A stretch of DNA of 64,000 nucleotides from Actinoallomurus soli (GTDB lineage: Bacteria; Actinomycetota; Actinomycetes; Streptosporangiales; Streptosporangiaceae): NCBI RefSeq assembly GCF_024055715.1, contig NZ_JAMXMV010000001.1:124001-188000 (forward strand), read 5' to 3'. Positions 1 through 64,000 of this stretch are shown here, piece after piece. Position 1 is the stretch's first letter; every line of letters begins with the position of its first letter. Below the pieces are notes generated by a model, which was not told where the DNA came from, searched no databases, and saw only the letters and a program-made list of their open reading frames with translations. A program made the translations under genes and the position numbers.

Positions 1-1055
<1,055 letters not shown>

Positions 1056-1122
1056 CCGCGTCTCGGATCGTCCATCCTGGGGCAGGCTGACCTGAGTCAG
1101 CCGAGACCTTTGGGAGGCAACG

Positions 1123-1977
1123 ATGGTGGACGTCGGCCGGGTGGGAGTCTGGAGCATCGGACTCCGGAACGACGATCCGAGCGCCGCGAACGAGATCCGC
1201 GAGGCGGCGGCCGAGCTGGAGGAGCTCGGGTACGGCGCGATCTGGCTGGGTGGCAGCCCCGATGTGCGGCATGCGGTGCCACTGCTGGAGGCGACCTCCC
1301 GGATCGTCGTGGCGACCGGGATCCTCAACATCTGGGAGCACGACGCGGCCGACGTCGCGGACCGGCACAAGGCCGTGTCCTCGGCGCACCCGGGCCGGTT
1401 CCTGCTCGGGCTGGGCGCGAGCCATGCCAAGGCGGTCAAGGACTACGCCAAGCCGTACTCGGCCATGGCGCGGTACCTCGACGGCCTCGACGCCGCCGGC
1501 GCGCCGCCCTCGGAGCGGGTCCTGGCCGCGCTCGGCCCGCGCATGCTGGAGCTGGCCCGCGACCGTACGGCGGGCGCCCACCCGTACCTGGTGACCCCGG
1601 AGCACACGGAGCGGGCGCGGCAGATCCTCGGCCCGGATCGCCTCCTCGCCCCGGAGGTCAAGGTGGTGCTCGACACCGACCCCGGACGGGCACGCGCCAC
1701 GGCCCGCGCCCACCTGGGCTTCTACATGCAGCTGCCCAACTACACCAACAACCTGCTGCGGCTCGGCTTCACCGAGGACGATGTCGCCGACGGCGGCAGT
1801 GACCGGCTCGTCGACGCGGTCGTCGCGTGGGGCGACGTCGAGGCGGTACGGCGGCGCGTCGCCGCGCACCGGGACGCGGGCGCGGACCACGCCACCCTGC
1901 AGGTCCTCACCGGCGACCGGAACGGGCTGCCGCGGGCGGAGTGGCGGGAACTCGCCGCAGGACTCGACCTGCGCTGA
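1123..1977 (+). CDS. LLM-class F420-dependent oxidoreductase
   Basis: This 284-residue protein is a luciferase-like TIM-barrel flavin/F420 oxidoreductase. It shows the family pattern: an N-terminal strand, EELGYGAIWLGG near residue 35, a mid-protein ATGILNIW segment, HPGRFLLGLGASH, and a C-terminal part with an LQVLTGD strand. It most resembles the short actinobacterial TIGR03620-type subfamily. The ATG is preceded by GGGAGG at 1111-1116, which fixes the start. The substrate cannot be inferred. The gene stands alone between lepA and a degraded stretch. Confidence 0.85.
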   Translation: MVDVGRVGVWSIGLRNDDPSAANEIREAAAELEELGYGAIWLGGSPDVRHAVPLLEATSRIVVATGILNIWEHDAADVADRHKAVSSAHPGRFLLGLGASHAKAVKDYAKPYSAMARYLDGLDAAGAPPSERVLAALGPRMLELARDRTAGAHPYLVTPEHTERARQILGPDRLLAPEVKVVLDTDPGRARATARAHLGFYMQLPNYTNNLLRLGFTEDDVADGGSDRLVDAVVAWGDVEAVRRRVAAHRDAGADHATLQVLTGDRNGLPRAEWRELAAGLDLR

Positions 1978-2370
1978 CCCGTCGGATTCGGGCGGACTCG
2001 CCGGGACGGAGCAGGACGAGCCGGTCGGTCAGGCCGGCGCGATCGAACGCGCCGGTCAGTGCCTCGGCGTTCTCGGTGCAGTGTCCCCGGCTGTTGAAGT
2101 GGACGGGCGCGACCCGGCGCGCCCGCGGGCCGGAACCGCGGTCACGGTCAGGTCACCGGCGCCGGGCCGCCGCCCTGTGGTGGACATCCAGGGCGCGAGG
2201 CCGGTGGCGGTCCCGTCCAGGGGGAGCGGGCCGGGCGTACGCCGGCCGTGGTGGTCATGCATTCCGGACCGCCCGGAGTGGTTGTCCGGAACTCCCGGCT
2301 CATGCCCCTCCGGGTTGCACCGTCCGATTAAGGGGAATGGGTCGTGTCCGTGATGACCTAAGGAGGATCA
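1978..2370. other. Intergenic stretch without an intact gene
   Basis: These 393 bp hold no intact gene. The only recognisable content is a short minus-strand remnant near 1984-2120, listed separately. The last bases carry AAGGAGG at 2360-2366, the ribosome binding site of the next gene. Confidence 0.6.
1984..2120 (-). pseudogene. Remnant of an MBL-fold hydrolase C-terminus
   Basis: Read on the minus strand, one frame gives a protein-like stretch containing RRVAPVHFNSRGHCTENAEAL followed, one residue on, by GAFDRAGLTDRLVLLRPGE. This looks like the C-terminus of MBL-fold metal-dependent hydrolases, where a V-P-V-H-x-x-G-x-x-H-F-x-x-G segment is followed by an amphipathic helix and L-x-x-P-G. 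There is no catalytic HxHxDH region, start codon or stop at the expected place; the frame runs into the antisense of the upstream gene. I read it as a decayed gene; chance similarity is possible. Confidence 0.35.
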
Positions 2371-2832
2371 GTGGACGCGGCCATTGCAGGGCCGGAGACG
2401 AGCGACGCCGACCCGCGGGGGCCCGGCCGCGGCGGACCGGCGGAGATGACCATCATCGGAGTGATCACGCTTCCGGGCACGGAACGTTCGGTGGCCGACG
2501 GGCGCCGGTTCGTCGGCGAGACGCTCGGCCGGCGGCACCCCGCGGCCGACGCGGTCAGGCTCAGCGTCAGCGAACTCGCCACCAACGCGGTCAGGCACAC
2601 GCCGAGCGGCACGGGCGGCCGGATCACGATCAGGCTCGCCGCCGCCGAGAACGCCGTCCGCGCCGAGGTGATCAACGACGGCGCCACCGGCTCGGAGCCG
2701 CGGCTCCAGAGCCCGCCGGAGGCGGACGCCGAGCACGGCAGGGGATTGGTCCTCATCGACACGGTCGCGGACCGGTGGGGCGTGACCCGGGGCGCCCACC
2801 GGACGACGGTCTGGGCCGAGTTCTCGTACTGA
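2371..2832 (+). CDS. RsbW-like ATP-binding protein (HATPase)
   Basis: A 153-residue single-domain GHKL ATPase of the anti-sigma/serine-kinase type common in actinomycetes. The N-box is ELATNAVRHTPSG, the G1 box is around VINDGA, and the G2 box is HGRGLVLIDTVADRWG, followed by the usual TVWAEF strand. About 45 disordered Gly/Pro-rich residues precede the domain. The start is GTG 2371, 4 nt after AAGGAGG. Such proteins usually bind a sigma factor or an anti-sigma antagonist; no partner is adjacent, so its target is unknown. Confidence 0.85.
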   Translation: MDAAIAGPETSDADPRGPGRGGPAEMTIIGVITLPGTERSVADGRRFVGETLGRRHPAADAVRLSVSELATNAVRHTPSGTGGRITIRLAAAENAVRAEVINDGATGSEPRLQSPPEADAEHGRGLVLIDTVADRWGVTRGAHRTTVWAEFSY

Positions 2833-2951
2833 CGACCGCCATGCGCCGTACGGCGGCCCCAGGGCGGTGCGAGGCTCCGTCGTGCCGCACCCGATGAGGG
2901 CGGCACGCGTCGTGGCGGGGGCACGCCGCCGAAGCACTCCCGCGCGGACGG

Positions 2952-2963
2952 CAGACTTGAGAC
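2952..2963 (+). promoter_or_regulatory. Possible leaderless -10 element of hemW
   Basis: CAGACT lies 6 nt before the GTG of hemW and no Shine-Dalgarno is visible. The spacing matches the leaderless pattern repeated elsewhere in this window. No convincing -35 hexamer is seen. Confidence 0.25.
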
Positions 2964-4172
2964 GTGCCCTCGACCCTGCCCGACGGAGACCCGGTCCCGA
3001 ACGACGGCGCGTTGCCCGCCAGTGCCCTCGACGGCCTCGGCGACCGCCCGTTCGGCTTCTACGTCCACGTCCCCTTCTGTGTGACCCGCTGCGGCTACTG
3101 CGACTTCAACACCTACACCGCCACCGAGTTGCGCGGCGCGTCCCGCGAGGCGTACGCCGACACGGCCATCGCGGAGATCCGGCTGGCCCGCCGCGTGCTC
3201 GGCGACGTCGACCTGCCCGTCCAGACGGTCTTCGTGGGAGGGGGAACACCCACCCTGCTGCCCGCCGACGACCTCGGGCGGATCCTCGACGCGATCGACA
3301 AGGAGTTCGGCCTGGCGGCGGCCGCCGAGGTGACGACCGAGGCCAATCCCGAGACGGTCGACCCCGGCTACCTCGCACGCCTCCGCGAGGCGGGCTTCAC
3401 ACGGATGTCGTTCGGGATGCAGAGCGCGCGTGAGCACGTGCTGGCCGTCCTCGACCGTACGCACACGCCCGGCCGGCCACAGCAGTGCGTCCGGTGGGCG
3501 CGGGAGGCCGGCTTCGAGCACGTCAACCTGGACCTCATCTACGGTGCGCCGGGGGAGAGTGACACGGACTGGCAGGCCAGCCTGGAGGCCGCCCTGGAGG
3601 CCGGTCCCGACCACGTGTCGGCCTACGCGCTCATCGTCGAGGAGGGCACCCGGCTGGCCGCGCAGGTCCGCCGCGGGCAGGTCGCCGCGCCGGACGACGA
3701 CGCCATGGCGGACCGTTACCTCGCCACGGAACGGATGCTGAGCGCGGGCGGCCTGCGCTGGTACGAGATCTCCAACTGGGCGGCGGACGACGACGCCCGG
3801 TGCCGCCACAATCTCCTGTACTGGACCGGCGGCGACTGGTGGGGGGTCGGCCCGGGCGCCCACAGCCACGTCGGCGGCACCCGCTGGTGGAACGTCAAGC
3901 ACCCCGCCGCGTACGCCGCCCGCCTCGCGTCCGGCGCCACGCCCGCGCACGCCCGCGAGGTCCTGGAGGACGCCGACCGCCGCTTCGAACGCGTCATGCT
4001 CGAACTGCGGCTGGCCGAGGGCTGCCCGCTGGACCTGCTCGATGACGCCGCCGTCCGCCGCGCGGTCACCGACGGACTCCTCGTCCCGGAGGCGTACGAC
4101 GCGGGCCGCGCGGTGCTCACGCTGCGCGGGCGGCTGCTGGCCGACGCGGTCGTCCGCGACCTGACGCCCTGA
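2964..4172 (+). CDS. hemW: HemW-type radical SAM heme chaperone
   Basis: HemW is a radical SAM protein related to oxygen-independent coproporphyrinogen III oxidase; it binds heme and is thought to deliver it rather than oxidise coproporphyrinogen. The 402-residue product has the radical SAM cluster motif C39-x3-C43-x2-C46 in HVPFCVTRCGYCDFNTYT, the VFVGGGTPTLL segment, and the HemW signature CRHNLLYW with GVGPGAHSH. True HemN has an extra N-terminal cysteine and extension that are absent. In many actinobacteria it lies between lepA and hrcA, as here. It starts at GTG without a clear SD. Confidence 0.92.
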   Translation: MPSTLPDGDPVPNDGALPASALDGLGDRPFGFYVHVPFCVTRCGYCDFNTYTATELRGASREAYADTAIAEIRLARRVLGDVDLPVQTVFVGGGTPTLLPADDLGRILDAIDKEFGLAAAAEVTTEANPETVDPGYLARLREAGFTRMSFGMQSAREHVLAVLDRTHTPGRPQQCVRWAREAGFEHVNLDLIYGAPGESDTDWQASLEAALEAGPDHVSAYALIVEEGTRLAAQVRRGQVAAPDDDAMADRYLATERMLSAGGLRWYEISNWAADDDARCRHNLLYWTGGDWWGVGPGAHSHVGGTRWWNVKHPAAYAARLASGATPAHAREVLEDADRRFERVMLELRLAEGCPLDLLDDAAVRRAVTDGLLVPEAYDAGRAVLTLRGRLLADAVVRDLTP

Positions 4173-4181
4173 GCGGGACCG

Positions 4182-5246
4182 TCACCTGACGATGGGCCAG
4201 CAGAGCCACTTCGGGATGACGTACAGCTCGCCCTTGTTCGCCCGGAGCGCGGCGACGATGAGGTAGATCACGTGCGCGACGCCGTACGCCAGCATCGCCG
4301 GAATCGCGACGATCGCGCCGATCCCGAGTGTGGCCAGGGAGACGACGACGCACGCGATCGTCAACAGGAGGCTGGTCAGCGCGAGGTTCAGCGCCTGCGC
4401 GCCGTGGAAGCGCAGGTACGGCGACCGGTCCTTCTGCGCCAGGTAGACGATGAGCGGCGCGATGAGGCCGATCGCGAACTGCCCGAGGTAGGCGAGCAGC
4501 GCCCACGTGTTCTCGTCGGTCGCCGCGAACCCCTGGCGCGGGGGCCCGTATCCGTACGGGACGGGCGGCCCGGCGTAGGGCGGTCCGGCGTGCGCCGACC
4601 CGGACGGGTTCGGCGGCGGGCCGTAGGGCGGCGGCCCGGGCGGGTTCGGCGGCGGGCCGTAGGGCGGCGGGCCGGACCGCCCGCCGTAGGCGTGGGGATA
4701 GGGGCCCGGCTGCGGCGGCCCGGCGAATGAGCCGGGAGGCGGTCCGGCCGGCGCACCGTACGGGCGGGGGTGGGGACCGGTCTGCGGTCCGGCCGGCGCA
4801 CCGTACGGACCAGGGTGGGGACCGCTCTGCGGTCCGGCCGGGCCGGGGTGTGGGCCCGGGTGCGGCCCGGTCGGCCGGGCGTACGGGCCGGGGCGTGGGC
4901 CGGACGTCTGCGGGTCAGGAGCAGGACCGGGCTGCGGCGGACCGGCCGGAGCCGCCGGTCCGCTCATCAGCGGATCCGGCGGTTCGAAGGAGGGCCGCGA
5001 GTCGCGTCGCTCAGACGAACGCCGATCCTGCGGCCCGGAGGACGCCTTCGAGTCCTGGGGCGGAGGCGGCGGAGAGTCCTGCGGCCCGGATGGCGGCTGC
5101 GAGTCCTGGAGCTCAGGCGGCAGGGAGTCCTGGGGCTCGAAGGAGGGCCGCGAGTCCTTGGGCTCAGGCGGCAGGGAGTCCTGGGGCTCGAAGGAGGGCC
5201 GCGAGTCCTGGGGCTCAGGCGGCGGGGAGTCCTGCGCCTCGGTCAC
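4182..5246 (-). CDS. DUF4870 membrane protein with Pro-rich repeat tail
   Basis: The last 110 or so residues are a DUF4870 (Tic20-like) membrane domain: ENTWALLAYLGQFA, then IAPLIVYLAQKDRSPYLRFH, with three or four hydrophobic segments and the conserved RFHGAQALN. The first 240 residues are disordered and very rich in Pro, Gly, Asp and Ser. They begin with a 17-residue repeat built on PQDS and continue with GPHPGP-like runs. The start is GTG 5246, with AGGA upstream inside the preceding stop region. It lies 7 bp downstream of its paralogue, so the two form an operon. The function of DUF4870 is unknown; the tail may be a scaffold or wall-spanning segment. Confidence 0.8.
   Translation of the reverse strand: MTEAQDSPPPEPQDSRPSFEPQDSLPPEPKDSRPSFEPQDSLPPELQDSQPPSGPQDSPPPPPQDSKASSGPQDRRSSERRDSRPSFEPPDPLMSGPAAPAGPPQPGPAPDPQTSGPRPGPYARPTGPHPGPHPGPAGPQSGPHPGPYGAPAGPQTGPHPRPYGAPAGPPPGSFAGPPQPGPYPHAYGGRSGPPPYGPPPNPPGPPPYGPPPNPSGSAHAGPPYAGPPVPYGYGPPRQGFAATDENTWALLAYLGQFAIGLIAPLIVYLAQKDRSPYLRFHGAQALNLALTSLLLTIACVVVSLATLGIGAIVAIPAMLAYGVAHVIYLIVAALRANKGELYVIPKWLCWPIVR
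5116..5217. repeat. 51-bp tandem repeat inside the DUF4870 gene
   Basis: Two adjacent 51-bp units, starting at 5116 and 5167, differ at about one position (TTGGGCTC versus TGGGGCTC). Each encodes 17 residues of the form LPPEPKDSRPSFEPQDS. Degenerate further copies follow on both sides. It preserves the frame and changes only the length of the disordered tail. Confidence 0.75.
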
Positions 5247-5253
5247 GGCGGTC

Positions 5254-5892
5254 CTAGCGGAAGATCGGCCAGGCGGCGACCGACGGGAGGCGGTACCACT
5301 CGCAGCGGTTGGCGCCGATCGCGGCCTTGACGATGCAGAAGTACTCGATGGCCACGACCGCCAGCGCGATCAGCAGCCCCGGCACGCCCATGAAGTACAT
5401 CGCCGCGAACGCGAGGAGGTTGCACACGATCATCGCGATCGACAGGTTGAGCGCCTGCACCGCGTGGAACCGCGCGAACCGCGAAGAGCGCCCCTTCGCC
5501 AGGTAGACGATGGCCGGCGCGACGAACCCGCCGACGAACATTCCGACGTAGGCGGGAACGGCCCAGCGTTCGTCCTCGTCGGTCACCGGCCCGCCGGGGA
5601 CCATCGGCTCCCGGCGCCGCTTCGCGGGCGCCGGCGGGGCGTACCCGGCGGCCGGTCCGGGGTGCTGCCCGGGCGGCGCGCCGTACGGCTGCTGCTGGGG
5701 GTATCCCCCCTGGTGGCCGCCCTGGCCGTACCCTCCCTGGCCGTAGCCCGCCTGCGGGTACCCCGGCTGCGGATAGGGCGCGTGCCCATGGCCCCCGTGC
5801 CCCGGGCCGTACGCCTGGGCTCCCGGACCGGCGTACGGGCCCGACCCCCCGGAGCCCGGACGTCCGTGGCCCGGCTGCCGACCATAGGTCAT
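5254..5892 (-). CDS. DUF4870 membrane protein, Gly/Tyr/Pro-rich N-terminus
   Basis: A 212-residue paralogue of the downstream gene. The C-terminal domain reads DEDERWAVPAYVGMFVGG, then PAIVYLAKGRSSRFARFHAVQALN, with three hydrophobic helices and the ending W-P-I-F-R, parallel to W-P-I-V-R in its partner. The first 100 residues are low complexity with repeated YPQPGYPQ and GYGQGG units, typical of actinobacterial membrane proteins of this class. The start is ATG 5892. It is the first gene of the two-gene unit; the role is unknown. Confidence 0.8.
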   Translation of the reverse strand: MTYGRQPGHGRPGSGGSGPYAGPGAQAYGPGHGGHGHAPYPQPGYPQAGYGQGGYGQGGHQGGYPQQQPYGAPPGQHPGPAAGYAPPAPAKRRREPMVPGGPVTDEDERWAVPAYVGMFVGGFVAPAIVYLAKGRSSRFARFHAVQALNLSIAMIVCNLLAFAAMYFMGVPGLLIALAVVAIEYFCIVKAAIGANRCEWYRLPSVAAWPIFR

Positions 5893-5986
5893 GTCCCTGA
5901 TGCCCCTTCCGGCGAAGCGTGAGAAGTGCCGATGCGAACGCGCAGTTTATGAGACGCGCGGCGGCGCCGGATGGTTCTGGAGGACC

Positions 5987-6817
5987 TCAGCCCGTCTGCG
6001 GGACGGTGACGAAGTCGATGAGCTCCTCCACCCGCCCGAGCAGCGCGGGCTCGAGGTCGGCGTACGTGCGGACCCGGCCGAGGATCGCCTGCCACACCTC
6101 GCCCGGCTCGCCCCTCCACCCGAGCGCCGCGATGACGCCCTCCTTCCAGGAGATCCCGCGGGGTACCCGCGGCCAGGCGGGGATGCCGAGCGCCGCGGGC
6201 TTGACGGCCTCCCAGATGTCGATGAAGGGATGGCCGGTGACCAGGACGTACGGGGAGGAGACCTGGTCGGAGATCCGGCTCTCCTTGGACCCGGCCACGA
6301 GGTGGTCGACGAGCACGCCCAGCCGGCGTTCCGGCCCCGGGCCGAACTCCGCGACGATGTCCGGGAGGTGGTCGACGCCCTCCAGGTACTCCACGACGAC
6401 GCCCTCGACCCGCAGGTCGTGCCCCCAGATCTTCTCGACGAGCTCCGCGTCGTGGCGGCCCTCGACGTAGATCCGGCTCTCCCGGGCGACCCGCGCCCGG
6501 AGGTTCGGCACGGCGATCGAACCCGACGCCGACCGGGCCGGACCCGCCGCCCGTACGGGACGGACGAGCGTCACGGGCTTGCCGTCGATGAGGAACCCTG
6601 CCTTCGCCAGCGGGAAGACCCGGCGCTTGCCGAAGCGGTCCTCCAGGGTCACGGCGTCCTTCTCGCAGGCGACGACCGCGCCGCAGAACCCGCTCGCCGG
6701 GTCCTCGGCGACCAGGCCCGGCTCCGCGGCGACCTCCGGGATCTGTCCCTTACGCGGACGGCGCCAGTCACCGGACAGGACGTCGCGTCCATAGTCTTTG
6801 CTCCGCACGCGTCGCAC
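5987..6817 (-). CDS. DUF3097 family protein
   Basis: This 276-residue soluble protein matches the actinobacterial DUF3097 family, often found near hrcA-dnaJ as here. Recognisable stretches are SKDYGRDVLSGDWRRP at the N-terminus, RESRIYVEGRHDAELVEKIWG in the middle and VLVTGHPFIDIWEAVKP later. The EGRHDAELV segment, with the acidic residues around it, resembles a Toprim-like metal-binding core, which is an inference. The start is GTG 6817; a second in-frame GTG four codons later is also possible. No biochemical role is established to my knowledge. Confidence 0.75.
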   Translation of the reverse strand: MRRVRSKDYGRDVLSGDWRRPRKGQIPEVAAEPGLVAEDPASGFCGAVVACEKDAVTLEDRFGKRRVFPLAKAGFLIDGKPVTLVRPVRAAGPARSASGSIAVPNLRARVARESRIYVEGRHDAELVEKIWGHDLRVEGVVVEYLEGVDHLPDIVAEFGPGPERRLGVLVDHLVAGSKESRISDQVSSPYVLVTGHPFIDIWEAVKPAALGIPAWPRVPRGISWKEGVIAALGWRGEPGEVWQAILGRVRTYADLEPALLGRVEELIDFVTVPQTG

Positions 6818-6841
6818 CGTACCGGTCCGGAGGCGGGCGGG

Positions 6842-7660
6842 TCAGCCGGGCGGCCGCCCGGGGCCGGATCGCCGGCCCAGGTGGTCGTGGCCGCGCCGGA
6901 CCGCGTCCCGCAGCGTCTCGGCGGGGTACGGCCAGCCGCCCGCGGCCAGGGCCTCCTCGACGTCCAGCCCCTCCGCGTGCGTCTCGCGCACCCGGCGGGC
7001 CACCAGGTCGATCTCCGCGTGCTGCCGGGCCGCGAACTCCTGATCCACCGGTGCGCCGTGGCCGGGCACGAGAACGCCGTCGACGGTCCGCAGCAGCGCC
7101 GCCAGGGTCGCCGGCCACTCCAGCGGGAACGAGTCGGCCCCGTACGACGGCGGGCCGGACTGCTCGACCAGGTCACCGGTGAAGGCGCACCGCGCGTCGG
7201 GCGCCCAGACGACCAGGTCGCCGTCGGTGTGCCCCGGGCCGAAGTGCAGCAGCTCGACGACGCGGTCGCCGAGGTCCACCTCGGCGCGGTCGGTGACGAG
7301 CCGGTCGGGAGCGAGCAGGAGATCGGTCTCGACCTTCTCCGCCCAGCCGGGGAACTCGCGCGCCAGCATGGGCCGCGCGGTCTCCGCCAGGTAGCGGGGC
7401 AGCGACGCGTGGCCCCAGCGGGCCCCGGCGGTGAACGCCGCGTTGCCGAAGCAGTGGTCGAAGTGGCCGTGGGTGTTCACGATGACGGGGTTGTCCACCC
7501 CGAGTACGCGAAGGTCGTCGCGCAGGCGAACGCCCTGTGCGACACTCGCGCGGGTGTCCACGACGACGGCGCCGGCGGACCCGACGACGACCCCCACGGT
7601 CACGTCGAAGTCGGAATAACGACGCTGGAAACAGCGTTCGGCAATCTCGTGCCAGGTCAC
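6842..7660 (-). CDS. MBL-fold metallo-hydrolase
   Basis: A 272-residue metallo-beta-lactamase-fold hydrolase of the glyoxalase II/quinoprotein-relay-like type. The zinc motif HxHxDH appears as NTHGHFDHCFGN. Later ligands are in HFGPGHTDGDL, FTGDLVEQ and LVPGHGAPVD. The start is taken as GTG 7660 (V-T-W-H-E-I), since upstream residues are not protein-like. The gene diverges from hrcA and their 5' ends are about 135 bp apart. The substrate is unknown. Confidence 0.8.
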   Translation of the reverse strand: MTWHEIAERCFQRRYSDFDVTVGVVVGSAGAVVVDTRASVAQGVRLRDDLRVLGVDNPVIVNTHGHFDHCFGNAAFTAGARWGHASLPRYLAETARPMLAREFPGWAEKVETDLLLAPDRLVTDRAEVDLGDRVVELLHFGPGHTDGDLVVWAPDARCAFTGDLVEQSGPPSYGADSFPLEWPATLAALLRTVDGVLVPGHGAPVDQEFAARQHAEIDLVARRVRETHAEGLDVEEALAAGGWPYPAETLRDAVRRGHDHLGRRSGPGRPPG

Positions 7661-7736
7661 ACGAGTGACTCTGCCATGTTCGAGGCGAGAACGTGATCCA
7701 CCGGCGTCTCCTTCTGTGTGCCACCGGGCCGTACAC

Positions 7737-7763
7737 TTGGCACTCAGAGGAGAAGAGTGCCAA
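7737..7763. promoter_or_regulatory. CIRCE operator of hrcA
   Basis: TTGGCACTC-N9-GAGTGCCAA is a perfect 9-bp inverted repeat with the 9-nt spacer that defines CIRCE, the operator bound by HrcA. It lies 32 bp before the hrcA start, so hrcA-dnaJ is autoregulated by heat shock in the classical way. Confidence 0.95.
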
Positions 7764-7795
7764 ATTGAAGGGCTGTGGACACGGGAGGTGAGTGC

Positions 7796-8809
7796 GTGCT
7801 CGACGACCGGAAGCTGGCGGTGCTGCGGGCCATCGTCGAAGATTACGTGTCCACCCATGAGCCGGTGGGTTCGAAGGCGCTGGTCGATCGGCACAACCTC
7901 GGCGTCTCGCCGGCCACGATCCGCAACGACATGGCCGTGCTGGAGGAGCAGGGGTACATCGCCCAGCCCCACACGAGCGCGGGGCGCGTACCGACCGACA
8001 AGGGATACCGGCTGTTCGTCGACCGGCTGTCGACGATCAAGCCGCTGTCCGTGGCCGAGCGGCGCGCGATCGAGACGTTCCTCGCCAACACCTATGACCT
8101 GGACGACGTCGTCAGCCGCACCGTCCGGCTGCTCGCGCAGCTGACCCGGCAGGTCGCGGTCGTGCAGTACCCTTCGCTCACGCGGTCGTCGGTACGGCAC
8201 GTCGAGCTGGTTCCGATCGCCTCCGAGCGGCTGCTGCTCGTCGTGATCACCAACACCGGCCGGGTCGAGCAGCGGGCGATCGAGACGCATCATCCCGTCT
8301 CCGACGAGGCGATCGCGCACCTGCGGGCCCTGCTCAACGCGCGCCTGGACGGGTGCTGGCTCACCGACGTCCCCGACGCGCTGGCAGACCTGCCCGAGCA
8401 GGTGTCCGTGGACGAGCGGGCACTGGCGACGACGGTGCTGTCGGTTCTCCTCGAAAGCCTCGTGGAGAAGCACGAAGAAAAGATAATCATCGGCGGCGCG
8501 GCGAACCTCGCCCGCGCCGACTTGTCCCAGAGCCTCCGCGACGTGCTGGAGGCGCTGGAAGAACAGGTCGTCCTGATGCGGCTGCTCGGCGAGGCGGGGG
8601 ACCCCTCCAGCCTCACCGTGCGGATCGGCACCGAGAACCCGCACGAGGGCCTGCGCACGACCTCGGTGGTCGCCACCGGCTACGGCGCCGGCGACCAGGC
8701 CGTTGCCCGGCTCGGCGTGCTCGGTCCGACGCGGATGGACTACCCCGGGACGATGGGAGCAGTACGCGCAGTGGCACGTTACGTCGGTCAGATTCTGGCG
8801 GGGTCGTAA
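7796..8809 (+). CDS. hrcA: Heat-inducible repressor HrcA
   Basis: HrcA represses class I heat-shock genes by binding CIRCE and needs GroEL for activity. The protein (337 residues from GTG 7796) has the N-terminal winged helix [20 protein letters not shown], the strongly conserved [19 protein letters not shown] and [13 protein letters not shown], and a C-terminal GAF-like part ending in YVGQIL. I choose GTG 7796 because GGGAGG lies about 9 nt upstream; GTG 7775, seven codons earlier, has no SD. The TAA stop directly abuts the GTG of dnaJ, so the two are coupled. Confidence 0.96.
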
Positions 8810-9946
8810 GTGGCGAACGACTACTACGCGACCCTCGGGGTGCGCCGTGACGCCAGCGCGGACGAGATCAAGAAGGCCTACCGCAGGCTCGCGCGGGAGC
8901 TGCATCCGGACGTGAACCCGGACCCGGCCACCCAGGAGAAGTTCAAGGAGATCACCCAGGCGTACGAGGTGCTCTCCGACCCGAAGAAGCGCGAGATGTA
9001 CGACCTGGGCGCCGACCCGTTCGCGAGCGGCGCCGGGGCGGGGGCCGGGGCCGGCGGCTTCGGCGCCGGGTTCCCCTTCAGCGACATCATGGACGCGTTC
9101 TTCGGCACCGCGACCCAGCGCGGGCCGCGCAGCCGGGCCCGGCGCGGCCGCAACGGCACCGTCCGCGTGGAGCTCGACCTGTCCGAGACGGCGTTCGGCA
9201 CCACCCGTGAGCTCACCGTCGACACGGCGGTCGTCTGTGACACCTGCTCGGGTGCGGGTACGGCCCCCGGCACGCACCCCGAGACGTGCGACATGTGCCA
9301 CGGCCGCGGCGAGGTCCAGCAGGTCACCCGGTCGTTCCTCGGCCAGGTGATGACCTCGCGTGCCTGCCCGCAGTGCGGCGGCTACGGCACCATGATCCGC
9401 ACGCCGTGCACGGAGTGCTCCGGCGACGGGCGCGTCCGCACCCGCCGTACGATCAAGGTCCGCATCCCCGCCGGCGTCGAGAACGGCACTCACATCCAGC
9501 TCGCCGGCGAGGGCGAGGTCGGTCCCGGCGGCGGCCCGGCCGGCGACCTGTTCCTCGAGATCGTGGAGCGTCCGCACGCGATCTTCGAGCGGCAGGGCGA
9601 CGACCTGCACTGCACCGTCCAGGTCCCGATGACGGCGGCCGCGCTCGGCACCTCGCTGATCGTCGAGACCCTGGACGGCCCGGAGGAGATCGACATCCGG
9701 CCCGGCACGCAGTCCGGCCAGGTCATCCCGATGTACGGCCGGGGCGTCAAGCACCTCAACGAGAGCGGCCGCGGCGATCTGATGATCCACGTGAACATCG
9801 AGACGCCGACCAAGCTCGACGAGGAGCAGGAGGAGCTGCTGCGCAAGCTGGCGAGCCTGCGCGGCGAGGAGCGACCGCCCGGCAAGTTCGCGCCGGGCCA
9901 GCAGGGCTTCTTCTCCCGCCTCCGCGACGCCTTCAACGGCCGCTGA
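8810..9946 (+). CDS. dnaJ: Chaperone protein DnaJ
   Basis: DnaJ stimulates the DnaK ATPase and delivers unfolded substrates. The 378-residue protein has an N-terminal J domain with the HPD motif (H32-P33-D34), a Gly-rich linker ([15 protein letters not shown]), four CxxCxGxG zinc repeats ([32 protein letters not shown]) and the C-terminal substrate-binding domains. The GTG start follows the hrcA stop with no gap. Its place behind hrcA marks the actinobacterial second DnaJ (dnaJ2), co-regulated through CIRCE. A strong terminator follows. Confidence 0.96.
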
Positions 9947-9957
9947 GCCCCACGCCG

Positions 9958-9993
9958 AGGCCCCCGCTCCCCGGACACGGGGAGCGGGGGCCT
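9958..9993 (+). terminator. Strong hairpin terminator after dnaJ
   Basis: A 15-bp perfect stem (AGGCCCCCGCTCCCC with its complement) with a 6-nt loop begins 12 bp after the dnaJ stop. There is no real U-tract, as is usual in high-GC actinobacteria. Confidence 0.85.
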
Positions 9994-10097
9994 TCGCGGA
10001 CGGAGCGGGAGCCTCGTTCGCACGGCCGGACCGGGGAAGGCTTCGCGCACGCGTTCACCGGTCCGGCCCGCGGGCCCGTTCGACCCCGCCGTACGCC

Positions 10098-10110
10098 TAC
10101 GATCGGTCCC
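10098..10110 (+). promoter_or_regulatory. -10 element for a leaderless rsmE transcript
   Basis: TACGAT lies 7 nt before the ATG of rsmE, downstream of the dnaJ terminator, and no SD is present. This spacing predicts that transcription starts at the ATG. No clear -35 is seen. Confidence 0.4.
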
Positions 10111-10842
10111 ATGAGCCCGCCCCTCTTCCTCAGCGAGCCCTCCCGCCTCGAGTCCGACCGGATCGTCCTCGACGGCCCCGAGGGACGCCACGCGGCGGCC
10201 GTACGCCGGCTGCGGCCGGGGGAGCGGGTCGACCTGAGCGACGGGGAGGGCCGGCTCGTCGAGTGCGTCGTCACCGCCGCCGAGCGCGACAGTCTTCACC
10301 TGGAGGCACGGGAACGCCGGCACGTTCCGCGCCCGGACCCCCGGATCGTGGTGGTGCAGGCACTGCCCAAGGGCGACCGGGGCGAGCTGGCGGTCGAGAC
10401 GATGACCGAGGTGGGCGTCGACGTCATCGTCCCCTGGACGGCCGCCCGCTGCGTCACCCAGTGGCGGGGCGACCGCCGGGCCAAGGCGCTCGCCCGGTGG
10501 CGGGCCACCGCGCGCGAGGCGGCCAAGCAGAGCCGGCGCGCCTGGCTGCCCGAGGTGACCGAGCCGGCCGACACCACCACGGCGGCCGAGCGGGTCGGCG
10601 GCGCCGCGCTCGCCGTCATCCTGCACGAGGAGGCCGAGCGGCCGCTCAGCCGCGTCGACGTCCCGGACACCGGCGACATCGTCGTCGTCGTGGGCCCGGA
10701 GGGCGGGCTCACCGATGAGGAGGTCGCCGCGTTCGAGGCCGCCGGAGGCGGCACGGTGCTCCTCGGCCCCACCGTCCTGCGCACCTCCACCGCAGGAGTG
10801 GCCGCGGCCGCCGTGCTCCTCAGCCGCGCCGGTCGCTGGTAG
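10111..10842 (+). CDS. rsmE: 16S rRNA m3U1498 methyltransferase RsmE
   Basis: RsmE is a SPOUT-class enzyme that methylates N3 of U1498 of 16S rRNA with SAM. The 243-residue protein shows the N-terminal PUA-like domain (GPEGRHAAAVRRLRPGERV), the QALPKGDRGELAVETMTEVGV segment, the R-x-x-A-x-x-A-K-Q-S-x-R motif (REAAKQSRRAWLPEV), and the SAM-binding knot with VVVGPEGGLTDEE and LGPTVLRTSTA. Length and motifs are normal. The ATG at 10111 is the first residue of homology. Confidence 0.95.
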   Translation: MSPPLFLSEPSRLESDRIVLDGPEGRHAAAVRRLRPGERVDLSDGEGRLVECVVTAAERDSLHLEARERRHVPRPDPRIVVVQALPKGDRGELAVETMTEVGVDVIVPWTAARCVTQWRGDRRAKALARWRATAREAAKQSRRAWLPEVTEPADTTTAAERVGGAALAVILHEEAERPLSRVDVPDTGDIVVVVGPEGGLTDEEVAAFEAAGGGTVLLGPTVLRTSTAGVAAAAVLLSRAGRW

Positions 10843-11015
10843 CCCTCAGCCCACGCGGGCGAACGGCCCGGCGCCCAGGAAGACGACCGGCCGACGGCGA
10901 ACGGAATCGGCCGGCCGTGACGTCCACCACCGGGCCCACGGCGAACGGAGCGGGTCGGCGGTGATGCGGACGGCCGGGCTCCACGGGCGACGAAGCCGGG
11001 CCGGCTCAGACGCGG

Positions 11016-11048
11016 GAGGCCGGTCCGTCGGCGGACGGAACCGGCCTC
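11016..11048. terminator. Hairpin between convergent rsmE and the anti-sigma gene
   Basis: GAGGCCGGT-CCGTC pairs with GACGG-AACCGGCCTC, leaving a single-base bulge and a short loop. It sits 5 bp past the stop of the minus-strand gene and could serve both directions. The rest of 10843-11052 is low-complexity GC-rich DNA with no gene. Confidence 0.6.
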
Positions 11049-11052
11049 GCGG

Positions 11053-11700
11053 TCACGGAGACGACTGGGTCGACGGCTGCTGGACGCCGTTGGTCGGCGC
11101 CTCGCTCGTCGGCGCCTGCGTCGGCGTCGTGGCGGGCGGCGGAGACTCCGGCTGGGTCGGCGGCGCCGAGGTCGCCGTGTCCGGACCGCAGGTCACCTGC
11201 GGCCGAGGAGCCGGACTCGCCGTCTGGTCGACGGTCGAACCGGCCGGCGGCGTGATCGGGTTCTCACCCGGCGGGCACTTGCGACCCGGGATGATGTGGG
11301 TGCCGGACGGGCCGATCCTGGACGGCGACGGGCGCGGCGTCGCGCTGCCGGCCGTACGAGGCGGGTTGACCGGCGGGGAGGCGGTGTACACCTGCTGGCC
11401 GCCGTTCACGGGCCCGCCGCCGCTCTGCCCGTTGTCGGGGCTGAAGCGCCCCGTCTGCACGAACGTCTTGAGCGCCGGCGTCGTCGACACCGCGATTCCC
11501 GCGATCACGATCGCGGCCGCCACCGCCGCCAGGGGGCGCAGCCACGGGATCGTGAACCACGCGCCGAAGCGCCGCTCCTGCTTGTCGGCTATCTTGCCGC
11601 GGATCTGCGAAAGCCCCTCTGGAGAGGGCGTGACCGCTTCCGCTTCCGCGTGCAAGACACGGCGCAGACGCTCGCCGTACTCGTCGAAGGGTTCGGTCAT
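11053..11700 (-). CDS. Probable membrane-bound anti-sigma factor
   Basis: A 215-residue single-pass membrane protein. Its cytosolic N-terminus of about 50 residues (MTEPFDEYGERLRRVLHAEA) precedes one transmembrane helix (LAAVAAAIVIAGIAVSTTP) and a long extracytoplasmic Pro/Thr/Ser-rich tail with two cysteines. Its ATG overlaps the TAA of the sigma factor gene by one base (TAATG), implying translational coupling. That arrangement and topology suggest it restrains the sigma factor, although the N-terminus has no zinc-binding HxxxCxxC motif. The function is inferred from context only. Confidence 0.6.
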   Translation of the reverse strand: MTEPFDEYGERLRRVLHAEAEAVTPSPEGLSQIRGKIADKQERRFGAWFTIPWLRPLAAVAAAIVIAGIAVSTTPALKTFVQTGRFSPDNGQSGGGPVNGGQQVYTASPPVNPPRTAGSATPRPSPSRIGPSGTHIIPGRKCPPGENPITPPAGSTVDQTASPAPRPQVTCGPDTATSAPPTQPESPPPATTPTQAPTSEAPTNGVQQPSTQSSP

Positions 11701-12284
11701 TAAAGCTGCTCCAGAACGCTGCGTAGCGCGGCCATCCCGCGCGCGGTGTGGCTCTTGACGGCTCCCCGGCTGATCCCCATGGTGTGGGCGATCTCCGCCT
11801 CTGACAGATCACCGTAGTAGCGCAGCACCAGTGCCTCGCGCTGCCGGGTCGGCAGCCCGTTCAGAGCCTTGATCACGGCCGAACGCTCGAGCTCGACGAT
11901 CGCGCCGTTCTCCGCGCTCGGCGCGTCCGGCAGCCCCTTGGGAGCATACTTCTCGACGACCGCACGGTGCCGCAGTACCGATCGTGACCGGTTGACCACC
12001 GACTGCCGGAGGTAGGAGAGGGCCTTCTCCGGATCGCGCAGCCGCCGCCAGGCCCCGTGCATGGCGACGAACGCGTCCTGCACCACTTCCTCCGCCGTCG
12101 CCGAGTCGCGCACCAGCAGGGCGCTGAGGCGTACCAGGGAACGGTAATGAGCGCTGTAAAGCGCGGTAACCGCCTGGTCAGCATCCCAGGCCACGGTCAC
12201 AGCGCCCGTCGTTGCTCTGGCCACGAGGGTCTCGGTCACATCAGTAGGACGCGTGCCCTCGCCGTCAGGTTTACGAAAGGGCAT
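11700..12284 (-). CDS. SigE-family ECF-type RNA polymerase sigma factor
   Basis: A 194-residue sigma-70 family factor with regions 2 and 4 only. Region 2 spans ALYSAHYRSLVRLSALLVRD to EEVVQDAFVAMHGAW. Region 4 spans LPTRQREALVLRYYGDLSEAEIA and MGISRGAVKSHTARGMAALR. The pattern with SAHYRSLVRLA-like sequence and a short linker fits the actinobacterial SigE-family (TIGR02983-like) factors. About 45 residues precede region 2; ATG 12284 is the likely start. The downstream gene is coupled and is the likely regulator. Confidence 0.9.
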   Translation of the reverse strand: MPFRKPDGEGTRPTDVTETLVARATTGAVTVAWDADQAVTALYSAHYRSLVRLSALLVRDSATAEEVVQDAFVAMHGAWRRLRDPEKALSYLRQSVVNRSRSVLRHRAVVEKYAPKGLPDAPSAENGAIVELERSAVIKALNGLPTRQREALVLRYYGDLSEAEIAHTMGISRGAVKSHTARGMAALRSVLEQL

Positions 12285-12551
12285 TCCTCGTCTCGCCTTA
12301 TCCGCCCGTCAGTGCCGTCATCGGCTGTCGTCTTGATTGGACGAACGCCTTGACCCGGCAGGTTCGTGCGAACGTCACCCGGCCTCGGATTTGCCGAAGG
12401 ATCCCGCGCTGGGGGTTCGCGTGAAGGTAACGATAACCAGACAAGGGCGTGTCTTGCCCACACTTACCCGCGGGTCGCCGTAACGATTCGCAGACATCCG
12501 TGACGCCCCGTGGCGCGATAACATGCGCAGATCCCTGCGAAGGAGACCGCA

Positions 12552-12902
12552 TTGACGGAACAGGACTGTTTGTTCTGCAAGATCGTGTCCGGGGAAGTGC
12601 CTGCGGACGTCGTTCGTGAGACGGACCGGACGATCGCGTTCCGGGACATCAATCCGCAGGCGCCGACGCACGTGCTCGTCATCCCGCGTGACCACCACCC
12701 GACCGCGGCGGCACTGGCCGCCCGGGACGGCGACCTCCTCGCGGAGATCGTCCGCGAGGCCCATCAGGTCGCGGTGGCCGAAGGCATCGAGGAGACCGGG
12801 TACCGCGTCGTGTTCAACACCGGCCCGGGGGCCGGGCAGACCGTCTTCCACGTGCACGCGCACGTGCTCGGGGGCCGTGGGCTGGGCTGGCCGCCGGGAT
12901 GA
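12552..12902 (+). CDS. HIT-family nucleotide hydrolase (HinT-like)
   Basis: A 116-residue histidine-triad protein, probably a purine nucleoside phosphoramidase. It starts DCLFCKIVSGEVPADVV, has RDINPQAPTHVLVIPR, and ends with the triad FHVHAHVLGG (H-x-H-x-H). The start is TTG 12552, with AAGGAG 7 nt upstream at 12540-12545; no ATG or GTG is better placed. It lies before phoH, a neighbourhood common in actinobacteria. Confidence 0.93.
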   Translation: MTEQDCLFCKIVSGEVPADVVRETDRTIAFRDINPQAPTHVLVIPRDHHPTAAALAARDGDLLAEIVREAHQVAVAEGIEETGYRVVFNTGPGAGQTVFHVHAHVLGGRGLGWPPG

Positions 12903-13018
12903 GCCGCCGTCTCCGCGCGGCCGGAAATTGAGTGGTCCGGGCCGGTACCATGGTTGATACGCAGCCGAAGACCCGACGTGACCGGAAGGCAGGGGCGAAA
13001 AGGCCGTAAGGCCGCGCT

Positions 13019-14068
13019 ATGGCCGAATCAACTCATACCGGGGCTGCGCCCGACGGCGCGCCCACGCAGATCAAGATCGTGATCCCCGACGACCACTCGA
13101 TGGTCGCCCTGCTCGGCTCCCGTGACGAACTCCTCGAGGTCGTGGAGCGAGCCTTCGACAGCGACGTCCACGTCCGCGGCAACGAGATCACGATCACCGG
13201 TCGACCGGAAGAGACCGACCTCGCCGCGAAGCTGTTCGAGGAGCTGCTCGACCTGCTCAAGAGCGGCACGCCCATCACGCCCGACGCGATAGAGCGCAGC
13301 ATCGCCATGCTGCGCGCCGAGACGTCCGAGCGGCCGGCCGAGGTCCTCACCCTCGACATCCTGTCCTCGCGGGGCCGCACCATCCGCCCCAAGACGCTCA
13401 ACCAGAAGCACTACGTCGACGCGATCGACAAGCACACGATCGTGTTCGGCATCGGACCGGCGGGCACCGGCAAGACGTACCTGGCCATGGCCAAGGCCGT
13501 GAAGGCCCTGCAGGCCAAGCAGGTCAACCGCATCATCCTGACCCGCCCGGCCGTCGAGGCCGGCGAGCGGCTGGGCTTCCTGCCGGGCACCCTGTACGAG
13601 AAGATCGACCCGTACCTGCGGCCGCTGTACGACGCCCTGCACGACATGGTCGACCCCGACTCGATCCCCCGCCTCATGGCCGCCGGCACGATCGAGGTCG
13701 CCCCTTTGGCCTATATGCGCGGAAGAACCCTTAATGACTCCTTCATCATCCTCGATGAGGCGCAGAACACCTCGCCGGAGCAGATGAAGATGTTCCTGAC
13801 CCGGCTCGGGTTCGGGTCGAAGGTCGTCATCACCGGTGACGTGACCCAGGTGGACCTGCCGTCCGGGCAGCTGAGCGGCCTGCGCGTCGTCCAGGACATC
13901 CTCGACGGGCTCGACGACATCAGCTTCTGCACGCTGACCAGCAAGGACGTCGTGCGGCACAAGCTCGTGAGCGCGATCGTCGACGCGTACAGCCGGTACG
14001 ACGCGCAGTCCGATCACATCAAGCAGGGCGCGTCCGGTCGTGGCCCGCGCAAGCCACGGGGGCATTAG
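13019..14068 (+). CDS. PhoH-family ATPase
   Basis: A 349-residue PhoH-like P-loop protein, a family linked to RNA metabolism and often next to ybeY and era. The N-terminal 100 residues resemble a KH-like RNA-binding domain (DVHVRGNEITITGRPEET). The ATPase has Walker A GPAGTGKT (about residues 146-153), RPAVEAGERLGFLPG, and Walker B SFIILDEAQN (near residue 245), then GFGSKVVITGDVTQVDLP. The start is ATG 13019 with weak SD. Just after its stop lies a small insertion separating it from ybeY. Confidence 0.93.
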   Translation: MAESTHTGAAPDGAPTQIKIVIPDDHSMVALLGSRDELLEVVERAFDSDVHVRGNEITITGRPEETDLAAKLFEELLDLLKSGTPITPDAIERSIAMLRAETSERPAEVLTLDILSSRGRTIRPKTLNQKHYVDAIDKHTIVFGIGPAGTGKTYLAMAKAVKALQAKQVNRIILTRPAVEAGERLGFLPGTLYEKIDPYLRPLYDALHDMVDPDSIPRLMAAGTIEVAPLAYMRGRTLNDSFIILDEAQNTSPEQMKMFLTRLGFGSKVVITGDVTQVDLPSGQLSGLRVVQDILDGLDDISFCTLTSKDVVRHKLVSAIVDAYSRYDAQSDHIKQGASGRGPRKPRGH

Positions 14069-14074
14069 ACCTGT

Positions 14075-14171
14075 AATGAGCAGGAGTGAGCCCGCCGCAG
14101 CGAGCGGAGTGAAGGGGCGAGGGACGAGTCCCTTCGCGGAGCGAGCGAGAAGGGCGAGCGGCCAATGAGCA
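14075..14171. repeat. Small insertion between phoH and ybeY, flanked by 8-bp direct repeats
   Basis: AATGAGCA occurs at 14075-14082 and again at 14164-14171, where it overlaps the ybeY start. The 81 bp between them is purine-rich with GCGAGCGGAGTG and CGAGGGACGAG motifs and a small AAGGG/CCCTT hairpin. Removing one repeat plus the insert restores a normal phoH-ybeY spacing of 7 nt. The insert creates an upstream 30-codon frame (ATG 14076 to TGA 14166-14168) whose stop overlaps the ybeY ATG. The same motifs occur in the insertion at the end of recO. Confidence 0.55.
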
Positions 14172-14647
14172 TCGAGGTTCTGAACGAGTCCGGCGCGGAG
14201 GTCGACGAGACCGCGCTGTCGGCCCTGGCGGCGCACGTGCTGGAGAAGCTGCGGGTCCATCCGCTGGCCGAGCTGTCGATCGTCCTCGTCGACGAGGACG
14301 CGATGAGCGAGCTGCACGAGAAGTGGATGGGCGAGCCGGGCCCGACCGACGTGCTGTCCTTCCCGATGGACGAGCTGCGGCCGGGCCACGTGTCCGGGGG
14401 CACCGAGGACGCGCCGCCGGACCCGGCGCTGCTGGGCGACGTCGTGCTGTGCCCGTCCGTCGCGGTGCGGCAGGCCAAGAAGGCCGGTCACAGCGCCGAG
14501 GACGAGCTGCACCTGCTGTGCACCCACGGCATCCTGCACCTGCTCGGCTATGACCACGCCGAGCCCGAAGAGCACAAGGAGATGTTCGGCCTGCAGGCCG
14601 AGCTGCTCGCCTCATGGCGGGCGGCGCGTGCCCGGCCCTCCTCATGA
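14165..14647 (+). CDS. ybeY: Endoribonuclease YbeY
   Basis: YbeY is a zinc-dependent RNase needed for 16S rRNA 3'-end maturation and 70S quality control. The 160-residue protein has the catalytic motif [17 protein letters not shown] (H-x3-H-x5-H), plus [12 protein letters not shown] and [11 protein letters not shown] upstream. Length is normal for actinobacteria. The C-terminal ATGA overlap with the CBS gene shows coupling. Its 5' end borders a small insertion that may alter translation initiation. Confidence 0.95.
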
Positions 14648-15954
14648 CCGCTGTTCAGGGTTGGTTGATCGTCGGTGCCGCCGTGCTGGTGGCGGTGGCC
14701 GGTCTGTTCGCGGGCGCCGAGACGGCGCTCGCCCGGATCTCCCGGATCCGGGTCGAAGAGCTGGGACGCGAGGAGCGGCGGGGGAGCCGGCAGCTCGCCG
14801 AGGTCGTCGCCGACCCGCCGCGCTACCTCAACCTGCTGCTCCTGCTGCGGGTCAGCTGTGAGCTGGGCGCGACGGTCCTGGTCGCGGACCTGTGCATCAC
14901 CTGGCTCGGGGCGAACTGGCGCGCGTACCTCACCGCCGCGGCCGTGATGATCGTGATCAGCTACATCGCGATCGGCGTCACGCCCCGGACGCTCGGCCGT
15001 CAGCACGTCGACCGGATGGCGCTGGTCGGCGCGGCGCTGATCCATCCGCTGGCGCGCGTGCTGGGGCCGCTGCCGAGGCTGCTGATCCTGCTGGGCAACG
15101 CCCTCACGCCGGGCCGGGGCTTCCGCGAGGGGCCGTTCGCGTCAGAGGCCGAGCTGCGGGACCTCGTCGACCTCGCCGAGCAGCGGCAGCTCATCGAGCC
15201 GGACGAGCGGCAGATGATCCACTCGGTGTTCGAGCTGGGCGACACGCTGGTGCGCGAGGTGATGGTGCCGCGGACCGACATCGTCTTCATCGAACGCGAC
15301 AAGACGTTGCGGCAGGCGCTGTCGCTGGCGCTGCGCAGCGGGTTCTCCCGGATCCCGGTGGTGGGGGAGAACGAGGACGACGTGGTCGGCATCGCCTACC
15401 TGAAGGACATCGTCCGCCGCAGTCACGAGTTCCGCGAGGGCGAGTCGGTGGAGAGGGTCGAGTCGATCATGCGGCCGGCGACGTACGTCCCGGACAGCAA
15501 GCCGATCGACGAGCTGCTGCGCGAGATGCAGGCCCGGCAGATCCACTGCGCGATCGTCATCGACGAGTACGGCGGGACCGCCGGGCTGGTCACGATCGAG
15601 GACATCCTCGAGGAGATCGTCGGGGAGATAACCGACGAGTACGACCAGGAGTTGCCCCGGGTCGAGGAGCTGCCGGACGACTCCGCGCGGGTGACCGCGC
15701 GGCTTCCGGTGGAGGACCTCGCGGAGCTGTTCGGCGTGGAGATCGAGGTGGACGAGGTCGAGACGGTCGGTGGTCTGCTGGCGCACGCGCTGGGCCGGGT
15801 GCCGATCGCCGGGTCGCAGGCGACGGTGGCGGGGCTGCGGCTGACCGCCGAGAGCCTGGCGGGCCGCCGGAACCGCATCGGCACGGTCCTGGTCGAACGA
15901 GTCCCGGCCGAGGAGCCCGCGGCCGAGGAGGAGCGCGAGAACGCCGACGCCTGA
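14644..15954 (+). CDS. CNNM/HlyC-CorC type membrane protein with CBS pair
   Basis: A 436-residue protein of the hemolysin/CorC family, putative Mg2+/Co2+ transporters or efflux regulators. It has an N-terminal DUF21 domain with about four helices ([19 protein letters not shown]), a CBS pair ([15 protein letters not shown] to YLKDIVRR, and [16 protein letters not shown] to [17 protein letters not shown]), and a C-terminal CorC_HlyC domain ([19 protein letters not shown]). I choose ATG 14644, which overlaps the ybeY stop as ATGA; an in-frame GTG-type start further upstream would lie inside ybeY. Confidence 0.93.
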
Positions 15955-15978
15955 TCACGGCCCGCCCACGGCGGGAAG

Positions 15979-15991
15979 TACGCTGGGGCGC
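15979..15991 (+). promoter_or_regulatory. -10 element for a leaderless transcript
   Basis: TACGCT lies 7 nt before GTG 15992 and no SD is present. The pattern is the same as before era and recO. Confidence 0.35.
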
Positions 15992-16321
15992 GTGAGCGAG
16001 CTCGATCCGGAAGACGCGAAGATCATTACCTTGGCCCGATCCACGCGGGCCCGTGCGGGCTCGGCGGAGGGCGCCGCCGTCCGGGACGAGACCGGCCGCA
16101 CGTACGCCGCCGCGACGGTGGAGCTGCCGTCACTGAGGCTGACGGCGCTGCAGGTGGCCGTGGCGATGGCCGTGTCGAGCGGAGCGGAGAGCCTGGAGGC
16201 GGCCGCGGTCGTCGCCGAGGACGGCACCCCTGACATCGCGGCGGTCCGTGACCTCGCCGCCAAGGCGCCGGTCCTCGTCGCGGGCCTCGACGGCGCCGTA
16301 CGGACCGTGCTGACGGACTGA
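15992..16321 (+). CDS. Cytidine deaminase-like protein lacking zinc ligands
   Basis: A 109-residue protein in the position where actinobacteria encode a small cytidine deaminase-fold protein before era. Fold-like sequence is seen in DPEDAKIITLARSTRARAG and AAVRDETGRTYAAATVELPSL. The zinc and catalytic motifs of true deaminases (C/H-A-E and P-C-x-x-C) are missing, so it is probably not an active deaminase. Its conserved position between the CBS protein and Era suggests a structural or regulatory role, which is an inference. Confidence 0.75.
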   Translation: MSELDPEDAKIITLARSTRARAGSAEGAAVRDETGRTYAAATVELPSLRLTALQVAVAMAVSSGAESLEAAAVVAEDGTPDIAAVRDLAAKAPVLVAGLDGAVRTVLTD

Positions 16322-16359
16322 TCGTCTGCGCCCCTGTCGGAGTCCCGCGCGGAATACGG

Positions 16360-16372
16360 GACAATCGACGGT
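16360..16372 (+). promoter_or_regulatory. -10 element for a leaderless era transcript
   Basis: GACAAT lies 7 nt before GTG 16373 without an SD. The same GGGACAAT sequence is found in front of recO. Confidence 0.4.
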
Positions 16373-17296
16373 GTGAACTCGCCCCAGACGCCGACCGGCA
16401 CGCGCTTCAGATCAGGGTTCGCCTGTTTCATCGGGCGACCCAACGTGGGCAAGTCCACGCTGATGAACGCCCTCGTCGGGACGAAAGTGGCGATCACCAG
16501 CAGCAAGCCGCAGACGACACGCCGGGCGATCCGCGGCATCGTGCACCGCCCCGACGCCCAGCTCGTCATCGTCGACACGCCGGGGCTGCACAAGCCCCGC
16601 ACCCTTCTCGGCGAGCGGCTGGACAGCCTCGTCCGGTCCACGTTGAGCGAGGTCGACGTCATCGGGTTCTGCGTTCCCGCGAACGAACCGGTCGGGCCGG
16701 GCGACCGGTTCATCGCCGCGGAGCTGGCCCAGGTGAAGAAGACCCCGGTCATCGCGATCGTGACCAAGACCGACCTCGCAGACCGGAATCAGGTCGCGGA
16801 GCAGTTGCTGAAGGTCTCCGGGCTCGGTGAGTGGGCGGACGTCGTGCCGTGTTCGGCCGAGTCGAACTACCAGCTCGACGTGGTCAGCGACCTGCTCGCG
16901 GCGCGGCTGCCCGAGGGCATGCCGCTGTACCCCGAGGGTGAGCTGACCGACGAGCCCGAGCAGATCCTGGTGGCGGAGCTGATCCGCGAGGCCGCGCTGG
17001 AGGGCGTACGCGAGGAGCTTCCGCACTCGATCGCCGTCGTGGTGGACGAGATGAGCCCGCGGGCGGGCCGCGACGACCTGGTCGACGTGCACGCCTGGCT
17101 CTTCGTCGAACGCCCGAGCCAGAAGGGCATCGTCATCGGGCCGAAGGGCGCCCGGCTCAGGGAGGTCGGCACCCGCGCCCGCAAGCAGATCGAGGCGCTC
17201 CTGGGCACGAGGGTCTACCTCGACCTGCGGATCAAGGTGGCGAAGGACTGGCAGCGGGACCCGAAGCAACTGCGCCGCCTCGGCTTCTACGACTGA
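16373..17296 (+). CDS. era: GTPase Era
   Basis: Era binds 16S rRNA and couples 30S assembly with growth. The 307-residue protein has G1 GRPNVGKST (about residues 21-29), the effector TTRRAIRGI, G3 DTPGLHKP, G4 TKTD and G5 PCSA. The C-terminal KH domain contains GIVIGPKGARLREVGTRAR and ends VAKDWQRDPKQLRRLGFYD, typical of Era. The start is GTG 16373, 51 bp after the deaminase-like gene. Confidence 0.97.
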   Translation: MNSPQTPTGTRFRSGFACFIGRPNVGKSTLMNALVGTKVAITSSKPQTTRRAIRGIVHRPDAQLVIVDTPGLHKPRTLLGERLDSLVRSTLSEVDVIGFCVPANEPVGPGDRFIAAELAQVKKTPVIAIVTKTDLADRNQVAEQLLKVSGLGEWADVVPCSAESNYQLDVVSDLLAARLPEGMPLYPEGELTDEPEQILVAELIREAALEGVREELPHSIAVVVDEMSPRAGRDDLVDVHAWLFVERPSQKGIVIGPKGARLREVGTRARKQIEALLGTRVYLDLRIKVAKDWQRDPKQLRRLGFYD

Positions 17297-17359
17297 TCCG
17301 GCGCCCCGTCTCCGCGGCCACGACCCGGCGCGGCCGACGCGCGCCCGAGTGGGCCGGCG

Positions 17360-17995
17360 CTATGGCCGGGCGGGGCGGTGTCCGCGTGCCAGCGCGGCCA
17401 GGCCGAGGGCCAGCACCGCCACCGAGGCGAGGACGGCGACCCAGAATCCCCAGGTGAGCGACTCGGTCACGCCCGCGTCGCCGAGGGTCATGCCGCGGTG
17501 GAAGACGGCCAGCAGGCTCAGGGCGCCGGGGATCGCGGCGTACGGGATGAACCGCTCCTGCACCGCCCGGCCCGCGAGGGCGAGGGCGAGGGCCGCCATT
17601 CCGGCCAGCAGGAGGACCTGCCCGTGCGGCTCGGACAGCCCGTACGACACCTGCCCTCGGGTCGCCGGCACGTTCATGAAGATGCTGCGCCCGAAGTCGG
17701 GAGTGCGCCACGTCGTCCACGGCAGGAAGATCGACAGGAGCAGCAGCGAGGCCGCGCCGATCAGCAGCACACCGAGGTACTCACCGAGGCTCTTGGGCGG
17801 CGCGGGCTCCGGCGGCTCGGGCGCGGGCGGGACCTGCGGCGGCGTGAACCACGCCTGGGGCGGCCTCGGTGACGTCGTGCCGTCCGATGCCGAGGCGGGG
17901 TCCGGGGCGGTCGCGCGTACCCTCTCGGTACCGGTTCGCGGCGGCGGGACGGCGTCGGCGTCGGGCAGGGGATCGTCGCCAGGCGGGGTGGTCAT
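17360..17995 (-). CDS. Membrane protein of unknown function
   Basis: A 211-residue protein with a disordered Pro-rich N-terminus of about 75 residues, followed by about four transmembrane helices (YLGVLLIGAASLLLLSIFLP, LLLAGMAALALALAG, a segment around AAIPGALSLLAVF, FWVAVLASVAVLALGLAA). The loop WTTWRTPDFGRSI is extracytoplasmic by prediction. I choose ATG 17995 (M-T-T-P-P-G-D-D); the upstream in-frame ATG would add a basic segment without support. No family is recognised. It is convergent with era, from which it is separated by 63 bp. Confidence 0.6.
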   Translation of the reverse strand: MTTPPGDDPLPDADAVPPPRTGTERVRATAPDPASASDGTTSPRPPQAWFTPPQVPPAPEPPEPAPPKSLGEYLGVLLIGAASLLLLSIFLPWTTWRTPDFGRSIFMNVPATRGQVSYGLSEPHGQVLLLAGMAALALALAGRAVQERFIPYAAIPGALSLLAVFHRGMTLGDAGVTESLTWGFWVAVLASVAVLALGLAALARGHRPARP

Positions 17996-18149
17996 GCCGC
18001 GGCAGCGTAACGTCCGATGCCCGGGAGGGCCGGTGATTCGGGGAAGTTCGCCCTTCATGGGCAGGGAACTGCAGCCCCCGCCGCTCTGCCGGACCGGACG
18101 ACCGGCTGGATATTCTCCGATATCAGGTTGATACAGGAGGAGGCCGCCC

Positions 18150-18764
18150 GTGTTGCTGATCTTCGGGTTCGCCGTTTTCTTCCGGACGGTGGGCCACGGT
18201 GACTTTCACTGTCCGCACTGCGGGGGCGACCGGCGCTATCGGCACCGGGTGGCCCGCCGGTGGTTCACGTTGTTCTTCCTGCCGGTGATCCCGCTGACGA
18301 AGGCGGGTGAGGTCGTGGAGTGCGTCACCTGCCGGAACCGCTTCGGCCTGGGCGCGCTCCGCCTGCCGACGGCCCGGCAGATGGAGGCCGCGCTCCCGCT
18401 GGCCATGCGCGCCGCGGCGGTGCTGGTCCTGACCGCCGGTGATCCTGAGAACACGGCGGCGCGGAGCCGCGCGGTCGATGCGGTTCGCGGATACGGCGCG
18501 GCCGACTTCGACGACGACGCGCTCCAGGCGGCCATCGACGAGCGGCCCCGTGACACGGACGAGGTGATCGCGACCGCGGGCGCCCAGCTCACCACCGAGG
18601 CCCGGGAGTGGTTCCTGGCGCAGGCGGTCCGTATCGCGCTGGCCGACGGGGCGCTCAGCGACGTCGAGCGCCGTGCGCTCCGCCTGGTCGCGGACCGGCT
18701 GGGCCTCACGCCGGCGCACGCGTTCGGCGTGATCGCGACCACCGAGGCGGCGGCGCGCGAGTGA
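18150..18764 (+). CDS. Zinc-ribbon protein with TerB-like domain
   Basis: A 204-residue protein beginning with a hydrophobic stretch (LLIFGFAVFF). A zinc ribbon follows, made of FHCPHCGG and VECVTCRNRFG, with WFTLFFLPVIPLTKAGE between them. The C-terminal 55 residues resemble a TerB-like helical domain (WFLAQAVRIALADGALSDVE). Similar zinc-ribbon/TerB proteins are widespread in actinobacteria and their role is unknown. GTG 18150 is preceded by AGGAGGAGG, a strong RBS. Confidence 0.65.
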   Translation: MLLIFGFAVFFRTVGHGDFHCPHCGGDRRYRHRVARRWFTLFFLPVIPLTKAGEVVECVTCRNRFGLGALRLPTARQMEAALPLAMRAAAVLVLTAGDPENTAARSRAVDAVRGYGAADFDDDALQAAIDERPRDTDEVIATAGAQLTTEAREWFLAQAVRIALADGALSDVERRALRLVADRLGLTPAHAFGVIATTEAAARE

Positions 18765-18902
18765 GCGGAGTGGGACCGCCGGCAACGAGAGGCGGCGTAC
18801 GAGCGGCCGCGTGCCGGCGGCCGCGTACCAGAGGCCGCGACAGTGCGGTGACGCAGAGGGCGCTCCCGGACCGGGAGTGCCGTGACATGGCAGGAGCCGT
18901 CC

Positions 18903-19670
18903 GTGGAATCCGAGAAGCGCACCGCCCTGGTGCGGCGACCGAGCCCGCGCCTGGCCGACGGCCTGGTGACCCATATCGACCGGACCCCGGTGGACGCCGA
19001 ACTGGCGGCGCGCCAGCACGAGGCGTACGTCGCGGCCCTGCGGGCGGCGGGCTGGGGGGTGCGTGAGCTCCCGGCGGCCGACGATCTCCCGGACGCCGTG
19101 TTCGTCGAGGACACCGTGGTCGTCTGCGGCGACCTGGCCGTGCTCGCCCGGCCGGGGGCACCGGAGCGCCGTGCGGAGGTGGCGTCCGTCGAGCGGGTGG
19201 TCACCGAGTTGGGTCTCGAGGTCGCCCGGTTCGAGGGGGAGGCCACGCTGGACGGCGGTGACGTGCTGCAGGTCGGCACCACCGTCTACGTCGGCCGGTC
19301 CGGCCGTACGAACGAGGACGCCATCTGCGCGGCGGCCCGGATCCTCGGCGCCCGCGGCCGGCACGTCGTCCCGGTCCAGGTGCGGGGCTGCCTGCATCTG
19401 AAGACGGCGATGACGGCCCTGCCGGACGGCACGCTCATCGGCAACCCCGACCGGGTGGACACCTCGGTCCTGCCGGGCCTGCGGGTGGCGCCGGAGCCGT
19501 CCGGCGCGCACGTGGTCCTCCTCGGGGAGAAGCAGGTCCTCATCGCCGCGTCCGCGCCCCGTACGGCCGAGCGGCTCCGGGACGAGGGCTACGACGTGTC
19601 GGTGGTGGACATCAGCGAGTTCGAGAAGATGGAGGGCTGCGTGACCTGCCTGTCCGTCCTCGTGCCCTGA
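18903..19670 (+). CDS. ddaH: Dimethylargininase (DDAH)
   Basis: The enzyme hydrolyses N-omega,N-omega-dimethylarginine to citrulline and dimethylamine (amidinotransferase superfamily). The 255-residue protein has the substrate loop AVFVEDTVVV, the DGGDVLQVG segment, the catalytic His in RGCLHLKTAMT and the nucleophilic Cys near the C-terminus in EGCVTCLSVLVP. I choose GTG 18903 with CAGGAG 6 nt upstream; GTG 18882 is an in-frame alternative. A role in arginine recycling is likely; actual substrates may include other methylated arginines. Confidence 0.9.
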   Translation: MESEKRTALVRRPSPRLADGLVTHIDRTPVDAELAARQHEAYVAALRAAGWGVRELPAADDLPDAVFVEDTVVVCGDLAVLARPGAPERRAEVASVERVVTELGLEVARFEGEATLDGGDVLQVGTTVYVGRSGRTNEDAICAAARILGARGRHVVPVQVRGCLHLKTAMTALPDGTLIGNPDRVDTSVLPGLRVAPEPSGAHVVLLGEKQVLIAASAPRTAERLRDEGYDVSVVDISEFEKMEGCVTCLSVLVP

Positions 19671-19721
19671 TCGGCGAGGACCACGGTCGGTTCATCGCTC
19701 GGGGCGTTCCCGTCGGCATGA

Positions 19722-21644
<1,923 letters not shown>

Positions 21645-21732
21645 CCGCCCCGGAGCAGAAAGACGTGCCGTTCGGCCCCCGTCATCCCGCGGGCCGGGCG
21701 GCCCGGCTGAAGTGAGCCCTCACAAAGGGCGA

Positions 21733-21987
21733 TCAACGGCCGTGGGTCAGGACATAGTCGACGAGATCCCGGAGCGGGCCGCACAGGTCCGTCTCCGCGA
21801 CCGGTACGCAGTGGTCGTCCACCTCGACCTCGTACAGGAACCGGTCGGCGGCCGGCGCGGGCGCCGGCACGTCACCAAGGTCGATCTCGTCGATGAGCCT
21901 GGCCACCGTCGGGTGGTCCGCCGAGTCGATCTCGGCGCGGCGGACCATCCCGGCGAACCCTCCGCTGCGAGTGACGGTCACCTTCAC
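21733..21987 (-). CDS. Emfourin-type protease inhibitor
   Basis: An 84-residue protein starting VKVTVTRSGGFAGMVRRAEID and ending LCGPLRDLVDYVLTHG, characteristic of the protealysin-inhibitor emfourin family. Its GTG overlaps the TGA of the upstream M4 metalloprotease by 4 bp (GTGA), as in known protealysin-emfourin operons. It presumably binds and silences the co-encoded protease in the cytosol until release. A longer open frame upstream lies within the protease gene and is ignored. Confidence 0.8.
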   Translation of the reverse strand: MKVTVTRSGGFAGMVRRAEIDSADHPTVARLIDEIDLGDVPAPAPAADRFLYEVEVDDHCVPVAETDLCGPLRDLVDYVLTHGR

Positions 21988-23021
21988 GCGGCCTCCACGC
22001 CGACGGTCGTCCACGCCTGGCGCACGGCGTCGCGCTCGGCGCTCTGCGCGCCGAAGAGCCTGCCCGCGCATTCCGCCGTCATGCGGGCGAACGTCGCGAA
22101 ATCCGCGTCCTTCGGCAGATGTCCGCCGGTGAGCGTCTCGTACCAGATCCGCCCGGCCTTCTCCCACGCGTGCCCGCCGATCGCGGCCGCGGCGAGGTAG
22201 AACGCGCGGTTGGGGATCCCGGAGTTGATGTGCACGCCGCCGTTGTCGCGGGTCGTCTGGACGAAGTGCGCCATGTCGGCGGGCTGCGGGTCCTTGCCGA
22301 GGTTCGGGTCGTCGTACGCGGTGCCGGGCGCCTTCATCGAGCGCAGCGCGACGCCCCGCACCCCGGAGGCGAACATGCCCTGGCCGATCAGCCAGTCGGC
22401 CTGGTCGGCGGTCTGGCCGAGGTGGTACTGCTTCACGAGCGAGCCGAAGACGTCGGAGATGGACTCGTTGAGGGCCCCGCTCTGGCCCGTGTAGTCCAGC
22501 CCGCCGGAGTACTGCGTGACGCCGTGGGTGAGCTCGTGCCCGGTGACGTCGAGCGGTCCGGTGAAGGTCGTGAAGACGTGCCGGTCGCCGTCGCCGTAGA
22601 CCATCTGGGAGCCGTCCCAGAAGGCGTTGTCGTAGTCGACGGCGTAGTGGACGCTCGCGACGAGCGGTAGGCCGGCGCCGTCGATCGAGTCGCGGCCGTA
22701 GGAGCTGCGGTAGAAGTCGAACGTGACGCCGAGCCAGTCGTAGATCTCGTCGGAGGCCCGGTCGCCGGTCGGCGGGGCGCCCTCGGAGCGGACCGACTTC
22801 CCGGGCAGCCGGTTGAGGTGCCCGGCGTCGTGGATGTTCCGCTTCGCGGCCGCGGGCCCGGTCGTCGGCTCGGCGGAGGCGATCAGCTGCGCGGCCGCGC
22901 GCGCGTCACGCTGTCCGGTGTCGATGACGAGGGTCTGCCGGGCGGACTCGCGCAGCCGCTCGTCGTGGTGGTTTTCGGCGAGGTGGTCCAGGACGTGTGG
23001 GGGGACGATCGCGCATCTCAT
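21984..23021 (-). CDS. Protealysin-like M4 metalloprotease
   Basis: A 345-residue thermolysin-family zinc protease. The zinc motif is GHELTHGV (H162, E163, H166) with the third ligand in NESISDVFG (E186). GGVHINSGIPNRAFYLAA marks the C-terminal domain. There is no signal peptide; the N-terminus MRCAIVPPHVLDHLAE matches the short protealysin propeptide (PPxxL motif), so the enzyme is probably made and kept inside the cell or exported atypically. I choose ATG 23021 at that propeptide; an ATG-type start 12 codons earlier adds residues without homology. It is coupled to its inhibitor gene. Confidence 0.9.
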   Translation of the reverse strand: MRCAIVPPHVLDHLAENHHDERLRESARQTLVIDTGQRDARAAAQLIASAEPTTGPAAAKRNIHDAGHLNRLPGKSVRSEGAPPTGDRASDEIYDWLGVTFDFYRSSYGRDSIDGAGLPLVASVHYAVDYDNAFWDGSQMVYGDGDRHVFTTFTGPLDVTGHELTHGVTQYSGGLDYTGQSGALNESISDVFGSLVKQYHLGQTADQADWLIGQGMFASGVRGVALRSMKAPGTAYDDPNLGKDPQPADMAHFVQTTRDNGGVHINSGIPNRAFYLAAAAIGGHAWEKAGRIWYETLTGGHLPKDADFATFARMTAECAGRLFGAQSAERDAVRQAWTTVGVEAA

Positions 23022-23128
23022 GGGGCCACGCTCCCACGCGCGTGTCGCCCCCACCACGCTTTACCGGGGCCGCATCCGGTCACGGACCGTCAAAGAACGC
23101 CTCCGCTACGCAACGGGTGGTGTTTTGC

Positions 23129-23569
23129 TCACCACTCGTTTCCGTAGTCACTGTCGTACTCGACGCCGTCATCGTCGACGATGACGGTCTCGTGCACGAC
23201 ATGCTCGACGACCTCGACGTGCTCATGGTCGTCGTCCAGCAGTTCGTTGACGACCATGCCGCCGACGAACCCCGCCGCGCCCGCGGCGGCGACGCTGCCC
23301 AGACCGTACTGCCGCCCGTGGTGATGGTGGTCGTGTTCGTACTCCACCGGGTAGCCGTAGCCCGGCTGCGGATAAGCCTGCTGGTAACCCGGCTGCGGGT
23401 ACCCGTGCTGGTAACCCGGCTGCGGGTAGCCGCTCTGCGCCTGGAGGTACTCCATCCAGCGCTGCGCGCACGCCGCGCAGCAGCGTACGGGGCGGGGCGC
23501 CCCCCACTGCGGCGTCCAGGTGATCTCCTGGGAGGCCGGACCGTGTGAAGCGTCGAAGAAGCAGGTCAA
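23129..23569 (-). CDS. Cys-motif protein with YPQPGY repeats and one membrane helix
   Basis: A 146-residue protein starting at TTG 23569, 6-7 nt after AGGAG. It begins TCFFDASHGPASQEITWTP and has VRCCAACAQRW, probably a small metal-binding module. Four YPQPGY-type repeats follow, then an EHDHHHHGRQYG segment, one Ala/Gly-rich hydrophobic helix (GSVAAAGAAGFVGGMVV), and an acidic/His tail (DDDHEHVEVVEHVVHE). Similar proteins of unknown function occur in actinobacteria. The His/Asp clusters suggest metal binding, which is an inference. Confidence 0.6.
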   Translation of the reverse strand: MTCFFDASHGPASQEITWTPQWGAPRPVRCCAACAQRWMEYLQAQSGYPQPGYQHGYPQPGYQQAYPQPGYGYPVEYEHDHHHHGRQYGLGSVAAAGAAGFVGGMVVNELLDDDHEHVEVVEHVVHETVIVDDDGVEYDSDYGNEW

Positions 23570-23675
23570 CGTTCTCTCCTGAGACGTCGGCTCGTACGAG
23601 CCTGGTGATCGAATCGTCAAGTCAACGAACCTTGGACCGTGGCGGGTTCCTGCCGGTTCCACCCGGCGTCTGCGG

Positions 23676-23687
23676 GACAATGGACGG
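23676..23687 (+). promoter_or_regulatory. -10 element for a leaderless recO transcript
   Basis: GACAAT lies 6 nt before GTG 23688, without an SD. The context GGGACAAT is shared with the era promoter. Confidence 0.4.
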
Positions 23688-24530
23688 GTGAGTCTCTATC
23701 GTGACGAAGGCGTCGTCCTCCGCACCCAGAAACTGGGCGAGGCCGACCGCATCGTGACGATCCTTACCCGTCGCAGCGGACGGGTACGCGCCGCGGCCAA
23801 GGGCGTCCGCAAGACCAAGTCGCGGTTCGGCGCCCGGCTGGAGCCGTTCACACACGTGGACCTGCAGTTGTACGAGCGCCGCTCCCTCGACCTGATCACA
23901 CAGGCCGAGACGCTGCGCCCGTACGGTGAGCGCCTCGTCTTCGACTACCCGCGCTACACCGCCGGCACGGCGATGCTGGAGACCGCCGAGAAGCTGACCC
24001 CGATCGAGAAGGAACCGGCGCTGCGGCAGTTCCTCCTCGTCATCGGCGGGCTGCGGACCCTCGTGGAGGGCGGGCACGATCCCCGCCTCGTCCTCGACGC
24101 CTACTTCCTGCGCTCGCTGGCGATCGCCGGCTACGCGCCGTCGCTGGAGGAGTGCGCGCGCTGCGGCGAGCGCACCGGACGGGCGTTCGCGATCGCGGCC
24201 GGCGGTATGGTGTGCGGATCATGCCGTCCCCCCGGGTCCGCCAGCCCCGCCGAGGCGACGGTCGGCCTGATGATCGCTCTGCTCCGCGGTGACTGGGCGC
24301 GCGCGGACAGCAGCGAGCCGAGGCACCGGCTGGAATGCAGCGGCCTCGTCGCCGCCTACCTCCAGTGGCACCTGGAACACGGCATCCGTTCCCTCAAGCA
24401 CGTGGAGCGCGAGAAGCCGAGTGCGACCATTGAGCGCGGGCGCGAGGCGCCGAGCGAGTGGAGCGGTCGGCCGAGGGACGAGGCGGCGGAGTCCTTCCAC
24501 GGCATGACGCTGAACACGACCATTGAGTGA
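23688..24530 (+). CDS. recO: DNA repair protein RecO, with an in-frame C-terminal insertion
   Basis: RecO helps RecR load RecA on SSB-coated ssDNA. The 280-residue protein starts SLYRDEGVVLRTQKLGEADRIVTILTR (OB fold), has GARLEPFTHVDLQLYERRSLD, and a zinc motif C-A-R-C-G with V-C-G-S-C-R. RecO normally ends soon after YLQWHLEHGIRSLKHVER. Here an 11-bp direct repeat (24424-24434 and 24517-24527) brackets an in-frame 93-bp insertion; without it the protein would end PSATIE. The added tail is polar and unlikely to disrupt the core. Confidence 0.95.
   Translation: MSLYRDEGVVLRTQKLGEADRIVTILTRRSGRVRAAAKGVRKTKSRFGARLEPFTHVDLQLYERRSLDLITQAETLRPYGERLVFDYPRYTAGTAMLETAEKLTPIEKEPALRQFLLVIGGLRTLVEGGHDPRLVLDAYFLRSLAIAGYAPSLEECARCGERTGRAFAIAAGGMVCGSCRPPGSASPAEATVGLMIALLRGDWARADSSEPRHRLECSGLVAAYLQWHLEHGIRSLKHVEREKPSATIERGREAPSEWSGRPRDEAAESFHGMTLNTTIE
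24424..24527. repeat. Insertion in the recO 3' end, flanked by 11-bp direct repeats
   Basis: CGACCATTGAG occurs at 24424-24434 and 24517-24527, exactly 93 bp (31 codons) apart. The 82 bp between carries GCGAGTGGAGCG and CGAGGGACGAG, closely matching GCGAGCGGAGTG and CGAGGGACGAG in the insertion before ybeY. Both look like copies of one small element, each with short flanking direct repeats and each at a gene end. Confidence 0.5.
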
Positions 24531-24545
24531 GGAGAACACCGGACG

Positions 24546-25370
24546 ATGAGGGGCGTACAGCCGCCGGACCCGCACGAGAGCGGCGCACGGCCGCCCGCGA
24601 TCCCCAAGGATCTCGTTCCCCGGCATGTCGCCGTCGTCATGGACGGCAACGGTCGGTGGGCGAAGGAGCGCGGCCTGCCGCGTACCGAAGGTCACAAGAT
24701 GGGGGAGTACTCCCTCTTCGACGTGATCATGGGGGCGATCGAGCTCGGCGTGCCGTACCTGTCGGCGTACGCGTTCTCGACGGAGAACTGGCGGCGGTCG
24801 CCCGACGAGGTGCGGTTCCTCATGGGCTTCAACCGTGACGTGATCCGCCGCCGCCGTGACCAGCTGAACGCCATGGGCGTTCGCGTGCGCTGGGCCGGCC
24901 GCAGGCCGAAGCTGTGGCGCAGCGTCATCAAGGAGCTCGAGGACGCCGAGCGCATGACGAAGGACAACAAGGTGCTGACCTTGCAGTTCTGCGTCAACTA
25001 CGGTGGCCGGGCCGAGATCGCGGACGCGGCCGCTGCCATCGCCCGCGACGTGCAGGCGGGCCGCCTCCGCCCGGACAAGATCAACGAGAAGGTCTTCGCG
25101 CGGTACCTCTACCAGCCGGACATCCCCGAGGTGGACCTCTTCCTGCGTCCGTCCGGGGAACAGCGCAGCTCGAACTTCCTGGTGTGGCAGTCGGCGTACG
25201 CCGAGTTCGTGTACCAGGACGTTCTGTGGCCGGACTTCGACCGGCGCCACTTCTGGCACGCGTGCGAGCAGTACGCCCGCCGCGACCGCCGGTTCGGCGG
25301 CGCTCAGCCGAACGAGGTCACCGCCGAGGAGATCGGCGCCGACGACGAGGAACCGGCCTCCATCCGCTGA
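24546..25370 (+). CDS. uppS: Isoprenyl transferase (Z,Z,E-polyprenyl diphosphate synthase)
   Basis: This cis-prenyltransferase elongates an allylic diphosphate with isopentenyl diphosphate to make the lipid carrier for peptidoglycan and wall polysaccharides. In the 274-residue protein the signature is [19 protein letters not shown] (catalytic Asp33), followed by [17 protein letters not shown] and, near the C-terminus, [27 protein letters not shown]. The start is ATG 24546, with AGGAG 12 nt upstream, 15 bp after recO, so the two are likely cotranscribed. Confidence 0.96.
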
Positions 25371-25565
25371 GCCGTCCCTGCGGCACGACGCCGGGCCCGG
25401 GCCGGTGAAGGGCCCCGGGGAACACGGTCCGGACGAACCCGTTCGCACACGAAGTGCTTCCGGACGGGCCGGCGACCCGCGGGAACGGCCGAGCATCGAG
25501 GCCCTCCGGGATTCGCACGATCGCAATGGCGCCGGCCGCTCGTGGATCTAGCGGCAAGCGCTCTA

Positions 25566-25607
25566 CGCCGAGGATTTCGGTGGTGTGAGCAACCAGGATC
25601 CTCGGCG
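25566..25607. terminator. Bidirectional terminator palindrome, copy 1
   Basis: CGCCGAGGAT (25566-25575) pairs perfectly with ATCCTCGGCG (25598-25607). The inner GGTGG/CAACC can pair weakly. The same 10-bp arms occur at 62462-62502, also between convergent genes. Confidence 0.6.
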
Positions 25608-25696
25608 CTGATCGGTGACGGGCGGCGCGCTCTCGGCGATGGACGGCTCTTCCGTCTTCAGAAGAAGGCGCCCTGCCTCGGGACATCGGGCGGGCC

Positions 25697-25723
25697 GGCG
25701 GTGTCGTCTCCCACGACACCGCC
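25697..25723. terminator. Hairpin terminator upstream of the MFS stop
   Basis: GGCGGTGTCGT and ACGACACCGCC form an 11-bp perfect stem with a CTCCC loop, about 90 bp past the end of the minus-strand MFS gene. Confidence 0.6.
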
Positions 25724-25812
25724 GCCGCCGTGCGCGGCGTCGAACCGGCGCGTCCGCACCCGGCACGTCACGCGAGACCGCGGGCATGGTCGAGCGGCAT
25801 GGGACCTTCCGG

Positions 25813-27288
25813 TCACTTCTCGGTGGGGCGGTACCAGAACGTCACCACGAGCGCGGAGGCCAGGACGATGAGCGCGATCACGCGGTAGCCCGCCGCCATG
25901 GCGTCGGTGAAGGCCGACACGACCCCGGCGTGCGTCTCTGGAGCGGAGGCCGCGAGCGCCTGCCCGATCGTGTGCGCGTGTACCCCGGCGGGGAGCTCCG
26001 CCGTGAAGCGCGTGCTGAGGATCGTTCCCAGCACGGCCACGCCGAGGGCGCTGCCGACCTCGCGCGCCGCGCCGTTGAGGCCGGACCCGAGGCCGGCCCG
26101 TTTCGGCGGCAGGGCGCCGATGACGGAGGTGGAAAGGGGCGGGGTGCTCAGGCCCATGCCGGTCGACATCAGCAGGAGAAAGACGACGTACAAGGCGTAC
26201 GGGCTGCGGGGGCCGACGGTCGAGAGCAGTCCCAGCCCGGCGGCGATGGCCAGCAGCCCGGTCACCACGACGCACCGCTCCCCGAACCGGGCCGCCAGCG
26301 CGACGCTGCGCCGCGAGACGACCATCATGCCGAGCGCGAGCGGGCCGATGGCCACACCGGTCAGCAGGGGCGAGAAGCCCTTCACGTACTGCAGGTACTG
26401 CGCGTTGACGAAGAACAGCGCGAACAGCCCGAAGAACGTGACCGTGATGCCGGAGACGCCGGCGCGGAGCCGGGCCACGGCGAAGATCCGCGGGTCGACG
26501 AGCGGATGCTCGGCACACAGCGCGTACGCGGTGAAGACGCCGAACACGAGCGCGGAGACGGCGAACGCGCCGAGCACCGGCCCGGACGACCAGCCGCGTT
26601 CCGGACCTTCGATGATGCCGTACAGCAGTGCGACGAAGGCCAGGATCACCAGGGCGCAGCCGATGACGTCCAGATCGGCGGGGTGCCGTTCGGACCGGGG
26701 CGCGACCCGCGCGCACAGCGCCAGCAGGACCAGCACGATCGGGGCGACCGCCCAGAACAGGCCCTGCCACGGCAGGTACTCCAGAACGAGGCCGCCACCG
26801 ATGTTGCCGATGATTCCGGCGATCCCGGTCGCCGCCGTCCAGGAGGCGATCGCCTGCCCCCGCAGCCGCGCCGGGAACGCCTGCACGGTCAGCGACAGCG
26901 TGGCGGGCATGACGAGGGCGGCGCCGAGCCCGGTGACGGCCCGTCCGGCGATCAGCGCGCCGGCGTCCGGGGCGAGCGCGGAGGCCACGCAGCCGGCCGC
27001 GAAGACGGCCAGGCCGCCGAGCAGCGCTCCCCGGCGGCCGTACCGGTCGCCGAACGCTCCGGCCGGGATCAGCAGGCAGGCGAACACGATCACGTACGCG
27101 TCGACGATCCAGAGCAGCTGCGCCGACGAGGGTCGCAGGGAGCTCGCGGACAGCTGGGGAACGGCCAGGTTGATCGCGGCGACGAGCGCGACGGTCATGG
27201 TCGCGCAGGCGGCCATCAGGGCGAGGATGAGGGTACGGCGGGGGTGGCCCTCATCGGGCGGCGCGGCCACGGGGGTCTGAACGGTCAT
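25813..27288 (-). CDS. MFS drug transporter, DHA2 (EmrB/QacA) type
   Basis: A 491-residue proton-driven exporter with about 14 transmembrane helices. DHA2 markers are LLWIVDAYVIVFACLLIPAG, GDRYGRRGALLGGL (motif A), and GRAVTGLGAALVMPATLSL with the motif C-like GGGLVLEYLPW region. It is divergent from a LysR regulator with a shared 106-bp control region, so regulated efflux of a small molecule is likely. The start is ATG 27288 with a GAGG about 8 nt upstream. The substrate is unknown. Confidence 0.9.
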   Translation of the reverse strand: MTVQTPVAAPPDEGHPRRTLILALMAACATMTVALVAAINLAVPQLSASSLRPSSAQLLWIVDAYVIVFACLLIPAGAFGDRYGRRGALLGGLAVFAAGCVASALAPDAGALIAGRAVTGLGAALVMPATLSLTVQAFPARLRGQAIASWTAATGIAGIIGNIGGGLVLEYLPWQGLFWAVAPIVLVLLALCARVAPRSERHPADLDVIGCALVILAFVALLYGIIEGPERGWSSGPVLGAFAVSALVFGVFTAYALCAEHPLVDPRIFAVARLRAGVSGITVTFFGLFALFFVNAQYLQYVKGFSPLLTGVAIGPLALGMMVVSRRSVALAARFGERCVVVTGLLAIAAGLGLLSTVGPRSPYALYVVFLLLMSTGMGLSTPPLSTSVIGALPPKRAGLGSGLNGAAREVGSALGVAVLGTILSTRFTAELPAGVHAHTIGQALAASAPETHAGVVSAFTDAMAAGYRVIALIVLASALVVTFWYRPTEK

Positions 27289-27319
27289 GTGACGAACCTC
27301 GGGTCGAAGGAGACGGGAG

Positions 27320-27335
27320 GTTCGAGGCCTCGAAC
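27320..27335. promoter_or_regulatory. Perfect palindrome in the MFS leader (candidate operator)
   Basis: GTTCGAGGCCTCGAAC is a perfect 16-bp palindrome lying downstream of the putative MFS -10 and before its ATG. A regulator bound here would block transcription. Whether the adjacent LysR protein or another repressor binds is open. Confidence 0.45.
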
Positions 27336-27342
27336 GAGGACA

Positions 27343-27372
27343 ACGCTAAGCTGCGGTGCCACTTGCCCTCAA
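27343..27372 (-). promoter_or_regulatory. Putative promoter of the MFS transporter
   Basis: On the minus strand TTGAGG (27372-27367) and TAGCGT (27348-27343) are 18 bp apart. This fits a vegetative promoter, with the palindrome 27320-27335 lying just downstream of +1. Confidence 0.4.
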
Positions 27373-27373
27373 A

Positions 27374-27386
27374 TGCAACTTCTGCA
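27374..27386. promoter_or_regulatory. LysR-type T-N11-A box
   Basis: TGCAACTTCTGCA has the T-N11-A form, lies 8 bp before the LysR GTG and next to the MFS -35. It is a plausible activator or autoregulation site. Confidence 0.35.
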
Positions 27387-27394
27387 GGTGATTA

Positions 27395-28312
27395 GTGCAT
27401 TCGACGCACTCCAAGCTCGACCTGAACCTTCTCGTGGCTCTGGACGCCCTGCTCGAGGAGGGGAGCGTCGCGGGCGCCGCGCTGCGCCTGCACCTGTCCG
27501 CGCCGGCGATGAGCCGTACGCTCGCGCGCATCCGCAGGGCCCTCGGCGATCCGGTGCTGGTGCGCTCCGGTCAGGCGATGGTCCCGACGCCCCGGGCACT
27601 GGCCGTCCGTGCCGAGGTCCACGAGCTGGTCGAACGCGCGGTCGCGCTGTTCTCTCCGTCCGAGCTCGACCTGGGAACGCTGGAGCGGACGTTCACGTTG
27701 CAGGCCGACGATTCGATCATCATGGTGACGGGGACGGCGCTGCTCGAGCGGATCCGCCGGGAGGCGCCCGGGGCGGCCTTGCGCTTCCTCCCCGAGGGGC
27801 CGGACGACACCGGCGGCCTGCGCGACGGGCGCGTCGACCTGGAGATCGGCGTCATCGACGGCGCGCCGCCGGAGGTGCGGGTGGAGCCGCTGTACGAGGA
27901 CGACCAGGTCGGCGTCGTCCGGGCCGGGCATCCATTCCTCGATGGCGAGCCCACCGCCGAGCGGTTCGCCGCCGCCGAGCACCTGACGGTGTCACGGCGG
28001 GGCAGGTTCGAGGGGCCGATCGACGCTCGGCTCGCCGAGCGGGGGCTGCGTCGCCGCGTCGTGGCTTCGGCGCCGACGTTCTCCGCGTCGTTGTTCATGC
28101 TGTCCGTCACCGACCTGGTCGGGCGGGCGGGCCGGCGGTCGCACGCGGCGACCGTCGACCGGTTGGGGCTGGTGGCGTTCGATCTGCCCGTCGAGGCGCC
28201 GTCCTCGAGGGTGGCCATGGCCTGGCACCGCCGGTACGAGGCGGACGTGGCGCACGCGTGGCTGCGCCGTCTCGTCCGCGAGGTCGTCGCCGGCATCGTC
28301 GACCGGCCCTGA
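27395..28312 (+). CDS. LysR-family transcriptional regulator
   Basis: A 305-residue LTTR with the N-terminal winged helix KLDLNLLVALDALLEEGSVAGAA, then LHLSAPAMSRTLARIRRALGDPVLVRSG, and a periplasmic-binding-like effector domain. The spelling D-L-N-L-L-V-A-L-D-A-L and MSRTLARIR is typical of the NodD/SyrM/LinR-like branch. The start is GTG 27395. It is divergent from the MFS exporter, which it probably controls. Confidence 0.9.
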   Translation: MHSTHSKLDLNLLVALDALLEEGSVAGAALRLHLSAPAMSRTLARIRRALGDPVLVRSGQAMVPTPRALAVRAEVHELVERAVALFSPSELDLGTLERTFTLQADDSIIMVTGTALLERIRREAPGAALRFLPEGPDDTGGLRDGRVDLEIGVIDGAPPEVRVEPLYEDDQVGVVRAGHPFLDGEPTAERFAAAEHLTVSRRGRFEGPIDARLAERGLRRRVVASAPTFSASLFMLSVTDLVGRAGRRSHAATVDRLGLVAFDLPVEAPSSRVAMAWHRRYEADVAHAWLRRLVREVVAGIVDRP

Positions 28313-28356
28313 CCCGGGCCGGCGCCACGGCGCGGCCGGCGGAACCGGCTGCCGCG

Positions 28357-28725
28357 TCAGTGCTCGGCGCAGGTGCCGAAGACCTCGACCGTGTGGGTGA
28401 CGTCGCGGAAGCCGTGCTCGGCGCCGACCGCCTCGGCCCACTTCTCCACCGCCGGGCCCTCGACCTCGACCGTACGGCCGCAGACGCGGCAGACCAGGTG
28501 ATGGTGGTGCTCGTCGGTCCGGCAGGCGCGGTAGATGGCCTCGCCCTCATCGGTGCGCAGCACGTCGACCTCGCCGGCCTCGCTGAGCGACTGCAGGGCG
28601 CGGTAGACGGTGGTCAGGCCGATCCGGGAACCGGCGGCCCGCAGGTCGGCGTAGATGTCCTGGGCGCTGCGGAAGCTCTCACAACCGGACAGCGCCCGGC
28701 GCACGTCCTCCCGTCGCCCGCTCAC
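28357..28725 (-). CDS. zur: Fur-family zinc uptake regulator (Zur)
   Basis: A 122-residue Fur-family repressor with the winged helix RSAQDIYADLRAAGSRIGLTTVYRALQSLSEAGEVD, the metal-site segment EHHHHLVCRVCGRTVEVEGP, and a C-terminal Cys (GTCAEH). Its GTG overlaps the znuB stop by 4 bp (GTGA). As the last gene of a zinc-uptake operon with a Zur-box promoter, it is best read as Zur, repressing the operon when zinc is ample. Confidence 0.9.
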   Translation of the reverse strand: MSGRREDVRRALSGCESFRSAQDIYADLRAAGSRIGLTTVYRALQSLSEAGEVDVLRTDEGEAIYRACRTDEHHHHLVCRVCGRTVEVEGPAVEKWAEAVGAEHGFRDVTHTVEVFGTCAEH

Positions 28726-29543
28726 GTCACGTCCGTTCGCCGCATACGCACCAGTTTCCCCGTTCCGACGGCGGCCAGAAAGACGGCCATCGCCAGCAGA
28801 ACGATCGTCGGGCCGGGGGCGAAGTCGGCGTCGACGGAGACCCACAGGCCGCCGACCGAGGAGACCACCCCGACGACGACGGCCAGCCCGATCGTCGTCA
28901 TGAACCCGCGGGTGAGCTGCTGCGCCGCCGCGACCGGTACCACCATCAGCGCGCTGACCAGCAGCAGGCCGACCGCGCGCATCGCCACCACCACGGTCAG
29001 CGCCGCGGTCACCGCGATGAGCAGCGACAGGAACCGCACCGGCAGGCCGCTTGCGCGGGCCACCTCCTCGTCCTGGCACAGGACGAACAGCTCCCGGCCG
29101 AACACGGCCAGGATCACGATGACCGCGACGGCGAGACCGGCGACGATGTACAGGTCGGTGGTGCCGACGCTGCTGATCGAGCCGAACAGGTAGCTGGAGA
29201 GGTTCGCGCTGCCGCCGGACAGGTTGGCGAACAGCACGCCGCCCGCCAGCCCGCCGTAGAACAGCAGGGCGAGAGCGACGTCGCCGCCCGTGCGGGTCCG
29301 GACCCGCAGCAGCTCGATCGCGACGGCGCCCAGCGCGGACACCACGAGCGCGAGGATCGTGGGCGAGCTGCGGGTGAGCAGGCCCAGCCCGACGCCGGTG
29401 AGCGCGATGTGCCCGATGCCGTCGCCGAGCAGGGCCAGCCGCCGCTGCACGATGAACGTGCCGACCGCCGGAGCCGCGATGCCCACGAGGACGGCGGCGA
29501 TCAGCGCGCGGCGGAGGAAGTCGTAGGACAGGAGTTCGATCAT
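28722..29543 (-). CDS. znuB: Zinc ABC transporter permease ZnuB
   Basis: A 273-residue ABC-3 family permease with about eight hydrophobic segments, LLGDGIGHIALTGVGLGLL near residue 45, and a C-terminal LLLVSALMVVPVAAAQQL. It forms the membrane channel for zinc with ZnuC and ZnuA. ATG 29543 overlaps the znuC stop (ATGA); an upstream frame extension is inside znuC. The coupling on both sides indicates a single transcript. Confidence 0.93.
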   Translation of the reverse strand: MIELLSYDFLRRALIAAVLVGIAAPAVGTFIVQRRLALLGDGIGHIALTGVGLGLLTRSSPTILALVVSALGAVAIELLRVRTRTGGDVALALLFYGGLAGGVLFANLSGGSANLSSYLFGSISSVGTTDLYIVAGLAVAVIVILAVFGRELFVLCQDEEVARASGLPVRFLSLLIAVTAALTVVVAMRAVGLLLVSALMVVPVAAAQQLTRGFMTTIGLAVVVGVVSSVGGLWVSVDADFAPGPTIVLLAMAVFLAAVGTGKLVRMRRTDVT

Positions 29544-30295
29544 GACAGCAGGTGTGGCTCCTCGGCCGGGGCGTGCGGGTGGACGTGGTCGTGGCCGGGC
29601 CGGGCGCACTCGCCCTTCGGCTCCGGGGGAACGCCCTCGTGCGAGATGAGGCCGTTCTCCAGGACCACGGAACGGGTGATCAGAGGCTCCATCGGCCCGA
29701 GCTCGTGGGCGACCAGCACGACCGTACGGCCCTCGGCGACCTGGTCGCGGAGCGTACGGGCGAGGGTCTCCTGGCTGGCCGCGTCGACGCCCGCGGTCGG
29801 CTCGTCCATGACGAAGACGTCCGGCTCACCGGCGAGGGCGCGGGCGATGAGCACGCGCTGCTGCTGGCCGCCGGACAGCTCCTGGGCGGAGTCGCGCGCG
29901 CGGTGTGCCATGCCGACGGCCTCCAGGGCCCGATCCACCGCGCGCCGGTCGGCGGCCGAGAACGGGCGGAACCGCGACTGCCGGGCGATCCGCCCCGACG
30001 ACACGACCTCGCGTACGGTGGCGGGCACGCCGCCGCCGACCGACAGCCGCTGCGGGACGTACCCGACGCGCTTCCAGTCCTTGAAGCGGGCCGGCGGCAC
30101 GCCGTACAGCTCGACCCGCCCGGCCGACAGCGGGATCAGGCCCAGCAGCGAGCGGATCAGCGTGGACTTTCCGGAGCCGTTCGGCCCCATCACGGCGAGG
30201 ACCTCGCCGGGCTCGACGGTCAGGTCGACGCCGCGCAGCACCGGGCGGCGGTCCAGCCGCACCTCGCCGCCTGTCATGCGGAACGGAACGGTCAT
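29540..30295 (-). CDS. znuC: Zinc ABC transporter ATPase ZnuC
   Basis: A 251-residue ABC ATPase with Walker A GPNGSGKST, Q-loop GYVPQRLS, signature LSGGQQQR, and Walker B VFVMDEPTAGVD. The C-terminal tail is rich in histidine (GHDHVHPHAPAEEPH), unusual for the ATPase and probably metal-binding. ATG 30295 overlaps the znuA stop as ATGA with AGGA just upstream; ATG 30301, two codons earlier, is an alternative. Confidence 0.93.
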   Translation of the reverse strand: MTVPFRMTGGEVRLDRRPVLRGVDLTVEPGEVLAVMGPNGSGKSTLIRSLLGLIPLSAGRVELYGVPPARFKDWKRVGYVPQRLSVGGGVPATVREVVSSGRIARQSRFRPFSAADRRAVDRALEAVGMAHRARDSAQELSGGQQQRVLIARALAGEPDVFVMDEPTAGVDAASQETLARTLRDQVAEGRTVVLVAHELGPMEPLITRSVVLENGLISHEGVPPEPKGECARPGHDHVHPHAPAEEPHLLS

Positions 30296-31182
30296 CGGCA
30301 TCCTAGAGCGGGTCGCAGTATCGAGAGGTCACGGCGCATGATCGAGAAGTAGTCGTCGGACGAGCCACGTTTCACGCCCTCGACCGGGTCGAGGACCTCG
30401 GTGCGCACGCCCGCCTCGTTCGCGAGCGTCGCGGCGGTCTTCGGGCTGGCGAGCGTCTCGGTGAAGACGGTGGTGGCGTGCGTACGCCGGACGAGGTCGA
30501 TGAGACTCGCCAGGCGGCCGGGTGAGGGCTCGGCCTCGGGGTCCAGGCCGGTGACGCCGACCTGCGTCAGACCGTACCGCTGGGCCAGATACCCGAACGC
30601 CGAATGGCTCGTGACGATCTCCTTGCGGGCGCAGTCCCGCAGGCCCGTACGGAACTCCCCGTCCAGGGCGGTCAGCTTCGTGACCACCTGCGCGGCGCGC
30701 GAACGGTACCCCGCCGCGTGCGCGGGGTCGATCGCGGCGAGGCGCTCACCGAGGGCGGTGGCCACGGTCGCGAACCTGTTCGGGTCCAGCCACAGGTGGG
30801 GGTCCTCGGCGGCGTGGCCGGTCTCGTCCTGCGGCGCGGGAAGCGTCGTGACCAGCGACGACGCGTCGATGGAGTGCTTCTTGGCGTGTTCGCGCACGGC
30901 CTTGTCGACGGCCGGCTGCACGCCCTTGATGTAGAAGGCCAGCTTCGATTCGCCCACGTCGATGACCTGGCGCGGGGTCAGCTCCAGGTCGTGGGGTTCG
31001 GCGCCGGGCTTGGTGAGGTTCTGCACGGAGCCGTTGGGGCCGGCGACCTGCTCGGCGAGCCACGCCAGCGGGTAAAAGGCCGCGACGATCTTGGGGTCAC
31101 CGTGGCCGCCGGTCCGCGCTCCGCAGGCGGTCGCCAGCAGCGCGGCGCCGAGCGCGAAGGGCAGGAGTCGTCGGTATCGCAC
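30292..31182 (-). CDS. znuA: Zinc-binding lipoprotein ZnuA
   Basis: A 296-residue cluster A-I/ZnuA solute-binding protein, anchored as a lipoprotein (N-terminus RYRRLLPFALGAALLATACG, lipobox Cys). Zinc ligands typical of the family are seen in GAEPHDLELTPRQ, AAEDPHLWLDP (with a short EDPH loop), SHSAFGYLAQRYGL and the late Asp/Glu region. It hands zinc to ZnuBC. The start is GTG 31182, placed 6 nt after a -10 element, so translation is probably leaderless; the longer upstream frame covers the Zur box. Confidence 0.93.
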   Translation of the reverse strand: MRYRRLLPFALGAALLATACGARTGGHGDPKIVAAFYPLAWLAEQVAGPNGSVQNLTKPGAEPHDLELTPRQVIDVGESKLAFYIKGVQPAVDKAVREHAKKHSIDASSLVTTLPAPQDETGHAAEDPHLWLDPNRFATVATALGERLAAIDPAHAAGYRSRAAQVVTKLTALDGEFRTGLRDCARKEIVTSHSAFGYLAQRYGLTQVGVTGLDPEAEPSPGRLASLIDLVRRTHATTVFTETLASPKTAATLANEAGVRTEVLDPVEGVKRGSSDDYFSIMRRDLSILRPALGCR

Positions 31183-31188
31183 GCTCTG

Positions 31189-31218
31189 AGTATGGATGAA
31201 TATGAAAATGATTGTCAA
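31189..31218 (-). promoter_or_regulatory. znu operon promoter
   Basis: On the minus strand TTGACA (31218-31213) and CATACT (31194-31189) are 18 bp apart, and the -10 ends 6 nt before the GTG. This is the best vegetative promoter in the window and predicts a leaderless znuA mRNA. Confidence 0.65.
31203..31217. promoter_or_regulatory. Zur box over the znu -35
   Basis: TGAAAATGATTGTCA is a near-palindrome matching the actinobacterial Zur consensus (TGAAAATGATTTTCA-like). It covers the -35 and the spacer of the znu promoter, so Zur-Zn bound here would block RNA polymerase. Confidence 0.75.
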
Positions 31219-31242
31219 AATCGCCCATGTCCGGGTTGTCGG

Positions 31243-31530
31243 TCAGCTCACCAGCTTCCCGACCGCGACCGCCAGGATGACCGCGGGGACCACGATCCTC
31301 ACCAGGCGATGGGACGCGCTCCGCGCCGGTGCGGCCAGGAACGCGAACCACAGCAGGAACGCCAGCACCGCGAGCAGCACGCCGCCGGCCACACCCGGCG
31401 CCGCCAGGCCCGCGATCAGCAGCGCGGGCAGGACCACCAGCGGGACCCACCGGGGAAGCTGCTGGAGGTAGAGGAAGAAGACGGCGCTGCGCTGCCGAAG
31501 TTTCGAATCCACGCCCCCATCGTCCCGCAT
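31243..31530 (-). CDS. Small membrane protein (DUF6703-like)
   Basis: A 95-residue protein with a short basic N-terminus (SKLRQRSAVFFLYLQQLPRW) and three hydrophobic segments: VPLVVLPALLIAGLAA, VLLAVLAFLLWFAFL and IVVPAVILAVAVGKLV. It resembles small actinobacterial membrane proteins of unknown function, DUF6703-like by pattern. The start ATG 31530 is tentative; GTG 31512 is possible. It lies divergently from the ABM-domain gene. Confidence 0.55.
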   Translation of the reverse strand: MRDDGGVDSKLRQRSAVFFLYLQQLPRWVPLVVLPALLIAGLAAPGVAGGVLLAVLAFLLWFAFLAAPARSASHRLVRIVVPAVILAVAVGKLVS

Positions 31531-31566
31531 CGGCGTCCCGCGCGGGGAGATCGCCTCGCCTACCGG

Positions 31567-31578
31567 CATGATGGACGG
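31567..31578 (+). promoter_or_regulatory. -10 element for a leaderless transcript
   Basis: CATGAT lies 6 nt before GTG 31579 with no SD. The following GGACGG-GTG is the same as at recO. Confidence 0.35.
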
Positions 31579-31863
31579 GTGCTGGCCATCACCCGCTACC
31601 GCGTTCCCGAGACCGAGACCGAGACGTTCGTCAAGACGGCGCACGAAGTGCTCCGCTCCCTCGCCGGCAGCCCCGGCCACCGTTCCGGCGGCCTCGCCCG
31701 GTCCGTCGACGAGCCCGACCTGTGGGCGATGGTGACCTACTGGGACGGCGCCGGCTACTACCGCCGGGCGCTCGGCGCGTACGACGTACGGCTGGCGCTC
31801 ATCCCGCTCTCGGCGCTCGCCATCGACGAGGCCGGGGCGTACGAGATCGTCGACCCTGAGTAA
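31579..31863 (+). CDS. ABM-domain (antibiotic biosynthesis monooxygenase-like) protein
   Basis: A 94-residue dimeric alpha/beta-barrel-type protein. LAITRYRVPETETETFVKTA opens the ferredoxin-like fold and DLWAMVTYWDGAGYYRRALG matches the strand-helix pattern typical of ABM proteins. Such proteins range from monooxygenases to heme degraders and stress proteins; no active-site clue is present. The start is GTG 31579. Confidence 0.6.
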   Translation: MLAITRYRVPETETETFVKTAHEVLRSLAGSPGHRSGGLARSVDEPDLWAMVTYWDGAGYYRRALGAYDVRLALIPLSALAIDEAGAYEIVDPE

Positions 31864-31976
31864 AGAGCGGGCTTCCCGCCGTCGAAGACCTTCTCTGCCC
31901 CCCGCGCGCCCCGCCACGGTCCTGGCAGCCCCTCCGATCATCGTCGTCGTACGGACGACGATCGTGGGGGGACGCC

Positions 31977-33170
31977 ATGCGCCGTGCCATGCTGCTCGCC
32001 GGAATCCTCGGAACACTGCTCCCGGGCGCACCGTCCGCCCAGGCGGACACCGACGTCCACTACCAGGGCCTCCGCATCCCGGTGCCCGCCGGATGGGAGG
32101 TCCACCGCCTCGGCCCCCGTTCCACGGACTGCCTCCGCTTCGACCGGCACGCCGTCTACCTCGGTCCCGCCGGCGAGAACCAGGACTGCCCCGCCCACGC
32201 CGTCGGCCGTACGACGGCCATCCACGTCGAACCGCTCACCGCGCAGACGAACGCCCTGGTGACCGGCATGCTGGCAGGACGACACCCCGAGAGCGGACGG
32301 CCGCCGGGCCTGCGGGTGCACGACCCGGCCGCCCACGAGATCCTGCTCGCGGTCCCGCAGGCCGGAGCGTTCATCACCGGCTCGTACGGCGCGAACGCCC
32401 AGGACCTGGAGCGCGTCCTGGCCCGCATCACCGTCGACCCGCCACCGGCCGAGGGCGCGACCGAGCGCCACACCGGCACCGCCCACCGCCGCTGGGTGCG
32501 GGGCGACGGATTCGACACCTGCCACGCGCCGTCCCTCGACGCGATGCAGGCGTGGCGCAAGGACTTCGTCGCCGCCAACGTCTACATCGGCGGTGTCTCC
32601 CGCGCCTGCCCGGACGGCAGGCTGTCCCACGACTGGGTCGCCGCCGTACGGGCCATGGGCTGGCGACTGATCCCGACGTACGTCGGCCCGCAGGCGCCGT
32701 GCGGCCCGCATCGCGTCAACTTCACCCCTGACAGCGCCGTCGACGACGCGAGAGCCTCGGCCGAAGACGCCGCCGACCGCGCCCGTCTCCTCGGACTGCG
32801 CCGGCACACGCCCATCTACTACGACATGGAGGCGTACGGCCGGCACGATCCCGTCTGCCGGGAGGCGGTCCTCGACTTCATCGACGCGTGGACCAGGAGA
32901 CTGCGCCGCCTCGGCTACGTGCCGGGCGTCTACAGCAGCGTCGCCTCGGGCATCCACGACCTGGCCGAGGCCAAGGGGATCAAGAAACCCGCCGCCGTCT
33001 GGTTCGCCCACTGGGACAAGAAGTCCGACCCCTGGAAAGACCGGTACATGCCACATGGTTGGTGGCCCGGCCACCGCCGCATCAAGCAGTACCGGGGCGA
33101 CCACCGCGAAACCCACGGCGGCTACACCCTGAACATCGACAACGACGCCCTCGACGGCTACGTCCGCTGA
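31977..33170 (+). CDS. Secreted DUF1906 glycoside-hydrolase-like protein
   Basis: A 397-residue protein with a signal peptide (RRAMLLAGILGTLLPGAPSAQA) and an N-terminal domain of about 130 residues without known function. A C-terminal DUF1906 (Rv2525c-like, GH25-like TIM barrel) domain starts at GFDTCHAPSLDAMQAW. Barrel features are ANVYIGGVSR, WRLIPTYVGPQAPCG, PIYYDMEAY, YVPGVYSSVASGIHDL and AVWFAHWD; the IYYDMEAY acidic residues could be catalytic. A cell-wall glycan is the likely substrate. The start is ATG 31977. Confidence 0.85.
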   Translation: MRRAMLLAGILGTLLPGAPSAQADTDVHYQGLRIPVPAGWEVHRLGPRSTDCLRFDRHAVYLGPAGENQDCPAHAVGRTTAIHVEPLTAQTNALVTGMLAGRHPESGRPPGLRVHDPAAHEILLAVPQAGAFITGSYGANAQDLERVLARITVDPPPAEGATERHTGTAHRRWVRGDGFDTCHAPSLDAMQAWRKDFVAANVYIGGVSRACPDGRLSHDWVAAVRAMGWRLIPTYVGPQAPCGPHRVNFTPDSAVDDARASAEDAADRARLLGLRRHTPIYYDMEAYGRHDPVCREAVLDFIDAWTRRLRRLGYVPGVYSSVASGIHDLAEAKGIKKPAAVWFAHWDKKSDPWKDRYMPHGWWPGHRRIKQYRGDHRETHGGYTLNIDNDALDGYVR

Positions 33171-33294
33171 CCAAATCCGTGAATCGGTCGGACCTCAATC
33201 AGGTTCGATCAAGGATGGGTAGTTCCCGGAGCCGATGAACTGCCGAATCTCCCGGATAAGGCCGCCGACTAGCGGAGTTTCGGACGATGTCTCC

Positions 33295-33324
33295 TCGACA
33301 TGACAGGCGATGTTTCTGTACCTT
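33295..33324 (+). promoter_or_regulatory. Putative promoter of the WXG/mycosin island
   Basis: TCGACA (33295-33300) and TACCTT (33319-33324) are 18 bp apart and lie 53 bp before the first island gene. No other gene occupies 33171-33377. Confidence 0.4.
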
Positions 33325-33377
33325 GACTTACTGTTTCCGGGCACGGGGGTGCGCAAGTCAAGAAGGGGGGCGGCCGC

Positions 33378-33827
33378 ATGCCGCCACTGAACGAAGGGGG
33401 CACGCAGCGGGGGGTGCAGTCTTCCCCGCCATGGGTCGGAGGGGGGGACCCAGACGTCAAGTGGGCACCATTCAAGATCGACCATGCCGCCTCAATTCTC
33501 GAGCGGGCGCTGGAACACCTGAGCGCCACCGGTGCACTTGACGAAGTTCAGACTCAAGGGCTCCTCACCGCTGCCGAACTCGGCAACTGGGACGCAGGGC
33601 AAACGCTCGCGGGCACCACCGAGGCTGCGTACAAGCACATCAGTGCGGTCTCCCGGGACTTCCTCACGCAATATGCAGCCGCGATCAGACTGCTACGCAG
33701 GACCGCAGCCCACTATTCCGGCACCGAAGAGGGCCTTGCACAACACATACGGCAGATCGGCGGCGGCCGCGAGCAGCCGACCCGGGCCCAGAGTCCGACT
33801 TGGGCCAACACGCCGTCGGCCGACTGA
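33378..33827 (+). CDS. WXG100-like secretion-associated protein
   Basis: A 149-residue helical protein. After a 35-residue Gly/Pro-rich start, the sequence HAASILERALEHLSATGAL, then LGNWDAGQTLAGTTEAAYKHIS, then YAAAIRLLRRTAAHYSGTEE forms a helix-W-x-x-G-helix arrangement like WXG100/ESX substrates. The C-terminal 20 residues are disordered. It starts the island, 15 bp before the PPE-like gene. Assignment to the type VII substrate class rests on pattern and neighbours. Confidence 0.6.
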   Translation: MPPLNEGGTQRGVQSSPPWVGGGDPDVKWAPFKIDHAASILERALEHLSATGALDEVQTQGLLTAAELGNWDAGQTLAGTTEAAYKHISAVSRDFLTQYAAAIRLLRRTAAHYSGTEEGLAQHIRQIGGGREQPTRAQSPTWANTPSAD

Positions 33828-33842
33828 TGCAGGGGACTCACC

Positions 33843-35216
33843 ATGGCCCTTGACCATCGAACCTTCGCCATCAAGAGCGGCGGACGGCCGCAGGGTGCCG
33901 GCTCTTACGGTGACGCCGACACCGTCCGAAGGATGATCGCCGCAACGCAGCCAGCGAAGATCACGACCGCAGCCGCGGCCTATGACGCCATGGGCACCGC
34001 ACTCAATGAGCTGCAGACAGCCCTCTACGATGCCGCGAAGGTCCTGGCTGGATGCTGGGGCGGCCCGGCAGCGGACAATGCCCAGCAGGTTCTGCGCTGC
34101 CTCTACACCACAGCCGAAGAACTCGTCATCCGCAGCAACGAGACCGCCAAGACGCTGCAATGGTATGGCGGGTCCATCCTGCCGATGTACCGAAGCATCC
34201 AGTGGCCAGAGAACACCCGGTCACCTGCCGCGACCACCGCAGCCGATCAAATCATGAAGAACCTCAACGAGCGGATCGCCCAGACCTGGGATGGCATGCC
34301 GCCCCAGATCGAAAGAACCCTTCCGCGCTTCGCGGGGAGGGGCGACGGCTCTCCCGATGCCGATGCCGATGCCGATGGAGCGGACCGGCTCGGTACGAGT
34401 GGCGCAAAGCGTCAAGCAGGTCATGTGAGGATAGGTGTTCCGCGCATGCCCGAGCACCCGTCGCGAACCTCAAGAGGAGGCCCTACTTCACGTTCACATG
34501 GCCTAGCCGAAAAGCCGATAGGCGATTCATCAGGCCTACCGAGCGGTCTCGGCACCGGACTGGCGGGAATGGCTCCTTCAGAGCCCGGCTCTCTCAAAGG
34601 CGGGCTTGGCCTCGGAGGCGGACCGCCGCTCGGCGATGTGCCCGCCGGACCAGGTGGCGCAGACCTTGGTGGGCCGATGGTGCAGGCCTTCTCCGGAACG
34701 ATCGGTCCAGGCGGCAGCCTCTTCGGCTCCGGTGCTGGCTCATCGCTCTTCAACGAAGAATCATCCCCGAGCCCGGGACGGGAGACAGGGACACGGCAAC
34801 GGCTGGGCGCTGGAGAAAGCCGAGCCGGAGCTCGCGGTAGCGGAGAAGCCGGCCCAATGATCTCCGGGGGTAGACGACCGGACGAGAAGGAGCGCCAGCG
34901 CACGGTTTGGCTGGTTGAAGACCAAGACGTTTGGACGGGCGAGGCGGAGGTGGCGCCTAGCGTGATCGGCGATGCTTCCGACCACCTCGGTCGCCGTAAG
35001 CAGGACGATGACGAGTTCCTGACCGTAGACGAGCTCCAGGATCTGCTCGACCTCGTCGATGAGCCGGCGAAGGAGACCGGTGAAGGAAGCAACCAGCCGC
35101 CGAGCCAAAGCGTCACAGGCACGAAGCCGCTGTCGGCAGGCGGGGATTATCTCATTGATCTTGGTGACGATATCTTCGGTCCTGATCATTTCGACTCCAA
35201 CCTACGCCGAGACTAG
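33843..35216 (+). CDS. PPE/EspB-like protein with Gly-rich C-terminus
   Basis: A 457-residue protein. The N-terminal 150 residues are helical and WXG-like (TTAAAAYDAMGTALNEL, VLAGCWGGPAADNAQQVL with a W-G-G turn). The middle is a long low-complexity Gly/Ser/Pro segment (GSLKGGLGLGGGPPLGD), as in EspB or PPE proteins. The C-terminus is acidic (EFLTVDELQDLLDLVDEP). The last 158 bp overlap the mycosin gene in another frame. It is a likely secreted substrate processed by the next gene product, as EspB is by MycP1; this is an inference. Confidence 0.65.
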   Translation: MALDHRTFAIKSGGRPQGAGSYGDADTVRRMIAATQPAKITTAAAAYDAMGTALNELQTALYDAAKVLAGCWGGPAADNAQQVLRCLYTTAEELVIRSNETAKTLQWYGGSILPMYRSIQWPENTRSPAATTAADQIMKNLNERIAQTWDGMPPQIERTLPRFAGRGDGSPDADADADGADRLGTSGAKRQAGHVRIGVPRMPEHPSRTSRGGPTSRSHGLAEKPIGDSSGLPSGLGTGLAGMAPSEPGSLKGGLGLGGGPPLGDVPAGPGGADLGGPMVQAFSGTIGPGGSLFGSGAGSSLFNEESSPSPGRETGTRQRLGAGESRAGARGSGEAGPMISGGRRPDEKERQRTVWLVEDQDVWTGEAEVAPSVIGDASDHLGRRKQDDDEFLTVDELQDLLDLVDEPAKETGEGSNQPPSQSVTGTKPLSAGGDYLIDLGDDIFGPDHFDSNLRRD

Positions 35217-36348
35217 TCCCCGCACAGAGGAATGGTGGTTCGGGACCTGGGACATCCAGCAAAAGGTATGGCCAATCACCACTGGTAAAGGCGTCACCGT
35301 CGCAGTCATCGACGGTGGGGTCAACGCTAAAGTTCCAGACCTGCGCGGCGCAGTCATCCCTGGAGCCGATATCGATGCGGGCAAGGGAGATGGGCGCATC
35401 GACTTCGACACTCGGGAGAACGGGCATGGAACCAGCATGGCGGCCCTGATCGCCGGCCAAGGGAGCGGAACCGGAATGGTCGGTGTCGCCCCAGGTGTGA
35501 AGATAATGCCCATCCGTGCGCAAGGCGGTACCGAAGAAATCGAGGCCGGTATCCGTTACGCCGCCGACCACGGCGCCAAGGTGATCAACATTTCCATGGG
35601 CGATCCCATCCCCAGTTGGGCCGGTGGTTGTGGCCTCTCGACCGAAAGAACTATTGCTTATGCACTTCATCACGACGTGGTGATCGTCGCTTCTGCTGGT
35701 AATGACGGCGATATGGATAATATGCCGGATTGGCCGGCGCAGTGTCCTGGAATACTGGCCGTCGGGGCGGTCGATTACCAGTTCACGCCATGGATAAAGA
35801 CCCAGCGTCAAAGTTATGTGGCGGCCGCCGCTCCGGGTGTACATGTCGGGTCGGTGACTAAGGATGGCGCTTTTCTTCCTAATTGGAATGGAACCAGCCA
35901 GGCGTCCGCATTGACCGCGGGTGTGGTCGCGCTTGTGCGATCAAGATTTCCAAAGATGCCGGCGCGTGAGGTGGTGCAACGCATCATCGGTACGGCCCGA
36001 GACATCGGATCCCCTGGCCGAGACGATGAGACAGGATACGGCCTCGTCCGCCCGTACCATGCTTTGGTAGACAAAGTAGTGGCCGATGCTCCTAATCCCG
36101 TCTACGCGGCATGGGATAAGGCGCAGGCGGCCAACCGATCGAGCGTCAACCAGCCTGAGTCTTCCCCGCGTCCCTCGCCGCCTGCTGCCCGCAGTAGGAA
36201 TCGATCTTCGAATACTATGACTTACATTATCTTGGTGTCGGTTGCCTTGTTCGCGGTAGGCGCTGCGCTGCTTACGGCCTGGGCGAGTAGGCAACGTCTT
36301 GGTTACGCTCGCAATAAGGTCTCTCGGGATAGCAAGTCAACACGGTAG
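35059..36348 (+). CDS. Mycosin-like subtilase (type VII secretion-associated)
   Basis: A 429-residue membrane-anchored S8 serine protease. An Arg-rich N-terminus leads into a signal segment (IISLILVTISSVLIIS), then the catalytic triad D85 (VAVIDGGVN), H123 (ENGHGTSMAALIAG) and S280 (NWNGTSQASALTAG), with Asn in ASAGNDG for the oxyanion hole. A Pro-rich linker and a C-terminal transmembrane helix (YIILVSVALFAVGAALLTAW) complete the mycosin plan. ATG 35059 lies inside the upstream gene (158-bp overlap); no later start retains the signal peptide. Confidence 0.88.
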   Translation: MSRRRRPVKEATSRRAKASQARSRCRQAGIISLILVTISSVLIISTPTYAETSPRTEEWWFGTWDIQQKVWPITTGKGVTVAVIDGGVNAKVPDLRGAVIPGADIDAGKGDGRIDFDTRENGHGTSMAALIAGQGSGTGMVGVAPGVKIMPIRAQGGTEEIEAGIRYAADHGAKVINISMGDPIPSWAGGCGLSTERTIAYALHHDVVIVASAGNDGDMDNMPDWPAQCPGILAVGAVDYQFTPWIKTQRQSYVAAAAPGVHVGSVTKDGAFLPNWNGTSQASALTAGVVALVRSRFPKMPAREVVQRIIGTARDIGSPGRDDETGYGLVRPYHALVDKVVADAPNPVYAAWDKAQAANRSSVNQPESSPRPSPPAARSRNRSSNTMTYIILVSVALFAVGAALLTAWASRQRLGYARNKVSRDSKSTR

Positions 36349-36392
36349 GGATTTTTGCATCCGTGTGTATGCAGCAACGGTAAGGATGGCCA

Positions 36393-36662
36393 GTGGGAAT
36401 TGATGACCACTCCAAGGAAGACCGTCTCGCACGGTTAGAGGATCAACTCGCCAAAAAAGGGATCACTGTAAGATCCAGGAATGACGATGTGATCGTAGTC
36501 GTCAATGGCCACGGGAAGTTGGTAAGTGTCGAAATCGATCCTAAGGCTGTACGAAACATCCGGACTTCGAAGTTGGAGATAACGGTAACGGAAACGATCA
36601 AAAGTGCGCGAGCTAAGGCGGTTCAGCTAAGAGAACTGGCTTTGCGACGCTTGGAAGGGTGA
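36393..36662 (+). CDS. YbaB/EbfC-family protein
   Basis: An 89-residue protein with the YbaB core: a coiled N-terminal helix (HSKEDRLARLEDQLAKKG), strands VIVVVNGHGKLVSVEIDP, and a C-terminal basic helix (ETIKSARAKAVQLRELAL). Canonical YbaB is a nucleoid-associated dimer; divergent copies accompany WXG/ESX-like loci in actinobacteria, where their role is unknown. GTG 36393 follows AAGGAT. GC content drops markedly from here to 38.69 kb. Confidence 0.7.
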   Translation: MGIDDHSKEDRLARLEDQLAKKGITVRSRNDDVIVVVNGHGKLVSVEIDPKAVRNIRTSKLEITVTETIKSARAKAVQLRELALRRLEG

Positions 36663-36669
36663 TATCGCT

Positions 36670-37029
36670 ATGAACGGTGAGGGTGAGGAACTGATCTCCC
36701 GCATGGAGGCAGCGATTTCCGATGCGTATGACAGAACCCGCCGAGTCAACGCCTTGGTCAACGCGGTCAACCGAGCGGCTCGCGACGTTGAGATTACCGT
36801 GGCTGGCTTTTCGAAGTGGGGTCTCAGGCAAGAGATGGAGAACGGGATTGGAATGGTCATTGTGAACGGCAATGGCGAGCTAGTCCGAATCGATTTTGAT
36901 CACGAAAAGGTGTCAATATCTGATCCGTCTCAATTGGGTAAGCGCATCGTGTCCGCTGTCAACGTTGCAGAAGAACGTGTTCGGAAGGTTCGCCTGCAAC
37001 GCGTAAAACAGTCATTGCGGGGTCGGTAG
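36670..37029 (+). CDS. YbaB/EbfC-like protein
   Basis: A 119-residue second YbaB-like protein with a helical start (ELISRMEAAISDAYDRT), strands around DVEITVAGF and GMVIVNGNGELVRIDFDH, and a basic C-terminal helix (VAEERVRKVRLQRVKQSL). It follows its paralogue by 7 bp and may form a heterodimer with it, which is an inference. Base composition is far from the genomic average. Confidence 0.65.
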   Translation: MNGEGEELISRMEAAISDAYDRTRRVNALVNAVNRAARDVEITVAGFSKWGLRQEMENGIGMVIVNGNGELVRIDFDHEKVSISDPSQLGKRIVSAVNVAEERVRKVRLQRVKQSLRGR

Positions 37030-37066
37030 TCGTGGTTCTCGGGCGTGGAGTGCGGAGGCTGAAGAG

Positions 37067-37414
37067 GTGACCGATAAGGATCGGGTGCGCCAGAATGCTG
37101 GATACATTCGAGCAGCTGGCGACGAGATGAATGACATCGCCAACCTGTGGGTTGACGCGGCTTCGAAGCTACGGCTTGACGCCAAGCTTCCTGAAGATGC
37201 GATGGGTACTATAGGGCAAAGGTCTCACTTCGCCGTCAACTACAACATTCAGATCGCCGATGTTGGCGACGAAAAGCTGATTCAATCCTCCACTAGTGTG
37301 TGCGCTGCGAGGGATGCCCTATGGGCTGTGGCAGATACCTATGAGGGCGCAGAGACCAAGGGTAAGGAGGCGGCCCGGGGAACTTATCCTTCTAGGAAGC
37401 CGATGCCAAATTAG
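37067..37414 (+). CDS. EspC-like/WXG-type secretion-associated protein
   Basis: A 115-residue protein resembling the EspC/DUF2580 ESX-secretion-associated group. It has two helices: the first around GYIRAAGDEMNDIANLW, the second around SSTSVCAARDALWAVADTYEGAE. IGQRSHFAVNYN lies between them. YEGAE-x-x-x-K-E near the end resembles the C-terminal Y-x-x-x-D/E targeting motif of type VII substrates (Y at YEGAE), so export is plausible. The start is GTG 37067. Confidence 0.55.
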   Translation: MTDKDRVRQNAGYIRAAGDEMNDIANLWVDAASKLRLDAKLPEDAMGTIGQRSHFAVNYNIQIADVGDEKLIQSSTSVCAARDALWAVADTYEGAETKGKEAARGTYPSRKPMPN

Positions 37415-37442
37415 CCTTTAGCAATCTAGGAAAGGGAGTAGG

Positions 37443-38093
37443 TTGGCTGCAGTTGCTGCGGAGGCCGGCGCGGGCGCTGAAGGTCTTCAGGAGGTTAAGA
37501 AAGAAGTTCTAGATAGCATAAAAAAGGCTGCGGCGCGTGTCGCGCTGGCGGCCGAGGCTGTCCGTGCCAATAGCTATGTCGAAGAAATCCGCCCTAATTT
37601 GAATGCGATAGTTACTGCTGCGAGAGCCTGGGCTGTTGCTGCAAGTGACCTCTCCAACTCGCAGAATAAGTTTGCCCACACTGTTGATCAACTCGGTAAT
37701 TACTGGGCCGGCCCCGCTTACACCAACTTTCGTAGCTATGCTGCGGTCAATGCGGCTACGACGGGGAAGAACTCGGCCACGCTATTTAATGTGGGAATGC
37801 AGCTGATTGGCATCTATAATAACGTAGCGGCTGTTTATAATTCGGCAGTTCAAATGGTATATGACACGTACGCGAAGATCGCCGAAGCCGAGGCAGGCGA
37901 TGGCAAAGATGCAATCAAGGCGGCCATCGTTGCTTATTCATCACATATGTCGGAGCGTCATCAGACGGCAACGAGGTTGGTGCAGGACGGCCAATCTCAG
38001 CTCGCTTCCTTGGTGGCGGTCCTGAGTCAGTTCACTCCACCTGAGGCATTCCCTTCGGGTGTGGGTGATAAGACGAGGTGGACGGCTATTTAG
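37443..38093 (+). CDS. WXG100-like (W-A-G motif) large secretion-associated protein
   Basis: A 216-residue helical protein. The first half has long Ala-rich helices (LDSIKKAAARVALAAEAV), the centre NYWAGPAYTNFRSYAAVN carries a W-A-G turn between helices, and the remainder is helical with VYDTYAKIAEAEAGD. This fits a WXG100-superfamily protein of extended length rather than a toxin; no enzymatic motif is seen. The start is TTG 37443 with GGGAG upstream. Local GC near 37.8 kb is about 38% over 60 bp. Confidence 0.55.
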   Translation: MAAVAAEAGAGAEGLQEVKKEVLDSIKKAAARVALAAEAVRANSYVEEIRPNLNAIVTAARAWAVAASDLSNSQNKFAHTVDQLGNYWAGPAYTNFRSYAAVNAATTGKNSATLFNVGMQLIGIYNNVAAVYNSAVQMVYDTYAKIAEAEAGDGKDAIKAAIVAYSSHMSERHQTATRLVQDGQSQLASLVAVLSQFTPPEAFPSGVGDKTRWTAI

Positions 38094-38119
38094 GATCTTT
38101 CCTTCCAGGAGCGCATACA

Positions 38120-38692
38120 GTGAAGCTTTTCGATCAAATGAGGCAGCCTGTCCTGCTTATTGTTTCTGCTGTCGCTTTGAGCGGTATTTCTGGGTGCTCG
38201 AGTGCGAAACATGATCACACGGCCACCACCTCTAAACGGCCATTGCAAGCTCCGAACTCAGTGAAGCCTATAGCTGATCCGTGTCGTCTATTGAGTCCCC
38301 AGGTTGCCGCGAATGTCGTCGGCGTCTCTAAGGGGGCTACTGTGCGGATAGATTCAACTAGTTCGGATAGTTCATGTGAGTGGACCAACGCGTCGTCGTC
38401 GGATCCGAAATTGGGCAGATTGACAGTGAACGTTCGAAACGAATATGAGACTCCTCTTACGCCTGAGAGTCTTTATTCATCATTTGCGAACACCTCTTGC
38501 AATAAAATCTTTTCTGTCGCAGACGGCAAGGCTTGCTGGCAGTCGGATGGCGCTCTTTTTCAGATCTATTTTGTTCGGGGGAAGGTATTCGGGTGGGTGC
38601 TGTATGACGGATATCGGGCCGTGAGTATGTCCAGTCAGCGTCGTGCTACTACGGCTGAGCTTATAGCGCGCGATGTTCTGAGTAGGATTTAG
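38120..38692 (+). CDS. DUF3558 lipoprotein
   Basis: A 190-residue lipoprotein. After KLFDQMRQPVLLIVSAVALS comes the lipobox G-I-S-G-C. The body has the DUF3558 pattern: DPCRLLSPQVAANVVG, SCEWTNA, and GKACWQ. DUF3558 proteins are common in actinobacteria, often beside WXG or signalling genes, with unknown function. The start is GTG 38120 with CCAGGA upstream; an in-frame ATG at 38138 is possible. It closes the low-GC island. Confidence 0.75.
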   Translation: MKLFDQMRQPVLLIVSAVALSGISGCSSAKHDHTATTSKRPLQAPNSVKPIADPCRLLSPQVAANVVGVSKGATVRIDSTSSDSSCEWTNASSSDPKLGRLTVNVRNEYETPLTPESLYSSFANTSCNKIFSVADGKACWQSDGALFQIYFVRGKVFGWVLYDGYRAVSMSSQRRATTAELIARDVLSRI

Positions 38693-39023
38693 CGTAGTGA
38701 TCCGAGAAATTCCCGAAAGCGCGGCGAGCTCCTCGATGGGCCGGTCGGCGCGGAGGAAGCATGTCCCTCCGCCGATCCCGGAGGGCTTCAACTGGTCCCC
38801 TGCAACCTCATGCATCGCCCGTGACGATCGTTCGGCCTCGGAGGTCGGGGAGAGAGGAGGGGGAGGATCGGCGGGCGGCGTCGCGGAGTATTGGAGCGCG
38901 GGGCTCTCGATCCTGTCGCTAAGCTGATACCGGGCGCCGTGGCCAGGCTCGCAGGTCGGCCGCAGGCGCCGAACCTCATCTACGCGGAGAACCCGCCGAC
39001 CGCCAGCCGGATGGAGATCACTC
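38693..39023. other. Intergenic stretch before glyS
   Basis: No intact gene is seen in these 331 bp. GC content jumps back to the genomic level at about 38.7 kb, marking the right island edge. A minus-strand protein-like frame (…GGGTCFLRADRPIEELAAL…) without a start codon spans about 38.70-38.83 kb. TAAGCT near 38.92 kb could be the glyS -10, leaving a leader of about 100 nt; no riboswitch or T-box is recognised. Confidence 0.45.
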
Positions 39024-40412
39024 ATGGCCCGTCGTTCCGAATTGATGGAGACCATCGTCAACCTCAGCAAGCGCCGAGGCCTGGTCTTCCCATCGAGTGA
39101 GATCTACGGCGGTCTCCGCGCGTCCTGGGACTACGGCCCGCTCGGCGTCGAGCTGAAGAACAACGTCAAGCGCCAGTGGTGGAAGTCCATGGTGCAGGGC
39201 CGCGACGACGTCGTCGGCCTCGACTCCTGTGTGATCCTCGCCCGTGAGGTCTGGGAGGCGAGCGGCCACGTCAAGGAGTTCGTCGACCCGCTGACCGAGT
39301 GCCAGTCCTGCCACAAGCGGTACCGCGCCGACCACCTCATCGAGGCGTACGAGGAGAAGCACGGCAAGGCGCCGGAGCACGGCCTGGCCGACCTCGTCTG
39401 CCCCAACTGCGGCACGCGCGGCGCGTTCACCGAGCCGCGGATGTTCAACGGCCTGCTGAAGACCTACCTCGGCCCGGTCGAGGACGAGTCCGGCCTGGCG
39501 TACCTCCGGCCGGAGACGGCCCAGGGCATCTTCATCAACTACGCGGCCGTCCAGCAGGCCGCCCGGCGCAAGCCGCCGTTCGGCATCGGCCAGATCGGCA
39601 AGTCGTTCCGGAACGAGATCACGCCGGGCAACTTCATCTTCCGTACGCGCGAGTTCGAGCAGATGGAGATGGAGTTCTTCGTCGAGCCCGGCACGGACGA
39701 GGAGTGGCACCAGTACTGGATCGACACCCGTCTCCAGTGGTACGTCGACCTGGGCATCTCCAAGGAGAACCTCCGGCTCTACGAGCACCCGAAGGAGAAG
39801 CTGTCCCACTACTCGAAGCGGACCGTGGACGTCGAGTACCGCTTCAACTTCCAGGGCAGCGAGTGGGGTGAGCTGGAGGGCATCGCGAACCGCACGAACT
39901 TCGACCTGTCCACGCACGCCAAGCACTCCGGTCAGGACCTGTCGTACTACGACCAGGAGAAGGAGCAGCGGTACGTCCCGTTCGTCATCGAGCCGGCGGC
40001 CGGCGTCGACCGGTGCGTGCTGACGTTCATGATGGACGCCTACAGCGAGGACGAGGCGCCGAACGCCAAGGGCAAGATGGAGAAGCGCGTGGTCATGCGC
40101 CTCGACCACCGGCTCGCGCCGGTCAAGGTCGCGGTGCTGCCGCTGTCGCGGAACGCCGACCTGTCGCCGAAGGCCAAGGACCTCGCCGCGCAGCTGCGCC
40201 GCAACTGGAACGTCGAGTTCGACGACGCCGGCGCGATCGGCCGCCGCTACCGCCGCCAGGACGAGATCGGCACCCCGTACTGCGTCACCGTCGACTTCGA
40301 CACGCTCGAGGACAACGCGGTGACCATCCGGGAGCGCGACTCGATGGCCCAGGAGCGCATCGGCCTCGACCAGGTCGAGGCCTTCCTCGCCACCCGCCTC
40401 CTCGGCTGCTGA
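39024..40412 (+). CDS. glyS: Glycyl-tRNA synthetase (alpha2 type)
   Basis: A class II aminoacyl-tRNA synthetase attaching glycine to tRNA-Gly. The 462-residue protein has [22 protein letters not shown] at the N-terminus, a zinc-type CQSCHKRYR with LVCPNCG insertion, motif 2 [26 protein letters not shown], the YRFNFQG and [10 protein letters not shown] segments, and a C-terminal anticodon-binding domain. The alpha2 form is the rule in actinobacteria. The start is ATG 39024. Confidence 0.97.
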
Positions 40413-40434
40413 CGAGCGAGACCGGCGATCTTCA

Positions 40435-40478
40435 CGCTACGCCGGTGACCGTCCCCCGGGGCGGTCACCGGCGTAGCG
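40435..40478. terminator. 17-bp stem terminator after glyS
   Basis: CGCTACGCCGGTGACCG and its perfect complement flank a 10-nt loop, 22 bp past the glyS stop and about 20 bp past the end of the convergent MHS gene. It can terminate both directions. Confidence 0.85.
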
Positions 40479-40497
40479 CGTTCTTACCGGAGCGGCG

Positions 40498-41841
40498 TCA
40501 CGCCGAGACGGGTTCGGTGCCCGAGGGCTCCTCGCGTACGGTGTCGCGGCCGAGGGGCAGGTGGCGGGTCTCGCGGAAGGCCAGCAGCACGACCAGCGTG
40601 GAGACCACGGCGATGGACATCAGGTACACGCCCGGGGCGAGGGAACTGCCCGTGGCCGAGACCAGCCCGGTGGCCACGAACGGCGCCGTGCCGCCGCACA
40701 GCACGTACGCCGCGGTGTAGCCGATCGCCGATCCGCTGGCCCGTAGCCGGGCGGGGAACATCTCCACCAGCGCCGGGACGTTCGAGCTGCCGATCACCGC
40801 GACCAGTACGGCCAGCAGGGACGTGCCGACGACCGCCCCCGCGAAACCGGTCTTCATCAGCCAGAACGCCGGAAGCGGCGCGACCACGAACCCGGCGCAG
40901 GCGACGAGGAGCAGCGGCTTGCGGCCGTACCGGTCACTGGCCGAGGCCGCGAACGGGCAGGCGACGCTGTAGGCCAGCATCGACACGACGTTCGTCAGCT
41001 GAGCCTGGCTCTTGGAGTAGCCGAGCTCCTCCGACATGTACGCGATCATGTAGCTGCTCATCAGGTAGTACCCGATCGCGTTCGTGATGCTGTACCCGAA
41101 CAGGGTGGCGATCTGCCGGCCGCACTTCCGTACGGCGTCGCGCAGCGGGGTCTGCGCGATGTCGTCCTTGCTTTCCAGCGCCCGGAACACCGGCGTGTCC
41201 TCGACGCGGGACCGCAGGTACAGGCCGATCAGGCCGAGCGGCGCCGCCAGGAGGAAGGGGATCCGCCAGCCCCAGCTCTGTAGCGCGGGCGTGCTGAGCG
41301 TGGAAGTGAGCAGGAAACCGAGACCGGAGCCCGCCACGCTGGCCAGCCCGACGGTGACCGGTACGGCCGACGCGAACCGGGCGCGCCGGCCCTCGGGCGC
41401 GTATTCCATGATGAACGCCGACGCGCCGGTGTACTCGCCGCCGGTGGAGAAGCCCTGCACGCAGCGGAGCAGGAACAGCAGGACGGGCGCCGCGACGCCG
41501 ATCACCGCGTACGTCGGCAGCAGCCCCACGAGGAACGTGGCGCCGCTCATCGCCAGGACCGTCAGCGCCAGCATCCGGTTGCGGCCGATCCGGTCGCCGT
41601 ACCGGCCGAAGAACGCGGCGCCCAGCGGACGGGCGACGAATCCGCCCGCGAAGATCGCCCACGTGGCCAGCAGCGCCGCGGTCCGGTCGTACGTGGGGAA
41701 GAACCGTCCGGCGATCGTCGCGGACATCACGGCGTAGGCGGCGGAGTCGAACCACTCGACGAAGTTGCCGATCGCGGAGGACAGGATGACCGTACGGCGG
41801 ACCGTGCGCGGGTCCGCCGGGGGAGCGGGGGTCGCGGTCAT
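40498..41841 (-). CDS. MHS-family MFS permease (ProP/ShiA-like)
   Basis: A 447-residue metabolite:H+ symporter. MHS features are SSAIGNFVEWFDSAAYAVMSA, GRYGDRIGRNRMLALTV, LRCVQGFSTGGEYTGAS and WRIPFLLAAPLGLIGLYLRSRVEDT. About 12 transmembrane helices are expected. I choose ATG 41841 with AGGAGA upstream; ATG 41856, overlapping the ligase stop (ATGA), is possible. It lies after an acyl-CoA ligase, so it probably imports the organic acid that the ligase activates. Confidence 0.9.
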   Translation of the reverse strand: MTATPAPPADPRTVRRTVILSSAIGNFVEWFDSAAYAVMSATIAGRFFPTYDRTAALLATWAIFAGGFVARPLGAAFFGRYGDRIGRNRMLALTVLAMSGATFLVGLLPTYAVIGVAAPVLLFLLRCVQGFSTGGEYTGASAFIMEYAPEGRRARFASAVPVTVGLASVAGSGLGFLLTSTLSTPALQSWGWRIPFLLAAPLGLIGLYLRSRVEDTPVFRALESKDDIAQTPLRDAVRKCGRQIATLFGYSITNAIGYYLMSSYMIAYMSEELGYSKSQAQLTNVVSMLAYSVACPFAASASDRYGRKPLLLVACAGFVVAPLPAFWLMKTGFAGAVVGTSLLAVLVAVIGSSNVPALVEMFPARLRASGSAIGYTAAYVLCGGTAPFVATGLVSATGSSLAPGVYLMSIAVVSTLVVLLAFRETRHLPLGRDTVREEPSGTEPVSA

Positions 41842-41852
41842 GGGCTTTCTCC

Positions 41853-43418
41853 TCATCCGATGCCGGGGCGGGGGTCGGCGTCGCGCTGACGCAGTTCGGC
41901 GCGACGGATCTTCCCGGTCGCCGAGCGGGGCAGGTCGGCGACGAACTCCACGAGCCGCGGGTAGGCGAACCGCGAGTGCGTGGCCTTGGCGTATTCACTG
42001 ATCTGCCGGGCGAGTCCCTCGCTCGGCCGGTGGCCCGGCGCGAGTTGCACCCAGGCCTTGACGACCTGGCCGCGCACCGGATCGGGTACGCCGACGACGC
42101 CGACGTCCTGTACGGCGGGGTGGGCGCGCAGCGCCTCTTCGACCTCGTACGGCCCGACCCGGTAACCCGAGGTCTTGATCACGTCGTCGGTGCGGCCGAG
42201 GAACCAGTAGTAGCCGTCGTCGTCGACGACCGCCTGGTCCTTGGTGTGGAACCACTCACCGCCGAAGACCTCGGCGGACGCCTCCGGCCGGTTCCAGTAT
42301 CCCAGGGGGAACTGTGGGTTGCTGCGGGCCCGCAGGCAGATCTCCCCGGCCTCCCCGGTGGGCACCGGTTGTTCGTCCTCGTCCAGCAGCGCGACCTCCC
42401 AGCCGGGCAGCGGACGGCCCATCGACCCTTCCTTGACCGGAACGCCGGGGAAGTTGCCGATGAGCGGGTACGACTCGGTCGATCCGTAGTAGTCCAGCGG
42501 AGTGACGCCGAACTGATCCCGGAACCAGGAGATCAGATCGACGGTGAGCGGCTCGTTCGAACAGCAGACCACCCGCAGCGACTGCGGGTGACGCCGCCCG
42601 GCGTCGGGCACGTCGGCCCGCATCTTGCGCAGGAACGTCGGGTTGACCAGCGCGGTGGTGACCTTGTTCCGGGACATGGCGGCCAGCAGGCCGGCCGGAT
42701 CGAAGCCCCCGGCCGGCCGGTAGACCAGGTGGATCGCGCCCGCCCGCAGCGGGCCCATCAGCTTGGCCATCGACCAGGCCCAGTCGCCGGCGCCGTAGAA
42801 GACGTCGCCGGGCCGCAGGTCGTGGCAGTAGCGGAACTCGTTGTGGCCGAGCAGCGTGCGATGCGCGTGCACGATCCCCTTGGCCGACCCGGTGGTGCCG
42901 GACGTGTAGAAGATCAACGCCGGGTCGTCGGCGGCGGTGTCGGCGTCGTCGAAGGCCGGGGCCAGCGCCTCGATCGCCGGGTCGTCCACGTCGACCACCA
43001 CGCCGCCGAAGTCGCCGGCGCGGTGCGCCGCGTCCGACTCGGTGATCAGTACGCCGGTGCCCGAGTCGGCGAGCCGGTAGCGGATCGGCTCGTCGGCCCA
43101 CAGCAGCGACATCGTCACCAGGACGGCCCCGGTCCGCAGCACGCCGAGGTAGGTCGCCGGCGTGTCCGGCCGTTGCGGCAGCATGACGGCGACGCGGTCG
43201 CCGGGCCGTACGCCCAGGGCCCGCAGATGGGCGGCGACCCGCCGCGACCGGTCCTGAACCTCACCCCAGGTGATCTCCTGGCGCGCCCCCGCGTGGTCCT
43301 CATAGATCAGCGCGACGTTGCCGCGGTCGTGCCGGTCGGCGACGTCGACGGCCATGTTGTACCGTTCGGGCACCTCCCAGCGGTGCCCGTCCCGCATGCG
43401 GGTGTAGGTGTCGTTCAT
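41853..43418 (-). CDS. AMP-dependent acyl-CoA synthetase
   Basis: A 521-residue ANL-superfamily ligase that adenylates a carboxylic acid and makes its CoA ester. Core motifs are IFYTSGTTGSAKGIVHAHR (P-loop), DYYGSTESYPL (A5), YYWFLGRTDDVIKTSGYRVGPYEVEEAL (hinge and A8) and PRSATGKIRRAELR (A10, catalytic Lys). It is closest in pattern to medium-chain or acetyl/benzoate-type ligases; the substrate is not deducible. It lies 28 bp after the enoyl-CoA hydratase gene in one operon. Confidence 0.92.
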   Translation of the reverse strand: MNDTYTRMRDGHRWEVPERYNMAVDVADRHDRGNVALIYEDHAGARQEITWGEVQDRSRRVAAHLRALGVRPGDRVAVMLPQRPDTPATYLGVLRTGAVLVTMSLLWADEPIRYRLADSGTGVLITESDAAHRAGDFGGVVVDVDDPAIEALAPAFDDADTAADDPALIFYTSGTTGSAKGIVHAHRTLLGHNEFRYCHDLRPGDVFYGAGDWAWSMAKLMGPLRAGAIHLVYRPAGGFDPAGLLAAMSRNKVTTALVNPTFLRKMRADVPDAGRRHPQSLRVVCCSNEPLTVDLISWFRDQFGVTPLDYYGSTESYPLIGNFPGVPVKEGSMGRPLPGWEVALLDEDEQPVPTGEAGEICLRARSNPQFPLGYWNRPEASAEVFGGEWFHTKDQAVVDDDGYYWFLGRTDDVIKTSGYRVGPYEVEEALRAHPAVQDVGVVGVPDPVRGQVVKAWVQLAPGHRPSEGLARQISEYAKATHSRFAYPRLVEFVADLPRSATGKIRRAELRQRDADPRPGIG

Positions 43419-43446
43419 CGGTGACGCTCCAGAAGATCGGTGACGG

Positions 43447-44226
43447 TCAGCGGCGGCGGCCGGCGAGGAACCGGGCCATCTCCCGCTGGGGCTCGCCGGT
43501 GGCGTACGCCGCGGCGTGCACCTTCTTGGCGGCCCGTACGGCGGCGGTGAGCGCGTCGTCGTCGAGTTCGCGCAGCCGTCCCTTGGTCAGGGCGAGCGCG
43601 CCGGGCGGGAGTTCGGCCAGTTCGCGGGCCTGCTCGACGGCGGAGGCCAGGACCTGGTCGGCGGCCACGAGCCTGGTCAGCAGGCCGAGCCGCGCGGCCT
43701 CCTCGCCGTCGAGGAGCCGGCCGGTGAGCGCCAGCTCCGTCGTCTTGGCCCGCCCGAGGACGTCCCACATCGCCCAGATGCCGGTGATGCTCGGAATCCC
43801 GGACAGCACCTCCGGCTGCCCCATCCGCACCTCCCGGTGCCCGACCCGCAGGTCGGCCAGCAGTGCGAACTGGAATCCCGAGCCGGCGGCCACCCCGTTC
43901 ACGGCCGCGATGGTCGGCTTGTCGATGTCGCGGACCGCCCGGTACAGCCGGTCGAACCCGTCGATCCAGGCGTCGGAGGCCGCGTGGTCGTCCGGGTCGA
44001 TCGCCGCGGTCTCCTGCAGGTCCTGGCCCGCGCAGAAGGCGCGGCCCGCGCCGGTGAGCACGACGGCGCGTACGTCCGGGTCCACGGCGGCCGCGCCGAG
44101 CAGCTCGATGAGCAGGTCTCGCATCGCCGCGGTCCAGGCGTTCAGCTTCTCCGGCCGGTTCAACGTGATGATTGCGACGGGGCCGTCACGGTCCAGCAGG
44201 ACGGTCTTGGCCGGATCGTCGTTCAT
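43447..44226 (-). CDS. Enoyl-CoA hydratase/isomerase family protein
   Basis: A 259-residue crotonase-fold protein with RAVVLTGAGRAFCAGQDLQE (first oxyanion loop), PTIAAVNGVAAGSGFQFALLAD, and a middle SGIPSITGIWAMWDVLGRAKTTELALTG segment. It could hydrate or otherwise process the CoA ester made by the neighbouring ligase. The start is ATG 44226 with GGGAGG upstream. It is the first gene of the operon and divergent from the LysR gene. Confidence 0.9.
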   Translation of the reverse strand: MNDDPAKTVLLDRDGPVAIITLNRPEKLNAWTAAMRDLLIELLGAAAVDPDVRAVVLTGAGRAFCAGQDLQETAAIDPDDHAASDAWIDGFDRLYRAVRDIDKPTIAAVNGVAAGSGFQFALLADLRVGHREVRMGQPEVLSGIPSITGIWAMWDVLGRAKTTELALTGRLLDGEEAARLGLLTRLVAADQVLASAVEQARELAELPPGALALTKGRLRELDDDALTAAVRAAKKVHAAAYATGEPQREMARFLAGRRR

Positions 44227-44318
44227 GGGGGTTCCTCCCGGCGTCGTCGTGGAAGACATTTGCCGGGATACAAACAGGGGAGGTGCCGAAGAGGCCAACA
44301 TCAATAACGACCGGCCGT

Positions 44319-44335
44319 CATATCGGAACGATATG
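44319..44335. promoter_or_regulatory. LysR operator palindrome between ECH and LysR
   Basis: CATATCG-GAA-CGATATG is a perfect 7-bp inverted repeat ending 8 bp before the LysR GTG. It contains the A-T-A-T-x-A-T-A-T type core expected of an LTTR site and is the best candidate operator for the divergent catabolic operon. Confidence 0.6.
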
Positions 44336-44343
44336 GTTCATCA

Positions 44344-45237
44344 GTGGAGCTGCGGCACCTGCGCTACTTCGTCGTCCTGGCCGAGGAACTCCACTTCGGC
44401 CGCGCCGCCGAACGCCTGCACATGGCCCAGCCCCCGCTCTCCCAGCGGATCCGCGATCTCGAACGCGAACTCGGCGTCACGCTCTTCGACCGGACCCGGC
44501 AGCGGGTCCGGCTCACCGAGGCCGGCGCGCTCCTGCTCGAACACGCCCGCCCGATCCTGGAGGGCACCGAGGCGGCCCGTGAGGCGATGCGGCGTATCCG
44601 TCCGGGCGCCGCCGGGGTGCTCCGCGCCGGAGTGCCGCCCGACACGGTGCCGCTGACGCTGCGGATTCTGGTCACGACGTTCGCCGAGCGCGTCCCGGAC
44701 GTCCTGCTCGAACTGCATGAGCTGACCACCGAGACGCAGCTCGCCAAGCTGCGCGAGGGCGAGTTGGAGGTGGGCCTGGTACGCCACCCGTGCGACACGG
44801 TGGGCCTGATCTCGGGCCCGGTCGTGCACCGGAGACTGGGCGTGATCCTCCCGGAACGGCACCACGCGGCCGAGCAGGAGATCGTACGGCTCCGCGTCCT
44901 CAGCGGTTCGCCATTGGTCATCTTCCCTCGGGAGATGGCCCCCAGGCTGTACGACCACATGCTGGCGACCTGCCGCGACAACGGGTTCCTCCCGGGTGCG
45001 ATCCGGCACGCCCGCAACCCGCAGTTCGTGCACGGCCTGGTCCTGGCCGGCCTGGGGGTCCACCTGAACGAGCCGCCCGCGGGCGGCCTGCCCCCGGGCC
45101 TGGTCTGGCGGCCGATCGACGAGCCGCGGCTGACCTGGTCCACCTCGGTCGTCTGGCGCCCGGCGCACTCCGACGACGCGACCACCGCCTTCGCCCATGC
45201 CGCCCTGGAGGGCCTCCGCGCAGCCGACCACACCTGA
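44344..45237 (+). CDS. LysR-family regulator of the catabolic operon
   Basis: A 297-residue LTTR with ELRHLRYFVVLAEELHFGRAAERLHMAQPPLSQRIRDLERELG, the signature of the CbnR/CatR/BenM-like group controlling aromatic or organic-acid catabolism. The rest is the effector-binding domain. The start is GTG 44344. It is divergent from the hydratase-ligase-permease operon and most likely its inducer-responsive activator. Confidence 0.9.
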   Translation: MELRHLRYFVVLAEELHFGRAAERLHMAQPPLSQRIRDLERELGVTLFDRTRQRVRLTEAGALLLEHARPILEGTEAAREAMRRIRPGAAGVLRAGVPPDTVPLTLRILVTTFAERVPDVLLELHELTTETQLAKLREGELEVGLVRHPCDTVGLISGPVVHRRLGVILPERHHAAEQEIVRLRVLSGSPLVIFPREMAPRLYDHMLATCRDNGFLPGAIRHARNPQFVHGLVLAGLGVHLNEPPAGGLPPGLVWRPIDEPRLTWSTSVVWRPAHSDDATTAFAHAALEGLRAADHT

Positions 45238-45252
45238 CCCCGTTCATGCGAA

Positions 45253-45282
45253 GAGCCCCTGTCCGGTAGGGGACAGGGGCTC
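45253..45282. terminator. Bidirectional terminator
   Basis: GAGCCCCTGTCC and GGACAGGGGCTC form a 12-bp perfect stem with a 6-nt loop, between the LysR (+) and DUF397 (-) gene ends. Confidence 0.8.
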
Positions 45283-45299
45283 AACGGGTCAGCGTGGGG

Positions 45300-45407
45300 T
45301 CACCTCGGCTCAGGGTCCAGGCGACCGACGAAGGTCGGAGCGGCGACCTCGACGCAGTCACCGCCCGTGTCGCCGCTCCGGCTGCTCTTCCGCCAGGCGT
45401 CATCCGG
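45300..45407 (-). pseudogene. Truncated DUF397 domain, no start codon
   Basis: This frame reads DAWRKSSRSGDTGG, then CVEVAAPTFVGRLDPEPR and a stop, and is clearly a DUF397 N-terminal half. It has no ATG/GTG/TTG in frame and overlaps the end of the upstream DUF397 gene by 8 bp in a shifted frame. The usual R-D-S-K-x-P half is missing. It is either a decayed tandem copy or the second half of a frameshifted two-domain gene. Confidence 0.6.
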
Positions 45408-45519
45408 CCCGGCGGTCGCCCGGCGCGGACAGCACGGCGATTTCGACGCACTGACCGCCGCTTCCGCCGCTGCGGCTGCTCTTGCGCCACTGCGCCGCCG
45501 CCAAGTCGGGGGTGTTCAT
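45400..45519 (-). CDS. DUF397 protein, short form
   Basis: A 39-residue frame, MNTPDLAAAQWRKSSRSG onwards, matches the start of DUF397 proteins, which are normally about 60-70 residues. It lacks the C-terminal R-D-S-K half. Its ATG overlaps the stop of the XRE regulator (ATGA), the standard arrangement. DUF397 proteins paired with DUF5753 regulators control development and antibiotic genes in Streptomyces; some pairs are toxin-antitoxin-like. The truncation makes function doubtful. Confidence 0.55.
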   Translation of the reverse strand: MNTPDLAAAQWRKSSRSGGSGGQCVEIAVLSAPGDRRAG

Positions 45520-46337
45520 AGGCTCTCCCTGATCGACTTGATCAACTTTCGGGATTCCGCCACTGGAAGGGCATGTCCCCTGATCAAGTCGTACCTTACG
45601 TGGAAGTCCGCGACCCCGGACGGGTCTTCCACGACCTGTCCTCGACCGGCCGCTTCGATGTAGGCGGTGTCCGGTCTGCCGTCGAAACTCAGCAAGGTGA
45701 AGTCACCTTCCAGCCCGGCGTAGGCGCCCGCGCTGATCGGCACGACCTGGAGCATGATGTTGGGACGTTCGGACGCCGCCAGCAGATGTTCGAGTTGACC
45801 GCGCATGGTCTCCGGACCGCCGACCGTGCAACGCAGGGCTCTCTCGTCGAAGGTCGCCCACAGGCGTGGCGGCTTGTCGCGGGCGAGGATTGCTTGACGC
45901 TCCATGCGCGATGCGAGGAACCGGTCGACGACGTCCGGCTGCTGCACGGTCAGCAGAATCTCGCGAGCGTACGCCTCGGTCTGGAGCAGGCCTGTGACCA
46001 GCAGGAGCCCGAAGACCCGTATCGCGTCCGCGTGGGCCTCCCGTTCGACGAATTCGGGGAATCCCGGCGGCAGGGCGGCGAGGTGGCGGGTGTCGTTGAC
46101 CAGCTTCCACAGCCGGACGAACAGGCCGTTGGTCTTGAAGAACGTGTCCGTGTCCTCGGCGAACCTCTTCGACGGGATGTTCTTGGACGCTTCGAGCTGG
46201 CCGATCAGCTGGGGCGTGTAGCCGAGCGTCTCGGCGAACTCGACCTTGGACAGCCCCGCGCCGGTACGCCATGTCTCCAGCTCAGTGGCGAAGGCTCGGA
46301 TCGTGGGGGATTCGTACGGGTCGCGCTGTGCCACCAT
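45516..46337 (-). CDS. XRE-family regulator with DUF5753 (Scr1/BldB-partner type)
   Basis: A 273-residue protein with an N-terminal Cro/CI helix-turn-helix (SKVEFAETLGYTPQLIGQLEAS) and a C-terminal DUF5753 domain (LLLVTGLLQTEAYAREIL, MERQAIL, PNIMLQVVPISAGAYAGLEGDFTLL). Such proteins pair with DUF397 antagonists, encoded here immediately downstream with an ATGA overlap. The divergent gene encodes an RsbW-like ATPase, a common third member. Confidence 0.9.
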   Translation of the reverse strand: MVAQRDPYESPTIRAFATELETWRTGAGLSKVEFAETLGYTPQLIGQLEASKNIPSKRFAEDTDTFFKTNGLFVRLWKLVNDTRHLAALPPGFPEFVEREAHADAIRVFGLLLVTGLLQTEAYAREILLTVQQPDVVDRFLASRMERQAILARDKPPRLWATFDERALRCTVGGPETMRGQLEHLLAASERPNIMLQVVPISAGAYAGLEGDFTLLSFDGRPDTAYIEAAGRGQVVEDPSGVADFHVRYDLIRGHALPVAESRKLIKSIRESL

Positions 46338-46526
46338 GGCCGGCCTCCGGGGGTAAGCCGTGTCGGGTTTCGTTGCTCGCCTACTGGGTTACGCCGCGGT
46401 CGGACGCGGTTGGTAGCTAACCGTAACCGAATGCGTGAGGTTGGTCACGCAGTTCGGTGAGGTCGGGCGCCGCTGGAACGGCCGTACGGCCGAGTCGTCA
46501 AGAGCGCGATCAAGGAGGAGTGTGCC

Positions 46527-46982
46527 GTGTCAGTCACTACGGACGCCGACGAGAAGGCGGCGCAGCAGCCGGAGCACCGCGTGTACTGGCTCCCGCTCCC
46601 GCCGCATCCGGTGGCGGTCGACCAAGTGTCTCTGCTGGTGGAGATGGCGCTCGCCGCCTGGAAGACATCAGAAAGGGGGGAGAATGTGCGGCTGGTCGCC
46701 GTCGAACTCGTCGAGAACGCGATGGAGGTCAGCGACGCTGTCGACATCACCCTGTCACGCCAAGACGGCGCCGTACTGATCGAGGTGTGGGACACCACCG
46801 AGACGTCACCCGCTTGCCAGCCCCGTCCCACGGATCGGACGGCCGGCCGGAGCCTCTCGCTCGTGAAGACCCACGCGGACGGCTGGGGCTGGAGGCTGCA
46901 TGAGGAGGGCGGCCGGACGGTGTGGGCCATCGTGGGGGACCGCGACGCGTCCGCCGACGCCGTGACGTCCCACACCTCATAA
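46527..46982 (+). CDS. RsbW-like ATP-binding protein next to XRE/DUF397
   Basis: A 151-residue GHKL-type ATPase with the N-box RLVAVELVENAMEVSD, G1-like VWDTTET and a degenerate G2 (TAGRSLSLVKTHADGWGWRL). The Gly-rich lid is modified, with GRSLSLVK instead of GRGLxLV, so catalytic activity is uncertain. The start is GTG 46527 with AAGGAGGA upstream. The divergent XRE/DUF397 pair suggests joint function. Confidence 0.75.
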   Translation: MSVTTDADEKAAQQPEHRVYWLPLPPHPVAVDQVSLLVEMALAAWKTSERGENVRLVAVELVENAMEVSDAVDITLSRQDGAVLIEVWDTTETSPACQPRPTDRTAGRSLSLVKTHADGWGWRLHEEGGRTVWAIVGDRDASADAVTSHTS

Positions 46983-47050
46983 CGTGACGACTTCCTTCCG
47001 ACTCGCCTGCTGACCTCAAGTACTCAGGGACCTTCGTCTGGGGGTAAGCG

Positions 47051-48097
47051 GTGATCGCCAAGCCTGACCGCGTGTTCGACCGGGGCTTCGAGTGGCGTCA
47101 CCTGGCGGGCTTCGTCTCTCGGAAGCCGTATCGGCACCAGTTCGGCGTTGTGAGAGGGCCGTGGCGGCAGGGGAAGACCTACCCGGTGGAAGCCCTGACG
47201 CGGGAATGCGATGGCTTCTACTTCGGCGCGACCGAGGCGACCGAATGGGTACTGCAAACCGTGCTGGATCCGGGAATGCCACTATTCCGAGAAGCGCGCT
47301 ACCTCTTGGAGGAGGAAGCCGACGTCCGTGATACCGCGCTCTACCATTCGATCCTCGCCGCCGTTGCGAGCGGTAATAACACCAGAGGCGGAATCGCGGG
47401 TTACATCGGCCGAAAGTCCGCTGACATCGGGCATCGCCTCAACGTTCTGGAGGACTGTCATCTGCTCCGCCGGGACGCCGATCTGTTCCGCAGCGGACGT
47501 CTCGCTACAGCATCGCCGAACCGTTGATCGTCTTCTATGAGGTGGTCATGCGACCGCGATGGGGACTCCTGGAGAGCGGCCGCGCCGCGCCGATCTGGGC
47601 GGCCGCCAAGCCCCGGTTCCTGTCCCAGGTCGTGGGGCCGCACTTCGAGCGCATATGCCGAGAGTTCGCGATGCTCGCTCCCAGCGAGGTTTTCGGTGAC
47701 CTCCCCGGTGATGTCGGCGGCGGGGTCGTCAGCGGAGGACGCGAGCAGATCGAGGTGGACGTCGTCGTTCTCGGGCCTGCGGTCCAGGGTGAGCCGCGCA
47801 GGGTGCTGTCCCTCGGCGAGTGCACGTGGAGCGAGGTGATGGGAGTCCGGCACGTCGATCGCCTGCGCCGGGCACGGGACCTGCTGGGCGGCCGGGGGTA
47901 CGACGTCCGCGACACCGCCCTCGCCTGCTATAGCGGGGTCGGCGTTCGATGAACGCCTGCAGGACGATGCGGACGGCATCGCGTTGATCGGCCTCGACAC
48001 CTTATACAGGTCGGCTGAGGCGGACGGGTCCGAGTCCTTCGGGAGAGCATCGCCGCCGCACCCGGGGTTCGCGGAGTCAGCACGACGAGGGCGGTAG
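47051..48097 (+). pseudogene. Degraded DUF234-type AAA/archaeal-like ATPase
   Basis: Three frames together give one ATPase. First (from 47051), an N-terminal part with RQGKTYPVEALTRECDGFYFGATEATEW; then, after an apparent loss of about 150 residues, LFREARYLLEEEADVRDTALYHS and IGHRLNVLEDCHLL. A frameshift near 47.505 kb moves to the frame giving RYSIAEPLIVFYEVVMRPRW, QVVGPHFERICREFAML and QIEVDVVVLGP. A second shift near 47.94 kb gives FDERL, then IALIGLDTLY. The intact family has a P-loop domain plus DUF234. The internal loss and two frameshifts make it non-functional. Confidence 0.8.
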
Positions 48098-48510
48098 GAC
48101 GACGTGCGCCATCGCACTCGATGCGGTCAGGGCATGGGCCGCCACTTCGCGAGTGGGGGAGTCCTGGGCGTCGGCGAGGATGGCCGTCGCACTTGCCGCT
48201 TTGCCACCGGCGTTGTCTTGTGGCCGTCGGTGTAGCCGGCCCTGAGTCCGGATGACCGGGTTTCGCCGGTCAACGGCGGCGGCAACGTCTTGTGTCGCGT
48301 GCGCTGCTGAGCGCGGCACCCCAGCTGGGCGTGCAAAGCGCTCGGAGGACGCGGCGTGTTCAGGCGCGCGACAGCGCGCGGGTCGAAGTGGAGCTGACGG
48401 TCGATCCGATCGTCGGCGTCGTTCCGCTCGGGGTGGACGAATCGGATGTCGCGGGAGCGGGCGTCGGTTACGGTGGGCGCCGGAAGATCATCGGCGGCGG
48501 AGGGGCGGGC
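48098..48510. other. Stretch with no recognisable gene
   Basis: These 413 bp follow the ATPase pseudogene. Several open frames exist on both strands but none has protein-like composition, a good start or a family match. It may hold further decayed sequence. The last 15 bp contain GGAGGGG, the RBS of the next gene. Confidence 0.5.
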
Positions 48511-48975
48511 GTGACCGAACGCATGACCCGTGGCCTCCGAGTATTGGTCCTTCTCTTCGGCGTTCTGGGGATCGTGCTCGGTCCCGTCGCCGAAGCGGCG
48601 GTCTCGCAGCGGGCCGTTCCGGCGGTTTCCGCATCGGCCTCGGTGGTCGCCCCGCCGCCCGCTGACCCGGCGTCGCCTGCCTCGGCGACGGTGGCCGAGA
48701 CGCCCGGCGCCTCGGCCACGCTCCACACCGCGGCGGCGACCGTGTCCGGCGCCGTCGTGGTGGTCACGAGATCCAACGTGCGCGCCCGTACGGCCGCGAA
48801 GATCTCGCCGACGCGACGGGCGACGTCCGAGGCGTCGGCGATCCTTCCCGGCCACGCGACGATCGGGATCGATCAGCCCCTCATCGGGACCGCCGGTGAC
48901 CCTCCGGCGCTGCTGCGTCAGGCCACGGCGCTCACTCCGCGTGGGCGCGGGCCGCCTTCCATCACGGGTTCCTGA
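48511..48975 (+). CDS. Putative secreted protein upstream of secDF
   Basis: A 154-residue protein starting at GTG 48511 with GGAGGGG upstream. MTRGLRVLVLLFGVLGIVLGPVAEA is a signal peptide or anchor; the rest is Ala/Pro/Ser-rich with no family match and no conserved Cys. It lies 82 bp before secDF. Composition is consistent with a real but weakly conserved exported protein. Confidence 0.45.
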   Translation: MTERMTRGLRVLVLLFGVLGIVLGPVAEAAVSQRAVPAVSASASVVAPPPADPASPASATVAETPGASATLHTAAATVSGAVVVVTRSNVRARTAAKISPTRRATSEASAILPGHATIGIDQPLIGTAGDPPALLRQATALTPRGRGPPSITGS

Positions 48976-49057
48976 TCCCTGTCCCGCCGCGCCTGACGGC
49001 CACGGCGGGTCCACCCGTGGCCCGGTTCACCCGGGCCGGCCCGTATGGAGGCTTCCC

Positions 49058-51235
49058 ATTTCTCGTGCCACGGCGACGCGAGCGCTCTTGGCGTTCGCCA
49101 TCATCGCCGCCTCAGTTCTCATCGCCCTCACCACGTCTCCGCGTCTCGGACTCGACCTGCGCGGTGGCACTCAGATCGTGTTGCAGACCCACGACTCCCC
49201 GTACGCGAAGGCCGATCGGGGGTCCACCGACCGCGCCGTGGAGGTGCTGCGCAAGCGGATCGACGCGCTCGGGTTGTCCGAGCCGACGCTGACCCGTTCC
49301 GGCGACCAGCGCATCATCGTCGAACTGCCCGGTGTGCAGGACACCCGGCAGGCCATGGCGGTCATCGGGCGTACCGCGCAGTTGTCCTTCCGCCCCGTGG
49401 TGGCCGGCGGCGGGCAGGCCGTGTCCGACGAGAGGGGGCAGCCGGTACGGCTCGGGCCCGTCGCGCTGACCGGGGAGGACGTCGGCAGGGCGCAGGCCGG
49501 ATTCGATCCGCAGGACCTGCGCGGCTGGTTCGTGTCGGTCGGCTTCCGTCATGACGCGGCGTGGCAGCGGCTGACCGCGAAGGCGGCCTGCGCCGCGCCG
49601 GGTGATCCGGCACGGCGGGTGGCCATTCTCCTCGACGACAAGGTCATCTCGTCGCCGCAGGTCGACCCGAGCGTACGTTGCGGGACCGGCATCACCGGCG
49701 GATCGACGCAGATCACCGGGCGGTTCACGGAGAAGGAGGCCAAGGACCTCGCGGCGCTGATCCAGGGCGGGGCGCTGCCGGTGCCGGTCGGCGTCGTCGA
49801 GCAGCGTACGGTCGGGCCGACCCTCGGGGCGGCGGCGATCGACGCGAGCGCCCACGCCGCGGTGATCGGGGTCCTGCTCACGGCGTTGTTCGTGATCTGG
49901 GTGTACCGCCTGATGGGCGTGGTCGCCACGGTGGCGCTCGCCTCGTACGCGCTGATCTCGTACGCCGCGCTCAGCGCGATGGGCGCGACGCTCACGCTGC
50001 CGGGGCTGGCCGGGTTCGTGCTGGCCATCGGCATGGCGGTCGACGCCAACGTGCTGGTCTTCGAGCGGGCGCGGGAGGAGTACGCCGCGCTGCCGCGCAG
50101 GGGAGTGCGGCCGGCGCTGGGCCGGGGCTTCCGCAACGCCTGGTCGGCCATCGCGGATTCGAACATGACGACACTGCTCGCCGCCGGCCTGCTGTTCTAT
50201 CTCGCCTCGGGGGAGGTCCGCGGGTTCGGCATCACGCTGTCGATCGGGGTCCTGGCCTCGTTCGTGTCGGCATTGCTGGTCACGCGGGTGCTCGCCGAGT
50301 GGGCGGCCGGCCGGCGGCCCGTCGCGGCGCGGCCGTCGCTGACGGGGCTGGCCGGCGCCGGGCGGGTGCGGCGGTGGACCGAGCGGCGGAGCCTGGACCT
50401 GATGGGGCGCCGCCGGCTCTGGCTGTCCGTGTCGGCGGTCGCGGTGCTGCTGGCGATCACCGGGATCACCGTGCGCGGGCTGAACCTCGGGGTGGAGTTC
50501 ACCGGGGGCCGGCTCGTCGAGTACTCCACGAGCCGGGCGGTCGACGCGGACACCGCGCGCCGGGCCGTGTCGGATGCCGGGTTCCCGCACGCCGTCGTCC
50601 AGGCGTCCGGCGGGGACGGCGTGTCCGTCCGTACGCAGAACCTCAGTGACCAGCAGGAACACCGCATCCAGGAGGCGCTCCGGCACGACGGCGGGACGGT
50701 GACCAAGCAGCGCGACGAGAGGGTCGGGCCGAGCATGGGCAGTGAGCTGCGGAACAAGGCGGTGATCGCGCTGGGCGCCGCGCTCGGCGGGCAGCCCGTC
50801 TACCTGGCGATCCGGTTCCGGTGGACGTTCGGGGCGGGGGCGGTGCTGGCGATGCTGCACGACGTCGTCATCGTCACGGGGCTGTTCGCCTGGACGGGCC
50901 GGCCCGTCGACGGGATCTTCCTCGCCTCGCTGCTCACGATCATCGGCTACTCGGTGAACGACTCGGTGGTGGTCTTCGACCGGATCCGGGAGCTGCGGGC
51001 GGCGGAGCCGGAGGCGCCGTTCGCCCGTGTGGCGAACCGCGCGGCGCTGCAGACCGTGCCGCGTACGGTCAACACCGGTATGGGCGCGCTGTTCATCCTG
51101 GCGGCGCTGGCGGTGTTCGGGGGCGACTCGCTGACCGACTTCGCGGTGGCGCTGCTGGCCGGGATCCTCGTCGGGACCTGGTCGAGCGTGTTCACGGCGA
51201 CGCCGGTCGCGCTCGTGCTGGAGCGGGCGGACTGA
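49058..51235 (+). CDS. secDF: Fused SecDF protein-export membrane protein, apparent ATT start
   Basis: SecDF uses the proton gradient to pull exported proteins through SecYEG. The 725-residue protein carries the SecD half (PRLGLDLRGGTQIVLQT, helices with GLAGFVLAIGMAVDANVLVFER) and the SecF half (GLNLGVEFTGGRLVEYST, SLLTIIGYSVNDSVVVFDRIRE). The natural N-terminus is SRATATRALLAFAII, and the codon before it is ATT 49058, 6 nt after GGAGG (49047-49051). No ATG/GTG/TTG is suitably placed: TTG 49088 would remove the basic segment, and GTG about 48943 lies in the previous gene. Confidence 0.9.
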   Translation: MSRATATRALLAFAIIAASVLIALTTSPRLGLDLRGGTQIVLQTHDSPYAKADRGSTDRAVEVLRKRIDALGLSEPTLTRSGDQRIIVELPGVQDTRQAMAVIGRTAQLSFRPVVAGGGQAVSDERGQPVRLGPVALTGEDVGRAQAGFDPQDLRGWFVSVGFRHDAAWQRLTAKAACAAPGDPARRVAILLDDKVISSPQVDPSVRCGTGITGGSTQITGRFTEKEAKDLAALIQGGALPVPVGVVEQRTVGPTLGAAAIDASAHAAVIGVLLTALFVIWVYRLMGVVATVALASYALISYAALSAMGATLTLPGLAGFVLAIGMAVDANVLVFERAREEYAALPRRGVRPALGRGFRNAWSAIADSNMTTLLAAGLLFYLASGEVRGFGITLSIGVLASFVSALLVTRVLAEWAAGRRPVAARPSLTGLAGAGRVRRWTERRSLDLMGRRRLWLSVSAVAVLLAITGITVRGLNLGVEFTGGRLVEYSTSRAVDADTARRAVSDAGFPHAVVQASGGDGVSVRTQNLSDQQEHRIQEALRHDGGTVTKQRDERVGPSMGSELRNKAVIALGAALGGQPVYLAIRFRWTFGAGAVLAMLHDVVIVTGLFAWTGRPVDGIFLASLLTIIGYSVNDSVVVFDRIRELRAAEPEAPFARVANRAALQTVPRTVNTGMGALFILAALAVFGGDSLTDFAVALLAGILVGTWSSVFTATPVALVLERAD

Positions 51236-51243
51236 TTCCGGCG

Positions 51244-51277
51244 ACCCGGTGCCGGGAGGGGGGAACCGGCACCGGGT
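51244..51277. terminator. Hairpin terminator after secDF
   Basis: ACCCGGTGCCGG and CCGGCACCGGGT form a 12-bp perfect stem with a 10-nt G-rich loop, 8 bp after the secDF stop. The next 140 bp, to the end of the convergent GH15 gene, includes an unusually AT-rich patch (about 51.36-51.41 kb) without a gene. Confidence 0.75.
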
Positions 51278-51419
51278 TCGCGCTGGGGCCTGGCGGGGCC
51301 GTTACTGAACGGTAGGGTTCACCGTCGTATCGGTCAATGCCCGCTTATGGCCGCAACTCGGACCTTTCTCAATATTTGCTGTATCTGTTACCTTTTATGA
51401 TTTGGCTTTTCGCGGATCG

Positions 51420-53303
51420 TCAGATGCGCGGCACCTCGCGCAGCTCCTCCTCCGCCCGGATCACGTGCATCACCGCGTTGATCAGGGCCAGGTGGGTGAA
51501 CGCCTGCGGGAAGTTGCCCAGGTGCCGTCCGCTGTGCGCGTCGATCTCCTCGGCGTACAGCTGGAGCGGGCTGGCGTACGACAGCAGCTTCTCGCACAGG
51601 GTCTTGGCACGCTCCAACTCGCCGATCAGGACCAGGGAGGACACCAGCCAGAACGAGCAGATCGTGAACGTCCCCTCCTCGGAGTCGAACCCGTCGTCCG
51701 TGTCCGTCGTCCGGTAGCGCAGGACGAGGTCGTCCTGGGTCAGCTCGTCGGCGATCGCGAACACCGTCTCACGGACCCGCTTGTCGTCCGCCGGCAGGAA
51801 GCCGAGCATGGGGATGAGCAGCACGGACGCGTCGAGCGCCTTGGTGCCGTAGTGCTGGACGAAGACCCCGCGCTCGTCGACGGCGTTCGCGAGGATGTCG
51901 GCGTGCATCTCGTCCGCGGCGTCCCGCCAGCGCTTCGCCCGCTCCTCGTCGCCGCGGATCCGTGCGAGCTGGGAGCCCCGATGGGCGGCGAGCCAGCAGA
52001 AGAGCTTGGACGAGGTGAAGTGCTGCGGCTCGCCGCGTACCTCCCACATGCCCCGGTCGGGCTTGCGCCAGTGCTGGAGAGCGGCCTCGACCTGCTTGAC
52101 GATGATCCCCCACAGCCGGTCGTCGAGCCGGTCACGCTTGCGGACGTACAGGTAGATCGATCCGATGATCGCACCCCAGACGTCGTGCTGCGCCTGGGTG
52201 TAGGCCCCGTTGCCGATGCGCACGGGGCGCGCCCCGTCGTAGCCGTGGAGGTGGTCGAGCGTGGACTCCTCCAGCTCGGCGCGGCCGTCGACGCCGTACA
52301 TGATCTGCAGGTGCCCGTTGGCGGCCTCGGCCACGTCGGTGATGAAGTGGAAGAAGTCGTTGGCCTCCCAGTCGAAGCCCAGCGTGTAGAAGGCCCACAG
52401 GGCCATGGTCGAGTCGCGGATCCAGGTGTAGCGGTAGTCCCAGTTGCGGTCGCCGCCCGGCGTCTCCGGCAGCGAGGTGGTCGCCGCCGCCGCGACCGCG
52501 CCCGTCGGCGCGTACGTCAGGCCCTTGAGCGTCAGCGCGCTGCGCTGCAGGTGCGCCCGCCAGGGGTGGTCGGGGAAGCGGCCGCGGTCGAGCCAGTGCT
52601 GCCAGTGGTGGACGGTCCAGGTGAGCCGCTCCTGGGCCTCCTCGCACGACTGCGGCGGCCGGTGCTCGCTCCACGACAGCGCGACGAAGCGGCTCTCGCC
52701 CTCCTTGATGAGCGTACGGGCCGTGGCGAGCGAACCCTCGAACCCGATGTTCAGGTCACTGGTGAGCCGCAGCTCGATGCCGTTCCCCCGGGCCACGGCC
52801 TCGTGGTAGCCGACGCCGGCGTGCTCCCACTTGGCGCTCTCCCGGCCGTAATCGAAGATCGGCATACAGTCGAGGCGGACCTGCGCCTGGCCGTTCTCAC
52901 AGCGGATCACGCGCAGCAGCACGTGGTCGGAGTCGTAGTCGGTCGGGGCGCGGCGGTGGGTGTGGGACCGCTGGTCCTCATGGTGCCAGGGCCCCATGAG
53001 CAGGGCGTCGAGCACCACGAGCCAGCCGCCCGGCGTCCACCAGGTCGTCTCCAGCACCATCGTGCCGGGGATGTAGCGGCGGGCGGCGGGCACCTCGATA
53101 CCCGCGGGTCCGACGCGGAAGTACCCGGCGTCGCGATCGAGCAGCGAGCCGAAGACGCTCGGGGAGTCCATGCGCGGCAGGCACATCCACTCGATGTTGC
53201 CGCTCGGGGCCACCAGCGCGGTGGTCTCGGTGTCGGACAGGAACCCGTAATCGGCGATCGGCGCGAACGCCTCACCAGCCCCGGGATTGGTCACAGGCCT
53301 CAT
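51420..53303 (-). CDS. GH15 glucoamylase/trehalase-like hydrolase
   Basis: A 627-residue protein with an N-terminal trehalase-like beta domain (PIADYGFLSDTETTALVAPSGNIEWMCLPRMDSPSVFG) and a C-terminal (alpha/alpha)6 GH15 barrel (RNWDYRYTWIRDSTMALWAFY, and RGMWEVRGEPQHFTSSKLFCWLAAHRG with the first catalytic Glu in WEVRGEP; a later acidic residue acts as base). Mycobacterial homologues hydrolyse trehalose. The start ATG 53303 (MRPVTNPGAGE) is chosen; GTG 53339 and ATG 53330 are alternatives. Confidence 0.9.
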   Translation of the reverse strand: MRPVTNPGAGEAFAPIADYGFLSDTETTALVAPSGNIEWMCLPRMDSPSVFGSLLDRDAGYFRVGPAGIEVPAARRYIPGTMVLETTWWTPGGWLVVLDALLMGPWHHEDQRSHTHRRAPTDYDSDHVLLRVIRCENGQAQVRLDCMPIFDYGRESAKWEHAGVGYHEAVARGNGIELRLTSDLNIGFEGSLATARTLIKEGESRFVALSWSEHRPPQSCEEAQERLTWTVHHWQHWLDRGRFPDHPWRAHLQRSALTLKGLTYAPTGAVAAAATTSLPETPGGDRNWDYRYTWIRDSTMALWAFYTLGFDWEANDFFHFITDVAEAANGHLQIMYGVDGRAELEESTLDHLHGYDGARPVRIGNGAYTQAQHDVWGAIIGSIYLYVRKRDRLDDRLWGIIVKQVEAALQHWRKPDRGMWEVRGEPQHFTSSKLFCWLAAHRGSQLARIRGDEERAKRWRDAADEMHADILANAVDERGVFVQHYGTKALDASVLLIPMLGFLPADDKRVRETVFAIADELTQDDLVLRYRTTDTDDGFDSEEGTFTICSFWLVSSLVLIGELERAKTLCEKLLSYASPLQLYAEEIDAHSGRHLGNFPQAFTHLALINAVMHVIRAEEELREVPRI

Positions 53304-53520
53304 CGGCACATCATCGCGCAGCAGTGGCATGTTACGCACACGCCGCGCTGCCCGGCGAGGGCTATTGGGGTCGAATGGGGGGAATGTCGGTATTGGAATA
53401 GACCACTACACCGGTGCTGACCTGCGCAAAGATCGGCGAGCGCTGACAGTGACGATCGTTTCACCGAGAGCTGGGTAGAGTCGCCGCATTCAGCGCGGAC
53501 CGGAGGGAAAAGAGTCTCCC

Positions 53521-56181
53521 ATGCCGAAGTACGTGTACGACTTCACCGAGGGCAACAAGGACCTGAAAGATCTGCTGGGGGGCAAAGGGGCGAACCTGGC
53601 CGAGATGACGAATCTCGGCCTTCCCGTTCCGCCGGGATTCACGATCACGGCCGAAGCCTGCCGGCACTACCTCGAGCACGGAAGCGTTCCGGACGGCCTG
53701 GACCAGGAGATCGACCGCTACCTCGACGCGCTCGAGAAGCAGATGGGCAAGCGCCTGGGCCAGGCCGACGACCCGCTGCTCGTCAGCGTGCGCTCCGGCG
53801 CCAAGTTCTCGATGCCGGGAATGATGGAGACCGTCCTCAACGTCGGCCTCAACGACGAGTCCGTGCACGGGCTCGCCGAGCGCGCCGGGGACGAGCGGTT
53901 CGCCTGGGACTCCTACCGGCGGCTCATTCAGATGTTCGGCAAGACGGTCCTGGACATCGACGGCGAGCACTTCGAGGACGCCCTCGAGAACGCCAAGCGC
54001 GCGAAGGGCGTCGACAACGACCTCGACCTGGACGCCGCCGACTTCAAGGGCCTCGTCCAGACCTTCAAGGGCATCGTCCGCGAGCACGCGGGCCGTGACT
54101 TCCCCACCGATCCGCGCGAGCAGATGGACCTGGCCGTCAAGGCCGTCTTCGAGTCCTGGAACGCCCCGCGCGCCATCCTCTACCGCCGCCAGGAGCGCAT
54201 CCCCGCCGACCTGGGCACCGCGGTCAACATCGTCGCGATGGTCTTCGGCAACCTGGGCATGGACTCCGGCACCGGCGTCGCCTTCACCCGTGACCCCGCG
54301 AGCGGCCACCAGGGCATCTACGGCGACTACCTGCAGAACGCCCAGGGCGAGGACGTCGTCGCCGGCATCCGCAACACCGTGCCGCTGGCGGAGCTGGAGC
54401 GGATCGACAAGCGCTCCTACGACGAGCTCCTGCAGATCATGGAGACGCTGGAGAACCACTACCGCGACCTGTGCGACATCGAGTTCACCATCGAGCGTGG
54501 CAAGCTGTGGATGCTGCAGACCCGCGTCGGCAAGCGGACCGCCGCCGCGGCGTTCCGCATCGCCTGCCAGCTCGTCGAGCAGGGCCTCATCGACGAGGAC
54601 GAGGCCGTCAGCCGGGTCACCGGCGACCAGCTCGTCCAGCTGATGTTCCCCCGCTTCGCCGACGACGCCAAGGCCGAGAAGATCGCCCAGGGCATGAACG
54701 CCTCGCCCGGCGCGGCGGTGGGCAAGGCCGTCTTCTCCTCCGCCCGCGCCGTCGAACTGGCCGAGCAGGGCGAGGACGTCATCCTCATCCGCCGCGAGAC
54801 CAACCCCGACGACCTCGACGGCATGATCGCCTCCCGCGGCATCCTCACCTCCCGCGGCGGCAAGACCTCGCACGCCGCCGTCGTCGCCCGCGGCATGGGC
54901 AAGACCTGCGTCTGCGGCGCCGAGGAGCTCGAGGTCGACGTACGGGCGGGGAAGGTCACCGCGCCCGGCGGCGTGACGATCTCCGAGGGCGACGTCATCT
55001 CGATCGACGGGTCCTCCGGCGCGGTCTACCTCGGCGAGGTCCCCGTCGTCGACTCCCCGGTGGTGCAGTACTTCGAGGGGACGCTGTCGGTGGAGGACGG
55101 CGACGAGCTGGTCGGGTCCGTACACAAGATCATGACCCACGCGGACACGCGCCGCCGCCTCGACGTACGCGCCAACGCCGACACGGCCGCCGACGCCGCG
55201 CGGGCCCGGCGGTTCGGCGCGAAGGGGATCGGCCTGTGCCGCACCGAGCACATGTTCCTCGGCGACCGGCGGCAGCTCGTGGAGGACCTCATCCTCGCCG
55301 AGACGGAGGAGGCCCGGCAGGCCGCCCTCGACGCGCTCAAGCCGCTGCAGAAACAGGACTTCGCCGAGATCTTCGAGGCGATGGACGGCAGCCCGGTCAC
55401 GATCCGCCTGATCGACCCTCCGCTGCACGAGTTCCTGCCCGACCTCACCGAGCTGTCGGTCAAGGTGGCCACCGGGGACGCCTCCGACGACGAGCGCAGG
55501 CTCCTCGACGCCGTACGCCGGCTGCACGAGGAGAATCCGATGCTCGGCCTGCGCGGCGTACGGCTCGGCGTCGTCATCCCCGGCCTGTTCGCCATGCAGG
55601 TCAGCGCGATCGCCGAGGCGGCGGCGGAGCAGAAGGCCGCGGGCCGGGACCCGCGCCCGGAGATCATGATCCCGCTGGTCGTCGCCGTCCAGGAGCTCGA
55701 GCTCATCCGGGACCAGGCCGAGGAGGTGCTGCGGAAGGTCGGTGTCGAGGCGCCGATCGGCACCATGATCGAGCTGCCGCGCGCCGCGCTCACGGCCGGG
55801 CAGATCGCCGAGGCGGCGGAGTTCTTCTCCTTCGGCACCAACGACCTCACCCAGACGACGTGGGGATTCTCCCGCGACGACGTGGAGGCGGCGTTCTTCA
55901 GCCGCTACCTGGAGCTGGGCATCTTCGGCGTGTCCCCGTTCGAGACCCTCGACGTCGACGGCGTCGGACGGCTCGTACGGGTGGCCGCCGAGAAGGGGCG
56001 CGAGACCCGTCCGGACCTCAAGCTCGGCATCTGTGGCGAGCACGGCGGCGACCCCGACTCGGTCCACTTCTTCCACGAGGTCGGCCTGGACTACGTGTCC
56101 TGCTCGCCGTTCCGGGTCCCGGTCGCGCGGCTGGAGGCCGGCCGGGCGGCTATACAGTCGTCAGGGAGCGACAGTCGCTGA
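53521..56181 (+). CDS. ppdK: Pyruvate, phosphate dikinase
   Basis: PPDK interconverts pyruvate, ATP and Pi with PEP, AMP and PPi. The 886-residue protein has the N-terminal ATP-grasp domain (LLGGKGANLAEMTNLGLPVPPGFTI), the swivelling His domain with GGKTSHAAVVARGMGKTCVCG (phospho-His H451), and the C-terminal PEP/pyruvate barrel with GLCRTEHMFL, FSFGTNDLTQTTWGFSRDD and the catalytic Cys861 in VSCSPFRVPVARL. The start ATG 53521 follows GGAGGG. A TAGAGT at 53476-53481 may be its -10. Confidence 0.97.
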   Translation: MPKYVYDFTEGNKDLKDLLGGKGANLAEMTNLGLPVPPGFTITAEACRHYLEHGSVPDGLDQEIDRYLDALEKQMGKRLGQADDPLLVSVRSGAKFSMPGMMETVLNVGLNDESVHGLAERAGDERFAWDSYRRLIQMFGKTVLDIDGEHFEDALENAKRAKGVDNDLDLDAADFKGLVQTFKGIVREHAGRDFPTDPREQMDLAVKAVFESWNAPRAILYRRQERIPADLGTAVNIVAMVFGNLGMDSGTGVAFTRDPASGHQGIYGDYLQNAQGEDVVAGIRNTVPLAELERIDKRSYDELLQIMETLENHYRDLCDIEFTIERGKLWMLQTRVGKRTAAAAFRIACQLVEQGLIDEDEAVSRVTGDQLVQLMFPRFADDAKAEKIAQGMNASPGAAVGKAVFSSARAVELAEQGEDVILIRRETNPDDLDGMIASRGILTSRGGKTSHAAVVARGMGKTCVCGAEELEVDVRAGKVTAPGGVTISEGDVISIDGSSGAVYLGEVPVVDSPVVQYFEGTLSVEDGDELVGSVHKIMTHADTRRRLDVRANADTAADAARARRFGAKGIGLCRTEHMFLGDRRQLVEDLILAETEEARQAALDALKPLQKQDFAEIFEAMDGSPVTIRLIDPPLHEFLPDLTELSVKVATGDASDDERRLLDAVRRLHEENPMLGLRGVRLGVVIPGLFAMQVSAIAEAAAEQKAAGRDPRPEIMIPLVVAVQELELIRDQAEEVLRKVGVEAPIGTMIELPRAALTAGQIAEAAEFFSFGTNDLTQTTWGFSRDDVEAAFFSRYLELGIFGVSPFETLDVDGVGRLVRVAAEKGRETRPDLKLGICGEHGGDPDSVHFFHEVGLDYVSCSPFRVPVARLEAGRAAIQSSGSDSR

Positions 56182-56214
56182 ACCACCGACCCGGTCGACC
56201 GCGTCTAACGGGTC

Positions 56215-57210
56215 GTGCGAGACGGAGGAGCGATCACCGAGCAGCCTGACCGCGGCGAGCCGACGGTCGAATTCGGCCGGGACGCCACGCGTGTCCCGGC
56301 CGAACCGGCACGGACCCGGAGCGACCTGCCGCAGTGGCGGCCGGACCCGACGCGGCAGGATCTGCCCGGCCGGCGCCGCGACGGCGAGGGCTCACGCGAC
56401 GACGGGACGAGCGTCCTCGGCGAACGCGACGGGGAGGCGCCCCGGGACGAGGGGACGACCGTCCTCGGCGAACGCGACGGCGAGGCACCTCGGGACGGAG
56501 AGACGAGCGTCCTCGAACGGCCCCGCGAGTACACCCGCCGGCGCGACGGCGAGGAACCCGCGGGTGGCGGGGACGAGGGAGGAGGCCGGCCGCGCCGGCG
56601 CTCCCGCTGGCGGTGGGTGCGGCGGGTCGTCTACCTGCTGCTCGTCCTGATCATCGGGACGCCGCTGTTCGCCGGGTTCCGCGTGTGGTACGTCGCGAGG
56701 CAGGACGACCACCGGCGCTCCGACGCGATCATCGTGCTCGGCGCGGCGCAGTACAACGGCAAGCCCTCGGCCGTGCTCGAGTGGCGGCTGACGCACGCCC
56801 TGAAGCTCTACCGCGAGGGCGTGGCCCCGCACATCGTCACCGTCGGCGGCAACCGGCCCGGAGACAACTACACCGAGGCCGGCACCGGCAAGGCGTGGCT
56901 GAACGAGCACGGGGTGCCCAACGACCGGATCGTCGCGGTGCGCAGCGGCAGTGACACCCTGCAGAGCATGATCGACGTGGGGAAGGAGTACAAGCGGCAG
57001 GGCTGGCACACCGCCGTCATCGTCACCGACCCCTGGCATGCGCTCCGTTCCCGGACGATGGCCGACGACAACGGGATCAAGGCGGTCACCTCGCCGACCC
57101 GCAGTGGGCCCACCGTCGGCAGCCGGGACACCCAGTTCCACTACATCGTCCGCGAGACGGGCGGCTACCTCTGGTACGTCTTCATCGGCCGCTGGCACGG
57201 CGACTCCTGA
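56215..57210 (+). CDS. YdcF/SanA-like DUF218 membrane protein
   Basis: A 331-residue protein. The first 120 residues are charged and disordered and include a 16-residue tandem repeat (VLGERDGEAPRDEGTT). One transmembrane helix (VVYLLLVLIIGTPLFAGF) precedes the extracytoplasmic DUF218 domain: SDAIIVLGAAQYNGKPS, HIVTVGGN, TDPWHALRSRTMA and SDTLQS. DUF218 proteins act in envelope metabolism, sometimes as vancomycin-sensitivity factors. The GTG start lacks a good SD; GGAGGA lies within the first codons, before ATCACCGAG, so a non-standard start there cannot be excluded. Confidence 0.8.
   Translation: MRDGGAITEQPDRGEPTVEFGRDATRVPAEPARTRSDLPQWRPDPTRQDLPGRRRDGEGSRDDGTSVLGERDGEAPRDEGTTVLGERDGEAPRDGETSVLERPREYTRRRDGEEPAGGGDEGGGRPRRRSRWRWVRRVVYLLLVLIIGTPLFAGFRVWYVARQDDHRRSDAIIVLGAAQYNGKPSAVLEWRLTHALKLYREGVAPHIVTVGGNRPGDNYTEAGTGKAWLNEHGVPNDRIVAVRSGSDTLQSMIDVGKEYKRQGWHTAVIVTDPWHALRSRTMADDNGIKAVTSPTRSGPTVGSRDTQFHYIVRETGGYLWYVFIGRWHGDS
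56413..56515. repeat. 48-bp tandem repeat in the YdcF-like gene
   Basis: GTCCTCGGCGAACGCGACGG begins at 56413 and 56461, 48 bp apart, with a third partial copy at 56509. Each unit encodes 16 residues (VLGERDGEAPRD plus four). It lies in the disordered N-terminal segment and keeps frame. Confidence 0.7.
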
Positions 57211-57247
57211 CGCCTCCGGGATTTGATCTCAAGCGAGGTCGAGGTTC

Positions 57248-57259
57248 TAGCCTCGGATC
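57248..57259 (+). promoter_or_regulatory. -10 element for a leaderless transcript
   Basis: TAGCCT lies 6 nt before ATG 57260. No SD is present. Confidence 0.35.
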
Positions 57260-57679
57260 ATGATTTTCACTGACAGGGAACGCGCGTATCTGGCCGGGCA
57301 GAGCCTCGGCCGCCTGGCCACCGTCGCCGCCGACGGGACCGTCCAGGTGCGGCCGGTCGGCTTCCGCCTGAACGAGGACGACACGATCGACATCGGCGGC
57401 CCGAACCTGAGCGGCAGCCAGAAATACCGCAACGTCCAGGCCAATCCGGTGGTGGCGTTCGTCGTGGACGACATGACGCCCGACGAGCCGGGTGCCGTCA
57501 GGCCCGGCTGGGGCCGCGGCGTCGAGATCCGGGGGAACGCCGAGACCCTCGCCGTCGAGGAGCCGCCCCTGGCGCCGGGGTTCTTCAGCAACGAGGTCAT
57601 CCGCATCCACCCCGGCCGGGTCAACAGCTGGCACATCGATCCGGACCATCCTGACCTCAACGCCCGGGACATCGGCTGA
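57260..57679 (+). CDS. PPOX-class F420-dependent oxidoreductase
   Basis: A 139-residue split-barrel protein of the pyridoxamine-5'-phosphate oxidase fold. It has FTDRERAYLAGQSLGRLATVAADGTVQVRPVGF at the N-terminus, KYRNVQANPVVAFVVDD, and the C-terminal EVIRIHPGRVNSWHIDP, matching the TIGR04023-type F420-dependent subfamily. The substrate is unknown. The start is ATG 57260. Confidence 0.85.
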   Translation: MIFTDRERAYLAGQSLGRLATVAADGTVQVRPVGFRLNEDDTIDIGGPNLSGSQKYRNVQANPVVAFVVDDMTPDEPGAVRPGWGRGVEIRGNAETLAVEEPPLAPGFFSNEVIRIHPGRVNSWHIDPDHPDLNARDIG

Positions 57680-57779
57680 GACGGCGGATTTCGGGCCGTC
57701 CGATTCGTCCTTTCGGTCGGATCGGGCGCCGCGTGGTCTAGGCGCTGACGAGCGGTCCGCCGGGGCCGGGTCTTCTCAA

Positions 57780-57796
57780 TTAGGAAACCTTCCTAA
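57780..57796. promoter_or_regulatory. TTAGGAA palindrome upstream of chitinase 1
   Basis: TTAGGAA-ACC-TTCCTAA is a perfect 7-bp inverted repeat, AT-rich in a GC-rich context, ending 5 bp before a -35 hexamer. Similar TTAGGAAA/TTTCCTAA sites precede secreted polysaccharide hydrolases in other actinobacteria, by my recollection. It is a candidate operator. Confidence 0.5.
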
Positions 57797-57801
57797 AGGT
57801 A

Positions 57802-57831
57802 TTGACGGCTCCGGTTCGCATCGGGCTTACT
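57802..57831 (+). promoter_or_regulatory. Putative promoter of the chitinase genes
   Basis: TTGACG (57802-57807) and CTTACT (57826-57831) are 18 bp apart, leaving a leader of about 125 nt before the chitinase GTG. The TTAGGAA palindrome lies immediately upstream. Confidence 0.45.
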
Positions 57832-57963
57832 CGGATCGACTGCCGCTTCAGGTACGGCGCAGGCGCAAGCCTCCGGGGGCTCGCCCGAACGACAGCGACA
57901 GGGTTCTGACCGCCGGACGCGACCCCGCCCGCGCCTGTGCGCGGGCGCCCGCAAGGAGGACCC

Positions 57964-59601
57964 GTGCGTGTTCGCCCGCGTGCCCTGACCATCCTCGCCG
58001 CCTGTCTCCTCGTACTCGGCGTCCTGACCACCGGGCGCGCCCACGCCGCCGGATCGCTCACCGCCGCGTTCGCCAAGACGTCGGACTGGGGGAGCGGTTA
58101 CCAGGCCCAGTTCACGGTCACGAACAACGGTTCGTCGGCGATCAACGGCTGGACGGTGGCGTTCGACCTGCCGTCGGGTTCGTCGGTGGGCACCTACTGG
58201 GACGCGCTGTTGACCCAGTCGGGGTCGCATTACACGTTCGAGAACCGGGACTACAACGCCTCGGTCCCGGCGGGCGGGTCGGTGTCGTTCGGGTTCGTGG
58301 TGTCGGGCAGTGGCACGCCGTCGGGCTGCATGCTGAACGGCGCGGCCTGCGACGGTGGTGGAGGTGGTGGCGGGGGCTCGGATACGCAGCCGCCGAGTGC
58401 GCCGGCCGGCTTGACGGTGACGGGGCACACCTCCTCCAGTGTGTCGTTGTCCTGGACGGCTTCGACGGACAACGTCGGGGTCACCGGTTATGAGGTCTAC
58501 CAGGGCTCGTCTCTGGCCGTGACGGTGTCGGGGACGAGTGCGACGGTGTCGGGGCTGGCCGCCTCGACGTCGTACTCCTTCAAGGTCCGGGCCAAAGACG
58601 CCGCCGGGAACTTCTCCGCCTACAGCGCCACGATCAGCGCGACCACCGACGCCGGTGGCACCACGCCGCCGCCTCCGTCCGGGGGCCTGCGGGCGGCCCC
58701 GTACTTCATGCCCCTCGACAACGACCCGCAGCCGATCTCCGCGATCGTCTCCGGCAGCGGCGTGAAGTCGCTGGTCCTCGCCTTCGTCCTCGCCCCCAAC
58801 GGCGGAGGCTGCACCCCGACCTGGGACGGCGACGCCGGCCTCACGGTCTCCTCGGACACCGCCGTCAAGGCCCAGGTCGACGCCGTACGCGCGGCGGGTG
58901 GCGACGTCGCGGTCTCCTTCGGCGGCTACAACGGGCTCGAACTCGGCGCCGCCTGCTCCGACGCCGCGTCGCTGGCCCAGGCGTACCAGCAGGTGATCGA
59001 CAAGTACTCCCTCACCCACGTCGACTTCGACATCGAGGGCGACGACCTCGGCGACGTCGCCGGCGAGACACGGCGCTTCCAGGCCATCAGGATCCTCAAG
59101 CAGAACGCGGCCGCCGCCGGCCGCGCGCTCGAGGTCTCCCTCACCATGCCGGTGACGACCGTCGGCCTCAGCGACCTGGACAAGGCCGAGATCCAGCGCG
59201 CCAAGGACAACGGAGCCGACATCGACATGTACGCCGTCATGGCGTTCGACTACGGAGGCCCGGCGGCGTCCATGGCCGCCGACGTGCAGAAGGTGATGGA
59301 GGCCGCGCACACCCAGCTCGCCGCGCTGCGTCCCGACCTGTCCGACACGAGCATCTACGCCCGTACCGGCCTCATCCTGATGAACGGCCACACCGACCAG
59401 CCCAGCGAGCTGTTCACCCAGGACACCTTCCGTACGCTGCTCGGCTACGCGCAGCAGCACCACCTCGGCCGGCTGTCGTTCTGGTCGCTGAACCGGGACC
59501 GGCAGTGCACCGGCACCACCGGCTGGGCGGACGGCAAGTGCAGCGGCGTCACGCAGCAGCCGTACGACTTCGCCAAGATCATCGGTCAGTTCACCGGTTG
59601 A
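57964..59601 (+). CDS. Secreted CBM2-FN3-GH18 chitinase-like enzyme 1
   Basis: A 545-residue exported enzyme. The signal peptide (ALTILAACLLVLGVLTTGRAHA) is followed by a CBM2 module (KTSDWGSGYQAQFTVTNNGS to SGSGTPSGCMLNG), a Gly linker, an FN3 domain (PPSAPAGLTVTGHTSSSVSL), and a GH18 barrel. The barrel shows LVLAFVLAP, VAVSFGGYNG and the catalytic THVDFDIEG with the acid Glu. It likely degrades chitin. The start GTG 57964 follows AAGGAGGA with short spacing. The CBM2-FN3 block is identical at DNA level to that of the next gene. Confidence 0.9.
   Translation: MRVRPRALTILAACLLVLGVLTTGRAHAAGSLTAAFAKTSDWGSGYQAQFTVTNNGSSAINGWTVAFDLPSGSSVGTYWDALLTQSGSHYTFENRDYNASVPAGGSVSFGFVVSGSGTPSGCMLNGAACDGGGGGGGGSDTQPPSAPAGLTVTGHTSSSVSLSWTASTDNVGVTGYEVYQGSSLAVTVSGTSATVSGLAASTSYSFKVRAKDAAGNFSAYSATISATTDAGGTTPPPPSGGLRAAPYFMPLDNDPQPISAIVSGSGVKSLVLAFVLAPNGGGCTPTWDGDAGLTVSSDTAVKAQVDAVRAAGGDVAVSFGGYNGLELGAACSDAASLAQAYQQVIDKYSLTHVDFDIEGDDLGDVAGETRRFQAIRILKQNAAAAGRALEVSLTMPVTTVGLSDLDKAEIQRAKDNGADIDMYAVMAFDYGGPAASMAADVQKVMEAAHTQLAALRPDLSDTSIYARTGLILMNGHTDQPSELFTQDTFRTLLGYAQQHHLGRLSFWSLNRDRQCTGTTGWADGKCSGVTQQPYDFAKIIGQFTG
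58067..58632 (+). repeat. CBM2-FN3 block, copy 1 (identical to 59790-60355)
   Basis: 566 bp are identical, base for base as read here, to 59790-60355 (offset 1723 bp). Identity starts at CGTTCGCCAAGACG and ends at CAGCGCCACG, where copy 1 has A and copy 2 has G. Flanking signal-peptide and catalytic regions are unrelated at this level. Confidence 0.95.
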
Positions 59602-59686
59602 GCTCCGGCTCCCGGTCGTTCCTCCCGCCGGCGCGGCCGGGAGCCGGCCTCCATCCGAAGCCGGCCCACGAGAGAGGTTCCCCGCC

Positions 59687-61273
59687 TTGAAGAGATCCAG
59701 GATCGCGTCCCTGGTCGTCGGAGTGCTGCTCCTGCCCCTCGCCGTCGTGCTGACCGCCGTTTCGGCGTACGCGGCGGCGAACACGGCGACGTTCGCCAAG
59801 ACGTCGGACTGGGGGAGCGGTTACCAGGCCCAGTTCACGGTCACGAACAACGGTTCGTCGGCGATCAACGGCTGGACGGTGGCGTTCGACCTGCCGTCGG
59901 GTTCGTCGGTGGGCACCTACTGGGACGCGCTGTTGACCCAGTCGGGGTCGCATTACACGTTCGAGAACCGGGACTACAACGCCTCGGTCCCGGCGGGCGG
60001 GTCGGTGTCGTTCGGGTTCGTGGTGTCGGGCAGTGGCACGCCGTCGGGCTGCATGCTGAACGGCGCGGCCTGCGACGGTGGTGGAGGTGGTGGCGGGGGC
60101 TCGGATACGCAGCCGCCGAGTGCGCCGGCCGGCTTGACGGTGACGGGGCACACCTCCTCCAGTGTGTCGTTGTCCTGGACGGCTTCGACGGACAACGTCG
60201 GGGTCACCGGTTATGAGGTCTACCAGGGCTCGTCTCTGGCCGTGACGGTGTCGGGGACGAGTGCGACGGTGTCGGGGCTGGCCGCCTCGACGTCGTACTC
60301 CTTCAAGGTCCGGGCCAAAGACGCCGCCGGGAACTTCTCCGCCTACAGCGCCACGGTCAGCGCCACCACCGACGCCGCCGGTGGCGGGGGAGGCGGCGGC
60401 ACCGGCGGCGGCCGGTTCTCGCCGTACGTCGACATCACGATGGCCAGCCCGACGCTGAAGGATGTGGCGACGGCGACCGGGCAGAAGCACTTCACCCTCG
60501 CGTTCGCGCTCGCCGACAGCACCGGGTGCAACCCGTCGTGGGGCGGCACGATCCCGCTGAACGACTCACGCGTCATCGGCGAGGTCAACGACCTCAAGAG
60601 CGTCGGCGGTGACGTCACGGTCGCGACCGGCGGCGCGGTCGGGCCGTACCTGGAGAACACCTGCGGCAGCTCCTCCGCGCTGCTCGCCGCCTACGAGAAG
60701 GCGCTCGACGCCGTCGGCAGCAACCGCATCGACGTCGACGTCGAGGCGTCCATCCCGGTCGCGCAGGTCAACACCGCCCTGAAGCAGTTGCAGAGCGCAC
60801 GCGGCACCGCAGTCACGTACACGTTGCGCGTGCAGTCCTCGGACTACGGCGTCGACCCGTTCTCGGTGCAGATCCTGCAGGACGCCGCCTCCCGCGGCCT
60901 GAACGTCACCGTCAACCCGATGCTCATGGACTTCGGCTACTCCGGATCGTGGGGCGACGCCCTGATCGCCGCGGCCGACTCCACGCTCGGGCAGATGAAG
61001 CAGGTCTGGCCCGGCAAGAGCGACGCCCAGCTCAAGGGCATGCTCGGCCTCACTCCGATGATCGGTAAGAACGACACGGGCCCGACCACCACGCAGGACA
61101 TCGCCCGCCAGTTGCTGAGCTACGCCCAGACCAACCATGTCGGGTCCATCGGCTTCTGGTCCGTCGGCCGCGACAACGGCGGCTGCCCGAACGGCTCCGT
61201 CTCGCCGACCTGCAGCGGCATCAGCCAGAGCACGTACGAGTTCACCAACATCTTCAAGGGCTTCAGCGGCTGA
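59687..61273 (+). CDS. Secreted CBM2-FN3-GH18 chitinase-like enzyme 2
   Basis: A 528-residue paralogue. The signal peptide (SRIASLVVGVLLLPLAVVLTAVSAYA) leads into the same CBM2-linker-FN3 block. A different GH18 barrel follows, with FSPYVDITMASPTLKDV, KHFTLAFALAD, GDVTVATGGAVG and the catalytic RIDVDVEASI. The active-site Glu is retained, but the surrounding residues differ from enzyme 1, so specificity may differ. The start is TTG 59687 with AGAGAGG upstream. It lies 85 bp after enzyme 1 and is probably cotranscribed. Confidence 0.9.
   Translation: MKRSRIASLVVGVLLLPLAVVLTAVSAYAAANTATFAKTSDWGSGYQAQFTVTNNGSSAINGWTVAFDLPSGSSVGTYWDALLTQSGSHYTFENRDYNASVPAGGSVSFGFVVSGSGTPSGCMLNGAACDGGGGGGGGSDTQPPSAPAGLTVTGHTSSSVSLSWTASTDNVGVTGYEVYQGSSLAVTVSGTSATVSGLAASTSYSFKVRAKDAAGNFSAYSATVSATTDAAGGGGGGGTGGGRFSPYVDITMASPTLKDVATATGQKHFTLAFALADSTGCNPSWGGTIPLNDSRVIGEVNDLKSVGGDVTVATGGAVGPYLENTCGSSSALLAAYEKALDAVGSNRIDVDVEASIPVAQVNTALKQLQSARGTAVTYTLRVQSSDYGVDPFSVQILQDAASRGLNVTVNPMLMDFGYSGSWGDALIAAADSTLGQMKQVWPGKSDAQLKGMLGLTPMIGKNDTGPTTTQDIARQLLSYAQTNHVGSIGFWSVGRDNGGCPNGSVSPTCSGISQSTYEFTNIFKGFSG
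59790..60355 (+). repeat. CBM2-FN3 block, copy 2
   Basis: Copy of 58067-58632 without a single difference seen. The sharp ends inside coding sequence point to recent domain duplication or gene conversion between the two chitinase genes. Confidence 0.95.
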
Positions 61274-61404
61274 CACCCGGAGCGTTCCTGAGAGGGGGAG
61301 CCCGCACGCCGTTCCCGTCCGCTGCCGGAACGGGAACGGCCGCCGGGCGCCCGGTGCCGCGGCCTCCGCGCGCGGGCTCAGCGCGCAGACTCAGTGGGCG
61401 CGGC

Positions 61405-61977
61405 TCAGCGGGCGAAGCGGCCGATGAGGAGTGCCAGGCGTTGCTCGTGGCCCTCGCGATGCATGCGGCCGTTGCGCATGAGCGTCATGAGGCCGTGCAG
61501 GCCGCTCCAGAAGGTCTCGGTGAGCGTCCCCAGGTCGTCGTCGCCGGCGAGGGGCCGGACGGTCTCGCGTAGTTCGCCGAAGGCCTCCTGCAGGGCGGGC
61601 GGCGCCTCGGGGGTGGCGAACGGCAGGTCGACGGCGTGCGTGAACATGGCGTCGTACAGCGCGGGGCGCCGGTCGGCGAACGCGCAGTACGCCGTGCCGA
61701 CCGCGGCGAGGGCCTCGCGCGGGTCGGCGGCCGAGGTGCGGGCCGCGCGGAGCTCGGCGGCCAGGTCGGCGCAGCCTTCGATGGCGACTGCGGCCATGAT
61801 GGCGTCCTTGCCCTTGAAGTGGCTGTAGAGGACCGGCTGGCTGTACTCGATCTCGGCGGCGAGCCGGCGCGTGGTCACCGCGTCCCAGCCCTCGGCCTCG
61901 GCCAGCTCCCGTGCCGCCGCGACGATCAACCGCTCCCGCTCCGCCCGCTCGCGCTCCCGGCGCTCCTTGATTGCCAT
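61405..61977 (-). CDS. TetR-family repressor
   Basis: A 190-residue TetR protein: a basic start (KERRERERAERERLIVAAARELAEAEGWDAVTTRRLA), then the HTH AAEIEYSQPVLYSHFKGKDAI, and a TetR_C-like ligand domain including LTETFWSGLHGLMTLMRNGR. The start is ATG 61977. It is divergent from the DUF4267 gene, and two CTAGC inverted repeats lie between them. Confidence 0.92.
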   Translation of the reverse strand: MAIKERRERERAERERLIVAAARELAEAEGWDAVTTRRLAAEIEYSQPVLYSHFKGKDAIMAAVAIEGCADLAAELRAARTSAADPREALAAVGTAYCAFADRRPALYDAMFTHAVDLPFATPEAPPALQEAFGELRETVRPLAGDDDLGTLTETFWSGLHGLMTLMRNGRMHREGHEQRLALLIGRFAR

Positions 61978-61986
61978 GGTCCGATC

Positions 61987-61999
61987 CTAGCATCGCTAG
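61987..61999. promoter_or_regulatory. TetR operator, site 1
   Basis: CTAGC-ATC-GCTAG is a perfect 5-bp inverted repeat 10 bp before the TetR ATG. It has the same arms and spacing as site 2. Confidence 0.6.
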
Positions 62000-62036
62000 C
62001 ACTTCTACCGTTGCTCTGCTAGTGTCGATCTCGTTC

Positions 62037-62049
62037 CTAGCGCTGCTAG
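62037..62049. promoter_or_regulatory. TetR operator, site 2
   Basis: CTAGC-GCT-GCTAG lies 15 bp before the DUF4267 start. It shares arms and spacing with site 1, 50 bp away. A further half-site (TGCTAG) lies near 62.02 kb. Confidence 0.6.
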
Positions 62050-62064
62050 CAATCGGAGAGACTC

Positions 62065-62436
62065 ATGCTCACCCCCATCGCCTACGGGCTCGCCATCGTC
62101 CTCGTCGTCCTGGTGCTGATCATCGGGCTGCGCTTCCTGCTGGCGCCGCGCGCCGCCGCCGCGGGCTACGGTGTGCCGGCCAAAGAGCACGGAGACTCCG
62201 CGTACCTGACGATCAAGGGGCTGCGCGACTTCACCTACGGCGTCCTCGGCGCGGCCCTGCTCGCGTTCTCCAGCGCCCATGCGGTCGGCTGGTACATGCT
62301 GGTCGTCGCGATCGCCCCGCTGGGCGACACCCTCATCGTCCTGCGCCACGGCGGAACCAAGGCGACGGCGTTCGGCATCCACTTCGCCACCGCCGTGATG
62401 GTGCTCATCAGCGCCGCCCTGCTGTTCGCCGTCTGA
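62065..62436 (+). CDS. DUF4267 membrane protein
   Basis: A 123-residue protein with four hydrophobic segments and the DUF4267 pattern LAPRAAAAGYGVP and YLTIKGLRDFTYGVLGAALL. Such proteins are common targets of adjacent TetR repressors in actinobacteria; the function is unknown. The start is ATG 62065 with GGAGAG upstream. Confidence 0.85.
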   Translation: MLTPIAYGLAIVLVVLVLIIGLRFLLAPRAAAAGYGVPAKEHGDSAYLTIKGLRDFTYGVLGAALLAFSSAHAVGWYMLVVAIAPLGDTLIVLRHGGTKATAFGIHFATAVMVLISAALLFAV

Positions 62437-62461
62437 GCACCCACGTGCCCGCGAACAACGC

Positions 62462-62502
62462 CGCCGAGGATTCCGTGGCTCCCGCCACGAAGATCCTCGG
62501 CG
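62462..62502. terminator. Bidirectional terminator palindrome, copy 2
   Basis: CGCCGAGGAT and ATCCTCGGCG enclose a second perfect stem CGTGGC-TCCC-GCCACG. The outer arms equal those at 25566-25607. It lies between convergent DUF4267 and M48 genes. Confidence 0.75.
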
Positions 62503-62503
62503 C

Positions 62504-64000
62504 TCAGCGAAGCGGACCGGAGCCGGGCACCGGGCCCATTCCCCCGGGTGCCGGGGGCACGGCGCCCGGACCCGGGATCGCGCCGCCCGGCGCCGCGCCG
62601 GTCGGAGCGGGGTCCGGCACCGGGGCGGCCACCGGGGTGATGCCCACGCGGAGCAGGCCCTCGTACAGGGCGTTGACCTGACCGGGGTCGTCGACCGCCC
62701 GCCGTACGAGGTCGGTCAGGTCGACCTCGGCGCCGTCGGCGTCGCGCAGGCGGGCGATGTCGGACCAGGAGAAGACGTAACGGGCGCGGCCCGCCTGGAT
62801 GAGCAGGCCCTCGAAGGCGCGGGCGACGACCCGCGCCACCAGGGCGGGGGTGTCGTCGCCCTGCCAGCCCGCCATCCGGAGGCGGGTGCCGAGGTCGCCG
62901 GCGCCGCCTCCGGCGAGGATCCGCAGGACCGTGTCGACCGTCGGCTGCGGCGTGTTCGCCGCCTGCGCGGCGGCGGTGAAGACGTCCTTCATCGCCTCGG
63001 CGTTCGCTCCGGTGTACAGGCCCCGCTCGACGATCTGCGGCCAGTCCAGCACGGGCAGGCGCAGCGCCTCTTCGGTGAGCATCGACGCCTGCGTCGCCAG
63101 CGCGGCGCGCTGCGGGTCGGCGAGCAGCGCCAGCGCCGGGCGGGAGTCGGGACGGGCGGCGGGCTCCGGCAGCGTCGCGATCGCGGCGAGGCGCTCGGCC
63201 AGACTCGGGTGCGAGTCGTACGGCGAGCGTTCCTCGGGCGAGTTCACGACCTTGGCGAGCTCCTCCTGCCGGCCCGGCTCCCGCAGCAGCGTGTAGAACC
63301 CGGCGAACAGGTCCGCAGGGCGGGCCTGGGCCGGTCCGATCAGCGAGCAGTACGAGGCGAGGTAGAAGTTCCAGGCCGCCGCGCTCGCCCGTACCTTCCG
63401 CAGGGCGTCGCCCATCGGCCGCCGCCCGGAGACGGCGACGGCCGCGGCGTCGGCCTCCAGCTCCTGCCGCCGGGACACCGCCTGCGACACGCGCAGGTAC
63501 AGCGTGGCGTACAGCAGGAAGATCGTGCGGATGACGGCGTGGTTCCGCAGCCCTTCGATGGTCCTGATCAGCGACGTACGGCCCCGGTAGGTGATGCCGC
63601 CGAGGCGGGTGTGCGATCCGCTGTAGTGCCCGAGCTCGTGGCAGAGCACCGCGCGCATCTCGTCGGCGGTCAGGCTGAGCATGAGCGGGATGCCGATGTA
63701 CATGGAGCGCCGTCCCGGGATGAGACCGAGGAGCCGGGTGTTCTCGCTGACGGCGGCGTTCACGTCGGGGACGAGGCGGATCTCGTCGGGCACCCGGGTC
63801 CGCACCTGGTGGGCGAGCTCGGCGACCGTGCGCCACAACTCCGGCTCGTCGCGGGGGGACACCGCGACGCCGGGCTCCTCCTCGTGCCTGCGGCGGCCGA
63901 CGACGAAGACGCCGCGCAGCATCGCCAGGACGCCGAACGTGGCCAGCGCAGCGACCTTGAAACCGCCCGCGTGGCCGTACTTCACCGCGTAGAAGTCGAA
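62504..64000 (-). CDS. M48-family metalloprotease, 5' end outside the window
   Basis: At least 498 residues of an M48 (HtpX/CAAX-protease-like) membrane metalloprotease. It has MRAVLCHELGHYSGSHTRLGG (zinc motif HELGH) and the third-ligand region with LEADAAAVAVSG (ELEAD). Helical segments occur around IRTIFLLYATLYLR and near the N-terminus (VAALATFGVLAMLRGVF). The C-terminal tail is Pro/Gly-rich (PAPGGMGPVPGSG). The frame continues past position 64000 (FDFYAVKYGHAGG), so the GTG at 63985 is internal. Confidence 0.9.
   Translation of the reverse strand, partial: FDFYAVKYGHAGGFKVAALATFGVLAMLRGVFVVGRRRHEEEPGVAVSPRDEPELWRTVAELAHQVRTRVPDEIRLVPDVNAAVSENTRLLGLIPGRRSMYIGIPLMLSLTADEMRAVLCHELGHYSGSHTRLGGITYRGRTSLIRTIEGLRNHAVIRTIFLLYATLYLRVSQAVSRRQELEADAAAVAVSGRRPMGDALRKVRASAAAWNFYLASYCSLIGPAQARPADLFAGFYTLLREPGRQEELAKVVNSPEERSPYDSHPSLAERLAAIATLPEPAARPDSRPALALLADPQRAALATQASMLTEEALRLPVLDWPQIVERGLYTGANAEAMKDVFTAAAQAANTPQPTVDTVLRILAGGGAGDLGTRLRMAGWQGDDTPALVARVVARAFEGLLIQAGRARYVFSWSDIARLRDADGAEVDLTDLVRRAVDDPGQVNALYEGLLRVGITPVAAPVPDPAPTGAAPGGAIPGPGAVPPAPGGMGPVPGSGPLR

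What the first reader, a model, noticed from the sequence alone, without database searches (positions are those of the whole stretch)
33295..38692. Orphan WXG/PPE-like, mycosin and YbaB island without a type VII core
Seen: a WXG-like protein, a PPE/EspB-like protein, a mycosin with intact Asp-His-Ser triad and C-terminal anchor, two YbaB/EbfC-like proteins, an EspC-like protein, a W-A-G protein and a DUF3558 lipoprotein, all on one strand with one promoter candidate. GC falls sharply after 36.35 kb (about 38% over 60 bp near 37.8 kb) and recovers at 38.7 kb. No EccB/C/D/E is present in the window. Known: mycosins normally act with an ESX core and MycP1 cleaves EspB. Inference: a transferred module that either borrows a core encoded elsewhere or uses the mycosin and WXG-like proteins in a different role, with paired YbaB proteins as chaperones or regulators.
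Basis: partly seen in the sequence, partly recalled or inferred. Interest (0 to 1): 0.8.

Follow-up and report, generated by a model that had tools for sequence, protein, structure and literature searches.

The report
Coreless type VII secretion cargo island
A soil actinobacterium carries, away from its type VII secretion machines, a small inserted island with a conserved secreted-pair-plus-protease front and an exchangeable cargo set behind it, which probably feeds extra cargo to a machine encoded elsewhere in the genome.

Summary
The eight genes are real (33378-38692, one strand) and inserted as a block: homology to three relatives lacking it stops at the upstream gene's stop codon (33170-33172) and resumes at 38914-38983. 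The genome, Actinoallomurus by its named kin, has two EccB, two EccD and six EccC loci over cut-off, none in the window. The island has two parts. The head (PE-like, PPE-like, mycosin) has relatives inside core ESX loci. The low-GC tail (two YbaB-like, EspC-like, PPE-fold W-A-G protein, DUF3558 lipoprotein) is a separate cassette: in 24 mapped W-A-G loci YbaB and EspC-like genes accompany it in 24, the head lies upstream in 16, none was found in 7 (one cut by a contig end). At a second site one of five species has this cassette, four another: it was exchanged. Most likely two heterodimers leave through a core in trans, the YbaB pair acting as chaperones. ESX-5a and EspA-EspC-EspD are known kin; cassette swapping behind an own mycosin is the new variant.

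The parts
33169..33377 (+). 5' border of the insertion and leader of the head; the last ~70 bp before the PE-like gene look alike in the three occupied site A copies
   Evidence: homology to four sites without the block ends at 33168-33172; leader compared by eye
33378..33827 (+). PE-like protein, 149 aa, with Y-x-x-x-E export-type motif
   Evidence: invariant Glu, Y-x-x-x-E in 10 of 12 chosen homologues, H-x-x-x-E in 2 of 12; Pfam PE only E 0.16
33843..35216 (+). PPE/EspB-like protein, 457 aa: WXG-type N-domain, Gly/Pro-rich linker, acidic tail with W-L-x-E-D/N-x-x-V/M-W motif
   Evidence: motif in 4 of 4 aligned
35059..36348 (+). mycosin (subtilase) with signal region, Asp-His-Ser triad and C-terminal membrane segment; longest ORF, true start probably downstream
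36393..36662 (+). YbaB-like protein 1, 89 aa, proposed chaperone
   Evidence: PF02575 E 1.8e-12
36670..37029 (+). YbaB-like protein 2, 119 aa, proposed chaperone partner
   Evidence: PF02575 E 2.3e-7
37067..37414 (+). EspC-like helical hairpin, 115 aa, with Y-x-x-x-E export-type motif
   Evidence: Y-x-x-x-D/E in 10 of 10 chosen homologues; PF10824 in 3 of 10, not the window member; fold pLDDT 84
37443..38093 (+). W-A-G protein, 216 aa, PPE-like fold
   Evidence: W-x-G in 10 of 10 chosen homologues; fold pLDDT 87; four top PDB hits are PPE41 chains, E 2.8e-3 to 6.5e-3
38078..38692 (+). DUF3558-like lipoprotein
   Evidence: PF12079 E 7.5e-7, under the cut-off; lipobox-like I-S-G-C read from the sequence
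38693..38983 (.). 3' border; homology to four sites without the block resumes at 38914-38983, before glycyl-tRNA synthetase
   Evidence: no border repeat beyond 8 bp, no tRNA in the window

Best explanation
A core-less accessory island of a type VII (ESX) secretion system. The head makes a secreted PE/PPE-like heterodimer and a membrane-anchored mycosin. The cassette makes a second secreted heterodimer (EspC-like with a Y-x-x-x-E signal, W-A-G protein with W-x-G) held secretion-competent by a YbaB-like pair, plus a surface lipoprotein. Both pairs go out through an ESX core encoded elsewhere, and the mycosin probably trims the PPE-like protein or another exported product. The cassette is a separate unit, exchanged behind conserved heads at fixed chromosomal sites. 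Shown by computation: insertion, gene families, conserved motifs, folds of the cassette pair, cores elsewhere, cassette modularity and one exchange. Inferred: dimer pairing, export, chaperoning, cleavage, and which core is used.
For: Cores in the genome: six EccC loci over cut-off, two EccB, two EccD over cut-off, none in the window; the C33 core has a mycosin of the same type. Seven genes in the same order beside EccC in L069 and L073. Clean insertion borders. Y-x-x-x-D/E in 10 of 10 EspC-like and W-x-G in 10 of 10 W-A-G homologues. W-A-G model: PPE41 of PE25-PPE41 complexes ranks first (E 2.8e-3, prob 1.00). EspC-like: weak profile matches to PE25 (E 0.007-0.05), PE25/PE5 fold matches at TM about 0.5. 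Triad 65 of 65. Map of 24 W-A-G loci: YbaB 24 of 24 (two in 19), EspC-like 24 of 24, DUF3558 19 of 24, head upstream 16 of 24. Mycosin tree: site A one clade (100/95), site B one clade (98/98); the A. iriomotensis site B head with this cassette type is sister (100/94) to a site B head with the other type. Papers: EspL binds EspD, and a chaperone complex for EspA-EspC and others is proposed (PMC6319747, passages); YbaB-like EspH/EspD/EspL proposed as dedicated chaperones (PMC6107294, passages); the core-less ESX-5a region works through the ESX-5 core (review PMC4852179, abstract and passages).
Against: No experiment. PE and PPE Pfam scores are below cut-off; the PPE-like profile finds no convincing solved structure. 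No Foldseek match of either model reaches E 0.001, and the first hit of the EspC-like model is occludin. The first profile hit of the EspC-like alignment is an iota-carbonic anhydrase (E 1e-4, no stretch passing alone), ahead of PE25. The W-A-G profile also meets SipD at E 0.003-0.01. The window EspC-like protein itself hits no EspC model. YbaB could bind DNA. Head and cassette are not obligately linked (no head found in 7 of 24), which weakens the idea that the mycosin acts on this cassette. Pairing was not modelled.
Confidence: 0.7

Rival explanations
1. The cassettes are antibacterial effector-immunity sets: W-A-G (or W283 in the other type) acts on competitors and the lipoprotein or small membrane protein protects the producer; hypervariability comes from an arms race.
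For: Cassette proteins 23-30% identical between own genome and G091 while the flanking GlyRS is 98% identical; W283 of the own genome's other cassette ends in a hydrophobic glycine-rich segment with a small membrane protein beside it; a sister species has at the same site a 590-aa WXG100-domain protein with a long C-terminal tail.
Against: No confident toxin domain: single-member hits at E 0.005 (HBL, EspC-like set) and 0.011 (Toxin_10, W-A-G set) look like chance among helical proteins; three W283-like proteins hit no toxin family. DUF3558 found in 19 of 24 cassettes. W-A-G has no strong membrane segment.
Confidence: 0.27
2. YbaB1 and YbaB2 are nucleoid-associated regulators that silence the low-GC island rather than chaperones.
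For: Both hit the YbaB/EbfC DNA-binding family; the cassette is the lowest-GC stretch of the window; loss of EspL lowers whiB6 expression (PMC6319747, passage).
Against: Both score under the NCBIfam nucleoid-protein equivalog cut-off, 23.7 and 24.8 against 49.45 bits; a YbaB lies beside W-A-G in 24 of 24 mapped loci; for EspH and EspL the cited papers favour chaperoning (PMC6107294, PMC6319747, passages).
Confidence: 0.15
3. The mycosin and WXG-like proteins work without any ESX core, for instance the mycosin as a general surface protease.
For: Several heads stand without EccC in the fetched stretch, and some without a recognised cassette, such as L096 and L097.
Against: The genome has full cores; export-type motifs conserved; related heads inside core loci.
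Confidence: 0.08
4. A decaying relic of a transferred ESX flank with no present function.
For: Low GC, diverged proteins, no sigma-70-like promoter found.
Against: All eight frames open, triad and export motifs intact, head kept in three species at site A.
Confidence: 0.07

Closest known systems
ESX-5a/b/c duplicated esx regions of mycobacteria
   Same: Core-less duplicated part of an ESX locus far from the parent; ESX-5a feeds a subset of substrates to the parent core, b and c by extrapolation (PMC4852179)
   Different: Those are an esx pair plus pe/ppe; here there is an own mycosin, YbaB-like proteins and an exchangeable cassette
EspA-EspC-EspD with EspL, and EspE-EspF-EspH (ESX-1 substrates and chaperones)
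   Same: Large partner, EspC-like small partner, YbaB-like chaperone(s)
   Different: No EspA/EspE-type Pfam family among the hits of W-A-G (that such a family exists is recalled); 216 aa; linked to a mycosin and a DUF3558 lipoprotein; outside mycobacteria
mycP1 / espB / espL neighbourhood of ESX-1 (gene order recalled, from no call)
   Same: Mycosin near an EspB protein and a YbaB-like protein
   Different: No core genes beside it; two YbaB-like genes
LXG effector with small helical partners (T7SSb; recalled)
   Same: Cargo plus small helical partner plus a possible immunity gene
   Different: PPE-like fold hits rather than LXG; no confident C-terminal toxin domain seen

Membership tests
T7SS mycosin (TIGR03921) | family score over cut-off 278.75 | tested here: not met
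   260.7 bits; in the genome 2 of 13 matches pass, and a core-linked one also misses it with 264.8
T7SS mycosin (TIGR03921) | Asp-His-Ser triad, signal region and C-terminal membrane anchor | tested here: met
   triad 65 of 65 aligned ORFs, oxyanion Asn 59 of 65; membrane segment about residue 390
Complete ESX system | EccB, EccC, EccD in the locus | tested here: not met
   none in the window; EccE search uninformative
PE family PF00934 | Pfam score over cut-off | tested here: not met
   12.7 of 22 bits
PE/PPE-type heterodimer | one partner with Y-x-x-x-D/E, the other with W-x-G | tested here: met
   physical pairing not tested
PPE family PF00823 | Pfam score over cut-off | tested here: not met
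   33843-35216 scores 15 of 26 bits; WXG100 27.1 of 27.3, 31.5 in the genome search
EspC family PF10824 | Pfam match | tested here: inconclusive
   window protein none; 3 of 10 homologues, best 7.3e-6
EspA/EspE family (recalled) | Pfam match of the W-A-G protein | tested here: not met
   not among the 19 families hit at E up to 1 by 10 members; WXG100 in 7 of 10
YbaB/EbfC PF02575 | Pfam score over cut-off | tested here: met
   47.7 and 31.3 against 25.5 bits
YbaB/EbfC nucleoid protein (TIGR00103) | equivalog cut-off 49.45 | tested here: not met
   23.7 and 24.8 bits
ESX-5a-like core-less accessory region | counterpart of part of an ESX locus, away from the core | tested here: met
ESX-5a-like core-less accessory region | export depends on a core in trans | not testable with these tools
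   needs a core deletion strain

The most novel reading that the evidence does not exclude
A mobile, modular type VII accessory system: a fixed PE-PPE-mycosin head serves as docking platform for exchangeable secreted-pair cassettes with their own chaperones and surface lipoprotein, spreading between chromosomal sites and species and borrowing resident ESX cores, as satellites of a secretion machine; the mycosin may mature the swapped cargo.
Probability: 0.35. Interest if true: 0.78.

Novelty: new variant of a known kind. Interest (0 to 1): 0.6.

Why it matters
It extends the detached EspA-EspC-EspD idea beyond mycobacteria to soil actinomycetes, gives a set of natural combinations of head, cassette and core, and makes testable how substrates with their own mycosin find a core, and whether paired YbaB-like proteins are chaperones.

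Tried and rejected
EccE: TIGR03923 rang in no genome, controls included, so nothing is claimed. Mobility signs at the window island: no tRNA in the window, no repeat over 8 bp shared by the two borders, only short two-copy repeats inside, no Rfam family at 31000-41000. In A. rupiterrae L104 an integrase lies upstream and a tRNA-Arg downstream of the module; no copy of the tRNA end was found, but a 16-bp direct match (4546-4561 and 13964-13979, E 0.006) flanks integrase plus module and was not pursued. A regular-expression scan of catalytic motifs caught wrong places and was replaced by an alignment count. First GC-based gene calls put wrong-strand ORFs over low-GC genes and were replaced by same-strand listing and homology. 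Anti-phage reading: of 8 island proteins only the mycosin matched PADLOC, to subtilase and IetS models. One of three clade tests did not finish. Site B was not examined in G052, G122 and G123; G052 has a head with the other cassette type on a 16-kb contig without either site's flanks. In the 47-locus scan absence of EccC was not taken as proof of an orphan, since several stretches are short or a core lies just beyond.
Full report
What is there. Eight open frames on the + strand at 33378-38692 lie between an Rv2525c-like glycoside-hydrolase gene (31977-33170) and glycyl-tRNA synthetase (39024-40412). GC falls step by step: PE-like 0.66, PPE-like 0.64, mycosin 0.59, then 0.50-0.55 for the five following genes, against 0.70 for the window; the lowest 2300-bp stretch of the window lies there.

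Genome context. The window is C11:124001-188000 of a 9.4-Mb genome. By matching contig lengths, genus genomes G115, G091 and G121 are Actinoallomurus purpureus, A. spadix and A. iriomotensis; another, G123, is recorded as Actinomadura sp. DC4. The own genome has 13 mycosin matches, 8 of them above 170 bits, six EccC loci over the cut-off plus weaker ones, two EccB, and seven EccD matches of which two pass. C33 and C2 each hold EccB, EccC, EccD and a mycosin. None of EccB/C/D is in the window.

Insertion. Glycyl-tRNA synthetase was found in 7 of 8 genus genomes. The island lies between it and the hydrolase gene in 3 of 7 (own, G091, G115). In 3 of 7 (G120, G122, G123) homology to the window stops at 33170-33172 and resumes at 38914-38983, with about 90-280 bp between. 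In 1 of 7 (G121) about 2 kb of other DNA fills the place, carrying a 590-aa ORF with a WXG100 domain over the cut-off and a long C-terminal tail, so this site also received another T7SS-type gene.

Two parts. Between own and G091 islands one DNA alignment at 85%, flank included, runs to 34317, through the PE-like gene and the N-terminal part of the PPE-like gene; then only the mycosin aligns (35226-36116, 65%), then nothing until 38867, where 97% identity resumes. Protein identities: PE-like 68, PPE-like 55, mycosin 56, YbaB2 30, EspC-like 28, DUF3558 26, W-A-G 23 percent. A second head lies at site B, between ispE and an ABC-F ATPase gene, in 5 of 8 genus genomes (the other 3 not examined there). 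Four of these 5 carry another cassette (SAV_915-like, DUF6317, WXG-like W283; small membrane protein or 280-aa protein relatives in 3 of the 4) and 1 of 5 (G121) carries the window's type. In a tree of 65 mycosin-like ORFs, site A (3 rows, 100/95) and site B (5 rows, 98/98) are each one clade, and the G121 site B head is sister (100/94) to a site B head with the other cassette. The cassette type changes at least twice over 17 labelled rows. So a cassette was exchanged while the head stayed. Holding site A together with three core mycosins of the genus is rejected (p-AU 0.005), with site B too (0.013); both groupings were named after the tree was seen, and a third test did not finish. Site A heads sit nearest to A. 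rupiterrae L104 and A. harenae L060 (94/90, under the star threshold), which suggests arrival from outside the genus's own core.

Relation to full ESX loci. The genome-contig scan gave 47 loci by record title: 35 Actinomadura, 8 Actinoallomurus, 1 Spirillospora, 3 metagenome bins. EccC lies in 17 of the 47 held stretches. Seven of the eight genes, PE-PPE-mycosin-YbaB-YbaB-EspC-WAG, lie in the window's order beside EccC in L069 and L073, without DUF3558; L102 and L100 hold YbaB, WAG, DUF3558, EspC in another order, EccC being cut at the edge in L100.

The cassette as a unit. At E up to 1e-10 the W-A-G profile matches 91 of 341 family genomes, but only 20 reach 100 bits (23 matches): 4 of the genus and 16 of one other genus, among them the 10 that built the profile; the weaker ones are mostly partial matches in longer frames. 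In a phylum sample it matches 1 of 396, our own. The tool scored at most 8 candidates a genome, so misses are possible. I mapped all 23 strong matches and one weaker (G308), 24 loci; several repeat loci of the earlier scan. YbaB beside W-A-G 24 of 24 (two YbaB genes in 19); EspC-like 24 of 24 (L044 and L136 weak, L136 about 2.6 kb off); DUF3558 19 of 24 (8 of these at 30 bits or less); head directly upstream 16; L120 has a convergent head and a contig end upstream; no head found in 7, of which L135 has only 1.2 kb held upstream before a contig end. EccC reaches 4 of 24 stretches. Assignments use profiles iterated on these loci, E up to 1e-3. The three headless cassettes that I read gene by gene (L124, L127, L133) sit among genes that look unrelated to T7SS, a reading by eye. 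Cassette GC was lower than head and both 3-kb flanks in 17 of 17 loci measured, in L073 by a hair.

Mechanism. EspC-like homologues keep Y-x-x-x-D/E in 10 of 10; PE-like homologues keep Y-x-x-x-E in 10 of 12 and H-x-x-x-E in 2 of 12; W-A-G homologues keep W-x-G in 10 of 10. These are the two halves of the known T7SS export signal (recalled). The W-A-G model (pLDDT 87) finds PPE41 chains first (E 2.8e-3 to 6.5e-3); the EspC-like model (pLDDT 84) finds PE25 and PE5 at TM about 0.5 among other helical hairpins, none significant and occludin first. By sequence profile W-A-G reaches WXG100 proteins at E 1.7e-5 and PPE41 at 0.0025, also SipD at 0.003-0.01; EspC-like reaches PE25 at 0.007, behind an iota-carbonic anhydrase at 1e-4 without a stretch passing alone. 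Two PE/PPE-style pairs are likely, not shown. For the YbaB pair the closest studied case is EspL, which stabilises EspE, EspF and EspH and binds EspD, known to stabilise EspA and EspC; a joint chaperone complex is that paper's model (PMC6319747, passages read). YbaB-like EspH binds EspE and is needed for EspE/EspF secretion (PMC6107294, title, abstract start and passages). For a core-less region served by a distant core the model is ESX-5a (review PMC4852179, abstract and passages read). That the mycosin cuts the PPE-like protein is inference from MycP1 and EspB (recalled).

Print. Searches of the held library: mycosin with YbaB (1 paper, on EspH), orphan mycosin in Actinobacteria (0), Esp chaperones (75 papers, 15 listed), T7SS with Actinomadura (2, not on this by title), T7SS/Streptomyces/mycosin/WXG100 (2, listing only, one on plasmid-borne ESX evolution, PMC4791881, not read), ESX-5a duplication (8, 7 listed), T7SS/YbaB/actinobacteria (0), Actinoallomurus secretion (2, not on this by title). 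None of the listed titles describes this island; subscription papers and preprints are not held.

Verdict. Observation confirmed; interpretation partly supported; a new variant of a known kind. On rechecking, one headless locus was found cut by a contig end, and the hydrophobic tail of W283 proved strong in only 1 of 3; I lowered the effector-immunity rival from 0.30 to 0.27 for the latter and left the other odds.

Noticed in passing
L054:6826-8598 (G121, site A): A 590-aa WXG100-domain protein with a long C-terminal tail fills the place where the island sits in other species.
   Followed up: partly
L031:5750-8613 (own genome, C7): Other cassette type behind the site B head: SAV_915-like, DUF6317, WXG-like protein ending in a hydrophobic glycine-rich segment, small membrane protein, 280-aa protein; possibly a membrane-acting effector set.
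   Followed up: partly
L104:4546-14198 (A. rupiterrae): Phage-type integrase and HTH gene directly upstream of the module, tRNA-Arg downstream, and a 16-bp direct match outside both (4546-4561, 13964-13979); possible integrative element.
   Followed up: partly
L060:7042-7653 and L101:13836-14678: DDE transposase-type genes next to the module.
   Followed up: no
L095 and L096: Heads with two mycosin genes in tandem and no cassette family found.
   Followed up: no
window 33300-33377: Leader before the PE-like gene (TTGAC ... GGCACGGGGGTGC) alike by eye in the three occupied site A copies, not seen at the five site B copies; possible promoter or regulator site.
   Followed up: partly
L124, L125, L127, L128, L133, L134, L135: Cassettes of the window's type with no PE-PPE-mycosin head found in the fetched stretch (L135 cut by a contig end).
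   Followed up: partly
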